64,000 nt of DNA from Desulfobacteraceae bacterium Eth-SRB1 (lineage in GTDB: Bacteria; Desulfobacterota; Desulfobacteria; Desulfobacterales; ETH-SRB1): contig RPGP01000001.1 in the NCBI GenBank assembly GCA_004193555.1, positions 1 through 64,000 of the forward strand, read 5' to 3'. The notes below the pieces were generated by a model that was given only the letters and a program-made list of their open reading frames with translations, did no database searches and was not told the origin of the DNA. The translations under genes were made by a program, and so were the position numbers. Below, in pieces: positions 1-64,000 of the stretch (position 1 is its first letter; each line of letters starts with the position of its first letter).

Positions 1-124
1 AATCTATGCGTATGATCATAGTATGCGTATCCTAACAAAAATATCATCTGGATAGTCGCTTCCACTGCAATTTATCCTGTTGGAAAATATTTTCTAATTT
101 GCTTCCCCTGCTTCCAGCAGGTCT
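1..124 (-). other. Promoter-proximal end of a fifth gene cassette, cut by window edge
   Basis: This stretch lies beyond the attC-like site at 125-250, where a further leftward cassette should begin. On the minus strand an ATG at 47 and another at 19 open frames that stay open to the edge; the second has an AGGA about 10 nt upstream and would begin MIIRID. Too little remains to name a product. The cassette reading rests on position and on the core site to its right. Confidence 0.35.
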
Positions 125-250
125 GTTCAACGTACGCATCACCTGCGCCCAAAGCCAATGATGACTTGGCAAAAGCGACTTTTTACACAGACTCCGCAAA
201 AGTAAAAAACGGCTTGGCTTTGAGCGTCAGCGTGTATGCGATTGTTATAA
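125..250 (-). repeat. attC recombination site of cassette 4
   Basis: The ends carry core sites GTTCAAC (125-131) and GTTATAA (244-250). Inside them are complementary arms: GCCCAAAGCC near 148-157 pairs imperfectly with GGCTTTGAGCGTCAGC near 211-230. The site is about 85% alike by eye to the one at 2419-2546, which shows a shared attC family. The stop codon of the cassette gene overlaps the right core. Orientation fits cassettes reading leftward from intI. Confidence 0.8.
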
Positions 251-592
251 GCTTTTTATCTGGACAGTGAAGAACCGAAAGTTTTTTGATTTTTGTTTTT
301 TAAAATCTCCTTCAGCAACTGGTAATCCTTCTTTGCGGGCGATGAGATAGAACTTAGCATATGACTCCTCATCAAATGCATATGCCGCACCAAGTTGCAA
401 GCCTCTCAGAATTTCACCAAACCTGGTCTTTTTGATGGTATTTTTCTTCCACCCCTCAGGATCAATTTCTGAGATGTAGTCACGCATAGCACGTTGGGAA
501 CCAGAAATTACACAAGCTTTGCCAGTGCAAACAATTTCTGTGGGAGAAGCATAGGCAAAGTATCCAATTACCTTACTATAGCGATCTGACAT
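245..592 (-). CDS. Hypothetical cassette protein, 115 aa
   Basis: A small soluble protein with no signal peptide or membrane segment and a basic C-terminal third (KKQKSKNFRFF). I do not recognise a domain. It fills its cassette: the start lies about 24 bp inside the cassette junction at 616-622, and the stop overlaps attC 125-250, which is the normal economy of integron cassettes. A purine-rich stretch (GAGAAAG) precedes the ATG. It reads away from intI, as expected for expression from an integron promoter or a cassette-borne one. Cassette genes often encode toxins, antitoxins, modifying enzymes or phage defence, but nothing here allows a choice among these. Confidence 0.75.
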   Translation of the reverse strand: MSDRYSKVIGYFAYASPTEIVCTGKACVISGSQRAMRDYISEIDPEGWKKNTIKKTRFGEILRGLQLGAAYAFDEESYAKFYLIARKEGLPVAEGDFKKQKSKNFRFFTVQIKSL

Positions 593-615
593 ATTTCTAC
601 TTTCTCTTTCTTAGC

Positions 616-698
616 TTATAACTCAAAACTAAGGGGCCGCCGAGCGGAGCGAGGGTACATAGAGCGCAGCGGAAGGCGCTCCCGCTTTAGTGTTATAT
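616..698 (-). repeat. attC recombination site of cassette 3 (short form)
   Basis: Core-like ends TTATAAC (616-622) and GTTATAT (692-698) bound about 83 bp. The arms ACTAAGGGGCC and GGCGCTCCCGCTTTAGT pair imperfectly, and GC-rich palindromes fill the centre. It differs in internal sequence from the two long attC sites but has the same terminal cores and sits exactly between two leftward genes. Confidence 0.65.
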
Positions 699-727
699 TT
701 TATTTCACAACAACAATCATATAGAAC

Positions 728-1435
728 TTACTTATATTCAATATCACCATACTCATTTTCTAAAATTTGAATATGTGTAGTTTTTCTTTGTCCCCCCAAA
801 AAGAAACCATTTGATATGGTGTCCGAAACCAGTTTTATTTGCTTTGATATCTTGCCCATTTCAGTGGTCAGATCTTTTAATCTATTCGTAAGTGCTAAAT
901 TTGAATGCGGTATAATTACTGCTAAATACGAGTTTTCCGAAGTTTTTTTCTCTATCCTACAGTGTAGTAACTTGCTAACACTATTTTCTATTTGCTCAAA
1001 ATCATCTTCCTTAACCAAGCGTACTTTAATTGCGTAATAAACATAATTGTTTTCGTTTACAAATTTATCAATATCTGATTCGTTTTTTCTAATCTCTTGG
1101 CATGATTCGTTGCGTTTAACAGAAAAACCATTCGTGCTATTATATTCAATTGAAAAATATGGACTTCGATAGTATTGACAAGATTCATTTACATTCCAGG
1201 TGCTTTTACTTACTATCTCTTTAAAACTTTTCCGTGACCAACTAATACCATTATAATAGGCCCATGAAATTTTGGCTCCATCAATTGGTTTAGAAATATT
1301 TTCTATCATCTTAATTACATTATAAAACCCTTCGACCTCTTCTTCCGATATCTTACCCGGAATTTTATGGTTCTCTCGCATTAACTCAACTACATTTCTT
1401 TTCAAGTCGCATAGATCCATAAATCCATCTTTCAT
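728..1435 (-). CDS. Hypothetical cassette protein, about 235 aa
   Basis: A soluble, Asn/Ser/Lys-rich protein that I cannot assign to a family. No signal peptide, transmembrane segment or recognisable catalytic motif is visible; the middle is rich in aromatic residues and the last third looks helical. An ATG at 1450 also exists, but it would place codons inside the attC core at 1434-1440, so the ATG at 1435 or the one at 1420 (preceded by GAAAGATGG) is more likely. The low GC and codon use differ from the metabolic genes further right, as is common for cassette cargo. It is flanked by attC-like sites and reads leftward with the other cassettes. Confidence 0.7.
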   Translation of the reverse strand: MKDGFMDLCDLKRNVVELMRENHKIPGKISEEEVEGFYNVIKMIENISKPIDGAKISWAYYNGISWSRKSFKEIVSKSTWNVNESCQYYRSPYFSIEYNSTNGFSVKRNESCQEIRKNESDIDKFVNENNYVYYAIKVRLVKEDDFEQIENSVSKLLHCRIEKKTSENSYLAVIIPHSNLALTNRLKDLTTEMGKISKQIKLVSDTISNGFFLGGQRKTTHIQILENEYGDIEYK

Positions 1436-1552
1436 ATAACGCTGCTGCAATCCGTAGCGATGGCGAAGCGTGGCGAAGCGTCCACGCCATCAAAATAATA
1501 ACCTGCAAGAAAAGCCCTGTACGGACCATGCAAACTGCAAAAATGGTTATGC
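1434..1552 (-). repeat. Probable attC site of cassette 2
   Basis: Left core ATATAAC (1434-1440) matches the other cores; the best right core is GTTATGC (1546-1552). Short complementary blocks (TGCA next to each core; TCCGTA with TACGGA) and a strong internal hairpin (GATGGCG with CGCCATC, 1459-1491) support a foldable site. The arms are less symmetric than at 125-250 or 2419-2546, so the right boundary is uncertain. Confidence 0.45.
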
Positions 1553-1661
1553 AGTTAATTCAATGATTAGATTTTATTGCACAATTCCCGCTGAAAAGCC
1601 ACCAAAGTCATCTGAACTTATTAACGATCTACCTCCCCGCCCTTTTTATCACCTTAACAAT

Positions 1662-2366
1662 CTATGCATTCAAGTCTCTCAATTTGGCTTCTTCTTCAAG
1701 CCGTTTTCGCTCCATTATCAATCTAAATAAATTTGGTCTCCTTTTGTCAGTCAAAAAGCCAAAAATAACAGATAGATTACTGAGTCCATACAATCCAATT
1801 ACAGCAAAAGGAATTAAATCCTCTGCCTTAAACCCTCTTGCCTCACAAATCACTATTTTTTTGTAATCTTCCGGCTTTGGATCCATATTATCCCAAAACG
1901 GACTCCCTTTTTTTTTGCTCTCCAATGCCTCTTCATACAGTAGCATTGCTTCTTCATCCGTTCGCTCGCTCTCCCCTCCTTCCACAACAACTATCTCTGT
2001 GTACTGTTTATAATAAGAGTTGAGGTATATTGCACCTTGTCCTATAATTATTAAAAGAATCAAAACAGTTATAAAGTATCCAAATTTGCCAACAGTCAAG
2101 GTAACATTTTCATCCGAGGACAACTCTTTTATTTGCACCCATTGCTCTGCTTTCTTCCTATTAATCCATACCGACAACAAATTTCTACCTGCCATAACAA
2201 TTTGAATTAGTGAAAAGTAAAGACCGTATAAAGCCACCATCAATATACTAATGACAACCCAGAAATCTATTCTAGGAGAAAAGGAAGAGGGCAATCCCTC
2301 CTCAATAAAATACCCAACCAATATGGCATTGATCAAAACCGCAAAATACTTTAAAAATTTAAGCAT
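1662..2366 (-). CDS. Cassette-borne membrane protein, 234 aa
   Basis: An integral membrane protein with about four hydrophobic helices, near residues 4-24, 34-60, 92-115 and 183-205. A soluble stretch between helices two and three is rich in charged residues, and an acidic Glu-rich segment follows helix three. No known transporter or enzyme motif is visible. It is the second cassette counted from intI: the gene starts about 55 bp inside the junction at 2419-2425 and ends about 110 bp before the next attC-like site. Membrane proteins of unknown role are common in environmental cassettes. The frame is intact and there is no sign of decay. Confidence 0.75.
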   Translation of the reverse strand: MLKFLKYFAVLINAILVGYFIEEGLPSSFSPRIDFWVVISILMVALYGLYFSLIQIVMAGRNLLSVWINRKKAEQWVQIKELSSDENVTLTVGKFGYFITVLILLIIIGQGAIYLNSYYKQYTEIVVVEGGESERTDEEAMLLYEEALESKKKGSPFWDNMDPKPEDYKKIVICEARGFKAEDLIPFAVIGLYGLSNLSVIFGFLTDKRRPNLFRLIMERKRLEEEAKLRDLNA

Positions 2367-2418
2367 AAATTAAACCCATGTAGAAATATAATGGTTTTAT
2401 CTGCTATTCTTTCCGTCC

Positions 2419-2546
2419 ATATAACGACCTGCATCACCTGCACCCAAAGCCAATGAGGACTTGGTAAATACTACTTTTTACAATGTGCCACACAAATGGA
2501 AAAAACGGCTCGGCTTTGGGTGTCAGCGTGTATGCGATTGTTATAT
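2419..2546 (-). repeat. attC recombination site of cassette 1
   Basis: Core ATATAAC at 2419-2425 and core GTTATAT at 2540-2546 enclose clear arms: CACCTGCACCCAAAGCC pairs with GGCTTTGGGTGTCAGCGTG apart from small bulges, as is usual for attC. The central loop carries the shorter blocks seen at 125-250. It ends 13 bp before the stop of the cassette gene at 2559. Confidence 0.85.
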
Positions 2547-2558
2547 TTATCTTTGATT

Positions 2559-2936
2559 TTATAGAAGCATACCGTTATTAAATAAGGTATATACAACATC
2601 AATGACACCTTGATCTTGGCCTGTTCCGCCTACTTGTTTCCAAATTAAAGTTTTAGTCCGTGTTGGTATAGATGGAGGATTATTGTTCATAATAATATTC
2701 CTTATATCAATAGCTTTTTGTTTTATAACAGAAACACTGGATTTTTGAATGTAATTTCCTTTAGGGACTCCGGCTACAAAACCATCTTCGCATAACCCTA
2801 AAAATGCAACTCTTGGACAGTCCTTATCATTTGTGTTGTTTATCTTTAAAGAGTTGCTCCAAGCTTGTAGTAAACCCGCATTAACTGATTGTTGAAAACC
2901 ATTTGCAGCATCAACTGCTATTTGACCGTAGTTCAT
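2559..2936 (-). CDS. First-cassette protein resembling DUF6979, 125 aa
   Basis: Small soluble protein nearest to intI. The N-terminal YGQIAVDAANGF, the central CPRVAFLGLCEDGFVAGVPKGNY and the following Lys/Ala helix match my memory of the DUF6979 pattern (AFLGLCEEG, G-x-Y), whose function is unknown to me. An excellent ribosome site (AAGGAG, 6 nt before the ATG) lies inside the cassette, so it can be translated independently. The ATG is 27 bp from the attI-side core at 2963-2969, the position expected of the most recently inserted and best expressed cassette. Confidence 0.75.
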   Translation of the reverse strand: MNYGQIAVDAANGFQQSVNAGLLQAWSNSLKINNTNDKDCPRVAFLGLCEDGFVAGVPKGNYIQKSSVSVIKQKAIDIRNIIMNNNPPSIPTRTKTLIWKQVGGTGQDQGVIDVVYTLFNNGMLL

Positions 2937-2956
2937 TTATCTCCTTATCTTTCTAA

Positions 2957-3130
2957 TGAAAAATATAACAGTGTTAATAGATGTAAAATTTTCCATGATA
3001 TAGGACTGTATATCTGGAAAATATTTCCACTTATTTGAATATTAAGTTTACGTTTCGGAAATATTTCGCTTGAATTTTTTAACTCTTTTATTATAGTATT
3101 AATTTTCCTCTTTAAACGTATAATAAAATA
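2957..3130. promoter_or_regulatory. attI and intergenic control region of the integron
   Basis: A core ATATAAC at 2963-2969, the same heptamer as in the attC sites, marks the attI/cassette-1 junction. Between it and intI lie two near-perfect palindromes: TGGAAAATATTTCCA (3015-3029) and CGGAAATATTTCG (3056-3068), about 40 bp apart centre to centre. They may be integrase accessory sites or operators. The AT-rich stretch 3071-3130 should hold the intI promoter, and the cassette promoter should read the other way; I could not fix either one. Confidence 0.6.
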
Positions 3131-3135
3131 AACAT

Positions 3136-4128
3136 ATGGAAAGCAAGATAAAATTTAGACCGAATCCAGAATATCGTTTAATGGATCAAGTTCGTGAAGT
3201 TTTGCGATATTACCATTATGCATACAGTACCGAGCAGTCTTACTGTTCCTGGATATTGCAGTATATAAAATTTTATGGCGACAAAACACATCCCAAAGAT
3301 ATGGGTAAAAATGAGGTTGAGCGGTTTTTGAGCCATCTCGCTGAAAAGAAGAATGTTGCTGCCGCAACCCAGAAACAGGCATTGAATGCATTGATATTTT
3401 TATACAAAAAAGTCCTTGATATTGATTTGGGAGATGGTATAGCCCCAACGCGGTCAAAACGTAGAATGAATCTGCCAACAGTATTTACACAAGATGAGGT
3501 CAGCAAAATATTGGCCAACATGAGCGGCAAACATAGATTGATGGCTCAACTGCTTTATGGTTGCGGTCTGCGACTGATGGAATGCATGCGCTTGCGGGTA
3601 AAGGATGTGGATTTTGGACAAGGAAAAATATTTGTCCGAAACGCCAAAGGGGGAAAGGACCGCACTGTTAATTTACCTGAATCTATCCGCAGCCAATTAA
3701 AAAAACAAATTAATGCCGTAATTTTGCTGCACAAAGATGATTTAAAAGAGGGCTTCGGGGAGGTTTATATGCCGGAAGCTTTGGTCCGTAAATATAGACA
3801 GGCTCCAAAGGAAACCGCCTGGCAGTATGTGTTTCCGGCTAAAAAGCGTTCTAAAGATCCCAGGAGCGGAAAGATTATGCGCTACCATGTGCTGGAATCA
3901 GGACTTCAAAAGGCGGTTAAACGAGCTTTAGCCAACGCTCAAATATATAAAAAAGCAGGATGCCATACTTTTCGTCACAGCTTTGCAACTCATTTACTTG
4001 AAGCGGGTACTAATATCCGTGTGGTTCAAAAACTTATGGGGCATGCGGATGTAAAAACCACTGAAATATATACCCATGTCATGAAAAAAGATATTGATTC
4101 GGTTAAGAGCCCTCTGGACACCTTATAA
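3136..4128 (+). CDS. intI: Integron integrase (tyrosine recombinase)
   Basis: Catalyses attI x attC and attC x attC recombination to insert and shuffle cassettes. The 330 residues are the usual IntI length. The N-terminal SAM-like DNA-binding domain is at about 15-105. The catalytic domain holds the complete tyrosine-recombinase set: R146 (GCGLRLME), K174, H277 and R280 (CHTFRHSF), H303 (MGHADVKTT) and nucleophile Y312. The IntI-specific insert (about 199-260, with LHKDDL, GEVYMPEAL, YVFPAKKRS, DPRSG) separates it from XerC/D and phage integrases. It diverges from the leftward cassettes, the standard integron layout. The frame is full length with no stop, so it should be active. No strong ribosome site is visible before the ATG. 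Confidence 0.95.
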   Translation: MESKIKFRPNPEYRLMDQVREVLRYYHYAYSTEQSYCSWILQYIKFYGDKTHPKDMGKNEVERFLSHLAEKKNVAAATQKQALNALIFLYKKVLDIDLGDGIAPTRSKRRMNLPTVFTQDEVSKILANMSGKHRLMAQLLYGCGLRLMECMRLRVKDVDFGQGKIFVRNAKGGKDRTVNLPESIRSQLKKQINAVILLHKDDLKEGFGEVYMPEALVRKYRQAPKETAWQYVFPAKKRSKDPRSGKIMRYHVLESGLQKAVKRALANAQIYKKAGCHTFRHSFATHLLEAGTNIRVVQKLMGHADVKTTEIYTHVMKKDIDSVKSPLDTL

Positions 4129-4290
4129 GGCCTGCAAACAATCTCTTCGTCAAAATCGATAAACCTTCTTCTACTTCCCTTTATCCTTTTGGGGGGATAT
4201 AGAAGGATTCCTCAACATGGCTATACAGTAAGGCCAAAACCGCCCGTCGAGTCTTTCCGAGAAGAGTTGCAGACAAACTGTCAGTTTTAA

Positions 4291-4908
4291 TTACACTTTG
4301 AGAATCCCTTCAACGTCCCTCAAGCTGTTAATATAAAAATCAGCAGAAATAGATCTGTTCTTATATGCAATTATGGGTATCCCCGCTGACTTTGCTGCTA
4401 TTGCATCCAGCTCTGAATCACCAATATAGATTGCCTGTTGTGACTCCATCTGAAAATGCTCCAGTATTTTCAGCAGTTCATCCGGGTGAGGTTTTGGGCG
4501 CTTAACATCACAAGCGGTAACAACTATATCAAAATATCCTTCAAGTCTGTGTTCGATGATGACCCGTTTCATTGTATCTGTTCTGTTTGTTGCTACTGCT
4601 GTCCTGTATTTTGGCCTTAGCCTTTCAAGCAAAGGCTTCAGATATGGCTCAATTTCCATATATTTTAAAAACGGCAGGTAGCTCATATTTTTGCGATAGT
4701 TTTGCGCGGCCTCAAGCATCTTTTCATCATCAAACAGCTTTGCCATTGCCTCATCCGCGGTATGCATATGTGAATAGGCAAACTGTTCCGGTGTCATATC
4801 AGGCCTGCCGAAATGGTTCAAAACATGATTATAATAAGCCGTGTTTGCTTTTACTGTATCAAACATGACTCCGTCGCAGTCAAAAGCAACAATCTTGATA
4901 TTTTTCAT
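4291..4908 (-). CDS. HAD-superfamily phosphatase (phosphoglycolate phosphatase-like)
   Basis: Predicted cytosolic HAD subfamily IA phosphohydrolase of 205 aa. Motif I is FDCDGVMFD with nucleophile D10 and acid/base D12; motif II is the Thr in ATNRTD (about 107-111); motif III is the Lys in KRPKPHP (about 136-142); motif IV is GDSELD (about 162-167). The helical cap between motifs I and II has the size of phosphoglycolate phosphatases and beta-phosphoglucomutases. The substrate cannot be read from the sequence. It stands alone: intI converges on it, and a repeat element separates it from priA downstream. Confidence 0.85.
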   Translation of the reverse strand: MKNIKIVAFDCDGVMFDTVKANTAYYNHVLNHFGRPDMTPEQFAYSHMHTADEAMAKLFDDEKMLEAAQNYRKNMSYLPFLKYMEIEPYLKPLLERLRPKYRTAVATNRTDTMKRVIIEHRLEGYFDIVVTACDVKRPKPHPDELLKILEHFQMESQQAIYIGDSELDAIAAKSAGIPIIAYKNRSISADFYINSLRDVEGILKV

Positions 4909-4979
4909 AAGAATTTAATTTCCATTTCGACCTTGTCTGTTAATAATATTTCCATGTATACCTCGAAAGGTTATAAATT

Positions 4980-5175
4980 TGATGGCCTCGTAAAAAGTCG
5001 TCACTCCGGTAGATCCCGGATCGAGTCCGGGAGGAGTCCAGATATTCTGTAACCACTTGAAAAGACTGGATAGCGCTAAAGGTTAGCGCTGACGCTTCAC
5101 TTCGTGTCACTACATGCCCGGTTTTCGCCGGAATGACGGTTAAGGGGTATGTTAAACTTTTTTACGAGTTCATCA
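4980..5175. repeat. Inverted-repeat element, TCGTAAAAAGTC family (copy 1)
   Basis: The ends are complementary: TGATGGCCTCGTAAAAAGTC at the left and AAACTTTTTACGAGTTCATCA at the right. The inside holds further small palindromes, including CCCGGATCGAGTCCGGG and a CCGG..CCGG block. A second full copy is at 56042-56163 and end fragments are at 9322 and 23027. It lies between the convergent 3' end of priA and the start of the HAD gene and has no coding potential. Confidence 0.7.
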
Positions 5176-5260
5176 TGCTTAATATTTTTCTGTTTCGTGC
5201 TTTCTGTCTTTCGTGTTTTGCGGCGTACGCCTTGAAAAGAGACGTGATTATTTTTTGTTA

Positions 5261-7699
5261 TTATAGCATAAAAAACGGATCCACATCTACAACAAGTTTC
5301 ACATACCGGTTATTAATTTTCGCCTGGTTTTCAAATATCAATTGATGAACAAATCTGTGAAGTTGTCTCGGGCTTTGACATTTTAAAAGAATCTGCCATC
5401 TATATTGTTTTGCTATTCTGTAAAGGGAGGCCTCGATGGGTCCCAGTATTTCAACATATTTCATAAAGGACATATCATTTTTTTTCAAAACATTGCAAAG
5501 ATTTCCCACTGCCTGTGCATACTGACCGGTCTGTTTACTGTCCCTTCCTGATATTTTAAGCTGGATAATCCTTGAAAACGGTGGATAATCCAGAGCTTTT
5601 CGAAAACTTATCTCCTCATTATAAAATGTTTTAAAGTCCTGCTTCCTTGCAGATAATATGCTGTAATGGTCCGGATTATATGTCTGAAGTATAACCCTGC
5701 CGGGAACTTCTCCCCGACCCGCCCTTCCGGACACCTGAGCCAAAAGCTGAAATGTACGTTCTCCCGCTCGAAAATCAGGAAAGCTCAGTGACAGGTCGGC
5801 ACAAATTATTCCTACAAGTGTAATATTGGGAAAATCGTGCCCTTTTGCCGCCATCTGTGTGCCGATAAGTATATCTGTGCTGCGTTCTCTAAGTCCCTTT
5901 AAAATTTTTAACATTGAACCTTTTCGCGTAATTGTATCACGATCCATTCTGGCCACACTTGCATCGGGAAAAAGAGCTTTTATCGCTGCCTCAACTTTCT
6001 CGGTACCCAGCCCTAACTGTTTTATTTGGGAAGATCCGCAGTTTGAACAATTAGAAGCAGATGCCAGGGAATACCCACAGTAATGGCACTTATATGCATT
6101 GTCTCCCCGATGCAGTGTCAGGGTAATATCACAATTCTTGCATTTTACAGCCTTTCCACATGCAGCGCAGACAGGAAAGCTGGCATATCCCCGCCGGTTC
6201 AGAAAAAGTAAAACCTGCTCGTCATGGTCAAGGGTCTCCTTCATTGCCGTATAAAGCTCGGATGTAATAAAATGTCTGATTCCCCTGACATCTCTGTTTT
6301 TACGCAGATCGACCACAGTAATCGCCGGAAGTGGCCGCTTTTCGACGCGCTCCGTCAGGGTTGCTTCGATAAATTTCTTTGTCGTTACATTATAGTATGA
6401 CTGGATCGAAGGGGTTGCCGAACCTAACAGGGCGACTCCGTTATTCAGTTTTGCCCTTACAACAGCAAGATCTCTGGCATTATAACGAAGACCGCTCTCC
6501 TGTTTGTAGGAGGTGTCATGTTCCTCATCAACGATAATCAATCCAACATCCGCAAAAGGCGCAAAGATGCCGGATCTTGCGCCAATAGCAATATTTACCT
6601 CTTTATGCACAATGCGCATCCACTGATCATATCGCTCTCCTGCTGAAAGCCTGCTGTGAAGCAAAGCAACACAATCTCCAAAACGCGCTCTAAACCGCCT
6701 TTCTATTTGAGATATCAGGGCAATCTCGGAAACAAGAACAAGAACGGAAATCCCGCGCTTTAATGCCTCTGCGGCAAGCTGCATATAAACCTCGGTTTTT
6801 CCGCTTCCCGTGACACCGGTCAAAAGGCACGTCGCAAATCCTCTACCAAGACAGCTTACAACTCTAAAAATAGCTCTCTCCTGCTCACCAGTAAGTATAT
6901 GGGCCGTATCCGGTACAATAGGCTCACCAAAAGGGTCTCTGTAAACTCTTTTCGTAAATATTTTAATCTGCCCGGCGATTTCCATAGATTTTATTAACCC
7001 TGGAGCGGTAGGCACCAACTCTTTTAATTTTTTTACAGAGATTTCCCCTTCATCCTTTACTGCATCGATAATCTTTTTCCTCGGCGCTGATAACCGGCCC
7101 ACAGGCATGTCCTGCCTGATTAAGGATAGATATCTCTCCTTCTTCGGACTTATCTCTCCGCCTTTAAGCTCCTGTTTCTTGATGATCAGACCCAAAACTT
7201 CCATAGCGCTGATCAATGAATTGGGAATTTCCTTGTCGAGCCTTGTAGAAAGTATTTTTCTCCGGCATGATCCCTGTTTCAGACAGTTTAAAATTTCTTT
7301 TTGAAGGGGTGTTACAGAATCATCCAGCAGTGCTTTCTCACCTCTTTTTGTTATGGCAACAGTGGCAAACTCATAAATATTTAAACCTCCCGGCAGAGCA
7401 TTCTTTATGACCTGTCCAACGGGATACATATAATAATCAGCAATCCACCTGAAAAAAGGAATCATGGATGATGGGAAAAGCGGTTTTTCATCAAGGACAT
7501 CCAGAATATACTTCATCTCTTTATCCAGCACAGGGTCAGAATGACCCAAAATGTATCCTGTAACCCTGCGCCTGCCAAAAGGTACAAGCACTCTTTTCCC
7601 AATCGATACAAAAGAAGAAAGATGTTGCGGAACCCTATAAATAAAGGCATTATATACCGGAAGCGCCACGGCAACCTGTATACATTCTGAACATTTCAT
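5261..7699 (-). CDS. priA: Primosomal replication helicase PriA
   Basis: Superfamily 2 3'-to-5' DNA helicase that restarts collapsed replication forks by loading the replicative helicase. At 812 aa it is a full-length PriA. The N-terminal 3'-DNA-end binding domain is at about 5-110 and a winged helix at about 130-250. Walker A GVTGSGKT is at 295-302 and DEEH at 391-394. A cysteine-rich zinc module (CAACGKAVKCKNC, CHYCGYS, CSNCGS) sits at about 515-555 inside the C-terminal helicase half, followed by motif VI (QVSGRAGRG) and the C-terminal domain. A GGGAG precedes the ATG at a slightly long distance. All key motifs are intact. Confidence 0.96.
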   Translation of the reverse strand: MKCSECIQVAVALPVYNAFIYRVPQHLSSFVSIGKRVLVPFGRRRVTGYILGHSDPVLDKEMKYILDVLDEKPLFPSSMIPFFRWIADYYMYPVGQVIKNALPGGLNIYEFATVAITKRGEKALLDDSVTPLQKEILNCLKQGSCRRKILSTRLDKEIPNSLISAMEVLGLIIKKQELKGGEISPKKERYLSLIRQDMPVGRLSAPRKKIIDAVKDEGEISVKKLKELVPTAPGLIKSMEIAGQIKIFTKRVYRDPFGEPIVPDTAHILTGEQERAIFRVVSCLGRGFATCLLTGVTGSGKTEVYMQLAAEALKRGISVLVLVSEIALISQIERRFRARFGDCVALLHSRLSAGERYDQWMRIVHKEVNIAIGARSGIFAPFADVGLIIVDEEHDTSYKQESGLRYNARDLAVVRAKLNNGVALLGSATPSIQSYYNVTTKKFIEATLTERVEKRPLPAITVVDLRKNRDVRGIRHFITSELYTAMKETLDHDEQVLLFLNRRGYASFPVCAACGKAVKCKNCDITLTLHRGDNAYKCHYCGYSLASASNCSNCGSSQIKQLGLGTEKVEAAIKALFPDASVARMDRDTITRKGSMLKILKGLRERSTDILIGTQMAAKGHDFPNITLVGIICADLSLSFPDFRAGERTFQLLAQVSGRAGRGEVPGRVILQTYNPDHYSILSARKQDFKTFYNEEISFRKALDYPPFSRIIQLKISGRDSKQTGQYAQAVGNLCNVLKKNDMSFMKYVEILGPIEASLYRIAKQYRWQILLKCQSPRQLHRFVHQLIFENQAKINNRYVKLVVDVDPFFML

Positions 7700-7743
7700 T
7701 AAATTAAATTATCACTCCCATAAGAGATGGCTTGTTTTTTATT

Positions 7744-8040
7744 ACTCAAGTTTCGCACCCTTGATTTCTATCAATATCAAGACGGTAAGGGTTGAAAATA
7801 ACATTTTTAGAGCGAAATCATTTACTTGTATTTTGTAAACAGCACCTAAGTGCAACATAGATTACGATCAGGCGCAAAGGAGATATAACTTATTGAATTT
7901 AATAAAGCGCCAGGCATCAATCTTATATTTATTGATTGGCGCCGTTGTAAAAACCACAGGCAGTATATTTCGCTTTAAAATTTATTTTTAGCTCTTACCG
8001 TCTAACGCTTTGGCTAAATTAAAGGGTGCGAAACTTGAGT
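7744..8040. mobile_element. Fold-back element with 19-bp terminal repeats and possible target duplication
   Basis: Terminal repeats ACTCAAGTTTCGCACCCTT and its complement at 8022-8040 are identical over 19 bp. A second, inner inverted pair (GACGGTAAGG..AGCGAAAT near 7781-7818, complement near 7968-8001) is nearly perfect. Both flanks read TTATT (7739-7743 and 8041-8045), which looks like a 5-bp target duplication. The roughly 150-bp loop has no open frame. The outermost 30 bp recur as a lone end at 12490-12526. Confidence 0.65.
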
Positions 8041-8082
8041 TTATTAGTCTTTAAAAGGCACACTGTTTTGAGTGTCTAAAGT

Positions 8083-8152
8083 GAGACCTGCGAAACGCTC
8101 CTTTTTGCCCAAATAGTGCTAAAGGTCAGCTTGGACATTTTTCAAAGGTCTC
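8083..8152. repeat. GAGACCTTTG-family palindrome (copy A, short)
   Basis: It begins GAGACCTGCGAAACG, ends CATTTTTCAAAGGTCTC, and contains the family's TTTTGCCC block, so it is an inverted copy of the elements at 10484, 12542, 50127 and 50465. It starts 42 bp after the fold-back element. From here to the AEC gene at 8343 I see only the end of this repeat and no gene. Confidence 0.65.
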
Positions 8153-8342
8153 TTTGCCTTGACATACAGCGACTTTTTCTTTACCTTAAAAAAGGTTACC
8201 CCGCCGCAGGCGAAACAACCGTGAACCGTAAACCAAGCAACCTGAGTTACAATATATATACACATAAAACCATAAAACAATCCACGATCTTTTTTTTTAA
8301 TCGCAACGCTTGTCATTTACCTGATCCCTGACATCTGATCTT

Positions 8343-9263
8343 ATGAATATTGCAACCACAATAATTCCCATATTCGCAGTTATCGTTCTTGGATGGTTTG
8401 CCCGCTACAGGAGATTCATACAACCCGCTTTTTTAGGGCCCGCAAACCGGCTTGTCTATCACATTGCAATACCTGCTATGATTTTCAGGTCAATTTCCAA
8501 GTCTTCATTTAAAGCACAGTTCGATATCCAGGTCATTATAATTACATTGCTTTCAGTGCTGGCTGTTTTTGCTGTCGCCTGGTGTGCCGGTTCTATTGGC
8601 CGTATTAAAAAAGAACGGTTAGGCACTTTTATACAAAGCTCTTTTCATGGGAACCTTGGTTATATCGGTCTGGCTGTGTCATACTATTTTTTAGGGGACA
8701 ATGGATTTGCCAGGGCCAGTATCATTGCTGGATTTATCATGATTCTGCAGAACTTTCTTGCAGTAGTTTCGCTTCAGGTATATTCAAATAAAATTTCAAC
8801 AAAGAAAAAAGGATTGCATTTAGTCTGGAAAATATTGGGCAATCCTGTAATATTATCTGCCATGGCCGGAATATTGTTTTCCTTAACCGAAGCGCCTGTT
8901 CCTTTTGTCGTAATTCGAACCCTTGATATTATCAGCGGACTTGCGCTTCCCATGGCATTATTGTTAATCGGCGCTTCTTTATCTTTTGAATCAATACGGT
9001 TGCAGATCTTTTCTATTCTCTCCTCGAGCATAATGAAACTGGTTCTTCTTCCTGGTTTGGGTTTAACTTTGTATCGGCTGTTCGGCTTACCGTTAGACGA
9101 CTATCTGCCGGGTCTTATTCTGCTTGCATCTCCGACCGCAACAATAAGCTATGTAATGGCCAAAGAAATGCACGGCGATACAGATTTTGCCGTATCAGCC
9201 ATTTCGATCAGCACCATTTTGTCGGCTCTAACATTTTTTGTATGGTTGAATATTTCAGCATAA
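8343..9263 (+). CDS. AEC-family permease (auxin efflux carrier type)
   Basis: Integral membrane transporter of 306 aa with about ten hydrophobic helices in two five-helix halves, typical of the AEC/bile-acid-transporter superfamily. Recognisable family features are the N-terminal ATTIIPIFAVIVLGW, YHIAIPAMIFRS, the conserved NLGYIGL in helix four, and the C-terminal SPTATISYVMAKEM. Bacterial members export or import dicarboxylates such as malate or malonate; the substrate here is not determined. It is monocistronic: repeat elements lie upstream, and the sugar-nucleotide epimerase follows after about 110 bp. Confidence 0.85.
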   Translation: MNIATTIIPIFAVIVLGWFARYRRFIQPAFLGPANRLVYHIAIPAMIFRSISKSSFKAQFDIQVIIITLLSVLAVFAVAWCAGSIGRIKKERLGTFIQSSFHGNLGYIGLAVSYYFLGDNGFARASIIAGFIMILQNFLAVVSLQVYSNKISTKKKGLHLVWKILGNPVILSAMAGILFSLTEAPVPFVVIRTLDIISGLALPMALLLIGASLSFESIRLQIFSILSSSIMKLVLLPGLGLTLYRLFGLPLDDYLPGLILLASPTATISYVMAKEMHGDTDFAVSAISISTILSALTFFVWLNISA

Positions 9264-9272
9264 ATAATTGGT

Positions 9273-9345
9273 AGCCGTTCACGGCTTGAAACTTGAAATT
9301 GGAAAGTAGAAATTGGAAATTTGATGAATTCGTAAAAAATCGAAT
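9273..9345. repeat. GCCGTTCACGGC-type repeat followed by a TCGTAAAAAGTC end fragment
   Basis: The palindrome AGCCGTTCACGGCT is followed by CTTGAAATTGGAAA motifs. The same block recurs at 33729, 38947, partially at 54130 and inverted at 57113. Directly after it, TTGATGAATTCGTAAAAAAT (9321-9340) resembles one end of the element at 4980-5175. The two families thus abut here, 28 bp before the next gene. Confidence 0.6.
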
Positions 9346-9372
9346 TTATTAAAAAAAGATACGGGGGAACAT

Positions 9373-10437
9373 ATGAATATCAAATATCACAGCGTTATGA
9401 TTACAGGCTCTGCGGGATTTATCGGTTTTCATCTTTCAGAGCGGCTTTTAAAACAGGGCTGCCGTGTTACAGGAATTGACAATTTAAATCCATATTATGA
9501 TGTCAAACTCAAAGAAAACCGCCTTGAAAGGTTAAAATCGTTTGACAACTTTTCAAATTTTAAAATCGACATTTCAGACATGAAAAATATGGAAAAGATA
9601 TTTAATAATTCTAAGTTTGATGTTGTCGTAAACCTTGCCGCCCAGGCAGGCGTAAGATATTCATTAACAAATCCACACGCCTATATTGATTCTAACATTG
9701 TAGGGTTTGTTAATCTTCTTGAATGCTGCAGGCATAACGATGTTAAACATCTGGTATTTGCTTCATCCAGCTCTGTATACGGCGCAAACACAAAAATGCC
9801 TTTTTCAGTTCATGATAATGTTGATCATCCTGTTTCGCTTTATGCTGCCTCTAAAAAGTCAAATGAACTCATGGCGCATGCATACAGCCATTTGTTTCAA
9901 CTTCCATGCACAGGCCTCAGGTTTTTCACGGTATATGGGCCATGGGGGAGACCAGATATGGCTCTCTTTCTTTTTACAAAGGCAATTCTGGAAGAAAAGC
10001 CGATCAAGGTGTTTAATCACGGCAAAATGCAAAGGGATTTTACTTATATAGATGATATAGTAGAGGGTGTTATCAGGGTTATGGGCAGGCTTCCGGAACC
10101 GGACCCGTCATGGAACAGTAATGCTCCGGATCCTGGAACATCTTACGCCCCGTATAAGCTCTATAATATCGGCAACAACAATCCTGTCGAACTTATGCAA
10201 TTTATTGAAGTAATCGAAAAGACTCTCGGCAAAAAAGCAAAAAAGGAATTTCTTGACTTACAGCCCGGTGATGTTCCGGCAACTTATGCAGATATTGATG
10301 GTTTGATAAAAGATGTCGGCTTCAAACCCTGCACTACAATTGAAACAGGAATAGAGCGGTTTATTTCATGGTATAAAGATTACTACGACCATGGTGAGCG
10401 ACCTGGTGTAAACGCGGGAGGTGAAGTAAATGGGTAG
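9373..10437 (+). CDS. NAD-dependent UDP-glucuronate 4-epimerase-like protein
   Basis: Extended short-chain dehydrogenase/epimerase of 354 aa, predicted to interconvert UDP-glucuronate and UDP-galacturonate for surface polysaccharide. The nucleotide-binding GSAGFIGFH is at 12-20. The catalytic pair is Y157/K161 (YAASKKSNE) with the SSSSVYG strand at 131-137. The sugar-binding [14 protein letters not shown] and [15 protein letters not shown] blocks are typical of the LpsL/CapI branch rather than GalE or dTDP-glucose dehydratase. A GGGGGA precedes the ATG. No other polysaccharide genes are adjacent, so the product remains a family-level call. Confidence 0.88.
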
Positions 10438-10483
10438 TTGGATCGAAGTCGGCAAAACCGGCTCGTATCTACCCTGTCAAACT

Positions 10484-10550
10484 GAGACCTTTGAAAAATG
10501 CTCAATTTTGTTCGAGAACCGGGCAAAAGGGGGCGTTTTACAAAGGTCCC
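10484..10550. repeat. GAGACCTTTG-family palindrome (copy B, short)
   Basis: Left end GAGACCTTTGAAAAATG, right end GGCGTTTTACAAAGGTCCC. At 67 bp it looks like an internally deleted version of copy C. It fills the gap between two convergent genes and may act as a bidirectional terminator, although no T-run is present. Confidence 0.7.
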
Positions 10551-11018
10551 TTATTCAACCACCCAAACCGTACAATTACGCGCATAGTTAACGATCTTGC
10601 TGGATACACTACCGAAGAGAAATTCCTCGCTTCGTGAAAGCCCTTGTCTTCCAACGACTACGGTGTTGTATTCTGTCTCATCTCTTTCTGCCAGAATACA
10701 TTGTGCCATGGATGGACAGTCGCGCATGGCAGGGCGAACCGAAACCGCGCTTTGATCAAAACCCCATTGTATCAATAGTTGACGGTAGGCTTCAAGCATT
10801 TTATCAACTTTCTTTTTATACTGGCTGAGCCATTTCTCCTTTTCATTGGTTGTAGGAAAGTAATCTTCTTCCGGTTCATTAATTACATGCAGAATAGTAA
10901 CCCTGAAGTCCTTTGCGCCTTCCAGAAGTTGAGCCACATATAAAACCGCACGACGGGCATTCTCTGACTCATCGACTGCAATAAGAATATTCTTATTGAA
11001 AGTATGCTCTTTATTCAT
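10551..11018 (-). CDS. Universal stress protein (UspA family)
   Basis: A 155-aa single-domain Usp. The N-terminal strand ILIAVDESENARRAV (about 10-24) and the C-terminal nucleotide-binding pattern VVVGRQGLSRSEEFLFGSVSSKIV (G-2x-G-9x-G-S/T) are both present, so it should belong to the ATP-binding type. A strong ribosome site (AAGGAGG) lies 9 nt before the ATG. It is the second gene of an operon, 22 bp after a protein-kinase-like gene, which suggests that the two work together in stress signalling. Its stop codon touches repeat copy B. Confidence 0.9.
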   Translation of the reverse strand: MNKEHTFNKNILIAVDESENARRAVLYVAQLLEGAKDFRVTILHVINEPEEDYFPTTNEKEKWLSQYKKKVDKMLEAYRQLLIQWGFDQSAVSVRPAMRDCPSMAQCILAERDETEYNTVVVGRQGLSRSEEFLFGSVSSKIVNYARNCTVWVVE

Positions 11019-11040
11019 GCTCTTTTCCTCCTTGCAAGTG

Positions 11041-12012
11041 CTAATGTATTATTAATTGCGTCTCTATTAAATCCTCCAGCAACTGACTGGTGTTATCATA
11101 AAACCAGTTGGCGCCTCGCGAAAAATGCAGGAGTACCTTATTAAGGGTTTCAGGTATATAAGGATAAACCTTTTTTAAATTTGCCACACGATTGTGAAAA
11201 ACAATATTAACATCATCACCTGTCAGCGAGCTTAAAGCAGGATGGTTTTGATTCACAAGGTCGGTCATCATCAGGTCGCCCATTCCCGTCAAAAATATTA
11301 AAACATTACCCAGCCCAAAGAGATCATAAGCATATATATTCTCTCTCTGTTTGTAATTATAGTCAAAATCTATCCAGCGAAAATCTCCGTTGTTCCTGTC
11401 AATTAAAATATGATCTCTACGAATATCGCCGTGTTTCTCACCATTTTCGTGTAGAAATTTAACAGCCTTAATACACTCAATATAGTTATTTAAGATGTCG
11501 GGAAACAGCTCGTGGAAATAGGTCTTATGGTCAAGATCTAAATTTGGCACATAATCATGGATAGTTTTTCCATTAATTATGTCTAATACTCTAACAATAT
11601 TTCCCTTTTCATCCTCCACTGCATATCCTTGCATGAAATTTTTATGACCCGCCACCAGCTTCAAGATACGCGCCTCTTTTCTGGGACTTCTAAAGCACTC
11701 GAACGGAATGCCCGCTATAGTAGCTATAAACTTTTCATGAAAAACAAGTTTTAGTATCTTCCTGCTTCCATCGGTTAAATCAATTGATCGTTTAACCCAG
11801 AATTTTTCCTCATCATCAAGCCCGAAACGTCCTTCCTTTGCATTGTGCTGGATCAGGAAAGGTTTTTCATTAAGAACGATCACGCTTCCGTATTCGACAC
11901 GGAAAAAATCTGAGGTATCTTTATAAATTTTAAACCGATAACTTTCCGGGCGAGGAGAAGCCCAGCGCGCAACCATTTGATGAAGAGTCTCTTGAGATAT
12001 AGAATTTGCCAT
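11041..12012 (-). CDS. Protein-kinase-like protein co-transcribed with a Usp
   Basis: A 323-aa soluble protein whose C-terminal two thirds look like a divergent Ser/Thr-type kinase fold. A helix VKFLHENGEKHGDIRRDHILID carries an HGD in place of HRD, followed by a metal-binding-loop equivalent WIDFDYN with DFD for DFG. The N-terminal 100 residues form a beta-rich segment resembling a kinase N-lobe, and a Lys in ILKLVAGHKN may serve ATP binding. It has no transmembrane anchor, unlike PASTA kinases. Whether it phosphorylates protein or a small molecule is open. The operon with Usp points to stress or energy sensing. An AGGGG precedes the ATG. Confidence 0.7.
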   Translation of the reverse strand: MANSISQETLHQMVARWASPRPESYRFKIYKDTSDFFRVEYGSVIVLNEKPFLIQHNAKEGRFGLDDEEKFWVKRSIDLTDGSRKILKLVFHEKFIATIAGIPFECFRSPRKEARILKLVAGHKNFMQGYAVEDEKGNIVRVLDIINGKTIHDYVPNLDLDHKTYFHELFPDILNNYIECIKAVKFLHENGEKHGDIRRDHILIDRNNGDFRWIDFDYNYKQRENIYAYDLFGLGNVLIFLTGMGDLMMTDLVNQNHPALSSLTGDDVNIVFHNRVANLKKVYPYIPETLNKVLLHFSRGANWFYDNTSQLLEDLIETQLIIH

Positions 12013-12075
12013 AACTACCCCTGTCTTGTTAAAATTAGCAATTTTATCTTAAATCCTCAACCGGTTGGTGTCAAA

Positions 12076-12225
12076 TCATAACGGGCTGTTGTCCAAAAAC
12101 AGTTTGTGGTATTTTGCTAATATCGCATTGTAGTGAAAACTTAACTTATTGATTTTGTTGGATGCGGGTATTGACTGGATTGCTGATTTTCATCAAATTT
12201 TGGTTTGGGCGTCAGCCCGTTAAGA
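12076..12225. repeat. attC-like orphan site
   Basis: The left end TCATAACGGGCTG and right end CAGCCCGTTAAGA are complementary over TAACGGGCTG. A 3-nt mismatch follows, then CCAAA/TTTGG, which is the arm-spacer-arm layout of attC. The right arm TTTGGGCGTCAGC closely matches TTTGGGTGTCAGC in the attC at 2419-2546. It lies about 8 kb from intI, and no cassette gene is visible beside it. It could be a remnant or a chance similarity. Confidence 0.4.
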
Positions 12226-12413
12226 AATAAATCAGTAATATTTGATAGTAACAGGTCGTTTATTGATTGTTCTAATACATAAATAATACATTATTTTTAA
12301 TAAAAAGGCAAGAATTATATAATCCTAAGTGAGATAGGGGAAGCGGGAATATTGGAGCTACAAATGCGGGAGAATCCATTGATTTTTTCGGCAATGTGTG
12401 TGATTTTTATTGC

Positions 12414-12526
12414 GGCTTCTCCTTTTGATGTAAAATTATTTGATATGATTAATAAAATAGGGTATTATAATTTAAAGGAGAAGCCATCTTGATATTGATA
12501 GAAATCAAGGGTGCGAAACTTAAATT
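12414..12526. repeat. Hairpin repeat joined to a lone fold-back element end
   Basis: GGCTTCTCCTTT (12415-12426) pairs with AAAGGAGAAGCC (12474-12485). Immediately after, GATATTGATAGAAATCAAGG and GTGCGAAACTT (12490-12520) repeat in inverse the outer 30 bp of the element at 7744-8040. From 12226 to 12413 I see AT-rich sequence without a supported gene. Confidence 0.5.
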
Positions 12527-12541
12527 ATTTTAACTAATAGT

Positions 12542-12716
12542 GAGACATTTGAAAAATGCTCAATTTTGTTCAAGTACAAGAAAGGCGAAAATTTTAAACG
12601 TAGGAATACATTGAGTATTTCGAGGCTTAAAATTTGAGCCTGACCCCAGTACGATCTTCCGGACCTACGGGGCAGGCGCAGTAATTGGGCAAAAGGGGGC
12701 GTTTTGCAAAGGTCTC
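12542..12716. repeat. GAGACCTTTG-family palindrome (copy C, long)
   Basis: Ends GAGACATTTGAAAAATG and GGCGTTTTGCAAAGGTCTC. The internal blocks GGAATACATTGAGTATTTCG and TTTGAGCCTGAC are shared with copies D and E. At 175 bp it is the fullest form in this part of the window. It lies 139 bp upstream of the sucrose cluster. Confidence 0.75.
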
Positions 12717-12855
12717 ATAGTATGTACCTGACCGCAAACCAGGTGAGTATAAGGAAACGAAATCTCAGTGAACTAGATTGGAAGTCGGAGGGGTTCATAG
12801 TGGATTGCCCTGTAGAAGGGTAAATTAGTGATTCTCTGAATATCGGAGAAAAAGT

Positions 12856-13767
12856 GTGATACTTGCCATAGGCGAAATACTTTACGATATATTTCCTGAA
12901 TACAAACGCCTGGGCGGAGCGCCTTTCAATTTTGCCTTTCATTTAATAAATCTCGGCATGCCGGTTTGCTTTGTTTCAAGAATCGGCAATGACGCCGAGG
13001 GCAGGAAAGTAATAAAGTTTCTGCAACAAAATAATTTAAAGAGTAAAAATATTCAGATCGACGACAGACATCGCACAGGCAAGGTGATTGTAGAACTCGA
13101 TGCTAAAGGCGTTCCTGAGTTTAACATCCTGCCAGACGTTGCCTATGATTATATTGAGTTCAATCCGTCAATCGCATCATTACTCAATGCAGATACCAGG
13201 CTTATCTATTTTGGAACCCTTGTCCAGAGAAGCAAATATGGATTCAAGAATATACAGCAAATTCTTGCGCAAAGGCACCCTGTAACAAAATGCCTTTACG
13301 ACATTAATCTCAGGCCCCATTGCTTTACAAAACAAATTATTGTAGATTCACTAAGACAGTGTGATGTGCTAAAATTAAATAATGAAGAGCTTGAAATGCT
13401 TAAGCAAATGTTTGATTTTAAAAAAAGCAGCCGCGCATTTGTCGAACATCTCATGACTAAATACTGCCTGGAGATGCTATCCCTTACAAAAGGCAAAAAT
13501 GGAAGTGAACTGTTTACAGTGGATAAGTATTTCCAAACACAGCCGGCAAAACTAAATAATGTCGTCGATAGTGTAGGCGCAGGTGATGCTTATACAGCGA
13601 TACTTTCAATTGGATACATTAACAAATGGCCTTTGGAACTAATTCTGGAGAAAGCAACGGAATTTGCCGCACGCATCTGTGAAATTAAGGGGGCCATACC
13701 GGTTGACCCGAATTTTTACAAGAAAATTATTGCCGGTATAAAAGGTAAGCAAAATGAAAAAGCATAA
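12856..13767 (+). CDS. PfkB-family sugar kinase, probable fructokinase
   Basis: ATP-dependent sugar kinase of 303 aa, expected to make fructose 6-phosphate. The N-terminal GEILYDIFPEYKRLGGAPFNFAFHL carries the substrate-binding GGAPFN of bacterial fructokinases. The anion-hole and catalytic motif DSVGAGDAYTA lies near 236-246 with the catalytic Asp in GAGD. The start is GTG at 12856, since a GTG two bases earlier runs straight into TGA; a GGAG lies 8 nt upstream. The gene overlaps the next one by 14 bp, so it is translationally coupled to sucrose-phosphate synthase. Fructose released by the sucrose phosphorylase two genes on is the obvious substrate. Confidence 0.85.
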   Translation: MILAIGEILYDIFPEYKRLGGAPFNFAFHLINLGMPVCFVSRIGNDAEGRKVIKFLQQNNLKSKNIQIDDRHRTGKVIVELDAKGVPEFNILPDVAYDYIEFNPSIASLLNADTRLIYFGTLVQRSKYGFKNIQQILAQRHPVTKCLYDINLRPHCFTKQIIVDSLRQCDVLKLNNEELEMLKQMFDFKKSSRAFVEHLMTKYCLEMLSLTKGKNGSELFTVDKYFQTQPAKLNNVVDSVGAGDAYTAILSIGYINKWPLELILEKATEFAARICEIKGAIPVDPNFYKKIIAGIKGKQNEKA

Positions 13768-15952
13768 AATATACATTCAAATGTTCAGCATTCACGGCCT
13801 CATTCGTTCGGAAAATATGGAACTGGGACGCGACGCCGATACCGGCGGCCAGATCAATTATGTGGTTGAACTTGGCAAGGCACTCAGCAAGCGTAGCGAT
13901 GTAGAACGTATCGATCTCTTTACACGTTTAATTATGGATAAAGCCGTGTCAGAGGACTACTCCAGGCCAATCGAAAAAGTAAGCGATAAATTTCGTATCG
14001 TAAGAATCCAGTGCGGCGGCAGGAAATATATCAGGAAAGAGCTGCTATGGCCCCGTCTGGATGAATTTGTTGACAAAACCATAAAGTTCATCAAACGTGA
14101 AAATGCAATACCCGACATCGTCCACGGTCATTATGCAGATGCCGGATATGTCGCCATAGAGCTCGCAAAAACATTTGGCATTCCCTTAATATTTACAGGG
14201 CATTCACTGGGCCGGGTCAAAAGGGAAAAACTTCTTAATAACGGCTTGAAGCAAGCGGATATTATCAAAAAATATAAAATTGACCATCGGATTCATATTG
14301 AAGAAGATCTTCTAAAAAATGCAGACCTTGTAATAACCAGCACCGGACAGGAAATTGAGAAGCAATACGGGATGTATCGAAATAATAATTTGCCGGCATA
14401 CCGTGTAATACCACCCGGGCTGGACCTGGAAAAATTTTACCCTTATTATCATGATATGCTTCCTGAAACTGAAAAAGATGAAGTTCAAATCTATGCGCAG
14501 GCCGCGGTGCTTAAAGAATTGAACCGCTTTTTTAGCTACCCTGACAAGCCGTTGATATTGACGCTGTGCCGTCCTGATGAACGCAAGAATATCTCCGGCC
14601 TGGTCAAAGCTTACGGGGAGGATCTTGAGTTGCAGGCTATGTCTAATCTTGCGGTGTTTGCCGGAATTCGAAAAGATATTACCGAAAAGGAAGAAAACGA
14701 AAGGAACGTTTTGACCAAAATGCTTTTGCTTATGGACAAGTACGATCTTTACGGAAAGATGGCTATTCCTAAAAAACATGATTTTGAATATGAGGTTCCT
14801 GAATTATACCGTATTGCCGCTGAGAAAAATGGGGTTTTTATAAATCCGGCGTTGACCGAGCCTTTTGGATTAACGCTGCTCGAAGCTTCAGCAACCGGTC
14901 TTCCGATTGTGGCGACCAATGACGGCGGGCCTAAAGATATCATACTCAACTGTGGTAACGGCATTCTTGTGGATCCTACCAATACAAAAAAAATAGCTGC
15001 GGCTCTTAAAACAATAATTGCCGATCATGACACGTGGGAGAAATTTTCAAAAAATGGCATTATAAACGTCCGCAAACACTACTCATGGGAAAAACATGCT
15101 GAAAAATATATAAAAGAAGTTAAAAAGCTTGTTAAAGAAATCCCCGAATCAGAGATGGGCATTGCTGTTCCGTCCGATTTTATCGGAAAACGTCTTGCCG
15201 GAGTAAATTATTTTATTATAACAGATATCGATAACACCCTGATTGGGGAGGAAGAGAACAAAAATCTTAACGACCTGCTTGCATTGCTAACGAAAAATCG
15301 GGATACCATTGGATTTTGTGTTGCTACCGGCAGAACTGTTGCTTCTGCTGTTGAACATTTAAAACAGCATAGAGTACATGCGCCGGATATAATTATTTCA
15401 TCTGTAGGCTCGGGAATTTATTACGGAAAAAATCTGCATTACAGTCAAGGATGGGAAACGCATATATCTAATAAATGGAATCGCGCAAAAATCGTCGAAT
15501 TGTTAAAAGATGTCGATTTCCTGGAGTACCAGGAAGAAATAACGCAGCGGCAATTTAAAATCAGCTATCTTATGAAGCCTGGAAAGGACCGGCTGGCCAT
15601 GATCCATGATCTGTTACTGAAACATAAATGTCGATACAACCTTATTTATTCCCACCAGAGATACCTTGATATTCTTCCTTATCGGGCATCTAAAGGCAAA
15701 GCAATCCGGTATCTCAGCTACAAATGGGAAATTCCCTTGAAAAATATTCTTGTCTGCGGCGATTCCGGAAATGACGAGGAAATGCTTTGCGGCGAGCCGC
15801 TTGCAGTAGTAGTAGGCAATTACAGCGAAGAACTTGAAAAACTCAAACACAAGAAAAATATCTATTTTGCAAAGCAAAAATATGCCGGTGGAATCATGGA
15901 GGCAGTAAAACACTATAACTTTATTAAAAAGGCAAAAGGTGAAATCTTATGA
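13754..15952 (+). CDS. Bifunctional sucrose-phosphate synthase / sucrose-phosphate phosphatase
   Basis: A 732-aa fusion. The N-terminal GT-B glycosyltransferase family 4 part (about 1-470) has the donor-proximal GRDADTGGQINYVVEL, the HGHYADAG and TGHSLGR motifs, RPDERKN, and the nucleotide-sugar motif EPFGLTLLEASATGLPIVAT typical of sucrose-phosphate synthases. The C-terminal HAD phosphatase domain (about 485-725) starts with DIDNTL and ends with CGDSGNDEEML, as in sucrose-phosphate phosphatases. Together they would turn UDP- or ADP-glucose plus fructose 6-phosphate into sucrose. Mannosylfructose-phosphate synthase is the main alternative, but the neighbouring sucrose phosphorylase favours sucrose. 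It overlaps the next gene by 4 bp. Confidence 0.9.
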   Translation: MKKHKIYIQMFSIHGLIRSENMELGRDADTGGQINYVVELGKALSKRSDVERIDLFTRLIMDKAVSEDYSRPIEKVSDKFRIVRIQCGGRKYIRKELLWPRLDEFVDKTIKFIKRENAIPDIVHGHYADAGYVAIELAKTFGIPLIFTGHSLGRVKREKLLNNGLKQADIIKKYKIDHRIHIEEDLLKNADLVITSTGQEIEKQYGMYRNNNLPAYRVIPPGLDLEKFYPYYHDMLPETEKDEVQIYAQAAVLKELNRFFSYPDKPLILTLCRPDERKNISGLVKAYGEDLELQAMSNLAVFAGIRKDITEKEENERNVLTKMLLLMDKYDLYGKMAIPKKHDFEYEVPELYRIAAEKNGVFINPALTEPFGLTLLEASATGLPIVATNDGGPKDIILNCGNGILVDPTNTKKIAAALKTIIADHDTWEKFSKNGIINVRKHYSWEKHAEKYIKEVKKLVKEIPESEMGIAVPSDFIGKRLAGVNYFIITDIDNTLIGEEENKNLNDLLALLTKNRDTIGFCVATGRTVASAVEHLKQHRVHAPDIIISSVGSGIYYGKNLHYSQGWETHISNKWNRAKIVELLKDVDFLEYQEEITQRQFKISYLMKPGKDRLAMIHDLLLKHKCRYNLIYSHQRYLDILPYRASKGKAIRYLSYKWEIPLKNILVCGDSGNDEEMLCGEPLAVVVGNYSEELEKLKHKKNIYFAKQKYAGGIMEAVKHYNFIKKAKGEIL

Positions 15953-17397
15953 TAATTCAAAATAAAGTTCAGCTTATCACCTATCCTGACAGTCTGGGGC
16001 AAAATATGACTGAATTGCATTATGTTTTGCGCAAATATTTGCAAAAAGCAATCGGCGGCGTTCATATTCTTCCGTTTTATCCTTCTTCAGGCGATCGCGG
16101 GTTCGCTCCATTAACCTACGATGAGGTGGATCCGAATTTCGGCACATGGAAAGACATAGAAAAAATAGGCAATGATTTTGATTTGATTATAGATTTTATG
16201 GCAAATCATATTTCCAAGCAGTCTGTTTTTTTTCAGGATTATATAGAAAACGGCGATGATTCAGAATATGCCGACATGTTTCTAAGCTTTAAGAAACTAA
16301 GTCCGGATGGAGAAATAAGCAAAGAAGATCTCGCAAAGGTTTATACGCGCAAGCCAAGGGATCCTTATACTGTAATCGAGCGCCATGACGGGTCAAAAGA
16401 AAAAGTCTGGTGTACTTTTGATTATGAACAGATCGACCTTGATATTCAGTCCCCTAAAACCAGGGAAATTTTGAGAAATTTTCTGCTCCGCCTGGTGCGA
16501 ACCAATGCCAAACTTATCCGGATGGACGCCTTTGCTTATGCTCCTGTTAAAATCGGAACAAACTGTTTCTTTCTGGAGCCGGATGTCTGGGAGCTCCTTG
16601 AATGGTTGGACGGGTTCACTTCCGCTTTCGACACTCAAATTATTCCGGAAGTCCACGAGCATTATTCGTATCAGCTAAAGCTTGCTGAAAAGGGATACTG
16701 GACATACGATTTTGCCCTGCCTTTGCTGGTGTTGCACACCCTTTATCACCATACCAACAAAAGACTGGTTTACTGGCTTAATATCTGTCCCAGGAAACAA
16801 TTTACGACACTGGATACCCATGATGGAATAGGAATTGTCGATGTGGCCGACCTGATGAGCCAGGAAGAAATAGACCGAACAATTAAAGGTTTGTATGAAA
16901 AGGGTTCAAATGTAAAACGTATCTATTCCGGGCCTGAATATCAAAATCTTGATATTTACCAGGTAAACTGCACATATTTTTCCGCTTTGGAGTGCAATGT
17001 AAATTCCTACATGGCTGCCCGCACAATTCAGTTCTTTGCGCCAGGCATTCCGCAGGTATATTACGTGGGCCTGCTTGCCGGTGAAAACGATACGGAACTG
17101 GTTGAACAAACGCAATTAGGCCGAAATATCAATCGCCATAACTACGATTTGAGTGAAATCAATACACAAATCCAGAAACCGGTGGTGCAAAGACTGTTAA
17201 AGCTAATGAAATTCCGTAATACATATCCGGCCTTTAACGGCAGCTTTAAAATTGAAGAATCCCAGGAAAACCGGCTGATACTTACTTGGACGAACAAACA
17301 ATTTCAAACAAAAGCTTTTATCAATCTTGATAACTACGATACGAAAATTTCCTATTATGCTCCTGACGAGGATTCAATGGTTGAATTTATGGTTTAA
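15949..17397 (+). CDS. Sucrose phosphorylase (GH13 subfamily 18)
   Basis: A 482-aa alpha-amylase-fold enzyme that converts sucrose and phosphate into glucose 1-phosphate and fructose. The N-terminal NKVQLITYPDSLG, the IGGVHILPFYPSSGDRGF block and the DFMANHIS motif are characteristic. The nucleophile is D192 in RMDAFAY, the acid/base is the Glu near 233 in IIPEVHEHY, and the transition-state Asp is in LDTHDGIG (about 290). The length matches sucrose phosphorylases. Related enzymes act on sucrose 6'-phosphate or glucosylglycerol, so exact specificity is inferred from the operon. It is the third gene of the kinase/synthase/phosphorylase operon. Confidence 0.88.
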   Translation: MIIQNKVQLITYPDSLGQNMTELHYVLRKYLQKAIGGVHILPFYPSSGDRGFAPLTYDEVDPNFGTWKDIEKIGNDFDLIIDFMANHISKQSVFFQDYIENGDDSEYADMFLSFKKLSPDGEISKEDLAKVYTRKPRDPYTVIERHDGSKEKVWCTFDYEQIDLDIQSPKTREILRNFLLRLVRTNAKLIRMDAFAYAPVKIGTNCFFLEPDVWELLEWLDGFTSAFDTQIIPEVHEHYSYQLKLAEKGYWTYDFALPLLVLHTLYHHTNKRLVYWLNICPRKQFTTLDTHDGIGIVDVADLMSQEEIDRTIKGLYEKGSNVKRIYSGPEYQNLDIYQVNCTYFSALECNVNSYMAARTIQFFAPGIPQVYYVGLLAGENDTELVEQTQLGRNINRHNYDLSEINTQIQKPVVQRLLKLMKFRNTYPAFNGSFKIEESQENRLILTWTNKQFQTKAFINLDNYDTKISYYAPDEDSMVEFMV

Positions 17398-17613
17398 TCG
17401 TAACCCATTCGATTTTTTTATGAAATATTCGGAGTAGCTTCATTGCGCTGGATCTTTCAGGGCATTTATCATAATAGATTAAATCTCAGGGCAGTTTATT
17501 TTTTGCATACTTGCTTCTACACCAAATACTGGTTGGTAGTTATTATTGATTTTTGGCATAAAGTAAGTGGCGCGAAACTTCAATTATAAAATAATCTTTT
17601 GCGGAGGACCACC

Positions 17614-19722
17614 ATGTCAGAACAGACATCTATCATTCTTGAAGATATTTTAAAAAATACTGAGGTTCAAAAAGCTACCAGCAATATCAATCAGGAACTC
17701 ATTGAAAGGAGAAAATATAAACCTCCTGTATGTGATGTCTTCTCACACCCTTACACTTCTTTGCAAGATAATACCGATTTTCAATTTGTTGTTGACAGGG
17801 AAGCAAAAAAACTGCTGCCAAAAATTATCGATAATAAAGTGGAATGCATTACAGGAGTTGATTCGCCTGAAAAATCCTTTAAAGAAAAATACTGCAAAAA
17901 GCGTAATGTCGGCATTGTATTTTCAGGCGGGCCCGCTCCCGGCGGACATAATGTAATTGCTGGACTATATGATGCGGCTAAAAAAGCTAATCCTGAAAAT
18001 AAAATATTCGGTTTCCTGCTTGGTCCGGACGGAATACTTGAAAATAAAGCTATTGAGCTGACCGACAAGCTTGTCGATGCTTATAGAAACCTTGGTGGTT
18101 TTTCCATGATCAAAACAGGACGTACAAAAATCGACTCCAGAGAAAAAATGCTCCTTACAAAAGAGACATGCAGGAATCTTGGCCTCGATGCCATTGTAAT
18201 TGTCGGAGGCGATGATTCAAATACCAATGCGGCATTTCTGGCACAGGAGATGTTTGACGAAGGTTTGCAGGTTATTGGCGTTCCCAAGACAATTGATGGT
18301 GATATTCAGGTAAAGGATGTTGCAGGCAAAGTTCTGTGCGCTGTCTCCTTTGGTTTCCATACCGCCGCACGCGCCTTTGCCAATGAAATAAGCAATCTGT
18401 GCACAGACAGCAGCTCAGATGTCAAATACTGGCATATTTGCAAGGTTATGGGCAGGGTTGCAAGCCACCTGTCTCTCGAAGTGGCTTTGCAGACTCACGC
18501 TAATATGACACTCATTGGCGAAGAACTTGCCGACTTCATAGATAAGAAAAGGCTTGAAAAAGCAAAAAAAGAAAAAATTGTAGATTACAGCGCCTACGGC
18601 ATGACCCTACGGCATCTTTCCCGCATAATCTGCGACGGCATTGTAAGAAGGGCAGCTGTTGGGAAAAATTACGGAACAATTGTCATACCTGAGGGCGTTC
18701 TGGAATTTATCGATGAAATACAGGTATTTATAATCAAGCTGAATGCAATAATCGCCGACTATAACGAGCTGCACGATACGGATTTTCACTCTGATTTTCC
18801 TTTTCTACGGGATAAGCTGGAATATCTGCGAAGGCTGGCAAGACGGTCCCGTGAAAATAAGTCATTTACTATATGGAATACACGTGATGATGATCTGTTC
18901 GACGATATCCCGGAATTTTTCCAGAAAGGACTTCTAACAGAAAGAGACAGCCACGGTAATTTTCAGTTTTCACTGGTTGAAACAGACAAGGTCGTAATGG
19001 AGCTGGTAACCGACTATCTGAATATTCTTAAAGAAAAGGGGGTTTATAAAATAGGAATAGAAAAAACCTATTATAAAGACACCCTTAATAAGGCAGGCAT
19101 TGATCCTGATTTTTTTGGGCCTGTAATGTTTAAAAACTATGATGATTCTGATCTTCTGCTAATTAAGGAATCTATCATATCTGTTAAAACCCTGAAAAAG
19201 ATCCTGCAAAATGAAGGGGCTGTCAGGGAAAATGAAAAAATCCCCGCATGTGTGGAAAAAATCTTTAGAAAATCGGCTCCAAAGTTCAAGACTCAGGTGC
19301 ATTTTTACGGTTACGACGGGAGGGGAAATGATCCAACCCGGTTTGACTGCGTATATACCTACAACTTGGGGCTAACGGTTTTCAGCCTGATCGCAAACGG
19401 TTCAACCGGCCAGATGGCTGCCATCAGGAATCTGGAAATGGATTTTTCCAGGTGGGAGCCCATCGGAATTCCCATAGCGCCTCTTATGCACCTTGAAGAA
19501 AGAAAGGGAAAGCTGACTCTTGTGTTAGAGAAGAGCGTGGTGGATGTAAATTCCATAGCTTTCAGAGCTGTAAAGGGATTAAGAGAAAAATGGCTTGCGG
19601 CAGCGCCGGGTGATGATAACTTTCGAAGACCTGGGCCAATACGTTTTGCCGGAAAAAGTGAAGAGGACAGGCCGATAACGCTCGTCTTGAATTCACTCCG
19701 CAATAGAGGGGAGAAAAGATGA
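17614..19722 (+). CDS. Pyrophosphate-dependent 6-phosphofructokinase, long form
   Basis: A 702-aa PFK that phosphorylates fructose 6-phosphate. The motif GGDDSNTNA (near 198-206) has Asp where ATP enzymes have Gly, the established marker of PPi use, and PKTIDGDI with the following MGR block forms the catalytic site. N-terminal and C-terminal extensions place it in the long PPi-PFK group. The ATG at 17614 is chosen because GGAGG lies 6 nt upstream; a TTG at 17599 lacks such a site. A 216-bp gap separates it from sucrose phosphorylase. The last three codons and stop (from about 19714) are already in the left end of the repeat element that follows. Confidence 0.9.
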   Translation: MSEQTSIILEDILKNTEVQKATSNINQELIERRKYKPPVCDVFSHPYTSLQDNTDFQFVVDREAKKLLPKIIDNKVECITGVDSPEKSFKEKYCKKRNVGIVFSGGPAPGGHNVIAGLYDAAKKANPENKIFGFLLGPDGILENKAIELTDKLVDAYRNLGGFSMIKTGRTKIDSREKMLLTKETCRNLGLDAIVIVGGDDSNTNAAFLAQEMFDEGLQVIGVPKTIDGDIQVKDVAGKVLCAVSFGFHTAARAFANEISNLCTDSSSDVKYWHICKVMGRVASHLSLEVALQTHANMTLIGEELADFIDKKRLEKAKKEKIVDYSAYGMTLRHLSRIICDGIVRRAAVGKNYGTIVIPEGVLEFIDEIQVFIIKLNAIIADYNELHDTDFHSDFPFLRDKLEYLRRLARRSRENKSFTIWNTRDDDLFDDIPEFFQKGLLTERDSHGNFQFSLVETDKVVMELVTDYLNILKEKGVYKIGIEKTYYKDTLNKAGIDPDFFGPVMFKNYDDSDLLLIKESIISVKTLKKILQNEGAVRENEKIPACVEKIFRKSAPKFKTQVHFYGYDGRGNDPTRFDCVYTYNLGLTVFSLIANGSTGQMAAIRNLEMDFSRWEPIGIPIAPLMHLEERKGKLTLVLEKSVVDVNSIAFRAVKGLREKWLAAAPGDDNFRRPGPIRFAGKSEEDRPITLVLNSLRNRGEKR

Positions 19723-20240
19723 ACATCGAACATCGAACGTCCAACATCGAATGCTGAATGAAAAAAAATGAAGAAACAAACATATAATCTGGAAGAAAGG
19801 CTGCTTGAGTATTCGGTACGAATCATAAAGATCGTTGAACAGATGCCAAATACCAGAACAGGCAACCATGTTGCAGGCCAATTGTTAAGATCGAGAACTT
19901 CACCTTATCCAAACCATGGTGAAGCTCAGGCAGCGGAGTCTTCAAAGGACTTTATCCATAAGCTTCGTATCTCATTAAAGGAACTCAGAGAGACCCAGCG
20001 ATGGTTAAAACTTATTCAGCGTGTGCCTTTAATTAAAAAACCTGAACTATTAGATGATATTTTACAGGGAACAGAGGAATTAATTAAGATTTTCGTTACG
20101 AGTATCAAAACGGCTGAAAAAAACAGAAATAGCTGTTGAATGTTCGATATTGGATGTTTGTTTTTCAATTCTACGTTAAAATAATTTGAGGAGCGGAGCG
20201 ACATCATTATTCGATGTTGGACGTTCGACGTTCATCTTTT
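19714..20240. mobile_element. Inverted-repeat element enclosing a four-helix-bundle protein gene
   Basis: The left end AAAAGATGAACATCGAACAT (continuing CGAACGTCCAACATCGAAT) and the right end, read on the other strand, AAAAGATGAACGTCGAACGT, are inverted copies over about 35-40 bp. The gene at 19768-20139 lies between them. Solo forms of the same repeat without the gene are at 33903-34028 and 54206-54322, and one end is at 32946-33020. The inner right arm with GCGGAGCGACATCATTATTC matches the inside of the solo palindromes. Confidence 0.7.
19768..20139 (+). CDS. Four-helix-bundle protein (23S rRNA intervening-sequence type)
   Basis: A 123-aa helical protein with the pattern LEERLLEYSVRIIKIVEQMP..GNHVAGQLLRSRTSPYPNHGEAQAAES..FIHKLRISLKELRETQRWLKL. 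This is the four-helix-bundle family named after proteins encoded in bacterial 23S rRNA intervening sequences (S23/IVP); diversity-generating retroelement Avd proteins share the fold. Its molecular role is unknown; a basic pentameric nucleic-acid-binding assembly is known for Avd. Here it is not in an rRNA gene but inside a repeat pair (19714-20240), so the gene seems to travel with the repeats. The ATG is preceded only by an A-rich stretch. Confidence 0.85.
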   Translation: MKKQTYNLEERLLEYSVRIIKIVEQMPNTRTGNHVAGQLLRSRTSPYPNHGEAQAAESSKDFIHKLRISLKELRETQRWLKLIQRVPLIKKPELLDDILQGTEELIKIFVTSIKTAEKNRNSC

Positions 20241-20258
20241 AATATTAAGAGGTGGCTT

Positions 20259-20540
20259 ATGGATTTGAAGGTTATGCTGACAACATTTGGCCTGGTATTT
20301 CTGGCAGAGTTAGGGGATAAAACACAGTTTGCCACATTTTGTCTTTCTGCGGATAATGAATCAAAGATCTCTGTATTTTTGGGGTCTGCCTGCGCCCTTG
20401 CAATAACCTCGTTTATTGCTGTTCTGTTTGGCGCGGCATTCAGCCGGTTTATTCCGCAGAATTATATCAAAATCGGAACCGGAGTTTTTTTTATTATTGC
20501 AGGAATATGGTTTTTAATGTCTCCAGCCAGGAGTGTGTAA
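20259..20540 (+). CDS. Half-size GDT1/UPF0016-family membrane transporter
   Basis: A 93-aa membrane protein with three hydrophobic helices and one copy of the signature ELGDKTQ (near residues 16-22). Family members (GDT1, TMEM165, MneA) move Mn2+, Ca2+ or H+ and usually have two such halves; short bacterial forms are thought to act as dimers. The ATG at 20259 is used because AAGAGGTGG precedes it; an earlier ATG at 20214 would translate the repeat element. The stop lies 27 bp inside the convergent transketolase gene. A Ca2+ exchanger of another family lies 3 kb further on. Confidence 0.8.
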
Positions 20541-22553
20541 ATCTAACAACTCCATCGCCGTCTCAACTATATTCCCGGATGTAAATCCGAATTTCTTCAT
20601 GACAAGCCCGCCGGGAGCAGAAACCCCAAAGCCGGTTATGCCGATTATTTTCCCGCTGCTTCCAACATACTTTTCCCATCCCATTGGAATGCCTGCTTCA
20701 ACGGCAATACGCTTTCCTACATCCGGCAGCAGGACTTTATCTTTATATTCCTGCGGCATTTTTTCAAAAAGTTCCCAGCTCGGCATATTTACCACTCTGA
20801 CCTGAACGCCCTTTGCAACAAGACTATCGGCGGCTTCCAGCGCAATATGCACCTCCGAGCCTGATGCTATCAGGATAATGTCCGGTTTGCCTTCTGAATC
20901 GGACAGAATATAGGCGCCGTTTGCAACCCCCTCTGCCGGGCCATATTTTGTCCTGTCTAAAACAGGAAGTTTCTGGCGGCTCAGGATCAGGGCTGCAGGA
21001 CCATCAATGTTCTTCATTGCAATACGCCATGCCTCTGCTGTTTCCACTGCATCTGCGGGTCGTATGACAGTCAGCCCGGGAATAGCTCTTAAACCGGCTA
21101 TATGCTCAACCGGCTGGTGCGTTGGGCCGTCTTCGCCAACCGCAACACTGTCATGGGTGAAAATGTATATTACAGGCAGCTTCATCAGGCCGGCTAATCG
21201 TATCGAAGGACGCATATAATCCGCAAACACGAGGAAAGTGCCCCCATAAGGCCTCAAACCCTTATGAATCGCCATGCCGGACATAATAGCTCCCATAGCA
21301 TGTTCCCTGACTCCAAAACGGATATTTCTGTTGTCATACCTGTTTTTTTGAAAATCATTGGAAAATTTTAGATATGTCTTGTTTGAAGGAGCAAGATCGG
21401 CTGAGCCGCCGATAAGGGAGGGCACTTTTTCTGCAATAGCATTGAGCGCCTTGCCGGATGCAGCCCGCGTTGCAATGGAACCTTCGAATTCCGGCAGATC
21501 CGCATCCCATCCATCCTTTAATGTGCCGCTTACAGCATCGGTCCATCTTTCTGCAAGCTCGGGATATTTATTGCAATAAACCTTGTATTTTTCCTGCCAC
21601 AACGACTCGGCCTCTTTTCCTTTGTTAATAGATTCTCTGAATAGTTTAACAGCCTCTTCAGGAACATGGAAAGAGGCATCTTCAGGAAAACCAAGCCTTT
21701 TTTTGGTTAAGCGTATCTCTTCTTCACCAAGGGGAGCTCCATGGGCATCTGCCGAGTCCTGTTTATTCGGGCTTCCAAAGGCTATATGTGTGCGCAGCAT
21801 AATCAGGGAGGGCTTATCTGTTTCCTCCTTTGCCGCAATGACAGCATTATAAATTGCATTCAGGTCATTTCCGTCATCAACCTGTTGCACATCCCACCTA
21901 TACGCCTCAAACCTTTGCGCAACATCTTCTGTAAAGGTTATATCCGTACTCCCTTCGATAGAAATTCTGTTATCGTCATAAATACAGATCAGCCTGGAAA
22001 GACCAAGGTGCCCGGCAAGGGATGCGGCCTCCGAGGTAATCCCCTCCATCATATCCCCGTCGCCGCACATTACAAATGTATGGTGATCCACAATCTCACA
22101 ATCAGTGCAGTTATATGTTGCCGCAAGATGCCGTTCAGCCATTGCCATGCCGACTGCATTGGCAAAACCCTGCCCAAGGGGGCCGGTTGTTGTCTCAACA
22201 CCCGGGGTATGTCCGAATTCCGGATGCCCCGGTGTTTTGCTACCCCACTGCCTGAAATTTTTTATATCATCCAGGCTTAAATCATAACCTGAAAGATAAA
22301 GCAGGCTGTAAAGAAGCATGGATGCATGGCCTCCGGACAGCACAAACCGGTCCCTGTCCAGCCAGTCTGGATTGACCGGATTGTGTTTTAAAATCCGCGT
22401 CCAGAGCACATACGCTGCCGCCGCAAGTCCCATCGGCGCGCCGGGATGGCCCGAGTTTGCCTTTTGGATGGCATCCATGGAAAGAGCGCGGATAGTATTT
22501 ACACAAAGTTCATCTGCTTCAGACCGGTTATCCATCATTCCCGCTTTGTTCAT
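20514..22553 (-). CDS. tkt: Transketolase
   Basis: Thiamine-diphosphate enzyme of the pentose phosphate pathway, 679 aa, full length. The N-terminal domain has [11 protein letters not shown] with substrate-binding His, the GHA and GPLGQG loops, and the ThDP motif GDGDMMEG through NRISIEG. The pyrimidine domain has DLAPSNKT, the catalytic Glu in [10 protein letters not shown] and the [19 protein letters not shown] loop. The C-terminal domain is complete. AAGGAG precedes the ATG (MNKAGMM). Convergent overlap with the GDT1-type gene is 27 bp. It complements the sucrose and PPi-PFK genes by supplying hexose/pentose exchange in an anaerobe. Confidence 0.96.
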
Positions 22554-22585
22554 CTATTTTTTCTCCTTAGTATTAATCAGATGTT

Positions 22586-22654
22586 AAGTGTTAGGTGGCT
22601 GATATAACAGACATTTACCTTATCCTAACACCTAACACCTAACACCTAACACTT
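22586..22654. repeat. CCTAACA tandem repeat with inverted partner
   Basis: Four to five head-to-tail CCTAACA(C) units fill 22624-22654, and the complement AAGTGTTAGGTG lies at 22586-22597. Together they form a stem upstream of the transketolase start on its strand. The units are too short and uniform for a CRISPR array. Confidence 0.6.
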
Positions 22655-22751
22655 ATTTAAGTTTATATGCAAGAATTTTGATAATATAAATATTCTACCA
22701 CGAAGGTCTGCTTCGCGCTCTTGTGCGCTTGTGGTGAATAACAGGCTATAA

Positions 22752-22910
22752 CCTAAATTGAGCGGTTTTTTACTCGATCTGCGCCGATCTCTTGCGTATA
22801 AAGGCTTCGCAAAAATCCTCCACATATCCACGGGTATGCGTGCGGTTTTTGCAAATCCTTATGCATCAAGATCTCAGCACATCTCTTCGCAAAAAATCGC
22901 TTAACTTAGG
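22752..22910. repeat. 159-bp palindromic repeat, CCTAAATTGAGCGG family (copy 1)
   Basis: Ends CCTAAATTGAGCGGTTTTTT and AAAAAATCGCTTAACTTAGG are inverted repeats; TCTTGCGTATAAAGGCTTCG and related blocks fill the inside. An inverted copy of identical length lies at 39094-39252. Reading frames across it are artefacts of the repeat. It sits in the 750-bp gap between transketolase and the Ca2+ exchanger. Confidence 0.75.
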
Positions 22911-23026
22911 TATAATTAGAATTGTTTAAATAATCTGCGGAAATCTGCGCAATCTGCGGATGGTATTGCGGATTTTGGATTGCGGAATTGGAGAGCAATT
23001 ATTGCTTTTGTTGAAATATTAATATA

Positions 23027-23260
23027 GATGAATTCGTAAAAAGTATAATTTACCACAGAGAACACAGATTCGATTTTTTGTCATTCCCGCGAACGCGGGG
23101 CACGTAGTGAAGCTTTAGCGCTATCCAGTATTTGCCCTTGTTACTACGCTCCTGTGTGGGAACAAGAAAGCAGGTATGCATTCCCACGCAGGAGCATATG
23201 GGAACGAGAAAAGTCGAATTTATCAAATTTAATAAAAAGATCCTCTGTGATCTCTGTGCG
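23027..23260. repeat. Composite of short inverted repeats
   Basis: A GATGAATTCGTAAAAAGT end fragment (TCGTAAAAAGTC family) is followed by a CATTCCCGCGAACGCGGG palindrome and by GCTCCTGTGTGGGAA paired with TTCCCACGCAGGAGC (about 23149-23196). TTACCACAGAGAACACAG near the left and CTCTGTGCGCTCTGTGGTAA near the right are complementary in part. No gene is supported. Confidence 0.5.
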
Positions 23261-23297
23261 CTCTGTGGTAAAAAAAAGTAAAAAGGAGAGTTGAAAA

Positions 23298-24278
23298 ATC
23301 ATTATTTTTGACCTGGTTTTATTTGCTGCAGGATCGCTGATTCTCTATTACGGAGCTGAATGGCTTGTAAAAGGGGCTTCGAGTCTTGCAAGAAACGCGG
23401 GCCTAAGTCCGGTTGTTATCGGTCTGACGATTGTCGCCTTTGGCACCTCCGCTCCTGAATTTGTTGTAAGTATTGTTTCCTCCATTCAAAATAAGAGCAT
23501 GATCGCCGTGGGCAACGTTGTGGGAAGCAATATCTGCAATATTGCCCTTGTTCTTGGGCTTACATCTGTTTTCCGGCCTCTCTCATGTCACAGATCGGTC
23601 ATCAGGAGGGATATACCGATCATGTTAGGCATTTCCGTATATCTGCTGCTTATCTCTTTTGATTCAAAATTAGACAGGTTTGACGGGGCTACTCTGTTTT
23701 GCGGAATTATAATATACTCATTTTTTAACTATTATACTGCGGTAAAGGAATCTAAAAATATAACCGGTTCAATTAGTGTAACTTCCAAACCTGCTGCAAA
23801 TCAAATGGATGATATCTCCGGGCAGGGCCGGATTATCCGGATTGTGGCCGGAATAGCCGGTGTGGTTATAGGCGCGGAAATCGTTGTCAATTCCGCAATC
23901 AGCATTATGCATACATTTGGTATAAGTGAAAAGTTTATAGGGCTCACAGTTGTAGCATTCGGGACTTCTTTGCCGGAACTTGCCACTTCCGTTGTAGCGG
24001 CAATAAAAAAGGAGATGGATATCAGTATCGGCAACCTTGTGGGAAGCAATGTTTTCAACATACTCAGTGTGCTTGGAGCAGCCTCGCTGATAAGGCCGAT
24101 TCAGATCCCTGGAGGGTTTATTGGAAGCGGTTTGTTAATCGATTATCTTGCTATGATTCTGATCAGTTTTCTTCCGTGGCTTTTTATGAAAAAAACTTTT
24201 TCTATCAGCAGAAAGGATGGCATTATTCTCTTGTCCTGCTATGCGGGATACCTGATATATCTATCGGTGAAGCTGTAG
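23298..24278 (+). CDS. CaCA-family sodium/calcium exchanger
   Basis: Cation antiporter of about 326 aa with ten or eleven membrane helices and both alpha repeats: VAFGTSAPEFVVS with VGNVVGSNICNIALVLG, and VAFGTSLPELATS with IGNLVGSNVFNILSVLG. The second half of each carries the family's GSN motif. The conserved first helix (LVLFAAGSLILYYGAEWLVKGAS) is encoded upstream of the first in-frame ATG at 23499, so that ATG cannot be the start. In this frame only ATC/ATT codons at 23298-23306 follow the ribosome site AAGGAGAG (23283-23290). Either a rare initiation codon is used, or a one-base shift separates it from the TTG at 23291. The product is otherwise intact. Confidence 0.85.
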   Translation: MIIFDLVLFAAGSLILYYGAEWLVKGASSLARNAGLSPVVIGLTIVAFGTSAPEFVVSIVSSIQNKSMIAVGNVVGSNICNIALVLGLTSVFRPLSCHRSVIRRDIPIMLGISVYLLLISFDSKLDRFDGATLFCGIIIYSFFNYYTAVKESKNITGSISVTSKPAANQMDDISGQGRIIRIVAGIAGVVIGAEIVVNSAISIMHTFGISEKFIGLTVVAFGTSLPELATSVVAAIKKEMDISIGNLVGSNVFNILSVLGAASLIRPIQIPGGFIGSGLLIDYLAMILISFLPWLFMKKTFSISRKDGIILLSCYAGYLIYLSVKL

Positions 24279-24379
24279 AGGCCGGAAGGTGAGAAAAAAT
24301 GAACGTTCAAAAAAATTCACCTATATCCTATGATACCAAATTCATTAGGCATAAAATGGAAATTCCTATACTATCGAGT

Positions 24380-24419
24380 TATACTATGGCAGGGCCATTA
24401 AGACCCTTGCCATAGTATA
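24380..24419. terminator. Perfect stem between convergent genes
   Basis: TATACTATGGCAGGG pairs with CCCTTGCCATAGTATA apart from one bulged base, with an 8- to 9-base loop. It stands between the convergent ends at 24278 and 24431 and probably ends transcription from both sides. There is no U-run, so an mRNA-stabilising stem is the alternative. Confidence 0.5.
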
Positions 24420-24430
24420 TTCAGACTACG

Positions 24431-25117
24431 TTAGTGGTCCAGTTTCATGCCCCATCCTTCGAACATGAACATAATGGCAAAACCGTACCAGAGGGTGTAA
24501 GCCACATAGAAGATCAGAGAGAAGCTGATAATACCCAAACGGTCGCTAACCTTCTGGGGTTCCACCTTATAGTAGTTATAAGAAAATTCCACCCCTTTTT
24601 TTGACATTTCGCCAATGGTCTTGGACTCTTCAAACTTTTTCTGTTTCTTTAAATCCTTGTCCATAGCCTTAAGCGCCATCCACCAGTTATACATAACCTC
24701 CCTTTCGTTATAGCTGTATTTGGAGACTAAATCCCGGCCTTTATTATAATACATAAGGTCGGCGTCATTAAGACAGAGGGTCAGGATTTTGCCGAAATCG
24801 CCGGTGACCTTTAACTCAGACCCCGATATGGCTACTGACGCGCCGGCCTTCTTTAACAGGATGGCCGTCTTTTCAGCCTGCCCATTGTCTTTCATGGCAA
24901 GGGTTGCATTTACGGTATTTCCCGTAAACTTATTTGCCTTTTCTTTGAGCTGTGGAATAGTGTAGGCTGATCCTTTTGATATGCTGTTATACAAATCGTC
25001 CATGTATTGCAATCCGTTCTGGCCGTTAAAAACAGGCAAAAAAATAATCACCATTACCACTATGAATGCCACCATCATGGCGCTGCCGCCGAAAAATTCT
25101 TTTTTGTGCGCAATCAT
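24431..25117 (-). CDS. Membrane partner protein of the TauE/SafE exporter
   Basis: A 228-aa protein with an N-terminal helix (about 10-30), a soluble, probably periplasmic, domain (about 35-195) rich in Lys and Tyr, and a C-terminal helix (about 197-220). I do not recognise a named domain. Its ATG overlaps the TauE stop codon by 4 bp (ATGA), and a GGAGAGGGGG ribosome site precedes it, so the two are co-translated and likely form a complex. The C-terminal GFAIMFMFEGWGMKLDH ends in the cytoplasm or membrane face. The role is inferred from the pairing only. Confidence 0.7.
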   Translation of the reverse strand: MIAHKKEFFGGSAMMVAFIVVMVIIFLPVFNGQNGLQYMDDLYNSISKGSAYTIPQLKEKANKFTGNTVNATLAMKDNGQAEKTAILLKKAGASVAISGSELKVTGDFGKILTLCLNDADLMYYNKGRDLVSKYSYNEREVMYNWWMALKAMDKDLKKQKKFEESKTIGEMSKKGVEFSYNYYKVEPQKVSDRLGIISFSLIFYVAYTLWYGFAIMFMFEGWGMKLDH

Positions 25118-26409
25118 GATCTCACCCCCTCTCCTTTAAGAACACCGATATTCTTAATAAATGTTCCGATCACCCAGACTGAAAACGCGCCTATAACGAT
25201 AAAGAATGCCCAGACTCCGATAGTTTCGAGCGCGCTGCCAAGCCCCGGGGATATCGGAATAATATCCATATCGCCAAGTTTTGCAGGCAAAGCAAAAATA
25301 CGATTTACAAAACCGGCCAGAACAGCCATAGCATAAAAACCGCGAATGGTAATACCCGGAACAACCTTGGTTACCATTGCGCCGATCTGGATGCCTAATA
25401 AAGATCCCAGGAGCATGCCGACTGCCAGTGTATAAAAGATAAAACCGTAGATAGCGTACTGGCTTATTGAAGCATAACCCGCTGTAAAAATGATCTGGAA
25501 GATATCGGTTCCTACTGTGGTCATTGACGAAACACCGAGGACATATACAAATATGGGAAAGGTCAGAAAGCCACCGCCAACTCCCATAATACCTGCCGCA
25601 AGTCCTACAAGCATGCCGCTGGTAACCAAAAATATCCATGAGATGCCTCTGCCGCCGGGAACAAGGTCGGCGTCAAATTTTACGATAGGAGGTATCTTTA
25701 CGGCCTGGAGTTTTTGGGGAAGGCTGCCCATATCTACTCCTTCGCTTTTTCCGCCGTGAGCATCTTCAACGACCATCCCTTTTGAGGCGTTTCTTGCCTT
25801 CAAAAAATCGATCATGGCATAGGTCCCTAAAAAACCTAACATAATAGAATAGATACTCGTGATAAAAGCGTCACTGAGCACCGGGTTGATCTCATATAAC
25901 ACCCGGTTGATAATACCGCCGACTGTGGCTCCTATCACAGCTCCTATTACAAAGACTACTGCAAGGGACACGGAAATATTCCCAAGCTTTCTGTGAATTA
26001 CACTTCCCATGATTGCTTTGGCAAATATGTGAAACAGGTCGGTTCCAACTGCGAGGATACCTTTGATGCCCGCGCTCATCAGGGCCGGCGCAATGATAAA
26101 TCCGCCGCCAGCGCCGATACAACCGGTTATAAGACCTGCTCCAAGGCCTATAAAGATAGATACAATAAAAATACCGGTATTATAATAAGCCGGACTGTAA
26201 GCCTTATGGCCTCCTATTATATCAGGCAGGGCTCCGCTAAGTTTATCGGCAAAGGCAATGCCTCCGATGAGTATCGGAAGTAGCAGCAAACCAAGTATTA
26301 TAAGGCGCTTACGGTCATGGAGTATGGTGTTTGACACATCCAGTTCCCATTTTGCATGAGCCCTTGCGCCCATCATCATAAATCGTCCCAATTCTTTCAT
26401 AAAATTCAT
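25114..26409 (-). CDS. TauE/SafE-family sulfite/organosulfonate exporter
   Basis: A 431-aa integral membrane protein, longer than the usual 250-300 aa owing to an N-terminal cytoplasmic stretch and a central soluble loop (about 195-255). The two family repeats are clear: GLITGCIGAGGGFIIAPALM and GLAAGIMGVGGGFLTFPIFVYVLG, each followed by a TD(L/I)F motif. Related proteins export sulfite, sulfoacetate or other small anions. In a presumed sulfate reducer it could move sulfur oxyanions, but direction and substrate are not shown. The ATG at 26409 has GGGAGAG upstream. A palindromic repeat separates it from the CBS-like gene upstream. Confidence 0.88.
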   Translation of the reverse strand: MNFMKELGRFMMMGARAHAKWELDVSNTILHDRKRLIILGLLLLPILIGGIAFADKLSGALPDIIGGHKAYSPAYYNTGIFIVSIFIGLGAGLITGCIGAGGGFIIAPALMSAGIKGILAVGTDLFHIFAKAIMGSVIHRKLGNISVSLAVVFVIGAVIGATVGGIINRVLYEINPVLSDAFITSIYSIMLGFLGTYAMIDFLKARNASKGMVVEDAHGGKSEGVDMGSLPQKLQAVKIPPIVKFDADLVPGGRGISWIFLVTSGMLVGLAAGIMGVGGGFLTFPIFVYVLGVSSMTTVGTDIFQIIFTAGYASISQYAIYGFIFYTLAVGMLLGSLLGIQIGAMVTKVVPGITIRGFYAMAVLAGFVNRIFALPAKLGDMDIIPISPGLGSALETIGVWAFFIVIGAFSVWVIGTFIKNIGVLKGEGVRS

Positions 26410-26447
26410 GGTAATTTCTCTCCCTTTTTTTATCTGATTCTTGCCTT

Positions 26448-26606
26448 AGGGCTCGCTCAAAAATAACTTTACATTTTAAGCGCCAATGCATCCCGTCTGG
26501 CTACGTTCCGAAAGCTCAGCAATATCTTGATATTCCTACTCTTTCGCGCCTTGCCAGCCAGGCGCCTTAACACTTAAAATTACTAATTTATTTTTGAGCG
26601 AACCCT
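26448..26606. repeat. 159-bp palindromic repeat, AGGGCTCGCTC family (copy 1)
   Basis: Ends AGGGCTCGCTCAAAAATAA and TTATTTTTGAGCGAACCCT are inverted repeats; the inside includes GCGCCTTGCCAGCCAGGCGC. The other copy, 28701-28859, has the same length in the opposite orientation. The pair brackets the CBS-like gene and NtrC gene at 26700-28682. Confidence 0.75.
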
Positions 26607-26699
26607 TACCGGCAAGTATTCTGATGGTGAAACCCGCGTTCTGTAAATCCTGTTTGCACACCTCCTTTCAGTATTACGCTATTTGTGATATATTTTAGT

Positions 26700-26987
26700 T
26701 TATCCTTGTTCATTTATACCTTTAATTACAATCTTGCGGCCATGAACGACAATAATTCTTGTTTTCTTTGATTTCAAATCTCCTTCCAGTCCGATTGCTT
26801 TCAAGGCATCTTCAAGCCTTATCATCCCAACGACCAGATCTTTTCTAATCACCGCAATCTGTTTGAGGTCATTGTTGAGTAAGACCTCTATAGCCTCTGT
26901 AATATTATCTTTTTCGGCAACCGATGGTTCGGCGGCAAGATTCTTATCTATGGGGACAATAATATCTTTAACTTCATGCTTTTTCAT
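26700..26987 (-). CDS. Small CBS-like protein, 95 aa
   Basis: A 95-aa soluble protein. DNITEAIEVLLNNDLKQIAVIRKDLVVGMIRLEDALKAIGL (about 25-65) reads like one CBS motif; CBS motifs normally work in pairs that bind adenine nucleotides, so a homodimer would be needed. The last 25 residues are basic and strand-rich. A good ribosome site (CAGGAG) lies 7 nt upstream, and a sigma54-type promoter lies immediately before it (27003-27018). It is upstream of, and co-directional with, the TauE operon and may sense energy state for it. Confidence 0.7.
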   Translation of the reverse strand: MKKHEVKDIIVPIDKNLAAEPSVAEKDNITEAIEVLLNNDLKQIAVIRKDLVVGMIRLEDALKAIGLEGDLKSKKTRIIVVHGRKIVIKGINEQG

Positions 26988-27002
26988 TATACTCCTGTTA
27001 CA

Positions 27003-27018
27003 GGCAAGAAATGTACCA
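27003..27018 (-). promoter_or_regulatory. Sigma54 (-24/-12) promoter
   Basis: On the minus strand TGGTACATTTCTTGCC fits the consensus TGGCACN5TTGC, with exactly ten bases between the invariant GG and GC. It lies about 15-30 bp upstream of the small CBS-like gene and so likely drives that gene and possibly the TauE operon. A sigma54 activator of the NtrC type is encoded 270 bp away. Confidence 0.7.
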
Positions 27019-27229
27019 TGAATCAGGAGCCAGACAGGACTAATAGATAACCCTTTGAAGTTATTGCTGTAAAAGCTTATTTTTGCTGGATTCCGGCGGC
27101 TTCGGCAGATATTTTGTAAACTTTTCGATTACAGTAGAAGGCTGCCGTGAAAAAGAAACGGTAATTGTTGCTGAAATTGCAGCAGGTTAGGGAGGTGAAA
27201 CAATTGGTTTACACATACCCTGTCTGTAG

Positions 27230-27298
27230 GATTAGAGGATTAAGGATTATAGGAGCGAAGCGACGAAAGATATTACTCCTTACCCCTTAATCCTTTAA
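27230..27298. terminator. Imperfect stem at the end of the NtrC gene
   Basis: GGATTAAGGATTATAGGAG pairs imperfectly with ACTCCTTACCCCTTAATCC. The stem contains the last codons of the gene at 27273 and may stop its transcription. The GGAGCGAAGCGACG loop motif resembles loops in other repeats of this window. Confidence 0.4.
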
Positions 27299-28682
27299 AC
27301 GTTTCGGCATTGATGTTTTCTTCTTTTATGAGGCGGTGAAGATATTGTCTTTGCAGGCCTGCCTGCTCAGCAGCTCTGGAAATATTCCCATTACTTTCTT
27401 TGAGAATTGCTAAAATATAACTCTGGTGAAAGGCCTTGATGACGTTTTCTTTGGCCTCCTTAAAGGGTATGTCATAAATAGCCTGATCAAAAAGAAAACA
27501 GGGAGGTATGTGGGACTTTTCGGGAAAAATATCCGATAGTTCAATGTGGTCGGAACGGCAAAAGACAACACCCCGTTCAATAACATTTTCCAGCTCTCTG
27601 ACGTTTCCGTTCCACCTTTGGGCCATGAGTGCGGACATGGCTTCAGGGTCAATCCGGCGTATCTCTTTTTTGTTGAGCATTGTATATTTTTCAAGAAAAT
27701 GATGTGCCAGGGTTGGAATATCCTCTTTTCTGTCACGAAGCGGGGGAAGCTGAAAATTGATCACGTTAAGGCGGTAGAACAGGTCTTCTCGAAATCGCTT
27801 TTCCGCTATCAGTTTTGTCAGATCTTGATTTGTAGCAGCTAAAAATCGTATATCGACATGTTTTGTGGTCAATCCGCCTACAGGCTTGCACTCTGCCTCC
27901 TGCAAGAGCCGAAGCAGTTTTGCCTGCATCGACATGTTTAGATCTCCGATCTCATCAAAAAAAAGGGTCCCTCTGTCCGCTTCTTCGATCAAGCCTTTTT
28001 TGTCTTTCCATGCTCCGGTAAAGGCCCCTTTAACATGTCCGAAAAGTTCGCTTTCAATGATCTGTTCAGGCATGGCTGTGCAGTTAACCGTGATAAACGG
28101 ATTGTCATTCCGGTGGCTGTGATAATGGATAGCCCTGGCCACAAGTTCTTTCCCTGTGCCGCTTTCGCCGTAGATCAAGACCGTGGCGCTTGATTGCGCC
28201 ACCTGTTCGATCCTTCTTAGAATCGACGTAACGACCGGGCTGGACCCGATAATGGAAAAGAACTTTTTTTGCTGTTTGAGGGACTTGAGCAAGGCTTTAT
28301 TTTCCCGAGCAAGGTTCTGCAACTTCATTGCATTGTTAATTGTCAGCAATATGCGTTCTTTGCGGAAAGGTTTGGCAATATAGTCAAAAGCCCCTTTGCG
28401 GGTGGCTTCCACAGCGGTTTCAATAGTAGCATAGGCAGTCATGACGACAACAACGGCGGCTGGTTGAATTTTTTTAACCTGATCAAGCAGAGCGATTCCA
28501 TCCATCTTAGGCATTTTCAGATCGGTGATTACCATGTTAATTTGCTGGTTTTCCAGCATTTCAATCGCTTTCAAAGGATTATGCGTGGTCACCACATCAT
28601 AATCTGTCTTTTCGGTTATAATCCTTGTCAGAAGGATCAGCATGTCTTTTTCATCATCTACGATCAAAATTTTTCCGCTCAT
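27273..28682 (-). CDS. NtrC-family sigma54-dependent response regulator
   Basis: A 469-aa transcription activator. The receiver domain is at 1-120 with VDDEKD, phospho-acceptor Asp in VITDLKMPKMDG (about 54) and Lys in YIAKPF. The AAA+ domain (about 143-375) has Walker A GESGTGKE, the sigma54-contacting GAFTGA, Walker B FFDEIG and the R-finger region. A Fis-type helix-turn-helix (AILKESNGNISRAAEQAGLQRQYLHRLI) is near the C-terminus. It follows a histidine kinase gene (28836-30173), from which it is separated by a 159-bp repeat. The adjacent sigma54 promoter at 27003 is a likely target. AAGGAAG precedes the ATG. Confidence 0.93.
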   Translation of the reverse strand: MSGKILIVDDEKDMLILLTRIITEKTDYDVVTTHNPLKAIEMLENQQINMVITDLKMPKMDGIALLDQVKKIQPAAVVVVMTAYATIETAVEATRKGAFDYIAKPFRKERILLTINNAMKLQNLARENKALLKSLKQQKKFFSIIGSSPVVTSILRRIEQVAQSSATVLIYGESGTGKELVARAIHYHSHRNDNPFITVNCTAMPEQIIESELFGHVKGAFTGAWKDKKGLIEEADRGTLFFDEIGDLNMSMQAKLLRLLQEAECKPVGGLTTKHVDIRFLAATNQDLTKLIAEKRFREDLFYRLNVINFQLPPLRDRKEDIPTLAHHFLEKYTMLNKKEIRRIDPEAMSALMAQRWNGNVRELENVIERGVVFCRSDHIELSDIFPEKSHIPPCFLFDQAIYDIPFKEAKENVIKAFHQSYILAILKESNGNISRAAEQAGLQRQYLHRLIKEENINAETFKGLRGKE

Positions 28683-28700
28683 GTTCCGTCTTCCTTCTTT

Positions 28701-28859
28701 AGGGTTCGCTCAAAAATAAATTGGCAATTTTAAGTGTTGAGGCGCCCGGCTGGCAAGGCGCGAAAGCGCAGGAATATCAGGCATATTCCGAACTTTCGCA
28801 ACGCAGCAAGGCGGGATGCATCGGCGCTTAAAATGTTAAGTTATTTTTGAGCGAGCCCT
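28701..28859. repeat. 159-bp palindromic repeat, AGGGCTCGCTC family (copy 2)
   Basis: Inverted copy of 26448-26606, with ends AGGGTTCGCTCAAAAATAA and TTATTTTTGAGCGAGCCCT. It lies between the histidine kinase and NtrC genes and covers the kinase's last eight codons and stop (28836-28859). Confidence 0.75.
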
Positions 28860-30173
28860 TACCCTTAAGGCCAGTTTAAAAGCAGTTCCTCTAAGTTTTT
28901 CTGAGGTATCTATTGTGCTGCTTTCGCACGTAATGGTTCCTTTATATTTATTTATAATACCGTGGCTTACAAAAAGTCCAAGACCTGTTCCTTCTCCCTC
29001 GCTCTTGGTGGTAAAAAACGGGTCGAATATCTTGTCGATATATTCTTTTGGTATGCCATGACCATTGTCACGAACTATTACAATTATTTTTTCAAGATCA
29101 GCATCTAACGCTGTTTTGATCTCTAACCTGCCGTTTTGCTCCATAGCTGCCACAGCGTTGTTAATGAGGTTTAATAAGACCTGCTGCATTTGCCGCGAAT
29201 CGCCCTCTATCATGGGGAGTCCGGAGGCCATATCCAGTCGAAGTTCAATATCATTCATCTGTAATGAATGATCGACCACATTAACGATATCCTTGATAGC
29301 CTCATTGATATCACAATGCACAAACCGACCTTCTCCCTGGCGTGCAAAGCTCAAAAGGTTTTCCACCACCGCCTTGCAATGGAGGCCGTGGCGCTCGATA
29401 GTTTTCAGGTCCTGGTGGCTTTGACTGTTTTTCTCAGCATTTTCCAGCAGGAGATCTGTAAACCCTAATATAATCCCAAGAGGGTTGTTGATCTCGTGCG
29501 CTACTCCTGCTGCCAGTGTTCCCATTGATGCAAGCTTTTCGGTATTAACAAGCTGTTTTTCCAGCTTCTTGCTTTCTGTAATATCCCTGGCTATACACAG
29601 AACCGAAATTACATTGCCATTCTCATCCTTGCGGGGCATGAAGTTAGCGCTGAGCCATATCTGGTATTCCCCTCTCGTCAGCATAAACTCATCCCGCATG
29701 CTTTTTCCAAACCTGAAGACCGATTTAATAAGCTTGAGTTGTTTTTCGGCAATTTCCTGTGAAAAAAGCTTTGAAAGCGGCCGGCCTGTAAATTGCGAAG
29801 GGACACCTCCAAAAAAAGCAGCGGTAAAGCTGTTGAGAGATCGAAAGCGGCCGGAGTTGTCTACAGTAAAAATAAAGTCTTCGGCGCTTTCCACCAAAAT
29901 CCGGTATCTCTCCTGGCATTGTTTGATTTCTTTCGATTGACCTGAAATCTGATTTTGAAAGCCTGTAAAACGCCATCGGCCATAACATAAAGCGCTCCCC
30001 ATTCCTATAAATAAAGCAAAAATGCCCAGGCTTTGAAGCCAGACAAAGCTGTTATGGCCGGCATAGGACAATCGCACGCCTGCTATCAGTGTCAGAATAA
30101 AGCAGAAAAGACTGATACTCCAGGCAATTATCAGAACAGCTCTAATGAGTTTAAGTCGGTTTTGGAAGTCCAT
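28836..30173 (-). CDS. PAS-domain sensor histidine kinase
   Basis: A 445-aa membrane kinase and probable partner of the NtrC regulator downstream. Two N-terminal helices lie at about 8-32 and 41-62, followed by a PAS domain (about 85-200). The dimerisation/phospho-acceptor helix has ASMGTLAAGVAHEINNPLG, and the ATPase domain has an N-box (QVLLNLINNAVAAM), DNGHGIP, FDPFFTTK and GTGLGLF. With only a short outside loop, the signal is probably sensed in the membrane or cytoplasm through PAS. The final residues RARSKIT come from the repeat at 28701-28859, so the native C-terminus may have been replaced. Confidence 0.92.
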   Translation of the reverse strand: MDFQNRLKLIRAVLIIAWSISLFCFILTLIAGVRLSYAGHNSFVWLQSLGIFALFIGMGSALCYGRWRFTGFQNQISGQSKEIKQCQERYRILVESAEDFIFTVDNSGRFRSLNSFTAAFFGGVPSQFTGRPLSKLFSQEIAEKQLKLIKSVFRFGKSMRDEFMLTRGEYQIWLSANFMPRKDENGNVISVLCIARDITESKKLEKQLVNTEKLASMGTLAAGVAHEINNPLGIILGFTDLLLENAEKNSQSHQDLKTIERHGLHCKAVVENLLSFARQGEGRFVHCDINEAIKDIVNVVDHSLQMNDIELRLDMASGLPMIEGDSRQMQQVLLNLINNAVAAMEQNGRLEIKTALDADLEKIIVIVRDNGHGIPKEYIDKIFDPFFTTKSEGEGTGLGLFVSHGIINKYKGTITCESSTIDTSEKLRGTAFKLALRVRARSKIT

Positions 30174-30365
30174 CCGGGTCGCTTTTGATAGTTCATCAAA
30201 GACTTTTTACAAAATTAATTATTATAATCGGAAATGCCTTTAATGCAAGAAAAAGATCGAGCCCAGAAAGTATCGTTTTTTTGGCAGGGTTGCGAGTTTG
30301 GCTATTGAAAGATTGCGCTAAAGTGTTGTATAGGAATATACACAAGTTATTTTGGAGATCACCCA

Positions 30366-30417
30366 TTTTTTTGCCTTAATTAACTACAACTAATCGGGAG
30401 ATGATCCTTAATTTTAA
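30366..30417 (+). promoter_or_regulatory. 50-bp block shared with 49211-49258
   Basis: The block containing TTAATTAACTACAACTAATC and AGATGATCCTTA occurs again, on the opposite strand, directly before the gene at 49260. About 45 bases match with only a few differences. Here it lies immediately upstream of the kinase gene at 30426. It could be a shared regulatory site or the remnant of a repeat. The remaining 30174-30365 shows no other clear signal. Confidence 0.5.
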
Positions 30418-30425
30418 ATACGGAG

Positions 30426-31541
30426 ATGCCGTTGTTTAAAACCACGATGGAAGAGGCGCGCCTTCCTCTGATGATCGCAGACAGCAAAGGCCGGATAATC
30501 TTTGCCAACAGATGTTTGGAAGACTCTATGGGATATACCCGGGCGGAGTTTTTGCATGGCAGCCTGCGGGATTTGTGCGCACCCTATGAACAAAACCGGT
30601 ATATTTTCTCCTGTTTGCCTGATATCAAAAGGACGACCGAGGTTGATATTGATCTTCAGCGAAAAAATGATGAGATATTTATGGCAAATGTTTCTTTTGC
30701 TCCCTTTGATTACCGGCAGGCGCTGCATTTACTTATAGTAGTTAGAGACGTAACTGTCAGGCGGCTCCAGGAAGCAAAAACGCGGGAAGATGAGGAGCGA
30801 TTCCGCACGCTTCTTGCAGAACGGAATATGTTGCAGGATCAGCTTCATCGATGCAGCAAGATTGCCTTCATGGGTGAACTGGCAGCAGGCATTGCCCACG
30901 AAATCAACAATCCCCTTGGTATTATCTTAGGGTTTGTGCAGGATATTTTAGAAGAGATTCCTTTGAATGATCCTTTAATTGAATCGCTCAAAATTATCGA
31001 AAAAGAGACAGCCCGGTGTGTAGATGTAGTCAAAAACCTTTTGGATTTTGCCCGGTTAAAGCACCCTGAGAGGATTTCTGTGGACATCGTTGAGCTTCTT
31101 GAAGGTTCAATTGCATTAATGACCCCCGGAATCAAGAAAAACAAGGTGATTATCAAGAGGGATTTTGGGGGGAAAACACCTCTTCTCAAGCTTGATCCAC
31201 AGCTTATCCAGCAAGTTTTTCTTAATGTAATGATTAATGCTATTCAGGCAATGCCTGATGCAGGTGTTCTTTCTCTTAGTATGGGTCTTATACGTAAAGG
31301 GCAAGTGAAGGAATCCGGCGATTGTATCCGGATCAGCATATCAGATACAGGTAACGGAATATCCCAAAAGGCTCTCCATCGTGTTTTTGATCCATTTTTT
31401 ACTACTAAAGGAAGCAAGGGAACAGGATTGGGGCTGTCTGTTTGTCAGCGTATTATGGAAGACCACAGAGGAAAAATTGAAATAGAGAATAGAAAGGAAG
31501 CAGGAACTATATGCAACCTTTATTTTCCGATAAAAGACTGA
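30426..31541 (+). CDS. Cytosolic PAS histidine kinase
   Basis: A 371-aa soluble kinase. A PAS domain (about 8-115; MIADSKGRIIFANRCLEDSMGYTRAE) is followed by the phospho-acceptor helix FMGELAAGIAHEINNPLG and a full ATPase domain (QVFLNVMINAIQAM, DTGNGIS, FDPFFTTKGSKGTGLGLS). It lacks membrane helices, so it senses a cytoplasmic cue. The NtrC-type regulator gene follows 34 bp later and is its probable partner. The start is uncertain: the ATG at 30426 has GGAG only 2 nt away, and an ATG at 30447 has none. It is a close relative of the kinase on the other strand, so the two HK-NtrC pairs may be a divergent duplication. Confidence 0.9.
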   Translation: MPLFKTTMEEARLPLMIADSKGRIIFANRCLEDSMGYTRAEFLHGSLRDLCAPYEQNRYIFSCLPDIKRTTEVDIDLQRKNDEIFMANVSFAPFDYRQALHLLIVVRDVTVRRLQEAKTREDEERFRTLLAERNMLQDQLHRCSKIAFMGELAAGIAHEINNPLGIILGFVQDILEEIPLNDPLIESLKIIEKETARCVDVVKNLLDFARLKHPERISVDIVELLEGSIALMTPGIKKNKVIIKRDFGGKTPLLKLDPQLIQQVFLNVMINAIQAMPDAGVLSLSMGLIRKGQVKESGDCIRISISDTGNGISQKALHRVFDPFFTTKGSKGTGLGLSVCQRIMEDHRGKIEIENRKEAGTICNLYFPIKD

Positions 31542-31575
31542 TGAATTCATCAGCACCAAGATTGAGGTGGATACA

Positions 31576-32943
31576 GTGTTAGCGAAGATTTTAGTGGTGG
31601 ATGATGAGCAGCACATGCTCAAGCTGTTTGAAAAAATCCTTACAAAGCAAGGCCATGATGTCCGAACCTCTGCCAGCGGAACCGAGGCGGTCGGTCTATT
31701 GGAAAATAATGACTTTGATCTGATATTTTCCGATCTTGTGATGCCCGACCTTGATGGCATGGACCTGTTAAAGAAGGTGAAAGCCGGATATTCGGATATT
31801 CCTTTTATTGTAATTACAGCCTATGGCTCTATCGAATCCGCGGTTGAGGCTATGAAGACAGGCGCATTCGACTATCTGACCAAGCCTTTCCGCAAAGATG
31901 ATATTCTTCTCGCAGTAGGCAAGGCCTTAAAATATTGCGAACTTTGTAATGAGGTCAAACGGCTCCGCAAAAAGCTGAAAGACAAAGATGGGATTAAAAA
32001 GATTATCGGCAAGAGCAAAGCCGTGCAGAATGTGTTGAAACTCGTTGCCAGGGTGGCAGACAGCCAGGCTACGGTCCTGATCCAGGGAGAAAGCGGCACA
32101 GGCAAGGAGTTAATCGCCCGGCTTATCCACAACCTGAGCAGACGGAGAGACATGCCTTTTATAGCTGTGGATTGCGGTGTTTTCCCGGAACATCTTTTGC
32201 AGAGTGAACTCTTCGGCCATGTCAAAGGGGCATTTACAGGAGCAGTTCAAGACAAGAAAGGGTTGTTTATTGCGGCAGACAGAGGCACGCTTTTTTTAGA
32301 TGAAATCGGGACCATCTCTCAGGCCATGCAGTTAAATCTGCTCCGTGTGCTTCAGGAAAAAGAGGTAAGGCCGGTAGGCAGCGTTACGAATATCAAAGGA
32401 GATGTGCGGGTGGTGGCAGCCACAAGCGTTGACCTTGAGCAAGCCATGCTTGATGGAAGGTTCCGAAGGGATCTTTACTACCGGCTGGCTGTGGTCACCG
32501 TCGATCTGCCCCCCTTGAGGGAAAGAAGGTCTGATATCACTGCGCTGGCATTTCACTTTATGCGAAAATATGCTGCGATTTATGACAGAAAACTCACCGA
32601 TATCACGCCGGAGGCCATGCATGCCATTATGGAAAATCCGTGGACTGGAAATGTCAGAGAGCTTGAGAACGTCATGGAACGCGCAGTGCTTCTAAGCGCC
32701 GGTCAACTTATTGATGAAACTTCGCTGCCCCTGCCTGTCAGGCAAGGGATGTCGCATAAAACCAGGGGGTTGGAATCGTTCAAGAACGCAAGCAAGACCG
32801 CGGGCCGTAACGCGGAAAGGAAAGCTATATTAAAGACACTGGAAGGGACCGGCGGCAATAAAACAAAGGCAGCCAGGATTTTAGGGATAAGTCGAAGTTC
32901 ATTGTATAATAAAATATGCGAGTTTGGAATTGGGAAATCGTAA
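31576..32943 (+). CDS. NtrC-family sigma54-dependent response regulator
   Basis: A 455-aa activator. The receiver has VVDDEQ, acceptor Asp in IFSDLVMPDLDG and Lys in YLTKPF. The AAA+ domain has GESGTGKE, HVKGAFTGA and LFLDEIG. The C-terminal Fis-type helix-turn-helix is NKTKAARILGISRSSLYNKI. I prefer the GTG at 31576, which has TTGAGGTGG ideally spaced upstream; a GTG at 31567 overlaps that site. It pairs with the kinase just upstream. The sigma54 promoter at 34167 and the transport genes after it are plausible targets. The gene ends just before a repeat end at 32946. Confidence 0.92.
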   Translation: MLAKILVVDDEQHMLKLFEKILTKQGHDVRTSASGTEAVGLLENNDFDLIFSDLVMPDLDGMDLLKKVKAGYSDIPFIVITAYGSIESAVEAMKTGAFDYLTKPFRKDDILLAVGKALKYCELCNEVKRLRKKLKDKDGIKKIIGKSKAVQNVLKLVARVADSQATVLIQGESGTGKELIARLIHNLSRRRDMPFIAVDCGVFPEHLLQSELFGHVKGAFTGAVQDKKGLFIAADRGTLFLDEIGTISQAMQLNLLRVLQEKEVRPVGSVTNIKGDVRVVAATSVDLEQAMLDGRFRRDLYYRLAVVTVDLPPLRERRSDITALAFHFMRKYAAIYDRKLTDITPEAMHAIMENPWTGNVRELENVMERAVLLSAGQLIDETSLPLPVRQGMSHKTRGLESFKNASKTAGRNAERKAILKTLEGTGGNKTKAARILGISRSSLYNKICEFGIGKS

Positions 32944-32945
32944 AA

Positions 32946-33020
32946 TGAGATGAACGTCCAACATCGAACATCCAACATCGAATTTCGAATAAGGAAAGCG
33001 CCTTTGGCGTTGCCAATTTT
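32946..33020. repeat. One-sided ACATCGAAC-type repeat end
   Basis: GATGAACGTCCAACATCGAA followed by CATCCAACATCGAATTTCGA matches the termini of the four-helix-bundle element (19714-20240). The opposite arm is missing; only an AGCGAAGCGAC motif remains at 33037. It starts 3 bp after the NtrC stop codon. Confidence 0.6.
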
Positions 33021-33167
33021 ATTTGAATTAATTGAGCGAAGCGACTCCTTAACTTTAGGCACTTTAACATACTTTAGTTCACTTTTAGGCACTTCATGTT
33101 CCCGATCAAAGATAGAAACCACCTCTAAAAAGTGTAAATTGGTAAATGAAGGAGGCTCCATATCATT

Positions 33168-33731
33168 ATGAAACAATCATTGCTTGTCCATGAATCTCCC
33201 TCAATCGTCCGCATAGTTACATCGCTCCTTGAAGGCGATGGATATGAGGTCACATGCATGGAAAATGGTAAGGCCGCTCTACAAAACGTGACAGGGCTGA
33301 AATATGATGTTCTTGTCACAGGATTAAATATACCGGAGATGAACGGCCTGGAATTGATAAAAAATATCAGGCTTCGAAATAATTGTATTCCCATTATAAT
33401 TCTGTCCAACACAAAAAGTGTTGAGACAGCGGTTGAGGCAATGCGGATCGGAGCTGACGATTTTGTCGTTGAAAAGACTGAGAATCTTGGGAAAACGTTT
33501 CTTTTTGTTATTGAAAGAGCTATACAATCGAAGAGAGCGGAAAGACGCCTGCAGATATACGAATCTAATCTTCCGATATGCATGCATTGCAAGAGGATAC
33601 GTTATGAGAGGGAAAATGCGAAGAAAGTATGGGTTCCTATTGAGGAGTATTTTAACGAGAAAATGTCCGGAGTAAATTTTTCTCATGGAATATGCCCCGA
33701 ATGCATTAACAAATATTATCCTGATACATAG
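33168..33731 (+). CDS. Degenerate receiver fused to a four-cysteine module
   Basis: A 187-aa protein. Residues 1-120 have the receiver fold, but the acidic pocket reads LVHESPS instead of VDDxxx, and the acceptor Asp is replaced by Gly52 in VLVTGLNIPEMNG, while Lys103 is kept. It cannot be phosphorylated in the usual way. A helix follows, then a C-terminal module with C138-x2-C141 (ICMHCKRIR) and C176-x2-C179 (FSHGICPEC), a small module often attached to signalling proteins in Desulfobacterota and likely to bind zinc. It is probably a phosphorylation-independent adaptor. It lies between NtrC and CheY-like genes on the same strand. AAGGAGG lies further upstream than usual. Confidence 0.8.
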   Translation: MKQSLLVHESPSIVRIVTSLLEGDGYEVTCMENGKAALQNVTGLKYDVLVTGLNIPEMNGLELIKNIRLRNNCIPIIILSNTKSVETAVEAMRIGADDFVVEKTENLGKTFLFVIERAIQSKRAERRLQIYESNLPICMHCKRIRYERENAKKVWVPIEEYFNEKMSGVNFSHGICPECINKYYPDT

Positions 33732-33806
33732 CCGTTCACGGCTTGAAACTTGAAATTGGAAAGAACAGCACAAAAGCATGAAGGCCAAATTTCCAATTTC
33801 TATTTT
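33729..33806. repeat. GCCGTTCACGGC-type repeat (palindromic copy)
   Basis: TAGCCGTTCACGGCTTGAAA followed by TTGAAATTGGAAA at the left, with TTTCCAATTTC near 33787-33799 as the opposing arm. It begins at the stop codon of the degenerate-receiver gene. The same left block occurs at 9273 and 38947. Confidence 0.6.
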
Positions 33807-33902
33807 CGTAATAATTTAGCGTTTTGAAAATTTGACTGTTTTCGTTGAGATATTGTTAGCTCGAAAAAGCATTATTTGAATGTCGAATATGGAACATATT
33901 AA

Positions 33903-34028
33903 AAGATGAACGTCCAACATCGAACATCGAATAATGAAATCGCTTCGCTCCGTCAGTTTATAGATTGGCAGAATACCTTATTCAACATTCGATGTTGGAC
34001 GTTCGATGTTCGATGTTCATTTTTTATA
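33903..34028. mobile_element. Solo palindrome of the four-helix-bundle element family
   Basis: Ends AAAAGATGAACGTCCAACAT and, inverted, AAAAAATGAACATCGAACAT. The centre ATCGCTTCGCTCCGTCAGTT with GGCAGAATACCTTATTCA is nearly the same as in the copy at 54206-54322. It contains no gene and looks like a derivative of the 19714-20240 element with the gene lost, or the non-autonomous form. Confidence 0.7.
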
Positions 34029-34165
34029 GAAGTGTCCAAACAAATGGACACTGTCCATCATTCTGAACAAAAATACACTCTTCCACTACCAGCCCAGCCA
34101 GCCTCACCATTAATAATTAAATGTTAATACAACAAGTTATCGTTTTGCATCGTTAACCCTCCTCC

Positions 34166-34182
34166 TTGGTATAGTTCCTGCT
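34166..34182 (+). promoter_or_regulatory. Sigma54 (-24/-12) promoter
   Basis: CTTGGTATAGTTCCTGCTT has GG and GC separated by exactly ten bases (GG 34168-34169, GC 34180-34181), with T at the usual flanking positions. It lies about 100 bp before the CheY-like gene and would transcribe that gene with the membrane protein and DASS transporter genes. Two NtrC-type activators are encoded within 7 kb. Confidence 0.6.
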
Positions 34183-34283
34183 TAAATTAAAGTAATTGAA
34201 AATCGATCTCGTCGTAAAAAACATAAAATGTCCCTGTCTTTGCTTTGGAAAAAACAGAGTTGGAAAACCTTTGAAAGAGACTT

Positions 34284-34649
34284 ATGGCGTACAAGATTCT
34301 GATTGTTGATGATGAAGAGAACATGCAGGTGCTCTTAAAGCGCGTGCTGAGCAAAGCGGGCTACGATGTTGAATGCGCAGGCTCAGGACCGGAAGCTCTG
34401 CGATTAGCCGAAAATAATCGTTTTGATCTGGCTGTCGTCGATGTTTGCATGCCGGAGATGGACGGAATCGAGGTGCTGGAAGAACTCAAAGACATTAACA
34501 GTCAAATGCCGGTAGTTATGATATCAGCCTATCCGTCGTGGGGTAAAAAAGAGACCGCAGGGCGCCTGGGCTGTACTGATTATTTGTCTAAACCGGTGGA
34601 CATGAAATATTTAAAGAAGCTTATCAAGAAAGAGCTTGGTGGTTATTAG
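34284..34649 (+). CDS. Stand-alone response-regulator receiver
   Basis: A 121-aa CheY-like protein with no output domain. All functional residues are present: VDDEEN, acceptor Asp in LAVVDVCMPEMDG (about 53), Ser in MISAYPS and Lys in YLSKPVD. It would pass phosphate or bind a target by docking. It is first behind the sigma54 promoter at 34166 and is followed 12 bp later by a membrane protein gene and then the DASS transporter, which suggests control of that transporter. AAAGAGA precedes the ATG. Confidence 0.9.
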   Translation: MAYKILIVDDEENMQVLLKRVLSKAGYDVECAGSGPEALRLAENNRFDLAVVDVCMPEMDGIEVLEELKDINSQMPVVMISAYPSWGKKETAGRLGCTDYLSKPVDMKYLKKLIKKELGGY

Positions 34650-34661
34650 GGGGGGGGTGAT

Positions 34662-35114
34662 ATGGTGGAAAACGTCAGGACAATGGAGATCGAGGACCAG
34701 CCCCGACAAATGGGTGATGTCCAGGAAAACGCCATGTACTGTAATAGAAAACATGTGCAAAAAAGGCCACTGGGAATTACGCTGTTAGGTATTTTCATGC
34801 TGGCAGGCGGTATGTTCTGCATATGTGCAGGGCTTTCGGAGAGTCCTGCCGGGATTTTGGGAATCGCGGTTTCAGGAATGCCGGCAGCTGTGATCCATTT
34901 TCTCCATGCGGGAGTCAGTTTATATATATTTGCCGGGTTCCTGAAATTAAGGAGAAACGCATGGACTGTGTACATGATATTTTTTGCATTCGGCATTACA
35001 AATAACCTGATAACAATGATGTCGTCAATCTCGGTCAACCAGTTGGCGACCGTCATGCTCATGTGCCTGTTCGGATATTATGTTCATGGCAAAAAAGAGA
35101 TATTCGTTAATTAA
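34662..35114 (+). CDS. Hypothetical membrane protein, 150 aa
   Basis: A small membrane protein. A 35-residue hydrophilic N-terminus is followed by about four helices (roughly 38-60, 66-92, 96-116, 122-142). I recognise no family. Its ribosome site is a run of nine G (34649-34657) that also includes the last base of the preceding stop codon; slippage in such a run could change expression but not the reading frame. It lies between a receiver gene and the DASS transporter gene on the same strand, 71 bp before the latter, and may be an accessory subunit. Confidence 0.7.
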   Translation: MVENVRTMEIEDQPRQMGDVQENAMYCNRKHVQKRPLGITLLGIFMLAGGMFCICAGLSESPAGILGIAVSGMPAAVIHFLHAGVSLYIFAGFLKLRRNAWTVYMIFFAFGITNNLITMMSSISVNQLATVMLMCLFGYYVHGKKEIFVN

Positions 35115-35185
35115 TGCCCCCGCCTTTTCCCAAGAGATGAGGTGAGGATAATATGGTTAATAATAGATAAGGAGGGAAACATAAA

Positions 35186-36805
35186 ATGGAACATGGAACT
35201 GCAGTATCAATACAACACAAGCCTTTTTCCTGGCCATGGTGGAAGGGAGCCCCCGGGCAGATACCGATTGTCGTACTCGGTATCATTATCTTTTTTGTTA
35301 CGCTCGTTTACATAGTTCCCACGCCCCAGAGCATGATAGACCTCGTGCAGCAGGAGAACGTCAAGGGCGCCAAGTACAAGGCAGGCACCAACAATTACGT
35401 GGATTCATACAATAAGCTTATGAAAAGCGATTTCACCCCTGAGGAAGTGGCCCACAAGATGGTACTGTGCGTGGCCATGCTTTTTAGTGTTGCTCTTCTC
35501 TGGGGCACAGAGGCGATCACTCTGGCTGCAACCGATATCCTTGTCGGGCTTATTCTGTATATTTTTATGATTCTGCCTATCAATGAGATATCGAAAGCCT
35601 ACATGAAGGATGCAGTATTCTTTATCCTCGGCGTGCTTGTCCTGGCCGCTGCAGTGGGCGTAACAGGGCTTGACAGGAGAATCGGCAATATCCTTTTAGG
35701 CAAGATCAAGGGATTGAAGGGTTTTTGTTTTATCTTCTTTCCGGTTCTGGCTGTAATTTCCGGTTTTCTTTCAGAACATGCCCTGGTCGCCCTTTTGTGT
35801 CCGATCCTGGTACTGGTATATATGGAAGGAGAAAAAGCAGGCTGCAGCAAGAAAGAGCTTCAAGCCCTGGCCTGCACCTTGTTTTTGGGGATATGTTTTG
35901 CCGCGAACGTTGGTGGATCAGGTTCCCCTGCGGTTGGCGGCCGTGCGGCTATCATGGTAGGTTATTTCAGCGACTATGGCATGCCCATGAGCTTTGGCCG
36001 GTGGATGATGTACGGCCTGCCGGTAGTTCCCCCTCTTGCCCTGGCCTGTGGTCTGTGGATATATATATCCGTAGCTCGCAAGACCGGCCCCGCCCGGACC
36101 ATGGACTTGGGCAGTGTAATGAGAAAAGGCGTTGAGGGAATAGGACCTTTGCGGGGAAAAGAGCTTCTCATGGCCATTTTCTTTGCTGCCCAGGTTGTCC
36201 TCTGGATAGGCGCCAGCGCAATAATCGGTCTGGGAGGCGCGACTATGCTGATAGTATTTTTTATTCTTGTAACAAAATTGATGACATGGGAAGATGTCCA
36301 GCAAAGGGTGCGTTTTGATGTTGTGGGACTGTACGCAGGTGCCTGCGCTATGGGTGTTGCCCTGAAATACACGGGCGCCGGTGTGTGGATAGCCCAGAAT
36401 TTTGTAAACCTGCTGCCGGAGGCTTTTCACACAGGCATGGGTATCGTGGTGGCATCAAGCCTGATCACTACTATTGTGACCAACTTCATGAGTGACGGCG
36501 CGGCAGTCGGCGCATTAGGTCCTGTAGTTCTCCCCATGGCCGCCATAGGAGATGTACACCTGTGGAAAGTAGGGCTCGCCTGCTCATTCGGGTCTTCCTA
36601 TGCCCACGCTATGATCGTCGGCACAGTAAACAACGCTATTGCCTACGGGCTGGCAAAACATCCGGAGACAGGGGAACAGCTTCTCACTCCCCTGGACTTT
36701 GTCCGCGTTGGTCTTCCCTTTGTATTTATATCAATGGCGATTCTCTGGCTTGTGGCCTTCTTCGGGTACTGGCAGATTCTGCCCTGGCCTGCGGTTACAG
36801 GTTAA
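35186..36805 (+). CDS. DASS/SLC13-family anion transporter
   Basis: A 539-aa sodium-coupled transporter with about twelve helices. Family features are the ITLAATDILVGLILYIF segment, VFFILGVLVLAAAVGVTGLDRRIG, the SGFLSEHALVALLCPI helix, and the C-terminal TTIVTNFMSDGAAVGALGPVVLPMA block typical of the ion and substrate site. DASS members carry dicarboxylates, citrate or sulfate; for a presumed sulfate reducer sulfate or C4-dicarboxylate are both reasonable, and the sequence does not decide. An unusual soluble loop near residues 45-85 follows the first helix. A strong AAGGAGG precedes the ATG. It is in the operon starting at 34284. Confidence 0.85.
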   Translation: MEHGTAVSIQHKPFSWPWWKGAPGQIPIVVLGIIIFFVTLVYIVPTPQSMIDLVQQENVKGAKYKAGTNNYVDSYNKLMKSDFTPEEVAHKMVLCVAMLFSVALLWGTEAITLAATDILVGLILYIFMILPINEISKAYMKDAVFFILGVLVLAAAVGVTGLDRRIGNILLGKIKGLKGFCFIFFPVLAVISGFLSEHALVALLCPILVLVYMEGEKAGCSKKELQALACTLFLGICFAANVGGSGSPAVGGRAAIMVGYFSDYGMPMSFGRWMMYGLPVVPPLALACGLWIYISVARKTGPARTMDLGSVMRKGVEGIGPLRGKELLMAIFFAAQVVLWIGASAIIGLGGATMLIVFFILVTKLMTWEDVQQRVRFDVVGLYAGACAMGVALKYTGAGVWIAQNFVNLLPEAFHTGMGIVVASSLITTIVTNFMSDGAAVGALGPVVLPMAAIGDVHLWKVGLACSFGSSYAHAMIVGTVNNAIAYGLAKHPETGEQLLTPLDFVRVGLPFVFISMAILWLVAFFGYWQILPWPAVTG

Positions 36806-36836
36806 ATGATAAGCGCCGAACAAAGGAAATAAACAG

Positions 36837-37781
36837 GTGGCAAGAAAAGGAAAAACAAAAAGCATATATTGGATGATGATAATCTGTATGGGGTGCTTTT
36901 TGCCTGGTTTTGACACCTTTGCCCTTGAGGTGGGCGGAGAAAGTATCTATACAGATGATAATGCCCATTTCTCTGTTGCCATACCCGCGGGGTTTCAAGA
37001 GATATCACAAGGGTGGCTTTGCGGGAGCTTTCTTGATCCAAAGCTTAAAAGTTTGTGCAAAGACGCCCTGAAAGAGTATAATAAGGTATTTATCTATCAG
37101 GATGATTTGAACCGGTCGGATGATTTGAAGCAAAAAGCAAAGGGTCTTGTCTTTATAGGTATTAAGACTTATAAGCATAAAAAAAAGCGTTTTAAACTCT
37201 TCACCGATTATATTACGGTAAATGAATTTTTCGATCCCAAAGTGATCAAAAAATTTAGCAAACTTTTTAAAAAGCAGCTTGGCGAAAAAGGAGCTGAAGA
37301 TGTCATCGCAGGAGATCCGGTTTTCGATAATGAGTATAAGGGTTTTGGTTTTATCTGCAGCTACAGGTTTTCCGGGGGCGATGAGGCAAAAGAATTTCAC
37401 AGGGTGTTTTTGGGGGGAACCCATCTAATTTACCTTGATTTTAATCTTTATGCCGTAGATAACACTGCCCCTTACGAAAGCCTGTTTCAGCAAATAGCCG
37501 CTTCTTTGTCATTTAAGGAGGGTTTTGGACCAAGAGATTCATATATCGACGCCTGGAAAAAGAGAGTCGGTTCTTATGAGCTGTTTGGAACAAGGCTCTC
37601 TGATCTGGGAAGGTCGCTGTTAGATATTACTTTAATTATATTTCTTTTAAATATATTACTTGGATATATTACTAATCCCAAAAAGGCGCGCTATATACAG
37701 ATAGAGTCTTTGCAAAGAAACAAAAACAAGGCAAGGCTTGCAACAATCGCTATAGGGATACTTATATATATATATATATAA
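36837..37781 (+). CDS. Secreted or membrane-anchored protein of unknown function
   Basis: A 314-aa protein starting at GTG (AAAGGAAA 8 nt upstream). The N-terminal hydrophobic stretch (about 11-30) looks like a signal peptide or anchor, a mixed alpha/beta domain (about 31-240) faces the periplasm, and hydrophobic segments at about 262-278 and 300-314 close the protein. I recognise no family. The last codons are an alternating TA tract (37763-37780) that encodes IYIYI and runs into the stop. It lies 31 bp after the DASS gene, so it is probably in the same operon, and 76 bp before a receiver gene. Confidence 0.65.
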   Translation: MARKGKTKSIYWMMIICMGCFLPGFDTFALEVGGESIYTDDNAHFSVAIPAGFQEISQGWLCGSFLDPKLKSLCKDALKEYNKVFIYQDDLNRSDDLKQKAKGLVFIGIKTYKHKKKRFKLFTDYITVNEFFDPKVIKKFSKLFKKQLGEKGAEDVIAGDPVFDNEYKGFGFICSYRFSGGDEAKEFHRVFLGGTHLIYLDFNLYAVDNTAPYESLFQQIAASLSFKEGFGPRDSYIDAWKKRVGSYELFGTRLSDLGRSLLDITLIIFLLNILLGYITNPKKARYIQIESLQRNKNKARLATIAIGILIYIYI

Positions 37782-37857
37782 ATGCCGCTTTTTTATTAGA
37801 ATCGACATGGAGCAAGCCCTGGAGTTTGCTTAAGCAGATTAATAAGGAGGAATACTA

Positions 37858-38310
37858 ATGAAAGACTTTAGAGTGCTGGTAGTTGACGATGAGGATGATT
37901 TTCGCGAAACATTTATAAAACGTCTTCAAAAGAGAGAACTTAATGTTACCGGTGCGGAAAGCGGGGAAAAAGCGCTGGAGATTCTGGATGATTTTATTTT
38001 TGATGTGGTAATACTGGATGTCAAAATGCCGGGTTTGGATGGTGTGGAAACTCTTCAGGAAATGAAAAAAAAGAGACCGCTTATGGAGGTGATCATGCTC
38101 ACCGGCCACTCGACTGTGGAATCGGCTATTGATGGGCTGAAACTCGGAGCCTTTGATTACATCATGAAACCCGCAGACTTCGATGAGTTGCTGGAAAAGA
38201 TGACCCAGGCCTATGAGAAGAAAAAGGCCCATGAGATGAAAATCCAGGAGAGCAAAGTCCGTGCGCTGCAAGGCCATCCCGGACGTGTTTTCGAACAGTT
38301 CAAAGAATAA
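37858..38310 (+). CDS. Response-regulator receiver with short helical tail
   Basis: A 150-aa receiver with intact VDDEDD, acceptor Asp in VVILDVKMPGLDG and Lys in YIMKPAD, followed by about 25 charged residues that are probably helical. There is no DNA-binding or enzyme output. It is very similar in layout to the receiver at 43721, which also has the EDDF N-terminus and MKP loop, so the two are likely paralogues. AAGGAGG gives strong initiation. A CBS protein gene follows 81 bp later. Confidence 0.88.
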   Translation: MKDFRVLVVDDEDDFRETFIKRLQKRELNVTGAESGEKALEILDDFIFDVVILDVKMPGLDGVETLQEMKKKRPLMEVIMLTGHSTVESAIDGLKLGAFDYIMKPADFDELLEKMTQAYEKKKAHEMKIQESKVRALQGHPGRVFEQFKE

Positions 38311-38391
38311 AACAGACTTCTTACGCTTTAGATATCCTGATTGCGTTTTTTCAGGTTATGGTAAAACACTACAAGAACACGGAGGCTTATA

Positions 38392-38895
38392 ATGGCAACT
38401 AATGTAGAAAGAAAAGTAAAGGATCTGATGATCCCGCTTGAAGATTATGATAGTATATCTTCAGATAAACCGCTCAGGGATGCTTTTGAACTTATGGCCA
38501 AAACAGGGCATCACGCTGTTTTGGTTATCGGCAAAAACAATGAACCAATAGGACAACTGTCTTATAGAGATGCCCTGATAGCGCTGGAACCAAAATACAG
38601 CGCCGGCAAGTGGGGGCATGCCTGGTTTACCCCGGAAGCATTTGAAAACTATCCTGTTTTCTATTATGAAGGTGAATTTTCAGCACGATGCAAGGCACAA
38701 TTGAAGAAATCGGTCAAAGAGGTTATGTCATCATTTACGATCAGCCTGAATGAAGATGCCACTCTATCCGAGGCTGTTCACGTCATGATAAACAAAAATG
38801 TAGGGCGGCTGCCGGTATTGTCCGGCAAAAAGTTCTTGGGAATGATCAGGCTCGTGGAAATCTTTGACGAGATAAAAAAGGTTGTTCTGGCCTAA
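38392..38895 (+). CDS. Two-CBS-domain protein
   Basis: A 167-aa soluble protein with a CBS pair: VKDLMIPLEDYDSISSDKPLRDAFELM at the N-terminus and VKEVMSSFTISLNEDATLSEAVHVMINKNVGRLPVL at the C-terminus, separated by a longer than usual insert (about 70-105, aromatic-rich). Such pairs bind AMP, ATP or related ligands and act as energy sensors. A good ACGGAGG site is present. It lies between a receiver gene and a PEP-synthase-like gene and could regulate the latter; this is inference from order only. Confidence 0.85.
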   Translation: MATNVERKVKDLMIPLEDYDSISSDKPLRDAFELMAKTGHHAVLVIGKNNEPIGQLSYRDALIALEPKYSAGKWGHAWFTPEAFENYPVFYYEGEFSARCKAQLKKSVKEVMSSFTISLNEDATLSEAVHVMINKNVGRLPVLSGKKFLGMIRLVEIFDEIKKVVLA

Positions 38896-38928
38896 TAAAT
38901 AGTCTGTACTGGCAATGCAGCGCGCATC

Positions 38929-38990
38929 GAGACCTTTGAAAATGTGTGGCCGTTCACGGCTTGAAATTTGAAATTGGAAAGTAGAAATTT
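38929..38990. repeat. Half GAGACCTTTG repeat joined to a GCCGTTCACGGC repeat
   Basis: GAGACCTTTGAAAATG (38929-38944) is one end of the GAGACCTTTG family; it breaks off into GCCGTTCACGGCTTGAAATT from 38949, the left block of another repeat family. The junction suggests that one element inserted into, or recombined with, the other. Confidence 0.55.
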
Positions 38991-38994
38991 GGGA

Positions 38995-39034
38995 GACCTG
39001 TCTGCGTGTGCATGTGCGTTGCACGCAGACAGGT
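38995..39034. repeat. Perfect 13-bp hairpin
   Basis: ACCTGTCTGCGTG pairs with CACGCAGACAGGT around a 14-base GT-rich loop. It stands 25 bp before the terminator at 39060 and after the CBS gene. Confidence 0.5.
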
Positions 39035-39059
39035 ACGGGTACGCACAGACAGGATAAAA

Positions 39060-39090
39060 CCAGGTTTTTTAAAAACCTGGTTTTTTGTTT
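39060..39090 (+). terminator. Intrinsic terminator
   Basis: CCAGGTTTTT and AAAAACCTGG form a perfect stem with a minimal loop, followed by TTTTTTGTTTT. This is the clearest rho-independent terminator in the window; it ends the operon that finishes with the CBS gene at 38895. Confidence 0.8.
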
Positions 39091-39093
39091 TAA

Positions 39094-39252
39094 CCTAAGT
39101 TGATCGGTTTTTTGCGAAGAGATGTGCTGAGATCTTGATGCATAAGGATTTGCAAAAACCGCAGGCATACCCGTGGATATGTCGAGGATTTTTGCGAAGC
39201 CTTTATGCGCAAGAGATCGGCGCAGATCGAGTAAAAAACCGCTCAATTTAGG
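39094..39252. repeat. 159-bp palindromic repeat, CCTAAATTGAGCGG family (copy 2)
   Basis: Inverted copy of 22752-22910 with ends CCTAAGTTGATCGGTTTTTT and AAAAAACCGCTCAATTTAGG. The internal blocks (ATCTTGATGCATAAGGATTT and CCTTTATGCGCAAGAGATC) are nearly identical to copy 1. It lies 45 bp before the PEP-synthase-like gene. Confidence 0.75.
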
Positions 39253-39297
39253 TTTTATGTATTGTTTTTAAAGCGTTGATTGTGGTATTTTGTTTTT

Positions 39298-41913
39298 ATG
39301 TTTGGATTAAAACAGTTTTTCAAAAAACTACTGAAGGATGAGACCCAAAAGGTTGAGCAGAAGGCCTCAGTTGATAACGTTCGGAATGCCTTTACAAACA
39401 GATATTTGAATTTTAAGACTCTTTTAAATACAAATAACGAGGTGTTGGAACTCATAACCGACATGGAACAGGCCTTTTCCGGAAGCCGCACTTTCGGCAT
39501 GTCTTTTATCCGGGCGAACTGTACAGCAATTTCAGTCAATATATATAAGATCATCGATTGCTTGAATGAAATAGCAAATGATAGATATAAAGTACTTCTC
39601 GAAGTGCTTGAAGGTATTCTCCCGGAAATCGACAGGGAATTACAGCAGAAAAAGTTAGAGACCGGGGGCCAATTAGTCCTTCCTCTTGAAAGTGTCGATA
39701 AAACTATGGCCGATCAAGTTGGAGCCAAGATGGCAAATCTTGGCGAGGTTAAAAATGCTGTTGGTCTTTCTGTCCCCGAGGGTTTTGTCATTACGGCTGC
39801 CGCCTATGAGCGCTTCCTGGAACACGCCGGTCTTCGGGATGAGATTAACCGTCAGATTCAATCTCTCGATCCTGCCGATATTGCCAGGCTTCATGAAATT
39901 AGTTCCGCCATCCAAAATCTTATTATTAATGCGCCCTGCCCCCCTGAACTTGAAAATGCCATTATGAAGGCATACACAGACTTAATAAAAAAAACAGGTC
40001 ATGATATTCATGTTTCCATGCGCAGCAGCGCTCTTGGGGAAGATACAAAGAATGCCTCTTTTGCCGGGCAGTATCGTTCCATGCTCAACGTGGGCAGGGA
40101 GAACCTGATCCTTTCCTACAAGGAGATTGTTGCCAGCAAATATTCGGTTCCCGCCATTGCCTATCGTTTAAACAAGGGATTTCGTGATGGAGATATTATT
40201 ATGAGTGTCGGCTGTATGACTATGGTCGAGGCAAAAGCCGGCGGTGTCATGTATTCTGCAGATCCCGGCAATATATGTCATGAGTGCATTATAATTAATG
40301 CTGTCTGGGGACTTGGCAAGTCGGTGGTGGATGGAAGTATGGCCCCGGACCTTTTTATTCTTTCCAAAGAAAATCCGAAAATTATATTAAAAAATAAAAT
40401 CAGCGCTAAGAGACAGCAGCTTGTTTCCGGAGTTTCAGAAGGAATACATCTTGCGGATGTGGCCGGAGAACAGGCAAATAATCCGGCAATTACCAATGAA
40501 CAGTCCGCCCGGTTAGGCGAATTGGCTCTGCGCCTGGAAAAACATTTTGGCGATCCCCAGGATATTGAATGGGCCTTTGAGCCGGATGGTTCTATCTTGA
40601 TCTTACAGAGCCGGCCGCTGATGGTGCTTGGCGAAGAACTGACAGAGATTCAGGATATTCCCGGATCAAAGGTTGACCCTGCTGAGGTAATCCTGTCAGG
40701 CGGTGTGACAGCCAGCCCGGGAGTGGCCAGCGGCCCTGCCTTTGTGGTTGAAACAACTGTAGATATGCTGCAGTTTCCTTCAGGGGCCGTGCTTGTGACC
40801 AAAAATCCTCTGCCTCAATGGGCAGCGCTCTTAAATAGCGCTGTTGCCGTCATTACAGACAAAGGAGGCGTCACCGGTCACCTCGCGGCTGTGGCGAGAG
40901 AATTCAAGGTTCCAGCTCTTGTTGGAACTTCAACCGCTACGAGGTATATCCATAATGGAGACATCGTCACAGTCTATGCGACCGGTCGCACAGTCTATGC
41001 CGGCAGAGCTGAATCCCTCCTTAAAAAGGCGGCTGAAAAGACAAGCTTGATGCAAGGAAGTCCTGTTCATAACGCTCTTGGGAATGTCTTAAAATATATT
41101 GCGCCGCTCAATCTTACCGATCCGGATGCATCAAATTTTACACCTCAAGGATGCCGGACTATACACGACATTATACGTTTCGCTCACGAGATGTCCCTGC
41201 AAGAACTTTTTGGGTTCAAAAAGGATTCTTCTTTCCCGGAGCATTTAGCCAAAAGACTGGTTATTGATGTTCCTATGCAGTGGTGGGTTATTGATCTAAG
41301 TGGTGGTTGCAGAGAAGGAATTAAAGGGAATACGATTGGGCTTGAAGATATAATATCCGATCCCATGCTGACATTGTGGGAGGGGATAACGGCTATACCC
41401 TGGAAAGGCCCGCCTCCAATAGATACAAAAGGATTTTTTTCCGTCATGTATGGAGCGACATTAGACAGGAGTCTTGTTCCTGGTATGCGTTCACGTTATA
41501 GTGAACGCAATTATCTTATAATATCCAAAAATTTTTGTCATCTCAGCTCGCGATTCGGTTTTCATTTTTCGACGGTAGAAGCTTTTTTTGGCGAGAAGGT
41601 GGCGGAAAATTATATCTGTTTTAATTTTAACGGCGGGGCTGCTGATGATGCGCGCAGGGCGCGAAGAGCCGACCTTATTAGATTGATTCTGGAAAAATTC
41701 GATTTCTGGGTTAAGATCAAGAGCGATTCGGTTTTTGCACGGCTTGAGCGACAGAAAATACCCTTTTTAAAAGAAAGATTAAAGGTTCTCGGTCATCTTG
41801 TAATGCACACGAGACAGTTGGATATGGTTCTGTCCAACAGCGGAAGGGTAAACAAATATCTGGAAGAAACGCTGAAAGAACTTTCTTCATTTGTGGATGT
41901 TTCCCAATCATAA
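39298..41913 (+). CDS. PEP-synthase-like protein with a non-standard C-terminus
   Basis: An 871-aa protein with the first two modules of PEP synthase/PPDK. An N-terminal helical segment (about 1-130) precedes the ATP-grasp PPDK_N domain (about 140-450; KMANLGEV, VPEGFVITAAAYERFL, SMRSSALGEDTKNASFAGQY, QDIEWAFEPDGSILILQSRP). The swivelling phosphohistidine domain (about 475-580; GGVTASPGVASGPA, ending GGVTGHLAAVAREF with the candidate His) follows. The usual PEP/pyruvate TIM barrel is absent; about 290 residues of unknown type replace it. Self-phosphorylation or phosphotransfer to an unknown partner is thus more likely than PEP synthesis. The ATG at 39298 is preferred over a TTG at 39280; neither has a strong ribosome site. 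Confidence 0.82.
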   Translation: MFGLKQFFKKLLKDETQKVEQKASVDNVRNAFTNRYLNFKTLLNTNNEVLELITDMEQAFSGSRTFGMSFIRANCTAISVNIYKIIDCLNEIANDRYKVLLEVLEGILPEIDRELQQKKLETGGQLVLPLESVDKTMADQVGAKMANLGEVKNAVGLSVPEGFVITAAAYERFLEHAGLRDEINRQIQSLDPADIARLHEISSAIQNLIINAPCPPELENAIMKAYTDLIKKTGHDIHVSMRSSALGEDTKNASFAGQYRSMLNVGRENLILSYKEIVASKYSVPAIAYRLNKGFRDGDIIMSVGCMTMVEAKAGGVMYSADPGNICHECIIINAVWGLGKSVVDGSMAPDLFILSKENPKIILKNKISAKRQQLVSGVSEGIHLADVAGEQANNPAITNEQSARLGELALRLEKHFGDPQDIEWAFEPDGSILILQSRPLMVLGEELTEIQDIPGSKVDPAEVILSGGVTASPGVASGPAFVVETTVDMLQFPSGAVLVTKNPLPQWAALLNSAVAVITDKGGVTGHLAAVAREFKVPALVGTSTATRYIHNGDIVTVYATGRTVYAGRAESLLKKAAEKTSLMQGSPVHNALGNVLKYIAPLNLTDPDASNFTPQGCRTIHDIIRFAHEMSLQELFGFKKDSSFPEHLAKRLVIDVPMQWWVIDLSGGCREGIKGNTIGLEDIISDPMLTLWEGITAIPWKGPPPIDTKGFFSVMYGATLDRSLVPGMRSRYSERNYLIISKNFCHLSSRFGFHFSTVEAFFGEKVAENYICFNFNGGAADDARRARRADLIRLILEKFDFWVKIKSDSVFARLERQKIPFLKERLKVLGHLVMHTRQLDMVLSNSGRVNKYLEETLKELSSFVDVSQS

Positions 41914-41974
41914 ATCAACAATCATAAATCTAATCGGATAGCGCTGAATTATAGATTTTTCAGGAGATTTAGTC

Positions 41975-43657
41975 ATGACTCAGGAAAAGGAGTTACACAG
42001 ATATTATGCCCGCTTGCGCACAAAGTTTATAGCCATCATTTTTTTCATAGCTTTTATTCCGTTAATACTTTTAGGCGGGACTACTTACTATCACTATAGC
42101 GCTACGGTCAAAGAAAAAATCAGAAAAGAATTAAAATTAATAGCAAAAAACAGAAAAGACACCATTGATCTTTTTCTAAATGACAGGGCTAACAGTTTAA
42201 GTGTTCTGGCTTATACGCACACCTTTGACTACCTGGGGAAAAAAGAGAACCTGCACAATGTTTTTCAATTGTTAAAAATGGTTGACAGCGCCTTTCAGGA
42301 TATGGGCGTGATTAACAGTAATGGTAAACAGGTTGCTTATATCGGGCCGTATCACTTAACCGGCAAACAATACAGTCAGACAGAATGGTTTAAGGCGGTT
42401 ATGAAAAAAAATGTCTATATCAGTGATGTCTTTCTTGGTTTTAGAAAGGTTCCCCATTTCATCATTGCTGTAAAAAGGATAGAAAATGGAAAGCCGTGGA
42501 TATTACGAACGACCATAGACATAAACATGATAAATCATTTTATGTGCACAGCCCTTCTGGGTAAACACGGAGCTGACGCATATATCCTGAGCAGAGAAGG
42601 TACCTATCAGATAAGCACCGCTGACAACGACCTGATACTGACTAAATCCGAGTTCAAAATGCCTTCCGTATTTCGAGGCATAAAGGAAATGGAAGGGTGC
42701 CATGGAGAAAAAGCTCTCATTTGCGCTATTGCCTGGTTAAAGAACAACGACTGGCTGATGGTAATCGAACAAGATTTAAAATATGAGCTGAGCCCTATGG
42801 TTCGTGTTAAAAATACCGCTCTTTCCATCTTTATAATCAGCTCTCTTATTATCATTATCAGCACCATTCTTATTACCAAACGGGTATTTGCAAGGCTGGA
42901 AAAAGTCGACAGAGAAAAATCGCAGCTTAGTGAGCAGCTTGTTCGTTCTGACAGATTAGCGGCCATCGGTAAATTAGCGAGCGGTATCGCTCACGAGATC
43001 AACAATCCCCTTGCTGTTATCTCTGAAAAGGCCGGCTGGATAGGAGACCTGCTGACCGAAGAGGATGTAAAGAATAGCCCTAATTACAGTGAGTTGATCA
43101 AATCTACCGAGGATATCAAAAAACATGTTAAGCGGGGGAAAAAGGTCATCAGTCGTCTTATGGGTTTTGCCCGTAAGGAAGAGGTCGTGTATGGAAATGT
43201 AGATATAAACTCTGTCCTTGATGAAACACATGATTTCTTGAACAAAAAGGCAATATATCAGAATATAGCCATAATGAAAGAATTCCATGAGGATCTGCCG
43301 AGTATAGTAACTGACGGGGCGCAATTACAACAGGTCTTTATCAATATAGTAAATAATGCTATAGATGCGATTAATAAAGATGGCGTGATTCGTCTCATCA
43401 CAAAGGGGCGGGATGGGGGTGTTCTAATCGCTATCGCTGATACGGGGCCGGGTATGCCGGAGGAAGTTCAAGAAAAGATATTTAATCCGTTTTTTACGAC
43501 TAAACCGGTCGGCAAGGGTACCGGCCTGGGGCTTTCCACGAGTTATGGTATAGTTGAAAAATTGGGCGGCCATCTTACGGTGGAAAGCGAAGTGGGCAAG
43601 GGGACAACATTTTATATTACGCTGCCTCCTTCTTGTGAGCAGAAAACAAAAGGCTAA
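41975..43657 (+). CDS. Membrane sensor histidine kinase with periplasmic Cache domain
   Basis: A 560-aa kinase. Helices at about 15-37 and 277-298 flank a 240-residue periplasmic domain of the double-Cache type (VDSAFQDMGVINSNGKQVAYIGPY; WFKAVMKKNVYISDVFLGFRKVPHFIIAVKR), which binds small ligands such as amines or organic acids in other bacteria. The phospho-acceptor helix has AIGKLASGIAHEINNPLA, and the ATPase domain has QVFINIVNNAIDAI, DTGPGMP, FNPFFTTK and GTGLGLS. No HAMP domain is evident. CAGGAGA precedes the ATG. A receiver gene follows 63 bp later and is the probable partner. Confidence 0.92.
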   Translation: MTQEKELHRYYARLRTKFIAIIFFIAFIPLILLGGTTYYHYSATVKEKIRKELKLIAKNRKDTIDLFLNDRANSLSVLAYTHTFDYLGKKENLHNVFQLLKMVDSAFQDMGVINSNGKQVAYIGPYHLTGKQYSQTEWFKAVMKKNVYISDVFLGFRKVPHFIIAVKRIENGKPWILRTTIDINMINHFMCTALLGKHGADAYILSREGTYQISTADNDLILTKSEFKMPSVFRGIKEMEGCHGEKALICAIAWLKNNDWLMVIEQDLKYELSPMVRVKNTALSIFIISSLIIIISTILITKRVFARLEKVDREKSQLSEQLVRSDRLAAIGKLASGIAHEINNPLAVISEKAGWIGDLLTEEDVKNSPNYSELIKSTEDIKKHVKRGKKVISRLMGFARKEEVVYGNVDINSVLDETHDFLNKKAIYQNIAIMKEFHEDLPSIVTDGAQLQQVFINIVNNAIDAINKDGVIRLITKGRDGGVLIAIADTGPGMPEEVQEKIFNPFFTTKPVGKGTGLGLSTSYGIVEKLGGHLTVESEVGKGTTFYITLPPSCEQKTKG

Positions 43658-43720
43658 GTTCAGGGGAATTAGTCGACTTAACACCTTGAACCGTAACAAC
43701 ATTATAAAGGAGCTAAAAAA

Positions 43721-44110
43721 ATGCAGGAAATTCAGATGCTGTTGGTCGATGACGAGGACGACTTCAGAACAACTCTTGCTAACAGGTTGAAATTAAGGAA
43801 AATAGATGTCACGGATGCAGCAAGCGGCGACGAGGCTATAGAGATGGTCAAACAAAGGTCTTTTGACGTAGCTGTTATAGACGTCAAGATGCCGGGGACC
43901 GACGGTATTGAAACATTGAAGCAGGTCAAGAAAATCCAGCCGGCCATTGAGATCGTCATGCTTACCGGACATGCTTCGATCGAGTCGGGCATGGAAGCCA
44001 TGAAATTGGGCGCTTATGATTATGTAATGAAACCCTGTGATATCGACGAACTGCTTATCAAAGCCGGAGACGCTTACCAGCACAGGCTGCTCAAGGAAAA
44101 AGAAAAATAA
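43721..44110 (+). CDS. Stand-alone response-regulator receiver
   Basis: A 129-aa receiver with intact VDDEDD, acceptor Asp in VAVIDVKMPGTDG, Thr in MLTGHAS and Lys in YVMKPCD, and no output domain. It follows the Cache-domain kinase on the same strand. It resembles the receiver at 37858, so the kinase/receiver modules around the PEP-synthase-like gene appear related. Its 3' end converges on the reverse-strand CBS-ACT gene at 44137 with 26 bp between. AAGGAG is well placed. Confidence 0.9.
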   Translation: MQEIQMLLVDDEDDFRTTLANRLKLRKIDVTDAASGDEAIEMVKQRSFDVAVIDVKMPGTDGIETLKQVKKIQPAIEIVMLTGHASIESGMEAMKLGAYDYVMKPCDIDELLIKAGDAYQHRLLKEKEK

Positions 44111-44136
44111 GCGGCAATCGACAGATTATGGCCGGA

Positions 44137-44817
44137 TTATGACCAGATCTCTCTTTTGTTCTCATCGTGATCCACCATGTAAAGAAGGGTGGTCTTTGTT
44201 TTTAGAATTTCAATAAGTTCGGGAAATCTTGACCGGTCAACGCCGTATGTGCGAATGTAAACTTTGTGGTACCCTTCCGGCACCTGTTCGTATGAACTTA
44301 AAATACTTGCAATACGTCCCTTATATCCCCGGATAATATCAGCAACCTCCTTGATAGAGCCAGGTTGATTTTTTACCTGAAAGGCAAACTGGATCCCCTT
44401 TTGCCCGACACCGGCTGAGGAGATTATTTCTCTGAATATGTCGGTCTGGGTTATTGTACCGACAATTCCCCCATCATGATCGACCACTGGAACCCCGGAT
44501 ATTTTATGGTTGAGCAACACCTCGGCTGTCTCTTCTATGGTATAATCAAAAGGAACTGTGATGAGTTTATCCGACATAATTTCGCTCACCTTAACCTTGG
44601 ACAGTATATAATTAAGCTCATGAACCGATAGAGTGGTAGCATCGGAAGCCGACGCCCTTTTTATATCCCTGTCGGTGATAACTCCAACAAGCCTATCTTT
44701 TTTCGTAACCGGCAGCATACGGATTTTATGTTTTTGTAACAGCTTCATGGCATCATGAATAGATTCATTTAAATCAATGGTGAAGACAGTTCTGCTCATC
44801 CAATTCTTAACTAACAT
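44137..44817 (-). CDS. CBS-pair protein with C-terminal ACT domain
   Basis: A 226-aa soluble protein. Two CBS motifs (about 1-60 and 75-135; NWMSRTVFTIDLNESIHDAM and VSEIMSDKLITVPFDYTIEETAEVLL) precede an ACT-like domain (about 140-215; IQFAFQVKNQPGSIKEVADIIRGYKGRIASILSSY). This is the AcuB-like arrangement, and AcuB is linked to acetyl-CoA synthetase control in Bacillus. That fits the ADP-forming acyl-CoA synthetase gene directly upstream (gap 27 bp). A paralogue begins the same operon at 48775. A good GGAGG site precedes the ATG. Confidence 0.9.
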   Translation of the reverse strand: MLVKNWMSRTVFTIDLNESIHDAMKLLQKHKIRMLPVTKKDRLVGVITDRDIKRASASDATTLSVHELNYILSKVKVSEIMSDKLITVPFDYTIEETAEVLLNHKISGVPVVDHDGGIVGTITQTDIFREIISSAGVGQKGIQFAFQVKNQPGSIKEVADIIRGYKGRIASILSSYEQVPEGYHKVYIRTYGVDRSRFPELIEILKTKTTLLYMVDHDENKREIWS

Positions 44818-44844
44818 GCTAATACCTCCACAAAATGTTCAATA

Positions 44845-47553
44845 TTACTGACTCCCGATCCCTGGCCCCCGAGCCCTGGCCCCTGACCTTAGATCTATTA
44901 CCAGTTCATACTCGTTTGAATCAGGAACCCTTTTAATCTTGAAATTTAATTTTCGCCCCAATGCCACCATCTGGGTGTTTTCAGACAAAACATGCCCATA
45001 GACGGTTTCAACGTTCCGCTCTCCGGCAATAGACAAACAGCGTTGAAGAAGTTCCGCGCCAATACCTTTTCCCTGCCATGGGTCTCCTACAACGACAGAA
45101 AATTCCGCGTGTTTCTGGTCAATTTCATTTATCACACGGGCAACTCCCAATATCTTTTCACCGGTTTCTGTTTCGGAAAGAGCTACAAGACAAATTTCTC
45201 TATCATAATCAATTTGCGTGAATCGCGCAAGCATATTGTGAGAAAGAAATTTCAGCGGGCTGAAAAACCGATTATAGATACTGCGGGAAGAAAGTGATGC
45301 AAAAAGTTCCACTAAAAGGGGAGCATCATCGGGCATTACGGGTCTTATGAATACATCGCCTATCCCTTCACGTACTGTTTTTGTTTCATACTGGTTGGGA
45401 TATGGACTTATTACCAGATGAAAAGGCGCCGGAATTTCAGAATATTTTAACATAATTCTGGCGTCAGCAACACATGTATTATTTACTGCAACAATTAAGG
45501 GGTTAATGTCAAGCTCATCTATTTCCGGAAAATCGGTTACAAGCTGAGCCAGCCGGATTAATATTTCTTCCAGCAGCATTAAATCGGCCGCAGGCCTGTT
45601 CCTGTATCCTTTTAGCATGCGATAAACCTTTGTTTCTTCCATAAGCCTTCCGGCCAACAGGCGATTCAAAGGGGGAAGGGCAAGGGCTTGATCTCCAAGG
45701 ATCTCGGTCATCGTACCCCCCATTCCAAAAAGAATCACCGGGCCGAAATCCCGATCCTTTTTCGACCCGATAATCAGTTCGCAATCGATCTGTTTTATCA
45801 TAGGCTGAATCGTTACGCCTTCAATACCGGCATCCGGATTATAATTTCGAGCCCTTTCAATTAATTTTATATAAGCATCACGCGCCTCGGACTCACTTTG
45901 CACATTGAGCATAACTCCATCAGCCTCTGTTTTGTGTGTAATCTCCCTTGAACATATCTTCATTGCCACGGGAAAACCTAATTCCCCGGCTTTTAGAGCT
46001 GCTTCCGTATCTGAAGCAACCAGCTCTGTTTGATTAACAGGAATCCCGTAAGCTGAAAGCAGGGTCTTGGCTTCAACCTCGGTTAGAACATGTTTTTTTG
46101 ATTCAAGCCCTCTGCTGATTATGGAGCCGGCCTTTTTGCGATCAAATTCCATCTTGCCGGGCAGCTTGGACGGAATCTCCTGCAGCAGTTCGATATTTTT
46201 TGAATAACGGTAAAGAGCCATAAATGCCCTGACTGCCCGTTCAGGTGTATCGAAAGTTGGAATGCCGGACAGGTTAAAAATCTCCCGTGCCTTTTCTGCA
46301 TCCGGTCCGCCCATACATGAAGCAAAAACAGGATATGGTCTTTTTCGAAGGAGATTGACAAGCGGTTTGGCCATATCGGCCATATTTCTCAAAGCAACAG
46401 GCGCAAACATAATCAAAAGGCCGTGCACTTTGGTATCTTCGAGACAGATTTCCACCGCTTTTTTATATAATTCCGGAGAAGCATCCCCTAACAGGTCAAC
46501 AGGATTTGCACGGCTCCAGTAAGGAGGAAGTATTTTGTCTAATTTTGTTATGGTTTCAGGGTTTAGTTTGACAGGCTCGACACCATAGTCGGAAAGCGCA
46601 TCCGCAGCCATTACCCCAGGGCCGCCCGCATTGGTTATGATAGCCAGGCCATTACCCGAAACCGGCGGCTGCTTGGCAAGAAGTTCCGCACAGTCAAAAA
46701 GCTCCTCAAATGTTTTGACGCGGAGTATTCCGGCCCGTTTAAAAGCCGCATCATAAACTGCGTCTTCCCCGGCAAGAGCGCCTGTATGAGAAGCGGCGGC
46801 AACAGCGCCTGCACGTGTTCGCCCGGCCTTCAACACGATAACCGGCTTTATGCGCGATACAGCCCTCGCTGCGCTCATAAAATATCTAAACCGGTTTAAA
46901 TTTTCAACATACATCACGATGCTGCTGACATCAGGTTCCCCGCCCAAATAATCAATCATGTCACCAAAATTTACATCCAGCATGGAACCGAGGCTTACAA
47001 AATAGCTGAACCCAATTTTTTCCCTGATAGAAAGATCGAGAATCGATGTGCAAATTGCGCCGCTTTGAGATATAAAGGCCATCCTTCCGGGAAGGGGCAT
47101 GTGACTCGCAAAACTTGCATTCAGTTTTGATCGGCTGCAAATAACTCCAAGACAATTCGGGCCGATAATGCGAAGACCTGAAGGCTCCGCCTCCTGTTTA
47201 ATAGCCGCTTCCAGTTCTCTTCCCTTTGCCCCGCTCTCTTTTCCACCTGCAGAAATAATGACCGCTCCCTGCACTCCTGCTTCCGAGCATTCTTTTACAA
47301 TTTCAGGTATCGAAATAATCGGCGCCGCAAGAATTGCAAGATCAATTGAGGATTTTAGAGCCAGGACAGAGGAATGGGCAGGCAATCCATGTATAGTATT
47401 ACGACGCGGATTTATCGGGTAAACATCTCCCGCATACTCCCCCTCAATTAAATTGCGCATCAGGGCGGAACCAATGCTTCCCTCCTTTTCACTGGCCCCG
47501 ACTACTGCAATAGATTTCGGCCGAAATATTTTCTCCAGTTTATCAACGCCCAT
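44845..47553 (-). CDS. ADP-forming acyl-CoA synthetase fused to a GNAT acetyltransferase
   Basis: About 902 aa. The CoA-binding and ligase domains come first (FRPKSIAVVGASEKEGSIG, GLRIIGPNCLGV, SQSGA, ASHTGALAGEDAVYDAAFKRAG), then an ATP-grasp domain (about 490-700; LTEVEAKTLLSAYGIPV, FGPVILFGMGGTMTEI), then a GNAT domain (about 735-890; DPWQGKGIGAELLQRC). This is the architecture of the Pat/PatZ protein-lysine acetyltransferases. The His in ASHTG, the family's phosphohistidine position, is present. An ATG at 47607 adds 18 residues read from a hairpin repeat, so 47553 is preferred. It is flanked by CBS-ACT and Usp genes. Confidence 0.9.
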   Translation of the reverse strand: MGVDKLEKIFRPKSIAVVGASEKEGSIGSALMRNLIEGEYAGDVYPINPRRNTIHGLPAHSSVLALKSSIDLAILAAPIISIPEIVKECSEAGVQGAVIISAGGKESGAKGRELEAAIKQEAEPSGLRIIGPNCLGVICSRSKLNASFASHMPLPGRMAFISQSGAICTSILDLSIREKIGFSYFVSLGSMLDVNFGDMIDYLGGEPDVSSIVMYVENLNRFRYFMSAARAVSRIKPVIVLKAGRTRAGAVAAASHTGALAGEDAVYDAAFKRAGILRVKTFEELFDCAELLAKQPPVSGNGLAIITNAGGPGVMAADALSDYGVEPVKLNPETITKLDKILPPYWSRANPVDLLGDASPELYKKAVEICLEDTKVHGLLIMFAPVALRNMADMAKPLVNLLRKRPYPVFASCMGGPDAEKAREIFNLSGIPTFDTPERAVRAFMALYRYSKNIELLQEIPSKLPGKMEFDRKKAGSIISRGLESKKHVLTEVEAKTLLSAYGIPVNQTELVASDTEAALKAGELGFPVAMKICSREITHKTEADGVMLNVQSESEARDAYIKLIERARNYNPDAGIEGVTIQPMIKQIDCELIIGSKKDRDFGPVILFGMGGTMTEILGDQALALPPLNRLLAGRLMEETKVYRMLKGYRNRPAADLMLLEEILIRLAQLVTDFPEIDELDINPLIVAVNNTCVADARIMLKYSEIPAPFHLVISPYPNQYETKTVREGIGDVFIRPVMPDDAPLLVELFASLSSRSIYNRFFSPLKFLSHNMLARFTQIDYDREICLVALSETETGEKILGVARVINEIDQKHAEFSVVVGDPWQGKGIGAELLQRCLSIAGERNVETVYGHVLSENTQMVALGRKLNFKIKRVPDSNEYELVIDLRSGARARGPGIGSQ

Positions 47554-47566
47554 AATTAGTTGAGTG

Positions 47567-47612
47567 GTCGATTGGTCGAGTGGTTGACTGGTTAACAACT
47601 CGACCAATCGAC
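47567..47612. repeat. Hairpin of GTCGATTGGTCGAG repeats
   Basis: GTCGATTGGTCGAG and CTCGACCAATCGAC are perfect inverted repeats around an 18-base spacer that itself contains GGTTGACTGGTTAAC. It lies between the Usp stop and the synthetase start and may tune expression inside the operon. Confidence 0.6.
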
Positions 47613-47618
47613 TAAAGT

Positions 47619-48071
47619 TTACGAAACTTTGTAAGGATTTATAAGAAGAACCGGTACAGGAGATGCTTTGGACACCCTTTCCGCAACAGAACCGAATACC
47701 ACTTTTTCCAGACCCTTTCTGCCGTGAGTCCCCATGATGAGTAAATCAATTCCTTTTGTCTCGATATATTTCAATATTTCTTCTGAGATGTCTCCTGATA
47801 TAACTTCCGCTTTCGTATCCTGAAGATTTGAAAAATATTCCTCCTTAAATTCCTTCAGCTTTTTTGTCGCTCCTTCCTGCACCTCATCTTCGAACTTGCT
47901 GATTGAAGGGTGAGGGACATAAATCCCGGAAAAATAGTCAAAAACACGGGATACAAACAAAAGGTGAACTTCTGCTCCAAATTTTTCCGCCATTGTTGTC
48001 ACGCAGGGGACTATTTTGGGCGACGATTCCGATAGATCAACAGGAAACAAAATTTTTTTAAATTCTTTCAT
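47619..48071 (-). CDS. Universal stress protein (UspA family)
   Basis: A 150-aa Usp with the N-terminal strand KKILFPVDLSESSPKIV and the C-terminal nucleotide-binding pattern LLIMGTHGRKGLEKVVFGSVAERVSKASPVPVLLI (G-2x-G-9x-G-S), so it is of the ATP-binding type. It is the second gene of the reverse-strand operon, 29 bp after a CBS-ACT gene and before the acyl-CoA synthetase/acetyltransferase. AAGGAGG precedes the ATG. The context suggests energy- or acyl-CoA-linked stress control. Confidence 0.93.
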   Translation of the reverse strand: MKEFKKILFPVDLSESSPKIVPCVTTMAEKFGAEVHLLFVSRVFDYFSGIYVPHPSISKFEDEVQEGATKKLKEFKEEYFSNLQDTKAEVISGDISEEILKYIETKGIDLLIMGTHGRKGLEKVVFGSVAERVSKASPVPVLLINPYKVS

Positions 48072-48100
48072 CTTAATCCTCCTTTTTTGTGTATTAATCC

Positions 48101-48775
48101 CTAAAAAATCATCCTTTTTCTCTCATTATGATCTATTATGTAAAGCAGAGTGGCCTTTTCTCTGATCTCTTCCATCAGACTTTCAAGAAAAGGGCGGTCA
48201 ATATCGAATATCCGGATATAAACCTTGCGATGTCCCTCAAGAACACCATCATAAGAAGTCAGGATACTCGACACGCGGCAGCCATAGCTTCTGATAATGT
48301 CGGTAATTTCCTTAAGTGTATGGTGCTTATCAGTCAATTGAATGGCAAACTGGATGCCTTTTTCCCCAAAACCGGTTAAGAAAAATATCACCCTGCATAT
48401 ATCCGACAGTGTAATTATCCCCACCAGATCCCTTTCATGATCGAGCACTGGCATGCCTGATATTTTATTCAGCAAAATGGTTTCGGCTGTCTCCTCTATG
48501 GTTAAATCAAAAGGAACCGTCATGGGGTCTCCGGTCATGATCTCCTTTATTTTAATTTCTGCGGTTTTATGTATGTCACAGGGTTTTAACGCGGCAATGC
48601 TTGAAGCCGATGCCTTTTTTACATCTCTGTCTGTCACCACCCCTACAAGCTTGCCTTTTTCCATAACCGGCAACATGCGTATTTCGTGCTTTGCCAACAG
48701 CGCCTTAGCATCCTGCATGGCATCTTCTATATCGATTGTGATAACCGGCTTAGACATCCAATATTTTACAAGCAT
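48101..48775 (-). CDS. CBS-pair protein with C-terminal ACT domain (operon leader)
   Basis: A 224-aa paralogue of 44137-44817 with the same order: CBS motifs KYWMSKPVITIDIEDAMQDAKALL and IKEIMTGDPMTVPFDLTIEETAETIL, then an ACT-like domain (IQFAIQLTDKHHTLKEITDIIRSYGCRVSSILTSY). The two are about half identical by eye, so the operon is bracketed by a gene duplication. AcuB-type regulation of the acyl-CoA ligase is the best guess, with an adenine-nucleotide ligand in the CBS pair. AAAGAGGG precedes the ATG. Confidence 0.9.
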   Translation of the reverse strand: MLVKYWMSKPVITIDIEDAMQDAKALLAKHEIRMLPVMEKGKLVGVVTDRDVKKASASSIAALKPCDIHKTAEIKIKEIMTGDPMTVPFDLTIEETAETILLNKISGMPVLDHERDLVGIITLSDICRVIFFLTGFGEKGIQFAIQLTDKHHTLKEITDIIRSYGCRVSSILTSYDGVLEGHRKVYIRIFDIDRPFLESLMEEIREKATLLYIIDHNERKRMIF

Positions 48776-48887
48776 TATAAACCCTCTTTGAATTGATGGA
48801 ATCGCTCCGCTCTGTTTTTTTTAAACTGACAGAATTCATTCAATATTCAATTCTCACTTTTCAATCATATGACCTCTAATTACTTAT

Positions 48888-48917
48888 AATCTACATTATT
48901 ATACAGATGAAAGTCAA
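48888..48917 (-). promoter_or_regulatory. Possible sigma70-type promoter of the CBS-ACT operon
   Basis: On the minus strand TTGACT (48917-48912) is followed after 18 bases by TAGATT (48893-48888), within an AT-rich stretch about 115 bp upstream of the operon. The spacing is one base long and the -10 is imperfect. In the rest of 48776-49210 I see no gene. Confidence 0.35.
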
Positions 48918-49210
48918 TGTTTTGACATGTCTTCGCTTCCCACATAGTTAATAATTTGTCAAGTTTTGAAGAACAACGTTTCCTTCATAACCATCAACTC
49001 ATTGACAACACACGTTAATCCTAACCGCACAGGTAGAAAATTTTGTCAGGAGCAACTGTTGTAATTCCAATATTAAGATTGTGTTTGGATTTTACTTGCA
49101 CTGTTACAAGCAATCTGCTTTTTTAACACCATCCTTTTCTGTTTAATAATACCTAAAATAAGCGATTAGCCATTAGCTTTTAGCTATTAGTCAAACCATA
49201 TCAAGATGTT

Positions 49211-49258
49211 ATTAAATAAGGATCATCTTCCGATTAGTTGTAGTTAATTACGGCAAAA
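49211..49258 (-). promoter_or_regulatory. Block shared with 30366-30417
   Basis: Reverse complement of the block upstream of the kinase at 30426, containing AAGGATCATCTTCCGATTAG and TTGTAGTTAATTACGG. It ends at the ATG of the gene at 49260. With respect to the downstream genes the two copies have opposite orientation, so it may be a repeat end rather than a promoter. Confidence 0.5.
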
Positions 49259-49259
49259 T

Positions 49260-50090
49260 ATGAAACGTCACTCTATCCAGACATATCGCCGCATTATACA
49301 AATTGGTGTGGCGGTAACATTCATCATACTTCCATTGTTGAATCAATTAGGTTTTACTTTTATCTGGGGCAATTTCTTGAATATTCATATTGGCCCCCTG
49401 AATCTGACAGATCCTCTTGCTGTTCTTCAGATAACTCTAAAAAACCAATACTTTCCGCCCAGACTTCTAATGAGTACCGGAATAATTCTAATTATAGCCA
49501 TGTGTTTTGGCACTATATTTTGTTCATGGATCTGTCCTTTTGGTCTGCTCTCAGAATTAGCCCATGGACTGGCTAAACGTATTTTGCCTGATACTTTTAA
49601 AAAACTAAACTTTCAAAATAGCGGATTTAAAATCAAGATATATATTTTAGCATCAGGATTATTATTCTTATTCTTATTTTGTACGACACCTGTCATTAAC
49701 CAACTTTCCATGCCTTCATGGTATTCTCAGATTTTTCAATACTTATTTATCCAGAAACATATATCTTTTGCGGTATTATTTGTCGCTGCAATTCTGTTTG
49801 CAGAATTTATATCCCGCAACCGTCTATGGTGCCGTTACATATGTCCTCAATCTTTTCTCCTCGTTATAGCCAAACTTCTCAATCCATTCCATCTTAAAGT
49901 AGTTTACCGCAAAGAAAAATGTATCAGCAATAAAAATAATAACCCATGTCAAAAAGCCTGTTCTCTTGGCCTTGACCCCAAAACTTTGAACAATTTATTA
50001 GAAACGGAATGTAATAACTGCGGAGACTGTGTCGTAGCATGTAAAAAGTTGGGTAACGCTCTCAATTTTCAATTTAGGCATTTCTTATAA
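49260..50090 (+). CDS. NapH-like iron-sulfur membrane protein
   Basis: A 276-aa polytopic protein with about four to five helices and the two cytoplasmic C-x3-CP motifs of the NapH/RdxA/CcoG group (FCSWICPFG, C88/C92; WCRYICPQS, near 188-192). The C-terminal part has a regular 4Fe-4S set (CNNCGDCVVAC) and a first set with abnormal spacing (KEKCISNKNNNPCQKAC). Such proteins pass electrons from the quinone pool or to redox partners. There are no nap, nos or cco genes nearby, so the partner is unknown. The ATG has no strong ribosome site. Confidence 0.8.
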   Translation: MKRHSIQTYRRIIQIGVAVTFIILPLLNQLGFTFIWGNFLNIHIGPLNLTDPLAVLQITLKNQYFPPRLLMSTGIILIIAMCFGTIFCSWICPFGLLSELAHGLAKRILPDTFKKLNFQNSGFKIKIYILASGLLFLFLFCTTPVINQLSMPSWYSQIFQYLFIQKHISFAVLFVAAILFAEFISRNRLWCRYICPQSFLLVIAKLLNPFHLKVVYRKEKCISNKNNNPCQKACSLGLDPKTLNNLLETECNNCGDCVVACKKLGNALNFQFRHFL

Positions 50091-50126
50091 TCAATTTCAG
50101 TAATGTCCGCAAGAAAATTGCGATGC

Positions 50127-50315
50127 GAGACCTTTGAAAAATGTTTCCGCCAGAGTACTTTGGCGGATTCGAGTTCAAGGGAGGCGATCCGCCTCAGGCG
50201 GATTAACCATAGGAATACATTGAGTATTTCGAGACTTAAAATTTGAGCCTGACGCCGTCACTTTAGTGAAGCTTCAGCGCTAATTGGGCAAAAGAAGGCG
50301 TTTTGCAAAGGTTTC
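50127..50315. repeat. GAGACCTTTG-family palindrome (copy D)
   Basis: Ends GAGACCTTTGAAAAATG and GGCGTTTTGCAAAGGTTTC. Its inside shares GGAATACATTGAGTATTTCG and TTTGAGCCTGACG with copy C and adds a CCGCCTCAGGCGG palindrome. It starts 36 bp after the NapH-like gene. Confidence 0.75.
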
Positions 50316-50464
50316 GATGCTTCAACCTGTTCCATATATTTTTTTAGACGGTGAATTTTGGCAGGCTCAAACACCTTGCAATAGACATATATATATGATA
50401 ATTATGAATTGTGGATTTAAGAAATTCTATCAATTTTATAAAAAACGATAGAGTGCTTCGGTTC

Positions 50465-50606
50465 GAGACCTTTGAAAAATGTTCAATTTTGTTCGAGTAC
50501 AAGGAAGGCAAAAATTTCAACCACAGGAATACATTGAGTATTTCGAGTATTGAAATTTGAGACTGACGCAGTAATCGGGCAAAAGGGGGCGTTTTGCAAA
50601 GGTCTC
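50465..50606. repeat. GAGACCTTTG-family palindrome (copy E)
   Basis: Ends GAGACCTTTGAAAAATG and GGCGTTTTGCAAAGGTCTC, with the same internal blocks as copies C and D in the same orientation. It lies 150 bp after copy D; the sequence between them shows nothing else. Together they fill most of the gap before the acyl-CoA dehydrogenase. Confidence 0.75.
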
Positions 50607-50730
50607 GGTTCCTCAGTATAAACTCAGCGATACAACAAATCTGAAATCTAAAACTTTTACTGTAGTGTGATTCAACGGAATAAAAATGGGATGCGTGATG
50701 ATGGCACCACCCCTGTAATGGAGCATCAGA

Positions 50731-51885
50731 ATGAATTTTGAACTTTTAAAATCACATAAAGAAATCCAGAAAGCCGCAAGGGACTTTGCAAAGGGTGAAT
50801 TTAAGAAGGAGCTTGCCATTGAACTGAACAAAAAACATGAATTTCCAAAAAAGATATGGAAGAAAGCCGCTGATCTTGGATTTATCGGCATTCATTTTCC
50901 TGAAGAGTATTCCGGGCAGGGACTCGGAGCCCTTGAGAACATTCTTGTTGCCGAAGCATTTTGCAGCGGTGATTCCTCTATTGGAAGCGCGCTGATCCTT
51001 GCCGCTTTTGCTTCTGAATGTATTTTACGATTCGGCAGTGATGAACTGAAAAAACAACTACTTCCAAAAGTAGCTGAAGGTGAAATGCTTTCCGCCGGCG
51101 CCTTTACAGAACCGGATCATGGCTCCGACATTACGTCCATGAATACAACCGCTGTACATGACGGCGACGACTGGATTGTTAATGGCTCTAAGACTTTTAT
51201 TACCAACGGCGGGCTTGCCGGGTTTTATATAGTACTTTGCCAGACCGACCCTGATGCCGATCCAACATATAGAGGCATGAGCATGCTTCTTGTAGAGGCG
51301 GACCGCAAGGGTGTTTCTACCATGGATGTTGGAGAAAAAATGGGTATCCATATGATACCAACTGCTGAGATTATATTTAAGGATGTTCGTGTTCCTTCTT
51401 CCAATCTTATCGGAAAGGAAGGGAGAGGTTTTTATCAGGTGCTGGAATTTTTTGATGAGAGCAGAATTTTAATTGCCGCTCAGGGGCTCGGGATAGCCCA
51501 GGGCGCCTTTGATCGTGCCCTGGCATATGTTAAACAAAGGGAGCAGTTCGGAAAAAAAATAGCTGAATTCCAGGTAACCCAGCATAAACTGGCTGATATG
51601 GCCACAAAAATTGAGCTGGCCAGGCTTATTACCTATAAGGCTGCCTGGAATTTTGATCAGGGCCGTATTGATCCCAAACTTACATCCATGGCAAAAATGT
51701 TTGCCGGACGGACTGCCGTGGAGGTTGCTGACGAAGCAATACAATTGTTAGGTGGTTATGGATATATGGCTGAATATGAGGTGGAACGCTTTTACCGTGA
51801 TGCTAAAATTACAGAGATATATGAAGGCACAAGGGAAATACAGAAAAATACGATTGCAAGCGCTGTTATCGGAAGGTTGAAGTAG
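50731..51885 (+). CDS. Acyl-CoA dehydrogenase
   Basis: A 384-aa FAD enzyme of the standard length that oxidises an acyl-CoA to the enoyl-CoA and passes electrons to ETF. The three-domain fold is evident: helical N-terminus, beta middle domain (AFTEPDHGSDITSM, the FAD/substrate loop) and helical C-terminus (REQFGKKIAEFQ, QLLGGYGYMAEYEVERFYRDAKITEIYEGT). The Glu in IYEGT is at the catalytic position of short-chain and related enzymes. Chain length specificity is not readable. The ETF:quinone oxidoreductase gene at 54340 would receive its electrons through ETF. GGAG precedes the ATG. Confidence 0.93.
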   Translation: MNFELLKSHKEIQKAARDFAKGEFKKELAIELNKKHEFPKKIWKKAADLGFIGIHFPEEYSGQGLGALENILVAEAFCSGDSSIGSALILAAFASECILRFGSDELKKQLLPKVAEGEMLSAGAFTEPDHGSDITSMNTTAVHDGDDWIVNGSKTFITNGGLAGFYIVLCQTDPDADPTYRGMSMLLVEADRKGVSTMDVGEKMGIHMIPTAEIIFKDVRVPSSNLIGKEGRGFYQVLEFFDESRILIAAQGLGIAQGAFDRALAYVKQREQFGKKIAEFQVTQHKLADMATKIELARLITYKAAWNFDQGRIDPKLTSMAKMFAGRTAVEVADEAIQLLGGYGYMAEYEVERFYRDAKITEIYEGTREIQKNTIASAVIGRLK

Positions 51886-51940
51886 TTTGCACTTTTAAAA
51901 ACAAAAATTAGCCGCAAAAAGACGCAAAATGGTGTTCAGG

Positions 51941-52089
51941 TTATTAGCCTGAAGGCTGCAGACTGAAGGGTACTGATCAATTCCCTACAACGGCAAAAGC
52001 CGTATTTGGGAACAGTGTGCTTGAAGGCATATACTATGTTTTATGAGTCTTTTCCCTAAAAGCCTTCAGCCTGTCCACCTGAGTTATAA
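51941..52089. repeat. TCAGGCTGAAG-type inverted repeat (copy 1)
   Basis: AGCCTGAAGGCTGCAGACTG on the left pairs partly with AGCCTTCAGCCTGTCCACCT on the right. The same motifs, better preserved, form the element at 57363-57534. It lies upstream of the phasin-like gene. Confidence 0.55.
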
Positions 52090-52118
52090 ACAGATAAACC
52101 ATAAAAAAGGAGGTTGCC

Positions 52119-52421
52119 ATGTTTGATTTTATTAAAAAGACGATGTTGACCGGTATCGGCCTTGCCCTTAAAACCAAGGACGAAGTAGAAGGCCTGGCTG
52201 ATGAACTTGTAAAACAGGGAAAAATGTCTGAAGAGGAGGGAGGGAAGTTCCTGGATGAAATTCGAAAGCGGTATGACGACACCCAAAAGAAGCTGGAAGA
52301 GAGAGTGGAAAAGACAGTAAAAGAATTTATGAAGAAGGCAGATGTTGTTACAAATGATGAATTGAATGCATTGAAAAAAGAGATAAGGGAGCTGAAAAAG
52401 GCTGTTAGCGAAAAAACGTAG
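52119..52421 (+). CDS. Phasin-like coiled-coil protein
   Basis: A 100-aa highly charged helical protein. The N-terminal TMLTGIGLALKTKDEVEGLADELVKQGKMSEEEGGKFLDEI and the C-terminal coiled coil match small phasin-superfamily proteins (polyhydroxyalkanoate granule-associated type) often encoded beside UbiB. No PHA synthase gene is in the window, so a granule role is unproven; a regulatory or scaffold role with UbiB is the alternative. AAGGAGG precedes the ATG, and the ubiB gene follows 13 bp later, so they form an operon. Confidence 0.8.
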   Translation: MFDFIKKTMLTGIGLALKTKDEVEGLADELVKQGKMSEEEGGKFLDEIRKRYDDTQKKLEERVEKTVKEFMKKADVVTNDELNALKKEIRELKKAVSEKT

Positions 52422-52434
52422 AGCATAAATCATC

Positions 52435-54132
52435 ATGTTTAGCATACGAAAAATCGGAGTTATAGGCCGTACCTATCGACACCTGCAACGCTATCGGCAG
52501 ATTCTGACCGTTCTATTCAAGTATGGCTTTGGCGATCTTGTTGAAGTGCTGAAGATAGAGCAATATATTGAAATCGGCCTTAAGGTGATATCAAAAAAGC
52601 ACCGTGATCGTCTTGAAAAGCTTTCAAGGGCTGAAAGGGTCAGGCTGGTTTTTGAAGAGCTTGGGCCGACATTTGTAAAGCTTGGGCAGATACTCTCCAC
52701 GCGTCCTGATCTTGTGCCGGTTGATTTTATAAATGAACTTTCCAAACTTCAGGATATGGTGCCCCCGTTTTCTTTTGACGAAGCAAGCGAGATCATGAAG
52801 GTTGAACTTGGCGCAGTGCCGGAAGAACTTTTTGCATCTATCGATAAAACCCCTATAGCATCTGCATCGATAGGGCAGGTATATAGAGCGGAATTAAAAG
52901 ATGGCGAAGTTGTGGCAGTTAAGGTCCAGCGTCCCGGTATAAAAAAGATTATTGAGGTTGACCTTGAGATCATGTTTCACATGGCAACCCTTATGGAAAA
53001 TCATATAGAAGAGATGGAGCTGCACCGGCCCGTCAAAATCGTCGAGGAGTTTGCGAGATCACTTGAAAAGGAAATAGATTATTCCATAGAAGCAACACAC
53101 ATGGAGCGTTTCGCAAGGGATTTTTTAAATGACCCCACTATCTATGTTCCAAAGGTATTCCGAGACACTTCGACCTCTTGCGTTCTTACAATGGAGTTTA
53201 TAGACGGCATAAAGATTTCTGAAGTCAGCCGGCTTGATGATGCAGGATATGACAGAAAAATCATTGCCGTCCGCGGAGCTGACCTTGCTTTAAAGCAGGT
53301 ATTTAATAATGGTTTTTTCCATGCCGATCCTCATCCCGGGAATATTTTTGTGCTGCCAAACAACGTTATATGTCTGCTCGATTTTGGAATGATGGGCACT
53401 GTTGACAGGCAGACACGTGAGGACTTTGTCGATCTCCTCGATAGCGTGGTACATAAAGATACTATAAAAGCAACCGGTTTGCTGCTGGAACTAACCGACC
53501 ATGATGAAGAGCCTGATATCAAGTTGCTTGAAAGAGATCTGTCAGATTTTATTGGGCAACACCTTTACAAACCATTGAAAGATATTGAAATTGGGAAAAT
53601 GCTTCAGGGTCTGCTTGAAGTGGCGTCCCGTTACCGCCTCAGGATACCGCCCGATATGTTTCTTATGATGAAGGCATTCAGCTCAACAGAAGGGGTCGGG
53701 GTTATGCTTGATCCTGATTTTGACATGATAATGCGGGCAACGCCGTTTATTGAAAGGGTAAAGCGCGCAAGGTTTTACCCCAAAAGGATTGCCGGCGATA
53801 TTGCAACTCTTGTCGCTGAACTGCTTAAATTTGCACAGCAATTTCCTAAGGATGCTATTGATATTATACGCCTTATCAAACAGCAGAAATTAAGCATTAA
53901 ATTTGTACACCAGGGTTTTGAACCGGTGCTTGACACCTATAACCAGATAAGCAACAGGATATCATTTTCAATCGTTATTGCTGCGCTTATTATCGGTTCA
54001 GCCCTGATAGTTTTTGCAAAAACCCCGCCTTTGTTTCACGGGTTATCTATAATCGGAATTATCGGGTTTATTTCTGCCGCAATAATGGGTATATGGCTTC
54101 TTGTGGCTATTTTGAGAAAAGGAAGGTTGTAA
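52435..54132 (+). CDS. ubiB: UbiB/ABC1-family atypical kinase
   Basis: A 565-aa membrane-anchored atypical kinase or ATPase needed for quinone synthesis in many bacteria. The KxGQ motif (FVKLGQILSTRPDLVP, near 80-95) and the Ala-rich loop (IASASIGQVYRA) are diagnostic, VAVKVQRPG holds the lysine, and HADPHPGNIFV with LLDFGMMG form the catalytic and metal-binding loops. Two C-terminal helices (about 505-525 and 535-558) anchor it. In an anaerobe its partner quinone is likely menaquinone. It is co-transcribed with the phasin-like gene. Confidence 0.93.
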   Translation: MFSIRKIGVIGRTYRHLQRYRQILTVLFKYGFGDLVEVLKIEQYIEIGLKVISKKHRDRLEKLSRAERVRLVFEELGPTFVKLGQILSTRPDLVPVDFINELSKLQDMVPPFSFDEASEIMKVELGAVPEELFASIDKTPIASASIGQVYRAELKDGEVVAVKVQRPGIKKIIEVDLEIMFHMATLMENHIEEMELHRPVKIVEEFARSLEKEIDYSIEATHMERFARDFLNDPTIYVPKVFRDTSTSCVLTMEFIDGIKISEVSRLDDAGYDRKIIAVRGADLALKQVFNNGFFHADPHPGNIFVLPNNVICLLDFGMMGTVDRQTREDFVDLLDSVVHKDTIKATGLLLELTDHDEEPDIKLLERDLSDFIGQHLYKPLKDIEIGKMLQGLLEVASRYRLRIPPDMFLMMKAFSSTEGVGVMLDPDFDMIMRATPFIERVKRARFYPKRIAGDIATLVAELLKFAQQFPKDAIDIIRLIKQQKLSIKFVHQGFEPVLDTYNQISNRISFSIVIAALIIGSALIVFAKTPPLFHGLSIIGIIGFISAAIMGIWLLVAILRKGRL

Positions 54133-54205
54133 ACCGTTCACGGAACGTTGAAATTAGAAATTGGAAATTTGGCCCGAACCTAAAAGCTATGAACCTAAAA
54201 GCTAT

Positions 54206-54322
54206 GAACATCGAACGTCGAACATCGAATAATGATGTCGCTCCGCTCTGCCAGTTTATAAAATGCCAGAATACCTTATTCAAAATTCGATGTTGAATGT
54301 TCGATGTTGGACGTTCATCTTT
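54206..54322. mobile_element. Solo palindrome of the four-helix-bundle element family
   Basis: GAACATCGAACGTCGAACAT at the left is complementary to the right end TTCGATGTTGGACGTTCATC. The central block GATGTCGCTCCGCTCTGCCA followed by GTTTATAAAATGCCAGAATA corresponds to that of 33903-34028. It lies between the convergent ubiB and ETF-QO genes, preceded by an AAGCTATGAAC tandem duplication and a CCGTTCACGG remnant at about 54133. Confidence 0.7.
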
Positions 54323-54339
54323 TCTCGTTCAACGTTCAT

Positions 54340-56010
54340 CTACAATATTGAATAACCCGGCCCGTCTCCCCCTTCCGGGCATGTCCATGTGATGTTTTTA
54401 TAAGGATCTTTTATTTCGCATGTTTTGCAGTGAAGACAATTTGAAGGATTAAGTTTAAGCCGTCTTTGCGAGCCGTTTTCCTCGATTTCGTAAACATTAC
54501 CCAGGCAGAATCTTATACATGGGCATTGATAGGTAGTATAACATTCATTCATGCACAGATTTTGATCGTGGATAACGATATGGCACGGCTGATCCTCCCT
54601 GTGCATGGTCTTTGACAGATAAACTCCTGTAAGTTTGTCAACATATAAAACACCATCAAAAACCTTGTTATCAGTACCCGTCTCTTTAAAGTCTATAATA
54701 CCTGTTTTTACAGGCCGCAATGTTCTGTAATCTTTTTCAAGAGGCATTTTGTCACATATTCCGCGTCCTTTTGTGAAATACTGGGCGCCAAGATGGATAA
54801 ATTTTATCAATCCTTTTTTTGACATGGCCTGGGAAAAGTTTCTTCCCTCATAAATTTCTTTTTTTGACCAGCTTTTTTCAAACAATTCATGATAATTACC
54901 GAGCGTTTCCTGTGTAAAGCTGTTTTTTTCACAGGCTTTTATGATCGCCTCTGCTGCCAGCATACCGGATTTCATGGAAACATGTATGCCCTTTAGCCCG
55001 GGAGTATTTTGCATTGACGCACTGCCGCCGATAAATACTCCGCCATTTACAACGAGCCTGGGAATAGTATAATATCCTCCGGAGGAAACGGTTCTTGCTC
55101 CCTGTTCGACTACCTTACCGTTTTGGATGATTTGTGATATTAAAGGATGGCGTTTGAATTTAATGAACTCGTCATACAGGTCAAGCATCGGCTCCTGATA
55201 TGAAAGACCTGCGAGAAATCCCAGGGATGCTTTGTTATCTCCCATTTCATAGATAAAACCGCCGCCAGGTGTATTAATGCCCAGCGGATAGCCGAAGGTA
55301 TGGATATCATTCCCTTTGCTGGTCTTAAAATAGTTGTTTTCAGGAAGCTGTATAACCTCTTTGATGCCTGTTTCAAAGACCTGGGGCATCTTTCCGGAAA
55401 AGATATCAAATCTTTTTGCAACATTCTGCATAAGACTTCCCATTGGCCCTTCTCCGAACACAGTAACCCCGGCTAATATATCTATTCCCGGCTCAAAATT
55501 GCCTTTAGGCTTACCTTCTTTATCAAGCCCCTTGTCTCCTGTGCGTATTCCGATGATTGACTTATTGTCCGGAGAGTAAAGGACCTCTTTTCCTGCAAAA
55601 CCCGGAAAGATATTTATTCCAAGCTGTTCGGCAATTTCCGCAAGCCATCTTGTGAACCGTGAAAGGCTTATAATATAAAAGCCTTTATTTCGCATATATC
55701 GCGGCGTATAAGGAAGACGATAATATTTGCTTTCGGTCAGAAAGTAAAATTCGTCTTCTCTTACAGTTGATTCAACAGGGCATCCTCTTTCAAGAAAATC
55801 AGGCATAAGCTCCTTTAATGCAACAGGATTCAACACAGCCCCGCTCAAAGCGTGTGATCCTATTTCAGCCCCTTTTTCAATAATAGCAACTTCAAGGTTT
55901 ATCCCTTTTTGCCCGGCTAACTGCATTAATCTAATGGAGCCCGCAAGACTTGCAGGGCCGCCTCCAACAAAAAGTATGTCAAAAGATATCTGTTCATGTT
56001 CTATATTCAT
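54340..56010 (-). CDS. Electron transfer flavoprotein:quinone oxidoreductase
   Basis: A 556-aa peripheral membrane flavoprotein that passes electrons from reduced ETF to the quinone pool. The FAD dinucleotide motif is FVGGGPAS (about 14-21), followed by EKGAEIGSHALSGAVL. The C-terminal ferredoxin-like part (about 475-556) carries cysteines for the 4Fe-4S cluster (CPCIRFC and NCLHCKTCEIKDP), with the family ending TWTCPEGGDGPGY. The length matches the family. The acyl-CoA dehydrogenase gene 2.5 kb upstream is the obvious supplier, through an ETF encoded elsewhere. No strong ribosome site precedes the ATG. Confidence 0.95.
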   Translation of the reverse strand: MNIEHEQISFDILFVGGGPASLAGSIRLMQLAGQKGINLEVAIIEKGAEIGSHALSGAVLNPVALKELMPDFLERGCPVESTVREDEFYFLTESKYYRLPYTPRYMRNKGFYIISLSRFTRWLAEIAEQLGINIFPGFAGKEVLYSPDNKSIIGIRTGDKGLDKEGKPKGNFEPGIDILAGVTVFGEGPMGSLMQNVAKRFDIFSGKMPQVFETGIKEVIQLPENNYFKTSKGNDIHTFGYPLGINTPGGGFIYEMGDNKASLGFLAGLSYQEPMLDLYDEFIKFKRHPLISQIIQNGKVVEQGARTVSSGGYYTIPRLVVNGGVFIGGSASMQNTPGLKGIHVSMKSGMLAAEAIIKACEKNSFTQETLGNYHELFEKSWSKKEIYEGRNFSQAMSKKGLIKFIHLGAQYFTKGRGICDKMPLEKDYRTLRPVKTGIIDFKETGTDNKVFDGVLYVDKLTGVYLSKTMHREDQPCHIVIHDQNLCMNECYTTYQCPCIRFCLGNVYEIEENGSQRRLKLNPSNCLHCKTCEIKDPYKNITWTCPEGGDGPGYSIL

Positions 56011-56041
56011 TTTATTTATGGCCTTTTATTATTTATATATT

Positions 56042-56163
56042 TGATGCACTCGTAAAAAGTCGGAAAATCGATTTCTCGCCACAATATATTGGGTATAATA
56101 AGGGCCAATAGCACTGTATGTTGTGGTCAAAATGAAAGGTTTGGACTTTTTACGAGAGCATCA
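56042..56163. repeat. Inverted-repeat element, TCGTAAAAAGTC family (copy 2)
   Basis: TGATGCACTCGTAAAAAGTC at the left and GACTTTTTACGAGAGCATCA at the right are near-perfect inverted repeats. The inside (about 80 bp) differs from the copy at 4980-5175, so the family is held together by its ends, as expected for a non-autonomous transposable element. Confidence 0.75.
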
Positions 56164-56191
56164 TACTTGAAACGCATTTATTTTTAAAAAG

Positions 56192-57103
56192 CTAATGTGC
56201 TATCATTGCCCTTAATTTATTTAAGTTAGTTTTATCACGATCGCAGGCGGCGTTTTCCTTTGGCGTCTCAATAATCTTTGGAATATTTTTAAATCTTTTA
56301 TCATTCATGAAATATCCAAAAGCTTTTAATCCAATAAATCCCTGTCCAATATGTTCATGCCGGTCAACCCTGGAGTCAAGTTCTTTTTTCGAATCATTTA
56401 AATGAATCAAATAAAGCTGATTAATACCTATTATCCTGTCGAATGCATCGATTGTTTTCCGATATGATATCTTTGTCCTGATATCATAACCTGCAGCAAA
56501 GATGTGACATGTGTCAAGGCAGACTCCGATCCTGTCTTTTTTTTTAATCATATCGATTATGGATGCCAGATGTTCAAAGGTATGGCCTATGCTTGAACCC
56601 TGACCCGCAGTGGTTTCTAACAAAAGGCGTGTCTGTATGCCGGGAGTCTCAGCGAATATTTTATTAATACTTTCAGCTATTCTATTGATTCCCTCTTTTT
56701 CTCCTTTTCCCATATGAGAACCCGGGTGAAGCACGACAAAGGGAATGCCTAACATTGAAGATCTGATGAGTTCCTGTTTTAGAGCGCTGCATGACATATG
56801 ACGCTTCTTGTTCTCATAACTTGCTAAATTTATTAAATATGATGAGTGGGAGGCGATTGAAGTTATACCAGTCTTTGTTTTCGCCTCTAAAAAAAGATCG
56901 ATTTCGGCTTCTGTAAGTATCCGTTCCTTCCAGGTGCTTGCAGATTTCGTAAATATCTGAAGGGTAGTACAGTTTAAAGCTTTTGCATCATACAGGGCAT
57001 TGTGCAGACCCTTTGCAATGGAAAAATGTGCGCCAAGCAGGCAGGAATTTTTTATAATTTTTACTTTTTCTGTATTTTTTTGATGCATGTGATAACCTTG
57101 CAT
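56192..57103 (-). CDS. nfo: Endonuclease IV (AP endonuclease)
   Basis: Zinc-dependent DNA repair enzyme that cuts at abasic sites. A 303-aa TIM barrel with the family signatures LLGAHFSIAKG, the metal ligands in VLHPGSH and LLETTAGQGSSIGHTFE, GVCLDTCHIFAAGYD, YLIHLNDSK and DSRVDRHEHIGQG, ending with PKIIETP. A 25-residue N-terminal tail precedes the barrel; ATGs at 57103 and 57088 are both possible. It stands alone between repeat elements. Confidence 0.93.
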   Translation of the reverse strand: MQGYHMHQKNTEKVKIIKNSCLLGAHFSIAKGLHNALYDAKALNCTTLQIFTKSASTWKERILTEAEIDLFLEAKTKTGITSIASHSSYLINLASYENKKRHMSCSALKQELIRSSMLGIPFVVLHPGSHMGKGEKEGINRIAESINKIFAETPGIQTRLLLETTAGQGSSIGHTFEHLASIIDMIKKKDRIGVCLDTCHIFAAGYDIRTKISYRKTIDAFDRIIGINQLYLIHLNDSKKELDSRVDRHEHIGQGFIGLKAFGYFMNDKRFKNIPKIIETPKENAACDRDKTNLNKLRAMIAH

Positions 57104-57112
57104 AATTTATAC

Positions 57113-57148
57113 TTTCCAATTTCAAGTTTCAAGCCGTGAACGGCTACG
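57113..57148. repeat. GCCGTTCACGGC-type repeat (inverted copy)
   Basis: TTTCCAATTTCAAGTTTCAA followed by GCCGTGAACGGCTACG is the reverse complement of the blocks at 9273 and 33729. Between it and 57363 there is AT-rich sequence with a TTGACA at 57296 but no convincing -10, and no gene. Confidence 0.6.
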
Positions 57149-57362
57149 ATATGCGATTTATTGAGAAAATAAAAAGATCAGAATATAACGATTATAAATA
57201 CCAAAAAACATAAAACATCAATGGTAAATATAACGAAACCACATGCAACATAATAATATATGCTGTTGCTGCTCTATTATTATCGCATTTATTGTTTGAC
57301 AATTTATCGAATATTGCCTTATTTATTAAGTCAATATGAGAACTTTGCATATAAAATATAAT

Positions 57363-57534
57363 GACTACTCACGTAGTCAGGCTGAAGCTGTTTAGACTGA
57401 AGGCTGAAGGGGTCAGAAGAGTACGATTGCCGTACTTTGACGGAAATATCTGATTCTTGCACCAAATATGACTTCAAAATGCGCTTTTCCCTGACAGTCT
57501 TCAGCCTATCTACCTGAGTAGTTACAGGATATAA
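57363..57534. repeat. TCAGGCTGAAG-type inverted repeat (copy 2)
   Basis: Left end GACTACTCACGTAGTCAGGC then TGAAG; right end CTTCAGCCTATCTACCTGAG then TAGTTAC; these are complementary apart from small gaps. A CTGAAGGCTGAAGG block inside pairs with CCCTGACAGTCTTCAG. It lies just upstream of the NtrC-type gene at 57613. Confidence 0.65.
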
Positions 57535-57612
57535 TCCTCATTATTGTTTTGCAAATTCATTAAAAAACTGCTTTGAAATTAGACTCCCCGCACATCAAAC
57601 CGGAGAATTACC

Positions 57613-59508
57613 GTGTTAAAAATCTTGTTAATTGATGATGAAAAAGGCACCAGGAAATTATTAAGTATATCTCTCAGGAACGAGGGATATGATGTTATAA
57701 CGGCTGATAACGGGAAGAGCGGTCTTGAACTGTTCAGGCAGGAGTCGCCTTCTATTGTTTTAACAGATATTAAAATGCCGGGGATGGACGGAACTGATGT
57801 ATTAAAAAAGATAAAACAGATAGACCCTGATACAGAAGTCATTATACTAACAGGATACGGAGATATGGAAAAGGCTGTTAAGTCAATACAGCTTGACGCT
57901 TCTGATTTTATATCAAAACCTGTTAACAGAAATGTTCTTTCCGGAGCCCTTCGACGCGCTGAAGCTAAATTAAAAGTTAAGCAAACTCTTAAGCATTATA
58001 CACTTAATCTTGAAAAGGCTGTAAAGGAAAAGACCACAGCGCTTGAAAAGTCGCACGAGGAAATGAAGGCTATTTGCGATATTACATATAGTCTTGATGG
58101 AAAAAAATATTTGGCGGAAGCCTTTGATCTTATTATCGAGCGAATCAAAGATATATTTTTGTTTGAAGAGGCGGTTCCACTTATCTTTAACAAGGCAAAA
58201 GACGAATTCATTAAAATCAATGGTTACAGATGCCCGCAGGCAGAGAATAAAAAGGAGCTTATATCCTCAATTAATTCAATTGATTATCCAATAGACATCG
58301 CTGAACTGAGCGCTATGGGCTATGACTGGTTGAAAAGGTTTGAAAACTATAAGTCTTTATCAGTTGTTCCGATAAGTAGAAATAATGATATTGCCGGCGG
58401 AGTGATCCTGCTTGCATCTGACGCTAATGTTTTTTCAAAAGATGATTTAGGTTTTTTTTATCTTATGCTTTCACAGGTTGCCTGTGATATTAGAAGAATA
58501 GCATTGAATGAGGAGCGGCTGAAGGGATTAGATGATAAGGTCAAAATGTTTTCGGGCTTTGGAGGCATCATCGGGAAAGATTATAAGATGCGCCAGATTT
58601 ACAATTTGATTCTGGATATAGCTCCTACCGGTGCAACAGTATTGATTCAGGGAGAAAGCGGATCCGGAAAAGAACTTGTTGCAAGAGCAGTTCATTTGCA
58701 TAGCCATAGAAAAGACAATTGTTTTGTTGTTGTGAATTGCTCTGCATATCCTCACACATTAATCGAAAGCGAGCTGTTTGGTCATGAAAAGGGTGCTTTT
58801 ACCGGCGCTGCACATAAGAGGATCGGACGATTTGAACTGGCAGACGAGGGAACCCTTTTTCTGGATGAGATCGGGGAAATCCCATTGATGTCGCAGGTTA
58901 AGCTTCTCAGATTTCTCCAGTTTCAAAAGCTTGAGAGATTGGGGGGGACGGAAACCATTGGAGTGAATGTCAGAATAATAGCGGCCACTAATAAAGATTT
59001 ACAAAAAGAGGTGGAAAAGGGGAACTTTCGGGAAGACTTGTATTACCGTTTGAATGTTATTCCGATAAATATTCCCCCTCTCAGGGTTAGACGAAATGAT
59101 ATATCTCTTCTGGTAGAATATTTTATTGAAAAACTGAACGCTCAAGGGAATAAAAAGGTAAAAGGAATTTCTTCTGAGGCTATGAAATTATTAGTGGATT
59201 ACAGATGGCCGGGTAATGTTAGAGAGCTGGAAAATATTATCGAACACTCTTTTATTCTTGCCAAGGATGAATATATTACCAAACAAAATTTCCCCCATAA
59301 TATACTTTTTAATGTTGACAACATTGATAAAGAAAAAAAAATAAGCTCCTTTCAGGAAAATGAAAAAAGATTTCTAACTAAAGTGCTCGAAGAATATCAA
59401 TGGAACAAATCGCAGGCCGCAAAAAAGCTAAACATCAGCCGAGGCACGTTGTACGCAAAGCTGAGAAAATATAATCTTAATTATGTGGATAAGGAACGGT
59501 TATTATGA
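57613..59508 (+). CDS. NtrC-type sigma54 activator with receiver and GAF-like domain
   Basis: A 631-aa regulator. The receiver (1-120) has IDDEKG, acceptor Asp in [12 protein letters not shown] and Lys in FISKPVN. A coiled coil (about 125-165) leads into a GAF-like domain (about 165-300). The AAA+ domain (about 318-545) has [17 protein letters not shown] and LFLDEIG, and a Fis-type helix-turn-helix ([20 protein letters not shown]) ends the protein. The start is GTG (GGAGA 8 nt upstream). The gene overlaps the cytochrome gene by 4 bp, so the regulator is tied to the redox proteins after it. Confidence 0.92.
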
Positions 59509-59948
59509 AAGATAAATTTTTTGTTTTAATTGCAATATTCTTTTTGCTGATTTTTTCCCCGTTATTTTTTTCTAATGCAACTATTGCTGAAGAAAAAAAA
59601 GCAGTGGCAGTATATGTTGGAATGGAAAAGTGTAAAGAATGTCATCCAAAACACGTGCAGAGCTATTATTCCTGGAAATATTCAAAAAATTTTCGGGTCA
59701 TAAAGATGAGAAAAAAAGATAATGACCCGGGCTGTCTTCCTTGTCATACCACGGGATACGGAAAACCAGGAGGATTTTCCAGTGTCCGGGAGACTCCACA
59801 CATGATCAATAAACAATGTGAAAGCTGTCATGGTCCGGCCAGTCTGCACCTCAAGGCTCCTACCAAGCGCGAACATCAAGAGACGCTAAGCATTCCACAG
59901 AATGTCTGTACTTCCTGTCACAGCGGCCACAAGCATCCCGGGTATTGA
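59505..59948 (+). CDS. Periplasmic tetrahaem cytochrome c (c554-like)
   Basis: A 147-aa exported protein. The N-terminal hydrophobic stretch (about 5-24) followed by NATIAEE is a signal peptide. Four CxxCH haem-binding motifs lie at 43-47, 77-81, 105-109 and 135-139, and the pattern VGMEKCKECHPKHVQSYYSWKYS with GCLPCHTTGYG and CESCHGPASLH is that of the cytochrome c554/c-prime group. It would carry or sense electrons in the periplasm. Its ATG overlaps the stop of the sigma54 activator gene (ATGA), and the haem-binding kinase gene follows, so a redox-signalling role is plausible. Confidence 0.9.
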   Translation: MKDKFFVLIAIFFLLIFSPLFFSNATIAEEKKAVAVYVGMEKCKECHPKHVQSYYSWKYSKNFRVIKMRKKDNDPGCLPCHTTGYGKPGGFSSVRETPHMINKQCESCHGPASLHLKAPTKREHQETLSIPQNVCTSCHSGHKHPGY

Positions 59949-60006
59949 GAAACTGTGAACCGATAACTGTGAATGGTTATTTTCAGGTTTAAGAGGAAAT
60001 TTTTTT

Positions 60007-62088
60007 ATGTTTGGCTGGGTAAATTTAAAGGAATTCATATCAGGAAGTTTAAGAATCAGGATAATACTGGGTGTGAGTATAATCCTGCTTACAGTGTTAG
60101 GCACTTTTAGTTATTTTGATGCAATTACCCAGGTTCGTCGTCATACTGAAGAGCACAAAAAAATGGCTATGGAAATAAGTGATACTGTTATGAAAAGCAT
60201 AGAGTATCCCATGCTGGATGGCGAAATGGAGCGAGTTCAGGCTATATTGGAAAGGCTGGGCACTCTGGAAGATATGGAGGTAGTTCATCTTTGCGATGAC
60301 ACTGGTATTATCAAGCGTAATGGGGAGAACCCTTCTGATATCAACAGGAAGGCCAGGTCTGATATCACACTGAAAGCATTTAAGACAGGTGAGCTGGCAC
60401 ACGGGCTGGAAAAAGGGCATTATAATAATGTAGAAACTAAGATATTACGTTACGCCATTCCTGTTCATAATGAGCAGGCCTGTTATAAGTGCCATGGGGA
60501 TAAAAAACCTCTTCTGGGGGTGTTGTCGGTTGGATTTAGCTGGGAGCCGATTCAGCAAACAGTTGCCTCGGTGCGAGACCAGAATATACTTAGAGCTATT
60601 ACATCAGTAGTAGTGCTTGGTTTTTTTCTGACCTTGTGGCTAAATAGATATACCATTCGACCCATTGTCGAGCTAACCCATATTGCTGATGAGATTAGTC
60701 GTGAAAAATATATCTATAATTCTGAGATATTCCGAAGGCGATCTGTACGGTGCTGGGAGCTGTTGACCTGTAACAAAACAGATTGCCCGGCCTATAAAAA
60801 CGATGCTATGCGGTGCTGGTATGTGCCGGATACATTATGCTTTGGTGAACCGTCAGGGGAATTTCCGCAGAAATTAGATCAATGTATTGAGTGTTCCGTT
60901 TATCAGAGTCATAAAGGAGATGAAATAGTTAGACTCCGGGACTCTTTTCAACACATGCTTTATAAGTTGAGATCTTATGAGAAAGAACTCAGGGTATCGG
61001 AGGAAAAATATAGACTTTTGTTTAATGCTAATCCTGACCCCATTTTTATTATAGACAGGAATAATTTCCAAATCCTGGATATCAACGAACGGGCTTTGCA
61101 TGTTTATGGTTATTCAAGGGAAGAATTAATAAAAATGTCTTTTGTTAATCTGGGACATAAACAAACCGGAGAGGTTGTGGCCGGGTTTCAAGAACTTTCC
61201 ACAGGTCAAAGCGGATTCTTTACTAAAAAGAGGCATATGCGAAAGGACGGGAGTTCATTTTATGTAAATATTATGGTTTGTCCCACAAAATATATGAAAA
61301 CAGAGGTATTAATCGTGGCCACTACTGATATTACGGAGAGCATAGAAAAGGAGGCCCAGCTTATACAGGCCAGCAAAATGACCACCATAGGTACCATGGC
61401 CTCCGGTATCGCCCATGAATTAAGTCAGCCGTTGAACGTTATCAAGATTGGAAGCGATTTTATTCAAAAAATAATTAAACAAGGCCAAAAAATAGATATT
61501 GAAGAATTCAAAACCGTGTCAGAGGAAATGGGCAGCTATGTGGACAGGGCATCTGGAATTATTAATCATTTACGGGAGTTTTCCCGAGTATCCCCTCCTG
61601 TGCAGTCACCGGTAGATATTAATAGCCCAATCAGGGACGTATTTAAAGTATTAGGCCAGCAGCTAAGATTGCATCAGGTAGAAGTTGAGCTTGAATTAGC
61701 CGAAAACCTGCCTGCTGTAATGGCTGACCACAACCGGCTGGAGCAGATTTTTATCAACCTGGTTACCAATGCACTGGATGCCATAGATGAAAAGGTTGAA
61801 AAGATGGGGCGGGAGGTTGAAAAATCTATAATAATAAAATCGTTTATAGACGAAAAGCAGGTTGTAGTCATGGTGTCTGATACCGGCATAGGGATTCCTG
61901 ATAGCGTCATAGAGAGAATATTTGAGCCGTTTTTTACCACTAAGGAGGTCGGTAAAGGCACAGGGCTCGGCATGTCCATTAGTTATGGAATTGTCCGCGA
62001 CTATGGCGGGACTTTTGATGTAAAGAGCAAAGAAGGTGTCGGCACAACCTTTGAGTTGAGATTTCCTGTTTATACGTCGGAGAATTGA
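60007..62088 (+). CDS. Haem c-binding sensor histidine kinase
   Basis: A 693-aa membrane kinase. Helices at about 17-38 and 195-213 flank a periplasmic domain with a single CxxCH (C159-H163, [20 protein letters not shown]), so covalent haem c is expected. After the second helix come a HAMP-like stretch, a cysteine-rich two-CW module (about 249-305; [32 protein letters not shown]), a PAS domain (about 330-445), the helix [18 protein letters not shown] and an ATPase domain ([36 protein letters not shown]). It probably senses redox state through haem and cysteines. AGAGGAAA precedes the ATG; the hybrid kinase gene starts 2 bp after its stop. Confidence 0.92.
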
Positions 62089-62089
62089 T

Positions 62090-63673
62090 ATGTCAAAACT
62101 TTTACCGCCAAAACTTTTATTAATCGATGATGAAGAGGGTATTAGAAAACTTCTTAGCATATCTCTTAAAAGCGATGGATATGATGTGGTAACCGCTGAG
62201 AATGGAGAACAGGGCCTTAATCTATTTCAAAAAGAATTATTTTCAATAGTGCTGACCGATATAAAGATGCCGGGGATGGACGGCATACAGGTATTAAAGG
62301 AGATAAAAAAAATTAATCCGGATACAGAGGTGATTGTCATTACCGGTCACGGCGATATGGAATCAGCCGTTCAATCGCTTCATCTCGGAGCATCTGATTT
62401 CATTAACAAGCCGGTGAGTGATCATATCCTTTCAGTTGCCCTGGAAAGGGCCGAGGAACGGCTGAAAACAAAAAAGATATTGAATAAGTATGCCAATGAA
62501 CTGTGGAACATGGTAAAGGAGAAAACCGAAGAGATAAAGAGAAGGTATGAATTTGAGGACAAGCTTATACGACGATCGATTGACGGAATTATTGCTACTG
62601 ACAGGGAAGGCAATATTATAGTATTTAACCGGGCTGCGGAAAGGCTTTTTGGATATACCGAGGATGAGGTCAAAAGCGGAAAGAAGGCTGATGACCTTTA
62701 TCCTGAAGCGATAATGCACAAAATTTCCGATATTTTTTCGGGCAAGACACATGAAGCGGATGTTATCTTTGCTGGACAGGATACGTTTTTACAGGCAAAA
62801 AACGGTAAGTCAGTACCGGTTAGATTTTCAGGCGCAATACTCTATGAAGGTGACAGGGCAATAGGCAGTGTCGGTTTTTTTCAGGATCTTAGAGAAATTA
62901 AACGATTGCAAAAGGAATTAATCCAGTCAGAAAGATTGGCGGCCGTTGGGCAGACAGTGGCCGGTCTTGCACATGGCATAAAAAATATTTTAAATGGCTT
63001 AAAGGGGGGAGTCTATATAGTTAACAACGCTCTCAAAAAGTCGTCTGATAGTCTTGCCGGTGCGAGCGTAGAAAAGGGGGAGCCGGAAAGCAAACTAAGA
63101 ACAGGTTGGGACATGGTGGAAAGAAATATTCACAGAGTCTCAGATCTGGTTTTGGATCTTCTCAGTTATTCAAAGGAACGTGAGCCGGAATATGAAAAAT
63201 ATGATCCGAATATTATTGTGGATGAAGTCTGCGCTCTTATGGAGTCAAAGGCCAAGAAAAATGATGTTACACTGATAAAAAGTTTAGATAAGGAAACAGG
63301 CGAGGTTTACCTTGATCCAAAAGGGATACATAACTGTCTTCTCAATCTGGTTTCAAATGCGATTGACGCCTGCATTTTTGATCCTGATTCAGGGAAAGAC
63401 TGGCAGGTAAAGGTTGAGGTGCATGCTGACAGGGAGGGCGGTGTGATTTATGAGGTTATTGATAATGGTTGCGGCATGGATCATGAGGTTAAAGACAGGA
63501 TTTTTACCGAATTTTTCAGCACAAAGGGAAATCGTGGCACAGGCCTTGGGCTGCTTGTCTCTCAAAAGGTCATTCATGAGCATAAAGGAACCATGGATGT
63601 GGAATCGGAACCAGGCAAAGGCACAAGGTTTTCAATCAGGCTTCCGAAACAGGAATTCACAGAGAAAAAATAA
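62090..63673 (+). CDS. Receiver-PAS-histidine kinase hybrid
   Basis: A 527-aa soluble protein with reversed hybrid order. The receiver (about 8-125) has IDDEEG, acceptor Asp in [12 protein letters not shown] and Lys in FINKPVS. A coiled coil is followed by a PAS domain (about 160-270), a variant H-box (AVGQTVAGLAHGIKNILNGL, with HGIKN instead of HEIRN) and an ATPase domain (NCLLNLVSNAIDAC, DNGCGMD, FTEFFSTK, GTGLGLL). It probably receives phosphate from the haem kinase and sets its own kinase activity. The receiver closely resembles that of the activator at 57613. GGAG precedes the ATG. Confidence 0.9.
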   Translation: MSKLLPPKLLLIDDEEGIRKLLSISLKSDGYDVVTAENGEQGLNLFQKELFSIVLTDIKMPGMDGIQVLKEIKKINPDTEVIVITGHGDMESAVQSLHLGASDFINKPVSDHILSVALERAEERLKTKKILNKYANELWNMVKEKTEEIKRRYEFEDKLIRRSIDGIIATDREGNIIVFNRAAERLFGYTEDEVKSGKKADDLYPEAIMHKISDIFSGKTHEADVIFAGQDTFLQAKNGKSVPVRFSGAILYEGDRAIGSVGFFQDLREIKRLQKELIQSERLAAVGQTVAGLAHGIKNILNGLKGGVYIVNNALKKSSDSLAGASVEKGEPESKLRTGWDMVERNIHRVSDLVLDLLSYSKEREPEYEKYDPNIIVDEVCALMESKAKKNDVTLIKSLDKETGEVYLDPKGIHNCLLNLVSNAIDACIFDPDSGKDWQVKVEVHADREGGVIYEVIDNGCGMDHEVKDRIFTEFFSTKGNRGTGLGLLVSQKVIHEHKGTMDVESEPGKGTRFSIRLPKQEFTEKK

Positions 63674-63785
63674 TTTTACTTGTAATTTATATGTAATTTA
63701 CTATATGATAGTTTTTTAAAAAAATCAAACAGGTTGACAACTTTTATCTTGTTGGTTTCAAAAGGTTCAATAAAGGAGGAGTATT

Positions 63786-64000
63786 ATGGGTAAAAAGGTT
63801 CTGATTGTTGATGATGATGCTGATATAAGAACATTTGCATCAAGCGTTATAGAAAACAGCGGCTATACGCCAATAATCGCATCAAATGGCGAAGAAGGTA
63901 TTGACAAAATTAGAGAAGAAAAACCGGACGCAATTATATTAGATATCTTAATGCCTAAAGAAAGCGGTATTAAGATGTATAGGGAAGTCAAAACAACCCC
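63786..64000 (+). CDS. Response-regulator receiver (cut by window edge)
   Basis: The first 71 residues of a receiver: KVLIVDDDADIRTF at the N-terminus and the acceptor Asp in AIILDILMPKESG (about 54). The frame is open at the window end, so length and any output domain are unknown. A strong AAAGGAGG site lies upstream. It follows the hybrid kinase by 112 bp on the same strand and probably belongs to the same signalling set. Confidence 0.9.
   Translation, partial: MGKKVLIVDDDADIRTFASSVIENSGYTPIIASNGEEGIDKIREEKPDAIILDILMPKESGIKMYREVKTT

What the first reader, a model, noticed from the sequence alone, without database searches (positions are those of the whole stretch)
19714..20240. A four-helix-bundle gene travels inside an inverted-repeat element that also exists as solo palindromes
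Seen: the gene at 19768 is enclosed by about 40-bp inverted repeats; the same repeats form two gene-less palindromes with a shared centre (33903-34028, 54206-54322) and a one-sided relic (32946). The upstream PFK gene takes its last codons and stop from the repeat. This resembles a REP/RAYT or IVS system with autonomous and non-autonomous forms, but the protein is not a known transposase. It may bind the hairpin as RNA or DNA.
Basis: partly seen in the sequence, partly recalled or inferred. Interest (0 to 1): 0.7.

Follow-up and report, generated by a model that had tools for sequence, protein, structure and literature searches.

The report
Mobile hairpins with private seven-letter repeats
A tiny bacterial gene is boxed in by mirrored runs of a seven-letter DNA repeat; the same repeat accompanies this gene in several bacterial phyla and also occurs as gene-less hairpins that some relatives have and others lack, so the gene is likely part of a small mobile element whose protein would recognise its own repeat.

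Summary
The gene (19768-20139) belongs to PF05635/TIGR02436 (23S rRNA-intervening-sequence protein, IVP/S23). Its inverted repeats are arrays of an imperfect heptamer, SAAYRTY (e.g. GAACATC). About 40 places in this genome match the palindrome (a lower bound), most without the gene. Gene-less palindromes match gene-bearing copies at both ends, as internal-deletion derivatives would. Same-family relatives lack them at three orthologous sites. The heptamer flanks the gene on both sides in 7 of 7 relatives at least 60% identical and in 0 of 94 below 30%; in other phyla mostly too (59 of 79 loci). Other PF05635 genes sit between inverted arrays of other units, mostly 7 nt, and the unit follows the protein clade, not the genome. 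The '32946 relic' is a mosaic of two units. No rRNA match at the window or 20 other loci; reverse transcriptase is dispensable. My reading: a transposase-less mobile element, the dispersed kin of 23S intervening sequences, whose four-helix protein likely reads its own repeat and would act in trans on gene-less copies. Recognition and movement are inferred. A Coxiella IVS paper already reports heptamers before its S23 gene; my searches found no statement of the general rule.

The parts
19714..19757 (+). 5' arm: array of the SAAYRTY heptamer upstream of the gene; carries the PFK stop codon (19720-19722)
   Evidence: 46 nt 96% identical to the end of the solo palindrome
19768..20139 (+). Four-helix-bundle gene, PF05635 / TIGR02436 (23S rRNA IVP, S23 family), 123 aa
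   Evidence: model and fold match; purifying selection
20135..20152 (-). Short inverted heptamer stretch overlapping the stop codon of the gene
20190..20209 (+). 3' segment GGAGCGGAGCGACATCATTA, shared with the gene-less palindromes
   Evidence: 66 nt, 86%, together with the 3' arm
20210..20240 (-). 3' arm: inverted heptamer array
33903..34028 (-). Gene-less palindrome (given strand is that of the missing gene), absent at the orthologous site in G004; G005 has a short hairpin there, G014 another insert
54206..54322 (-). Gene-less palindrome; the interval 54134-54341 around it is missing in G003 and G012
32952..32983 (+). Left half of a mosaic palindrome: GAACATC-type array
   Evidence: interval absent in G004, G005, G015
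33053..33094 (-). Right half of the mosaic: TTTAGGCAC-type array (unit of the PF05635 genes L004 and L005)
   Evidence: read by eye against L004/L005

Best explanation
A small four-helix-bundle gene sits between inverted arrays of a seven-base repeat, and its protein likely recognises that repeat and would help both the gene-bearing element and its gene-less hairpin copies to spread. Shown: the arrangement (PF05635 gene inside inverted tandem arrays) recurs in many genomes; gene-less copies match both ends of gene-bearing copies; insertions are present or absent at orthologous sites; the unit sequence follows the protein clade across genomes and phyla; the protein is under purifying selection. 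Inferred: the protein binds the array as a folded single strand (hairpin RNA or ssDNA), which would fit the strand polarity of the arms; it would be the recognition subunit, with cutting and joining borrowed from host enzymes, since family scans of the protein show no transposase or nuclease domain; and 23S rRNA intervening sequences would be the same kind of element landed in rRNA genes.
For: Own heptamer on both sides: 7 of 7 genes at >=60% identity, 4 of 6 at 40-60%, 2 of 16 at 30-40%, 0 of 94 below 30%; 59 of 79 named-organism loci, far windows 3 of 69. Inverted arms exceed the maximum of 111 outward controls in 73 of 123 PF05635 genes, 33 of 41 genomes; 55 of those 73 arms have a significant tandem period, 7 nt in 39. 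Arm similarity tracks protein identity between genomes, Mantel 0 of 500 permutations. Empty sites. Solo copies share both ends with gene-bearing copies. Outside the family, palindromes occur in 8 of 41 genomes, exactly those with a gene or fragment at least 70% identical. Transfer: the gene is closer than PFK between G000 and G032 or G004. dN/dS 0.09-0.26 in five unsaturated pairs.
Against: Inside the family the pairing breaks: palindromes in 16 of 17 genomes, the gene or a fragment (>=70%) in 5. A second unit is weaker: outside the family 4 of 5 genomes with the gene and 4 of 36 without have palindromes, and 12 family genomes have palindromes without the gene. The two arms of one copy do not covary, so no evidence that the hairpin itself is selected. 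50 of 123 genes do not exceed the outward controls. No clean target duplication and no clean empty site for the gene-bearing copy itself. Wrong-orientation motif pairs in 20 of 79 loci. No binding or movement was observed.
Confidence: 0.6

Rival explanations
1. The palindromes are moved by IS200/IS605-type or RAYT (Y1) transposases as REP-like sequences, and the four-helix gene is passive cargo caught between them.
For: Y1_Tnp is present in 54 of 58 genomes, 14 matches in this one; REPINs have the same layout of dispersed inverted repeats served in trans (PMC3116915, passages).
Against: Cargo would not explain why the unit follows the protein clade or why the same genome holds several clades each with its own unit. 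Y1_Tnp was not found in G024, G027 and G038, each with 2 PF05635 matches (G027 is 83% complete).
Confidence: 0.15
2. The arrays are regulatory hairpins at gene ends (mRNA stability or termination) and the protein is an RNA-binding regulator that was spread with them; the elements are not selfish.
For: Strong predicted hairpins; 28 of 29 solo copies examined do not lie within an ORF of 80 aa or more spanning them; purifying selection on the protein.
Against: Presence or absence at orthologous sites between related species and different palindromes at the same site fit turnover better than a conserved regulatory role; arms of one copy do not covary.
Confidence: 0.12
3. The arrays arise by replication slippage or gene conversion at hairpins, and PF05635 genes merely tolerate them.
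For: Unit number varies between copies and, in Coxiella IVS, between strains (PMC4990558, passages).
Against: Slippage does not explain inverted arrays on both sides of one gene family (73 of 123 above all 111 outward controls) or a unit shared across phyla.
Confidence: 0.08
4. The element is a retroelement relative: the protein works like Avd with a reverse transcriptase encoded elsewhere.
For: Same fold as Avd (4dwl, TM 0.62-0.63 by query length); 12 RT matches in this genome.
Against: No RT match in G001, G005, G014, G023, G032, G052 or G056, which hold 2 to 23 PF05635 matches each (drafts, so an RT may be missed). The nearest listed RT in this genome is more than 300 kb from the window gene.
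Confidence: 0.05

Closest known systems
23S rRNA intervening sequences (IVS) with an S23/IVP ORF (Coxiella, Leptospira; PMC4990558, passages read)
   Same: Protein of the same family; terminal inverted repeats that form a stem (28 bp in Coxiella); tandem heptamers (GACAGAT) just before the ORF; origin as a mobile element proposed there
   Different: Here the element is intergenic (no rRNA match), present in many copies, with gene-less forms and with a different unit for each protein clade
REPIN/RAYT (PMC3116915, passages read)
   Same: Dispersed inverted-repeat hairpins thought to be served in trans by a single protein that carries the same repeats beside its gene; co-evolution of repeat and protein
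   Different: The protein is a four-helix bundle, not a Y1 transposase; the ends are tandem 7- to 9-nt arrays; gene-bearing copies are themselves flanked and occur twice in this genome
Miniature inverted-repeat elements (MITEs; recalled)
   Same: Gene-less copies keep both ends of a gene-bearing element
   Different: No transposase in the gene-bearing copy; no target duplication seen
Avd of diversity-generating retroelements (PMC10053308, passages read; 4dwl)
   Same: Related fold; that review states the resemblance of PF05635 and Avd
   Different: No reverse transcriptase nearby, and RT absent from several element-bearing genomes
Multicopy heptamer repeats of Geobacter metallireducens (PMC2700814) and Beggiatoaceae (PMC4679880), passages read
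   Same: Tandem 7-nt units in many places, function unknown
   Different: No link to a four-helix gene appears in the passages read; not tested here

Membership tests
PF05635 / TIGR02436 (23S rRNA IVP, S23) protein family | Score above the curated cut-off | tested here: met
   49.2 bits against 33.8; 83.5 against 24
PF05635 / TIGR02436 (23S rRNA IVP, S23) protein family | Four-helix-bundle fold as in 2rld and 2gsc | tested here: met
   Model pLDDT 83.6; TM 0.75-0.79 to 2rld, 0.73-0.79 to 2gsc
23S rRNA intervening sequence (IVS) | Located inside a 23S rRNA gene | tested here: not met
   No Rfam match in the window or in 20 other PF05635 loci
23S rRNA intervening sequence (IVS) | S23 ORF between terminal inverted repeats | tested here: met
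   73 of 123 related genes above all controls
23S rRNA intervening sequence (IVS) | RNA excised by RNase III | not testable with these tools
   Needs an RNA experiment
REPIN/RAYT | Y1 (RAYT) transposase as the associated gene | tested here: not met
   The gene's Pfam match is PF05635 only
REPIN/RAYT | Dispersed gene-less inverted-repeat hairpins with the repeat found beside the gene | tested here: met
MITE / DNA transposon | Gene-less copies share both ends with a gene-bearing element | tested here: met
MITE / DNA transposon | Target-site duplication | tested here: inconclusive
   Three filled/empty sites aligned; junctions are not clean
MITE / DNA transposon | Transposase in the gene-bearing copy | tested here: not met
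   Only a PF05635 / TIGR02436 protein
Diversity-generating retroelement (Avd) | Reverse transcriptase partner | tested here: not met
   No listed RT match within 300 kb of the gene; no RT match in seven element-bearing genomes

The most novel reading that the evidence does not exclude
PF05635 proteins are the recognition heads of a large class of transposase-free mobile elements: each protein clade reads its own 7- to 9-nt tandem repeat, set as inverted arrays around its gene, and spreads gene-less hairpins that carry that repeat. Ribosomal intervening sequences and many unexplained heptamer repeats of bacterial genomes would belong to this class, and the pairing of protein and repeat would form a readable recognition code.
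Probability: 0.35. Interest if true: 0.9.

Novelty: new variant of a known kind. Interest (0 to 1): 0.75.

Why it matters
The origin and mobility of 23S intervening sequences, and the role of their S23 protein, are described as unresolved in the paper I read (PMC4990558, passages). Here the same protein family is tied to its own repeat across phyla, with gene-bearing and gene-less forms and with filled and empty sites. That gives a direct test: does each protein bind its own repeat and not its neighbour's? If so, a widespread 'hypothetical' family gains a function and a class of multicopy bacterial repeats gains an owner.

Tried and rejected
Covariation of the two arms within a copy: no signal (same copy 24.48, other copies 24.20; 1138 of 5000 permutations reach it; 27 of 30 copies used). 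Stop codons supplied by element ends: beyond PFK a few copies have stops within 6 nt of a boundary, by my rough hand count about what chance gives, so no rule is claimed (29 of 30 copies examined). rRNA location: no Rfam match. RT and Y1 transposase as obligate partners: RT missing in several element-bearing genomes, Y1 nearly everywhere. Perfect gene-palindrome co-occurrence: holds outside the family only, weaker for a second unit. Phage carriage: one relative in the viral scan. Literature: searches gave no paper that states the general pairing of PF05635 genes with inverted heptamer arrays; of the 334 papers only 15 were listed, and subscription papers and bioRxiv are not held.

Rows dropped: 155 loci were examined; 154 gave an ORF hit (163 hits); 132 hits were near full length, 127 unique, 123 with at least 150 nt on both sides. 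They came and from 80 places that I picked by hand from the cut-short list, favouring long hits away from contig ends. In that set the mismatched-pair null is inflated because most members share the unit: 16 of 79 exceed its 99% level, 35 its 95% level; the motif count is the cleaner test. In the 58-genome set the stricter mismatched-pair 99% level (23) is exceeded by 55 of 123, and by 13 of 384 same-genome mismatched pairs.

Full report
WHAT IS THERE. The ORF 19768-20139 encodes 123 aa and scores above the curated cut-offs of PF05635 (23S_rRNA_IVP, 49.2 bits) and TIGR02436 (four helix bundle protein, 83.5 bits). An AlphaFold2 model (pLDDT 83.6) matches 2rld and 2gsc, and more weakly Avd 4dwl. 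The gene lies between inverted arms that are arrays of an imperfect heptamer with the pattern SAAYRTY, such as GAACATC and CAACATC. The gene-less palindromes at 33903-34028 and 54206-54322 are as described. The '32946 relic' has a GAACATC-type left arm and a TTTAGGCAC-type right arm (the second unit is that of L004/L005), so it is a mosaic of two unit families.

THE GENOME. The window lies in a 3.34-Mb assembly (98% complete) with 16 PF05635 matches. The palindrome query gave 118 rows, about 40 places by hand grouping; only 40 of 135 first-look candidates were scored, so this is a lower bound. Thirty copies printed side by side share both arms, with a variable number of units, and a directional core of about 60 nt (by eye). 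Read in gene orientation, the solo copy 33903-34028 matches gene-bearing copies at the 5' arm (46 nt; 96% in the window copy, 98% in L162, L135, L284 and L287) and at the 3' end (66 nt, 86% in the window copy, including GGAGCGAAGCGA). The simplest reading is an internal deletion that removed the gene and kept both ends.

THE SAME RULE WITH OTHER UNITS. Other PF05635 genes of this genome lie between inverted arrays of other units: ATCAGGG (L001), GATGTCGGAGATCA (L003), TTTAGGCAC-like (L004, L005), AAAGCTC-like (L009); L006 and L008 showed none of note. I tested 123 genes from 41 of the 58 genomes. The local alignment score of the upstream against the reverse-complemented downstream flank had median 22, against 11 for mismatched pairs and 11 for the same loci 550-800 nt outward. 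It exceeded the maximum of 111 outward controls (20) in 73 of 123 genes, in 33 of 41 genomes. In 55 of those 73 arms the tandem period is significant: 7 nt in 39, 8 in 11, 9 in 4, 6 in 1. Pooled match fractions at lags 7, 14, 21 and 28 are 0.46, 0.42, 0.39 and 0.37, against about 0.26 further upstream. The upstream arm has more G than C on the coding strand in 65 of these loci and fewer in 7.

THE UNIT FOLLOWS THE PROTEIN. Between different genomes, the share of gene pairs whose arms match crosswise (score 20 or more) is 0.89, 0.75 and 0.69 at protein identity 90% or more, 80-90% and 70-80%, then 0.41 at 60-70%, 0.16 at 50-60% and 0.01-0.06 below. Same-genome pairs below 50% match in 0-0.11. 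No Mantel permutation of 500 reached the observed value, though the correlation over all pairs is small (0.143). For the window's own heptamer pair, in correct orientation on both sides: 7 of 7 genes at least 60% identical, 4 of 6 at 40-60%, 2 of 16 at 30-40%, 0 of 94 below 30%.

OTHER PHYLA. A scan of named genomes with the window-type alignment kept the best 80 loci, 53-93% identical. Of 79 usable loci, 69 have the heptamer pair upstream, 62 inverted downstream, 59 both; 3 of 69 far windows have it in either orientation. Record titles name, among others, Desulfobacterales, Chlamydiota, Kiritimatiellota, Lentisphaerae, Verrucomicrobia, Planctomycetes, Armatimonadetes and Cloacimonadota. Many are short contigs of metagenome bins, where mis-binning is possible; one is a complete Kiritimatiellota chromosome (L349, 61%) whose upstream flank is a long array of this unit.

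MOBILITY. (a) Presence and absence. The interval around 54206-54322 is missing in G003 and G012, where the two converging genes nearly abut; G005 has about 15 bases there, G001 the same palindrome, G008 a palindrome in the other orientation, G014 a longer compound one, G007 a different AT-rich insert. The mosaic interval (about 32941-33162) is missing in G004, G005 and G015, and G014 has a different insert. At the 33903 site G004 lacks the palindrome, G005 has a short hairpin and G014 a different insert. (b) At the PFK site the sister species G001 has a gene-less palindrome, and G003, G007 and G012 show none; the downstream neighbour differs in the window, so this is no clean empty site for the gene-bearing copy. 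(c) Transfer. The gene is 89% identical in G032 and 92% (93 aa) in G004, where PFK is 74% and 78%; synonymous differences per site are 0.45 and 0.14 against 0.76 and 0.72 (one reference gene). (d) Co-occurrence. Outside the family the palindrome is found in 8 of 41 genomes, exactly those with a gene or fragment at least 70% identical (four of the eight are partial matches); Fisher 1e-8. Inside the family this breaks: 16 of 17 genomes have palindromes, 5 have such a gene or fragment. A second unit gave, outside the family, palindromes in 4 of 5 genomes with the gene and 4 of 36 without (Fisher 0.003), and 12 family genomes with palindromes but no gene. Gene-less copies therefore outlive the gene or are served by others. 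Genomes are not independent, so the P values are rough.

HOW IT LIKELY WORKS. The protein is kept by purifying selection (dN/dS 0.09-0.26 in five unsaturated pairs), is basic (pI 9.7) and shares near-invariant Q38, S45, E52 and E75 with the family (122, 120, 117 and 120 of 123). A relative from Xanthomonas forms a ring of five (PMC4990558, passages). I infer that the protein binds the array as a folded single strand and is the recognition subunit of the element. The predicted hairpins are strong (z -4.1 to -6.2), but the arms of one copy do not covary, so the folded form is unproven. Family scans of the protein found no catalytic domain; cutting and joining would come from the host. RT is not required: no match in several element-rich genomes, among them G052 with 23 and G056 with 18 PF05635 matches. 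Y1 transposases are too common to tell.

WHAT IS KNOWN. The Coxiella IVS paper (passages read) reports an S23 ORF between terminal inverted repeats, three tandem heptamers before the start codon, their number varying between strains, and mobility as an open hypothesis. That fits the rule found here. Other heptamer reports (PMC2700814, PMC4679880; passages) make no such link in what I read. Nine searches found no paper stating the general pairing. I file the protein in PF05635. I do not file the element as an IVS (not in rRNA) or as REPIN/RAYT (no Y1 transposase), though it works like both.

Noticed in passing
32952-33094: Mosaic palindrome: left arm of the GAACATC unit, right arm of the TTTAGGCAC unit; suggests recombination between two element families.
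   Followed up: partly
L286, L289, L342, L346, L361 (both flanks): CATAAGCGCTAACTT or a close variant stands inverted on both outer sides of the element; GGGCGCTAA also lies just right of 6 of 30 solo copies in this genome (L022, L023, L024, L030, L034, L039). It may be an outer end or another dispersed palindrome.
   Followed up: partly
L365 and L366, site orthologous to window 33730-34030: G014 has an insert with GAAATTG-like repeats bounded by CCGTTTACGG / CCGTGAACG; G005 keeps only TAGCCGTTCACG-TTCCGTGAACG, which looks like a footprint or an empty hairpin.
   Followed up: no
20214-20540: The 3' arm gives the downstream gene an in-frame upstream ATG (20214), so automatic ORF calls extend that gene into the repeat.
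   Followed up: no
L022, L030, L032, L034, L039, L042 flanks (this genome): Several solo copies share longer left flanks (GGATATAGGTGAATTTTT or close), so some may belong to larger composite repeats.
   Followed up: no
L392 (viral contig): A 51% identical relative lies near the end of a 26-kb IMG/VR contig.
   Followed up: no
G052 and G056 (same order): Unusually many PF05635 matches, 23 and 18, with no RT match.
   Followed up: no
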